Source of the DNA: Caulobacteraceae bacterium
Lineage (GTDB): Bacteria > Pseudomonadota > Alphaproteobacteria > Caulobacterales > Caulobacteraceae
Assembly: GCA_013815405.1 (NCBI GenBank)
Contig: JACDGF010000145.1
Location: 1-6,044, forward strand
Direction: 5' to 3'
Length of the DNA stretch: 6,044 nt
Position numbers and translations under genes: made by a program. This document shows positions 1-6,044 of this stretch, piece by piece; within the stretch, counting starts at the first letter, position 1, and each line of letters starts with the position of its first letter. The notes beneath the pieces are model-generated. The model worked only from the letters and a program-made list of their open reading frames with translations. It made no database searches and was not told the DNA's origin.

Positions 1-758
1 CCCAGCGCCTGGGCCGCGACCCCGGGGCCCCTCCCCTGGATATCCGCGGCCCCGCCGAGGTCGCCGCGGCGGTGAGCGCCTTCAACGAGATGCAGGAACG
101 CCTGCGCCGCTATGTCGAATACCGGACCACCATGATCGGGGCCATCGCCCACGACCTGCGCACCCCCTTGACCCGGCTGCGGTTTCGGATCGAAGCGGTC
201 CCGGAGGATCTGCGCGGCAAGCTGGCGGCGGATATCGACCAGATGGAGGCCATGGTCGCCGCGACGCTCGACTTCGTGCGCCATGCCGCCAGGCCTCGGA
301 AACGCCAGCGGCTCGAACTGGCCTCCCTGGTGGAGACGGTGATGGACGAGGCGACCGAGACCGGCGCCGACGCCGTGGTCGAACGCGCCGACCGCGCGGT
401 TATCGACGGCGACCCCCTGGCCCTCAAGCGCCTGGTCGTCAATCTGGTCGACAACGCCGTGAAGTTCGGATCGCTGGCCCGCGGCCGGGTGTTCGCGCAA
501 GATGGCATGGCCATTGTCGAGATCGACGACGATGGTCCGGGCATCGCGCCGGAAGAGGTCGAACGGGCCTTCGAACCCTTCCATCGCCTGGAGGCGTCCC
601 GCAGCCGGGACACCGGCGGCATCGGGCTCGGCCTCGCCGTGGTCCGCGCCATCGCCCGCGGCCATGGCGGCGACGTCGTCCTGGGCGCCCTGCCGGGCGG
701 AGGTCTTCGGGCCCGGGTCTCCCTGCCTTTGGCGCTGACGGCCGCTCTTGACGGGTAG
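1..758 (+). CDS. Sensor histidine kinase, C-terminal part (5' end outside window)
   Basis: This is the catalytic half of a membrane sensor histidine kinase, which autophosphorylates on histidine and passes the phosphate to a response regulator. The frame is open from the left edge (first full codon at base 3). A GTG at 72 is in frame, but the residues before it (LGRDPGAPPL, then a PAEVAAAVSAFNEMQ stretch) look like the end of a HAMP linker, so the gene starts upstream of the window. Counting from base 3, the visible peptide is 251 residues. The H-box AHDLRTPLTRLR has the phospho-acceptor at His50, the N-box is VVNLVDNAVKFG (Asn147, Asn151), the G1 box is DDDGPGI (175-181), and the G2 box GGIGLGLA follows at about 205-212. 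The motif style resembles EnvZ/RstB-like kinases. Sensor region, transmembrane helices and partner regulator are not visible. The gene converges on the AraC-type gene with 14 bases between stop codons, and I see no clear terminator hairpin there. Confidence 0.92.
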   Translation, partial: QRLGRDPGAPPLDIRGPAEVAAAVSAFNEMQERLRRYVEYRTTMIGAIAHDLRTPLTRLRFRIEAVPEDLRGKLAADIDQMEAMVAATLDFVRHAARPRKRQRLELASLVETVMDEATETGADAVVERADRAVIDGDPLALKRLVVNLVDNAVKFGSLARGRVFAQDGMAIVEIDDDGPGIAPEEVERAFEPFHRLEASRSRDTGGIGLGLAVVRAIARGHGGDVVLGALPGGGLRARVSLPLALTAALDG

Positions 759-772
759 GGTGGTTCGCCAAT

Positions 773-1543
773 TCAGGAAAGCATGAAATAGCGCCCGGGG
801 GTCGCGCCAAAAAGGCTTCGGAACGCCGAGACGAAGGCGCTGGAGGTGGAATATCCGGCCGACGCGGCGACTGTTTTGATCGGTGATCCGACGGCCAACT
901 GTTCGAGCGCGCCGAGCAGCGCCCGGTGGCGTCGCCAGCGGCCGAGGGTGACGCCGGTCTCGGCGACGAAGCGGCGCTCGAGCGTGCGGACGCCCAGTCC
1001 AACCGTCTGGGCAAGCCCGCCGGCGGTGACGGAAGGGGGCGCACCCTCCGCTATGAGCGCGACGGCGTGGCGGGTCGGCTCGCTCGAAGGTTGCGGCAAG
1101 GTGAACGGCGGCGCGTCCGATCGGCGAAACTCATCGAGCATGACCGTGGCGATGGCCGTATCGACGGCGACGCGTCGATCGAGCGCGGACTGGGCCGTGA
1201 CGCGAAGGATCAACGCTCGCAGCAGCGCCGACACCGTCACCGCGGCGCATTCATCGGGCAGGTCGGGCCACCAGTCGGGGCGAAAATAGAGGGTGCGAAA
1301 CGCACTCGCGCCGACGAAGCGCATCCCATGGCGGACCCCCGCCGGCGCCCACACGGCCCAAGTCGGCGGCGCGACCCAGGAACCTGCCTCCGTCCAGACG
1401 CGGATCAGTCCCGCGGACACATAGATGAGTTGGTGCCACTCATGGGCATGGTCATCGATCACCGCCCCGGCAGGCGGATTGGAGGCGGATGAGCGCACGA
1501 TCAGAAAGGGCTCATCCGAAACGCTCAGACGTTTTCTCGACAT
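773..1543 (-). CDS. AraC-family transcriptional regulator with N-terminal cupin-like domain
   Basis: This is a DNA-binding regulator of 256 residues, a normal length for single-cupin AraC-family proteins. The N-terminal part (about 10-110) has a cupin-type sensing pattern with a histidine-rich strand, DDHAHEWHQLIYVSAG (His32, His34, His37), and then a PAGVRHGMRF segment. The C-terminal part carries two helix-turn-helix units: about 175-195 (GGLAQTVGLGVRTLERRF) and about 222-246 (IKTVAASAGYSTSSAFVSAF), ending in the family signature FGATPGRYF. The linker RETG-like/GRWRRHRALLGALEQLA segment resembles the NimR (YeaM) subgroup, many of which control a divergent neighbouring gene. The ATG at 1543 is the only sensible start, although no Shine-Dalgarno sequence is visible before it. 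The gene is divergent from the VOC gene, with 57 bases between starts. Control of that gene is inferred from position only, and the ligand is unknown. Confidence 0.93.
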   Translation of the reverse strand: MSRKRLSVSDEPFLIVRSSASNPPAGAVIDDHAHEWHQLIYVSAGLIRVWTEAGSWVAPPTWAVWAPAGVRHGMRFVGASAFRTLYFRPDWWPDLPDECAAVTVSALLRALILRVTAQSALDRRVAVDTAIATVMLDEFRRSDAPPFTLPQPSSEPTRHAVALIAEGAPPSVTAGGLAQTVGLGVRTLERRFVAETGVTLGRWRRHRALLGALEQLAVGSPIKTVAASAGYSTSSAFVSAFRSLFGATPGRYFMLS

Positions 1544-1565
1544 CGATTGTCAGGATATCGGGATT

Positions 1566-1576
1566 GCGACGGTCGC
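1566..1576. repeat. Short inverted repeat between the AraC-type and VOC genes
   Basis: GCGAC and GTCGC flank a single central G, an 11-base inverted repeat inside the 57-base divergent gap. It could be an operator half-site pair. AraC-family proteins more often bind direct repeats, and an arm of five bases is easily found by chance in GC-rich DNA. Confidence 0.25.
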
Positions 1577-1588
1577 GCCAACCCGGAT

Positions 1589-1593
1589 AGAGG
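1589..1593 (+). promoter_or_regulatory. Ribosome binding site deciding the VOC start
   Basis: AGAGG lies 7 bases before the ATG at 1601. It favours this ATG over the in-frame TTG at 1547, which sits only four bases from the divergent regulator's own start codon and has no such site. Confidence 0.6.
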
Positions 1594-1600
1594 CTTGCAA

Positions 1601-1987
1601 ATGCCAAACAATCTCGCGTCCTTCGCCATCCACGCCGACGATGTCGACCGCGCCCGCGCCTTCTATGAAGCGGTGTTCGGTTGGGAGTTCGAGCCGTGGG
1701 GCCCGCCCGGTTTCTACCTGATCCACACCGGGGACGAGGCCTCGCCCGGCGTCCAGGGGCTACTCCACAAGCGGAGCGCGCCGCGCGCGACCGGCGGGCT
1801 GAACGGGTTCGAACCGACCTTTTCAGTCGAGGATGTCGATGTGATCGCCGCCGCGGTCGAAACCAACGGCGGCACGCTCACCATGCCCAAATCGGTGATC
1901 CCCACCGTCGGCGCCTTGATCCGCTTCCTTGACACCGAGGGGAACGACGTCGGCGCTATGCGCTACGACACGCCGCCGCACACCTAG
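1601..1987 (+). CDS. VOC-family (glyoxalase/bleomycin-resistance fold) protein
   Basis: This is a small 128-residue protein of the vicinal oxygen chelate superfamily. The first beta-alpha-beta-beta-beta module starts with FAIHADDVDRARAFYEAVFGW (residues 8-28), the standard VOC opening with a candidate metal ligand at His11. The second module starts at about 70 (GFEPTFSVEDVDVIAAAVETNGG) and ends with FLDTEGNDVGAMRYD (109-123). The usual second-module His and terminal Glu of glyoxalase I are not evident: Phe/Glu occupy the strand after GLNG, and Val-Gly follow the GN turn. Metal-dependent glyoxalase activity should therefore not be assumed. The frame can be extended to a TTG at 1547, but the ATG at 1601 has a better AGAGG ribosome site 7 bases upstream and sits right at the conserved domain start. 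It is convergent with the DUF1345 gene, 18 bases between ends. The substrate is unknown. Confidence 0.9.
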   Translation: MPNNLASFAIHADDVDRARAFYEAVFGWEFEPWGPPGFYLIHTGDEASPGVQGLLHKRSAPRATGGLNGFEPTFSVEDVDVIAAAVETNGGTLTMPKSVIPTVGALIRFLDTEGNDVGAMRYDTPPHT

Positions 1988-2005
1988 GCGGCCTTCTTCG
2001 ACTTG

Positions 2006-2650
2006 CTAATGATTGATCAATCCCGACAGGATGTTGATCCCCAAAGCGAGGACGGCGGTGTTGTAGAAGAACGAGGTGACGGCATGGGCCGTGACCAGGT
2101 TGCGCAGGGCGGTGGTCTGGACCGAGGGGTCGGAAACCTGCGCGGTGGCCCCGATGCAGATGGCGAGATAGGCGAAGTCCAGATAGGTCCCGGGCCCCTC
2201 TCCCGGAAACTTGAAACCCGCCTTGGCGCCGCCCTTTTCGACCGCCTGGAAATGGCGGTGGGCGTAGTGGACCACGAACACGGCCTGGAGCACCGCCCAG
2301 GAGGTTACCAGGGTCGAGCCGGCCAGGGCCGTCACCACCAGCCGCGTTGGCGCGGCTTGATCCTTGGCGCCGACAAGAGCCGCGACGATGGCCGCCAACG
2401 ACGCCAGGATGGCGGCCGCCACCAGGAGCAGGATCACGCCGCGCGTTTCGTCCTGGCGCGCCGCCCGCTCGCGCACCTCGGCTTGCGAAGCGGTGACGAA
2501 AAGCCGCGACATGGTCAGGATAAAGACGATGGCGCCCAGGTTCCAGCCGATCAGGGCCCGCGCCGGGGCCGGCGCGCCCAGGACCAGGGATACTGCCCAG
2601 GCGATGAGGCCGGTCAGCAACCCCAGCCCCAATCGCCAATGCGCCATCAT
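2006..2650 (-). CDS. DUF1345 family integral membrane protein
   Basis: This is a hydrophobic inner-membrane protein of 214 residues that matches the DUF1345 family pattern. The cytoplasmic or periplasmic loop carries the family-typical order HYAH (128-131), FKFPGEGPGTYLDFAYLAICIGATAQVSD (146-174), then a final helix with HAVTSFFYNTAVLALGINILSGL (189-211). I count about six membrane segments: roughly 7-25, 33-53, 71-93, 105-127, 156-172 and 186-211. The molecular function of this family is not established. I chose the ATG at 2650 because a GGTGG sits 9 bases before it (2660-2664). A TTG at 2668 in the same frame would add six residues but has no visible ribosome site. The gene begins 40 bases after the EgtB-EgtD stop on the same strand, so it may be co-transcribed with it. 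Any role in thiol transport would be speculation. Confidence 0.9.
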   Translation of the reverse strand: MMAHWRLGLGLLTGLIAWAVSLVLGAPAPARALIGWNLGAIVFILTMSRLFVTASQAEVRERAARQDETRGVILLLVAAAILASLAAIVAALVGAKDQAAPTRLVVTALAGSTLVTSWAVLQAVFVVHYAHRHFQAVEKGGAKAGFKFPGEGPGTYLDFAYLAICIGATAQVSDPSVQTTALRNLVTAHAVTSFFYNTAVLALGINILSGLINH

Positions 2651-2690
2651 CGCCAAAGGCCACCGCAATGGTGACCGGCGGCCGACGTGC

Positions 2691-4859
2691 TCATGATCCG
2701 GTCAACAGGAAGACCGCGAAGGTCGGCGCCGGGCTGACCCATTGGCGCAGGGGCTCCCATCCGGCGCGCCGGGCCAGATCCGCAAAACCCTCCAAGGTAT
2801 ATTTGTAGGAGTTTTCGGTGTGGATGGTCTCGCCGGAGACGAAGGAGAAGGTCCGGCCGGCCGCGTGCGCCTCGCCGCTCTCAAGGGCCTCGAGGTGCAT
2901 TTCCATTCGCCCCTCCAGCCGGTTCCACACCGCCCGATGAGCGAAGCCGGCAAGGTCGAAGTCACCGCCCAGTTCACGGTTGATGCGCGCCAGGAGATTG
3001 AGGTTGAAGGCCGCGGTCACGCCTTGGGAATCGTCATAGGCGGCGGTTAGGATGGCGGCGTCCTTGGCGAGGTCGACGCCGACGATGAACAGGCTGCCAG
3101 GGCCCAGGAGGCCCTTTAGCCGATGCAGCAGGGCCACGGCCTCGTCGGGGGCGAAATTGCCGATCGTCGAACCGGGGAAAAAGCCCACCCTGGGCCGATC
3201 CGCGGCCTCCGTGGGCAGGTCGCGCGCGCGGGTGAAATCGCGAACCACCGGCGTGACGTCCAGGCGGGGATAGTCGCCGGCTATGGCGGCCGCGCCGTCC
3301 CGCACCGCCGCGGCGCTGATGTCGATCGGCATGTAGGCGCCGATTTGAGGCGCGGCGTCCAGGAGCAGGCGGGTCTTGAGGCTGGCGCCGCTGCCCAGCT
3401 CGATGAGCACGGCGCCTTGCGGGACGCGGGCGGCGATCTCCGGGGCGACGCGCGTCAGCAAGGCGCTTTCCTGGCGGGTCGGGTAATATTCGGGCAGGTC
3501 GCAGATCACCTCGAACAGCGCCGACCCTTCCGCATCGTAGAACCATTTGGCCGGCAGGCTCTTGCGCGCCGCCGACAGGCCCGCGATCACATCGGCGCGG
3601 AAGGCGTCCTCGGCCGCCGGCTCCGGCGCGTCCATCGCCAGCCGCACCCCGGCGAACATCCATCGCTGATGGGGATAGTAGAAGTTGCGGTAGGAGGGGC
3701 GCGCATGGCCCGCGGGGGTGATGCAGGCGCCGCCCTTGAGCACCATCTGCCCGACCATGAATTTGGCGTTGTATTCGCCCACCGCGCCGGCGGCCGGGGC
3801 GAATCCGGGGTGTGGGGTGTAGGCGCTGGCCGTCCATTGCCACACCTCGGTGGCAAGCTGCTCAAGCGCCCCGGCCTCGGCGACGGCCGCGTGCTCCCAC
3901 TCCGCCTCGGTCGGTAGGCGCGCGCCGGCCCAGGCCGCGTAGGCGGCCGCCTCATAGAAGCTGACATGGACCACGGGCGCCTCGGGATCCACCGGAAGCG
4001 GCCCGCGAAGCGTCATCGTCCGCCAGACCGCGCCGTCTCGCTCCCAGTAGAGCGGCGCCTCCCATCCCTCCGCCCCGACCCTCGCCCAGCCGTCGGCGAG
4101 CCAGAACTCGTGGCGCCGGTAGCCGCCGTCCTCCATGAAGGCCAGCCACTCGCCGTTCGTGACCAGCCGGCTCGCCAGCCGATACGGAGGCAAGAGCACC
4201 TCATGGCGCGGCGATTCATTGTCGAACGCGAAGGCGCGCTCGTCGCGGCCGATCTCCACCCGGCCGCCGCGGATGTCGACGAAGTCCGGTGGACTGGTCG
4301 CGGGCGTGGGCCTCGCGGCGGCCTGGGCATAGGCGGGGGCCAGCGGCGAGACCGCGAAGAGGCTCAATATGTCCATCAGGATGAGCTCCTGATGCTGCTC
4401 CTCGTGGGCAAAGCCCAGGATGGTCAGGTCTCGCACCGACTTGGCGACCGGGCGCGACAGGAGGCGCTCCATCGCCAGGTCAACGTGGGCGCGATAGGCC
4501 ATCACCCGACCGGCGGACGGCCGGGTCAGCAAGCCGCGCGCGGGGCGGGGGTGACGCGCGCCCATCGCTTCATAATAGGAGTTGAAGAGGTAGCCGAAGA
4601 TCGGATCGAACGGTTCATACCCATCCAGATGGGGCGCGAGGAGGAAGGTCTCGAAGAACCAGCTGGTGTGGGCCAGGTGCCATTTGGTGGGGCTGGCGTC
4701 CGGCATGGATTGGGCGGTCTGGTCCTCCGGCGACAGAGGAGCGGCCAACGCCACGCTGGCGTTTCGGATCTGGCGGTAACGCGCGGCCAGATCGCCAAGC
4801 GCCGCAGGCTCGATTTGGGCCGTCGCCTCACGGGCCGGCGCATCGTCGGATGGCGCCAT
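2691..4859 (-). CDS. egtB-egtD: Bifunctional ergothioneine biosynthesis protein: EgtB sulfoxide synthase fused to EgtD histidine methyltransferase
   Basis: This 722-residue fusion carries two steps of ergothioneine synthesis. The EgtD part uses S-adenosylmethionine to trimethylate histidine to hercynine. The EgtB part is a non-heme iron enzyme that uses O2 to join hercynine to a cysteine-type thiol as a sulfoxide. Residues 20-170 form the DinB-like domain: WHLAHTSWFFE (His64) and HEEQHQE (His152, His156) supply the expected three-histidine iron site. Residues 190-410 form the formylglycine-enzyme-like domain (RLPTEAEWEHA at 314-324, LKGGA at 374-378, SYRNFYYP, ending FAGVRLAMDA). After about ten linker residues EgtD runs 419-722: KSLPAKWFYD, PEYYPTRQE (456-464), SAM-binding IELGSGASLKTR (486-497), PIDIS (Asp513), RDF (541-542), GSTIGNF (Asn568), AYDDSQGVTAAFN (Tyr608), HTENSYKY (Glu682, Ser684). 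The ATG at 4859 has GGAGA 7 bases upstream. The open frame runs further upstream to 5270, but that part is not EgtB-like and overlaps the MDR gene. Both halves look complete. Confidence 0.94.
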   Translation of the reverse strand: MAPSDDAPAREATAQIEPAALGDLAARYRQIRNASVALAAPLSPEDQTAQSMPDASPTKWHLAHTSWFFETFLLAPHLDGYEPFDPIFGYLFNSYYEAMGARHPRPARGLLTRPSAGRVMAYRAHVDLAMERLLSRPVAKSVRDLTILGFAHEEQHQELILMDILSLFAVSPLAPAYAQAAARPTPATSPPDFVDIRGGRVEIGRDERAFAFDNESPRHEVLLPPYRLASRLVTNGEWLAFMEDGGYRRHEFWLADGWARVGAEGWEAPLYWERDGAVWRTMTLRGPLPVDPEAPVVHVSFYEAAAYAAWAGARLPTEAEWEHAAVAEAGALEQLATEVWQWTASAYTPHPGFAPAAGAVGEYNAKFMVGQMVLKGGACITPAGHARPSYRNFYYPHQRWMFAGVRLAMDAPEPAAEDAFRADVIAGLSAARKSLPAKWFYDAEGSALFEVICDLPEYYPTRQESALLTRVAPEIAARVPQGAVLIELGSGASLKTRLLLDAAPQIGAYMPIDISAAAVRDGAAAIAGDYPRLDVTPVVRDFTRARDLPTEAADRPRVGFFPGSTIGNFAPDEAVALLHRLKGLLGPGSLFIVGVDLAKDAAILTAAYDDSQGVTAAFNLNLLARINRELGGDFDLAGFAHRAVWNRLEGRMEMHLEALESGEAHAAGRTFSFVSGETIHTENSYKYTLEGFADLARRAGWEPLRQWVSPAPTFAVFLLTGS

Positions 4860-4866
4860 GCTCTTG

Positions 4867-4871
4867 TCTCC
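4867..4871 (-). promoter_or_regulatory. egtB-egtD: Ribosome binding site of the EgtB-EgtD gene
   Basis: On the minus strand GGAGA lies 7 bases before the ATG at 4859. This settles the start and shows that the 137 residues of open frame upstream of it are not part of the protein. Confidence 0.75.
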
Positions 4872-4879
4872 GTGGGCGG

Positions 4880-4893
4880 CGGTCGATCGACCG
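4880..4893. promoter_or_regulatory. Perfect 14-base palindrome before the EgtB-EgtD gene; candidate operator
   Basis: CGGTCGATCGACCG equals its own reverse complement. It lies in the 119-base gap between the MDR stop and the EgtB-EgtD start, 20 bases before the ATG and just upstream of the ribosome site. The position would suit a repressor site or a 5' leader hairpin. No protein is assigned to it. I could not identify convincing -35/-10 boxes in the gap: a TTGACC (minus strand, around 4936-4941) has no matching -10 at normal spacing. Confidence 0.35.
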
Positions 4894-4978
4894 GGTCGAG
4901 TTATTGCGCCCCCGCCGAGCCGCGGGGCCATGGGGTCAACACGCGAAGAGCCCATCGGTTGCGCGCCCCCGTTCGGCG

Positions 4979-5941
4979 CTAGGGGATGAGGAGGACGCGA
5001 CCGACCGCCTGACGCGCTTCTATATAGGCATGGGCCGCCGCCGCCTCGCGCAAGGGAAACGCGCGGTCGACAAGCACTTTCAACTCGCCGCGCGCCGCTT
5101 CGTCGATCAGGCGTTGGATATTTCCGCGCACCCGGTAGGTCGCGATCTCGGCGCCCAGGAACACGCCGCGCAGCGCGCGGTTGCCGCCCATCATGGTCGA
5201 AACGTCCACCTTCATCGGCTCGCGGCCGGCCGCGCCGACCATCGAGATACGTCCTCGATATCCCAGGCACAGGATCGACGCCTGCAAAGTCCCGCCGCCG
5301 ACCGGGTCGACCACTAGGTCGACGCCCTTGTCGCCGGTGAGTCTCATCACTGACTGGACCACGTCCTCGCGCCGGTAGTTGATGGGATGGTCGAGCCCCA
5401 GGGGCGCGAGGCGCGCCAGCCGCTCATCGCTGGACGCGGTGGCGATCACCGTCGCGCCGGCGCGCTTGGCCAGCTGGATGGCCGCGACGCCCACCCCGCC
5501 GGCCCCGGCCTGGACCAGGACGGTTTCGCCGGCTTTCAGGGCGCCGAATTCGAACAGGCACTCCTCCGCCGTGCCGAAGGTCACCGGGATCACGGACGCC
5601 TGGCCGACATCGAAACCCCCCGGGATCGGCCAAGCGCTCGTGGCCGCCACGGACCTCAGTTCCGCGTGGGAGCCGGAGGCCCCGACGGTCGCCACCTTCT
5701 GGCCGACCTTCAGGTCGCCCGCCTCCGCGCCGACCTCGATGATCTCGCCGGCCGCCTGGTAGCCCACCACATGGGGCCGCGCCGTCAGCGCGCCGCGCCA
5801 CCGGTTCAGGACGTCGCCGCCCTCGACGCTGATCGCCTCGACCTTGATGACGACGCCCTTGGGGTGACATTGGGGATCGGCGACCTCCTCGTATCTGAAG
5901 ACGCTGGGATCGCCGTTATCATAATAGACGGCCGCCTTCAT
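4979..5941 (-). CDS. Zinc-independent MDR-family NAD(P)-dependent oxidoreductase (quinone oxidoreductase-like)
   Basis: This is a cytoplasmic medium-chain dehydrogenase/reductase of 320 residues, the usual length for the quinone-oxidoreductase branch, which reduces quinones or enone-type carbonyls with NAD(P)H. The N-terminal catalytic domain (1-115) opens with MKAAVYYDNGDPSVFRYEEV. Where zinc alcohol dehydrogenases have the GHE motif, this protein has GYQAAGEI (60-67), and the four-cysteine structural zinc lobe is absent, so it should be zinc-free. The nucleotide-binding Rossmann fold follows, with VLVQAGAGGVGVAAIQLAKRAGA at about 141-163 and VDLVVDPVGGGTLQ after it. The C-terminus AVGRVLLIP is typical and complete. 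The ATG at 5941 has GAGAGG 6 bases upstream and begins exactly at the family N-terminus. The gene lies upstream of EgtB-EgtD on the same strand. The 119-base gap allows either co-transcription or a separate promoter. The actual substrate cannot be told from sequence. Confidence 0.92.
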   Translation of the reverse strand: MKAAVYYDNGDPSVFRYEEVADPQCHPKGVVIKVEAISVEGGDVLNRWRGALTARPHVVGYQAAGEIIEVGAEAGDLKVGQKVATVGASGSHAELRSVAATSAWPIPGGFDVGQASVIPVTFGTAEECLFEFGALKAGETVLVQAGAGGVGVAAIQLAKRAGATVIATASSDERLARLAPLGLDHPINYRREDVVQSVMRLTGDKGVDLVVDPVGGGTLQASILCLGYRGRISMVGAAGREPMKVDVSTMMGGNRALRGVFLGAEIATYRVRGNIQRLIDEAARGELKVLVDRAFPLREAAAAHAYIEARQAVGRVLLIP

Positions 5942-5947
5942 CGCGCG

Positions 5948-5953
5948 CCTCTC
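5948..5953 (-). promoter_or_regulatory. Ribosome binding site of the MDR gene
   Basis: On the minus strand GAGAGG lies 6 bases before the ATG at 5941. It supports this start even though the frame stays open upstream to the window edge. Confidence 0.6.
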
Positions 5954-6044
5954 ATTGCCCCTGTCGTTCGGCTGGGAGTCTTGCCGCCATACGCGGTGAA
6001 AAGGAAGGCGCCGCGACTTCGGCGAACGTCGGGGGGCATCAGGC

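Follow-up and report, generated by a model that had tools for sequence, protein, structure and literature searches.

Fungal Egt1 proteins (N. crassa, S. pombe and A. fumigatus EgtA) unite an EgtD-family methyltransferase and an EgtB-like sulfoxide synthase in one chain, and passages of two reports (PMC5066259, PMC4020840) give cysteine as their presumed sulfur donor, as is also presumed for the protein described below. In Alphaproteobacteria such as Methylobacterium, the two enzymes are instead encoded by tandem egtB and egtD genes, and a passage of one study states that M. aquaticum 22A no longer makes ergothioneine once the egtB-egtD pair is deleted (PMC4621440). The ovothiol enzyme OvoA also places a sulfoxide synthase and a methyltransferase in one chain, while the type II EgtB of C. 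thermophilum (Chloracidobacterium; CthEgtB) stands alone; Tyr93-Tyr94 form the type II catalytic pair of CthEgtB, which favours cysteine, according to passages of PMC10903977. Full-text searches covering titles, the starts of abstracts and individual passages returned no description of a fusion in which EgtB precedes EgtD. Bacterial fusions may already have been reported by Jones et al. 2014, whom a passage of one paper cites for gene fusion having possibly occurred in bacterial species (PMC5066259).

We analysed a gene in a 6,044-nucleotide stretch of DNA from a Caulobacteraceae bacterium, referred to at its full length as the window, in which the following features were identified:

2691..4859, minus strand: egtB-egtD fusion gene, an uninterrupted frame with ATG at 4859 and stop at 2691-2693
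4868..4871, minus strand: GGAG, likely ribosome-binding site read from the sequence, 8 nt 5' of the ATG
3636..4787, minus strand: EgtB half, residues 25-408 (DinB_2, residues 28-159, at 4383-4778, then the FGE-like domain)
3603..3635, minus strand: junction, residues 409-419, about 11 residues between the two NCBIfam matches
2706..3602, minus strand: EgtD half, residues 420-718

Translation of 2691-4859 on the minus strand gave 722 residues (P0001) with no internal stop, and the open frame continues 5' of the chosen ATG, up to a GTG at 5270. Both halves scored above the curated NCBIfam cut-offs for their families, with 540.6 bits against 360 for EgtB (TIGR03440, residues 25-408) and 380.6 bits against 290.9 for EgtD (TIGR03438, residues 420-718), which bears out a preliminary description of this DNA as holding a complete EgtB and a complete EgtD in one frame. 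Pfam matches on the 722-residue protein comprised DinB_2 (28-159), FGE-sulfatase (best stretch 190-327) and Methyltransf_33 (420-719). The same protein scored below the cut-offs of the OvoA family (TIGR04344; 99.7 bits against 400) and the SenA family (NF041186; 348.5 bits against 420). Since the methyltransferase does not lie N-terminal to the sulfoxide synthase, the domain order is, as first described, the reverse of that given for fungal Egt1 in a passage of PMC5066259. The junction was also as described, with neither a stop nor a long linker in bases 3603-3635. Measured with another model, the gap between the halves is 7 residues in the window protein and 5-23 residues in the main group of fused proteins; because its length and sequence vary within that group, the junction looks more like an EgtD tail than a designed linker.

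Fused genes of this type were found to be widespread. Among 8000 homologues scored, each of the best 120 (120/120 listed) is a single protein of 668-755 residues that combines FGE and methyltransferase domains. Those of the listed records that carry names refer to one half only (EgtB, or dimethylhistidine methyltransferase), so that pathway surveys may miss the other half. Within the family, 115 of 149 Caulobacteraceae genomes had a match. In 95 of these a single frame spans the junction (as an unbroken stretch in 88, as two stretches sharing a frame in 6, and at a contig edge in 1), 19 have separate genes (15 tandem, 1 divergent and 3 on different contigs) and one (G044) is cut by a contig end; part of the EgtB half is missing from one of the 95 (G105). 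Reading of individual loci showed that G076 and G007 hold separate genes with stops between the halves, while fused genomes outside the locus reading were called from stop counts, and G104 from a junction-spanning match at a contig edge. The fusion is the usual form among Caulobacteraceae genomes carrying the enzymes. Across 385 genomes of the class, 117 matched, and among the matches listed seven had both halves uninterrupted, three of them Caulobacteraceae. The 29 best-scoring class loci beside that of the window (L111-L139) divided into 6 fused and 23 tandem, in keeping with the earlier statement that bacterial egtB and egtD are mostly separate neighbours, an arrangement common elsewhere in the class. 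At the level of the phylum, 13 of 398 genomes passed an E-value of 1e-155, nine with the halves uninterrupted and four with one stop between them. Named carriers include Caulobacter, Phenylobacterium, Brevundimonas, Luteibacter, Pseudomonas and Duganella. The idea of a single or recent event was not upheld, given that the fusion is usual in Caulobacteraceae and occurs also in gamma- and betaproteobacteria.

This distribution also bears on whether the joined frame might be an assembly or sequencing error. The window lies on one contig of a 513-contig metagenome assembly, and one relative (L058) is such a case, with its EgtB end in the wrong frame. An error in the window gene is nevertheless scarcely conceivable, and we discarded it, because independent genomes carry the fusion as well (95 of the 115 matching family genomes, several of them single-contig assemblies), and because the nearest homologue (P0002), which is 90% identical, also has 722 residues. 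L058 itself, from a Rhodospirillales MAG, was rejected as a fusion because its frame shifts close to where egtB ends, probably through an assembly error; it was counted as fused in the in-frame, flank, neighbourhood and promoter counts and excluded from the careful, single-domain and AU-tested trees. The window gene is a single-chain EgtB then EgtD, a real variant, widespread in bacteria, of a known enzyme pair.

Phylogenetic reconstruction, starting from 179 loci, pointed to a number of events in the history of the fusion. No tree row came from loci with one half only, from one with a short half (L067) or from a far-off pair (L170). Removal of near copies reduced 152 pairs to 138, of which 83 entered the careful tree. 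In that tree 39 fused rows group together, with three separate pairs nested within: L157 (G007), whose halves share a frame interrupted by one TGA then GTG, L149 (G107) and L150 (G112). In the concatenated tree without two chimeric pairs, a branch with support of 98/93 sets the 39 fused rows and these three separate pairs apart from the rest, and a grouping of the fused rows without the three pairs was rejected (p-AU 4e-72), the clades subjected to AU tests having been named after the tree was seen. Close relatives with separate adjacent genes, which the preliminary description had set against its own reading, do exist; because the trees nest them inside the fused group, they look like re-splits. 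Most simply, the three pairs are likely to be re-splits of a fused gene and not its precursors, a reading that rests on parsimony because the root was not inferred. Single-domain trees also identified two chimeric pairs, G013 (L153), in which a tandem-type EgtB accompanies an EgtD of the fused type, and G076 (L154), in which a fused-type EgtB accompanies another EgtD, as well as a spare EgtD of fused type in G070 (L170). Rows from Luteibacter, Pseudomonas and Duganella group with the Caulobacteraceae row G075 (100/100), which suggests transfer of the fusion between classes.

Independent fusions in many lineages, in place of one old fusion with later re-splits, could produce some of these patterns. 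One fused row with a 28-residue linker (L118, G226) is separate, its addition to the main fused group being rejected (p-AU 0.0008), and appears to be a second, independent fusion. In-frame tandem pairs with a single stop were found in other lineages, and the EgtB-only tree taken alone requires eight changes between fused and split states, with L049, L113 and L114 falling with tandem rows. The concatenated tree, however, takes six changes with the chimeras included, compared with a mean of 28.0 after shuffling, and four without them, and we regard many separate fusions as distinctly unlikely. The single-domain trees give a less clear picture than the concatenated one: in the EgtD-only tree, too, the tandem rows L148 and L151 fall within the fused set. 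Under the preferred reading of one old fusion, adjacent egtB and egtD genes would have fused once in an ancestor of the group. The resulting gene would then have become usual across Caulobacteraceae and passed to certain gamma- and betaproteobacteria, while a few lineages would have separated its halves again or recombined them. Loss of the stop between adjacent genes, proposed in the preliminary description, is a possible route, but only 18 of 71 non-redundant tandem pairs lie in one frame, so that a frame change is as likely as stop loss. The idea that fusion precursors show up as an excess of tandem pairs in one frame was accordingly rejected, with 18 pairs in frame and 41 and 12 in the other frames (n = 71).

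Residue conservation was evaluated in an alignment (A2) of 91 chosen relatives, which do not form a random sample and comprise 65 EgtB-bearing and 65 EgtD-bearing rows. The following sites were located in the window gene:

4668..4670, minus strand: His64, predicted iron ligand, histidine in 65/65 EgtB-bearing A2 rows, equivalent to position 62 of 8qf6_A
4572..4577, minus strand: Tyr95-Tyr96, equivalent to the type II pair Tyr93-Tyr94 of CthEgtB by alignment to 8qf6_A
4392..4406, minus strand: HEEQH with His152 and His156, predicted iron ligands, both histidine in 65/65 EgtB-bearing A2 rows
3369..3401, minus strand: ELGSGASLKTR, SAM-binding motif, residues 487-497, conserved in A2
3156-3158, minus strand: Asn568, predicted histidine-binding residue, in 65/65 EgtD-bearing A2 rows
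3036-3038, minus strand: Tyr608, predicted histidine-binding residue, in 65/65 EgtD-bearing A2 rows
2808..2816, minus strand: Glu682-Asn683-Ser684, predicted histidine-binding residues, aligned to M. smegmatis EgtD

All three iron histidines of EgtB (H64, H152 and H156) are present, and we take position 62 of 8qf6_A, the counterpart of H64, to be an iron ligand. Both residues of the type II Tyr-Tyr pair were also found, Y95 being present in 64 and Y96 in all 65 of the EgtB-bearing rows. In the EgtD half, ELGSGASLKTR is presumably the SAM-binding motif of class I methyltransferases, and the histidine-binding roles of N568, Y608, E682, N683 and S684 are assumed from EgtD; E682 occurs in 65/65, S684 in 60/65 and N683 in 49/65 of the EgtD-bearing rows. 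Conservation in A2 thus agrees with the earlier account of intact iron-ligand, SAM and histidine-binding motifs. A predicted structure of the whole protein (pLDDT 93.8, pTM 0.84), in which the junction is confidently predicted, was used in place of an earlier model that was too weak (pTM 0.60). Superposition of this predicted structure gave an rmsd of 1.3 over 382 residues at 56% identity for the EgtB half on C. thermophilum EgtB, and of 1.2 over 304 residues at 43% identity for the EgtD half on M. smegmatis EgtD. An OvoA-like packing of the two domains was rejected for the predicted model, two-domain superpositions giving rmsd values of 16.8-19.3 (16.8 over 546 residues for 8khq). The FGE-like domain was also observed to lack a loop of about 20 residues at residues 328-335 (window 3855-3878); this loop is short in 27/39 fused rows of A2 versus 2/26 stand-alone EgtB rows.

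From these intact sites, the C-terminal EgtD domain is predicted to use SAM to trimethylate histidine, forming hercynine, and the N-terminal type II EgtB would join cysteine to C2 of hercynine using Fe(II) and O2, yielding hercynylcysteine sulfoxide for a separate C-S lyase. Judged by its sequence, the fusion protein is likely to catalyse the two opening steps of ergothioneine synthesis. We hold with considerable confidence that it is an EgtB-EgtD for steps 1 and 2, with a type II, cysteine-using EgtB, that was fused once and has been re-split or recombined in a few lineages. Use of gamma-glutamylcysteine or a selenium donor in place of cysteine might be argued from the relationship to SenA, though at 348.5 bits the protein falls under that family's cut-off of 420 while passing that of EgtB, and from EgtC-like proteins that scored 118-169 bits, below the cut-off of 218.65, in five genomes of the window's genus. 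The nearest solved relative is a type II enzyme with a Tyr-Tyr pair that prefers cysteine, according to passages of PMC10903977, and EgtC (TIGR03442) was above its cut-off in 0/149 Caulobacteraceae genomes, which fits cysteine as donor without proving it; a donor other than cysteine is highly improbable. In the window's own genome, a metagenome assembly that is 85% complete and in which absences are weak, the only EgtC match was at E 2.5e-4. Also, no EgtE-family lyase (TIGR04343) exceeded the 400-bit cut-off in any of the 149 Caulobacteraceae genomes (best 167.7), and another PLP lyase may serve for the last step.

The preliminary description further proposed that fusion could pass hercynine from one active site to the other. 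EgtD and EgtB are consecutive in the pathway, and both sites belong to a single chain whose short junction is predicted with confidence. Against such channelling, in which the EgtD site would hand hercynine to the EgtB site, the linker varies in length and sequence, and three separate pairs nested in the fused group, together with the chimeric pairs, indicate that the halves can become unlinked; the re-splits suggest that the enzymes do not require a covalent link. We consider channelling unlikely as the purpose of the fusion: tunnelling is not supported, and the data can be explained without a tunnel between the sites. The simplest reason for the fusion would be shared dosage, with both enzymes produced in equal amount from one start.

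Examination of the flanking regions identified candidate regulatory and neighbouring features:

4938..4962, minus strand: weak EcfG-type promoter match GCAAC-N16-TGTT, with two mismatches to the consensus
2006..2668, minus strand: DUF1345 gene, immediately downstream in the same orientation (PF07077, 171.1 bits)
L055:3174-3803, L015:3873-4460, L051:3207-3905 and L150:716-1360: examples in relatives of a divergent ECF sigma gene

Across 137 loci, the strict general-stress (EcfG) promoter motif GGAAC-N16/17-CGTT was found in 40 on the coding strand within 420 bases 5' of the EgtB domain. The spacing was 16 in 34 of these motifs and 17 in the other 6; spacings of 13-15 and 18-20 gave no match, and 12, 21 and 24 gave one each. 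Decoys made by shuffling the halves gave a mean of 0.65 (maximum 12) and a gene-body control gave 0; the loci are related and not independent, so that the number of origins is smaller than the count. At spacings of 15-18 the motif occurred in 25/62 fused and 15/75 split loci, where shuffles expect 0.39 and 0.37, respectively, and the opposite strand held 21 motifs at a spacing of 16 and 4 at 17. A divergent ECF sigma gene lies upstream in 15/59 fused and 4/70 split loci; the window has no sigma gene there, its place being taken by a quinone oxidoreductase-like gene (4979-5941). The window contains no strict EcfG motif, a second two-mismatch match falls within its upstream gene, several near relatives have no such match, and a sigma-70 promoter scan of 4700-5100 found none. 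Many relatives carry general-stress (EcfG) motifs upstream, and the window gene has only a weak candidate site. In Sphingopyxis, egtB and egtD belong to the stress regulon, as stated in a passage of PMC7083833.

Downstream, a DUF1345 gene occupies the same side and strand in 17/50 fused and 0/45 split loci with at least 1.1 kb of downstream sequence, and also adjoins the stand-alone egtB of L070 and L164, both outside that count. Further along, window 72-758 and 773-1987 also drew attention: relatives of a convergent histidine-kinase gene were observed in 19/50 fused and 0/45 split loci, plus L070. Between the histidine-kinase and DUF1345 genes sit AraC-type regulator and glyoxalase-like genes, with matches in the window's locus alone among the compared loci, whose flanks are short.

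We would give even odds to a broader reading, in which this is an OvoA-ordered ergothioneine synthase with an origin separate from that of Egt1, and the fusion is reversible, a single ancestral fusion having spread across Proteobacteria and been repeatedly cut and reshuffled, under EcfG control in much of the group. If the fusion is indeed reversible, the fused, split and chimeric enzymes form a natural series for measuring directly what covalent linkage is worth. Whether joining consecutive enzymes brings a gain beyond equal dosage could be tested with the re-split and chimeric relatives. Also, a single gene that supplies the first two steps and would require neither EgtA nor EgtC could be useful for ergothioneine production.

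Compared with the known systems, the window protein shares with fungal Egt1 the combination of both enzymes in one chain, but the methyltransferase, which comes first in Egt1, comes last here. The tandem egtB-egtD of Methylobacterium and other Alphaproteobacteria encodes the same two enzymes, in two genes where the window has one. With C. thermophilum type II EgtB it has in common the Tyr-Tyr pair and a close predicted fold, and differs from that stand-alone enzyme in lacking its loop of about 20 residues. In domain order the likeness is to OvoA, in which a sulfoxide synthase is followed by a C-terminal methyltransferase, but the methyltransferase of OvoA belongs to a different family and acts on a ring nitrogen, according to a passage of PMC10903977.
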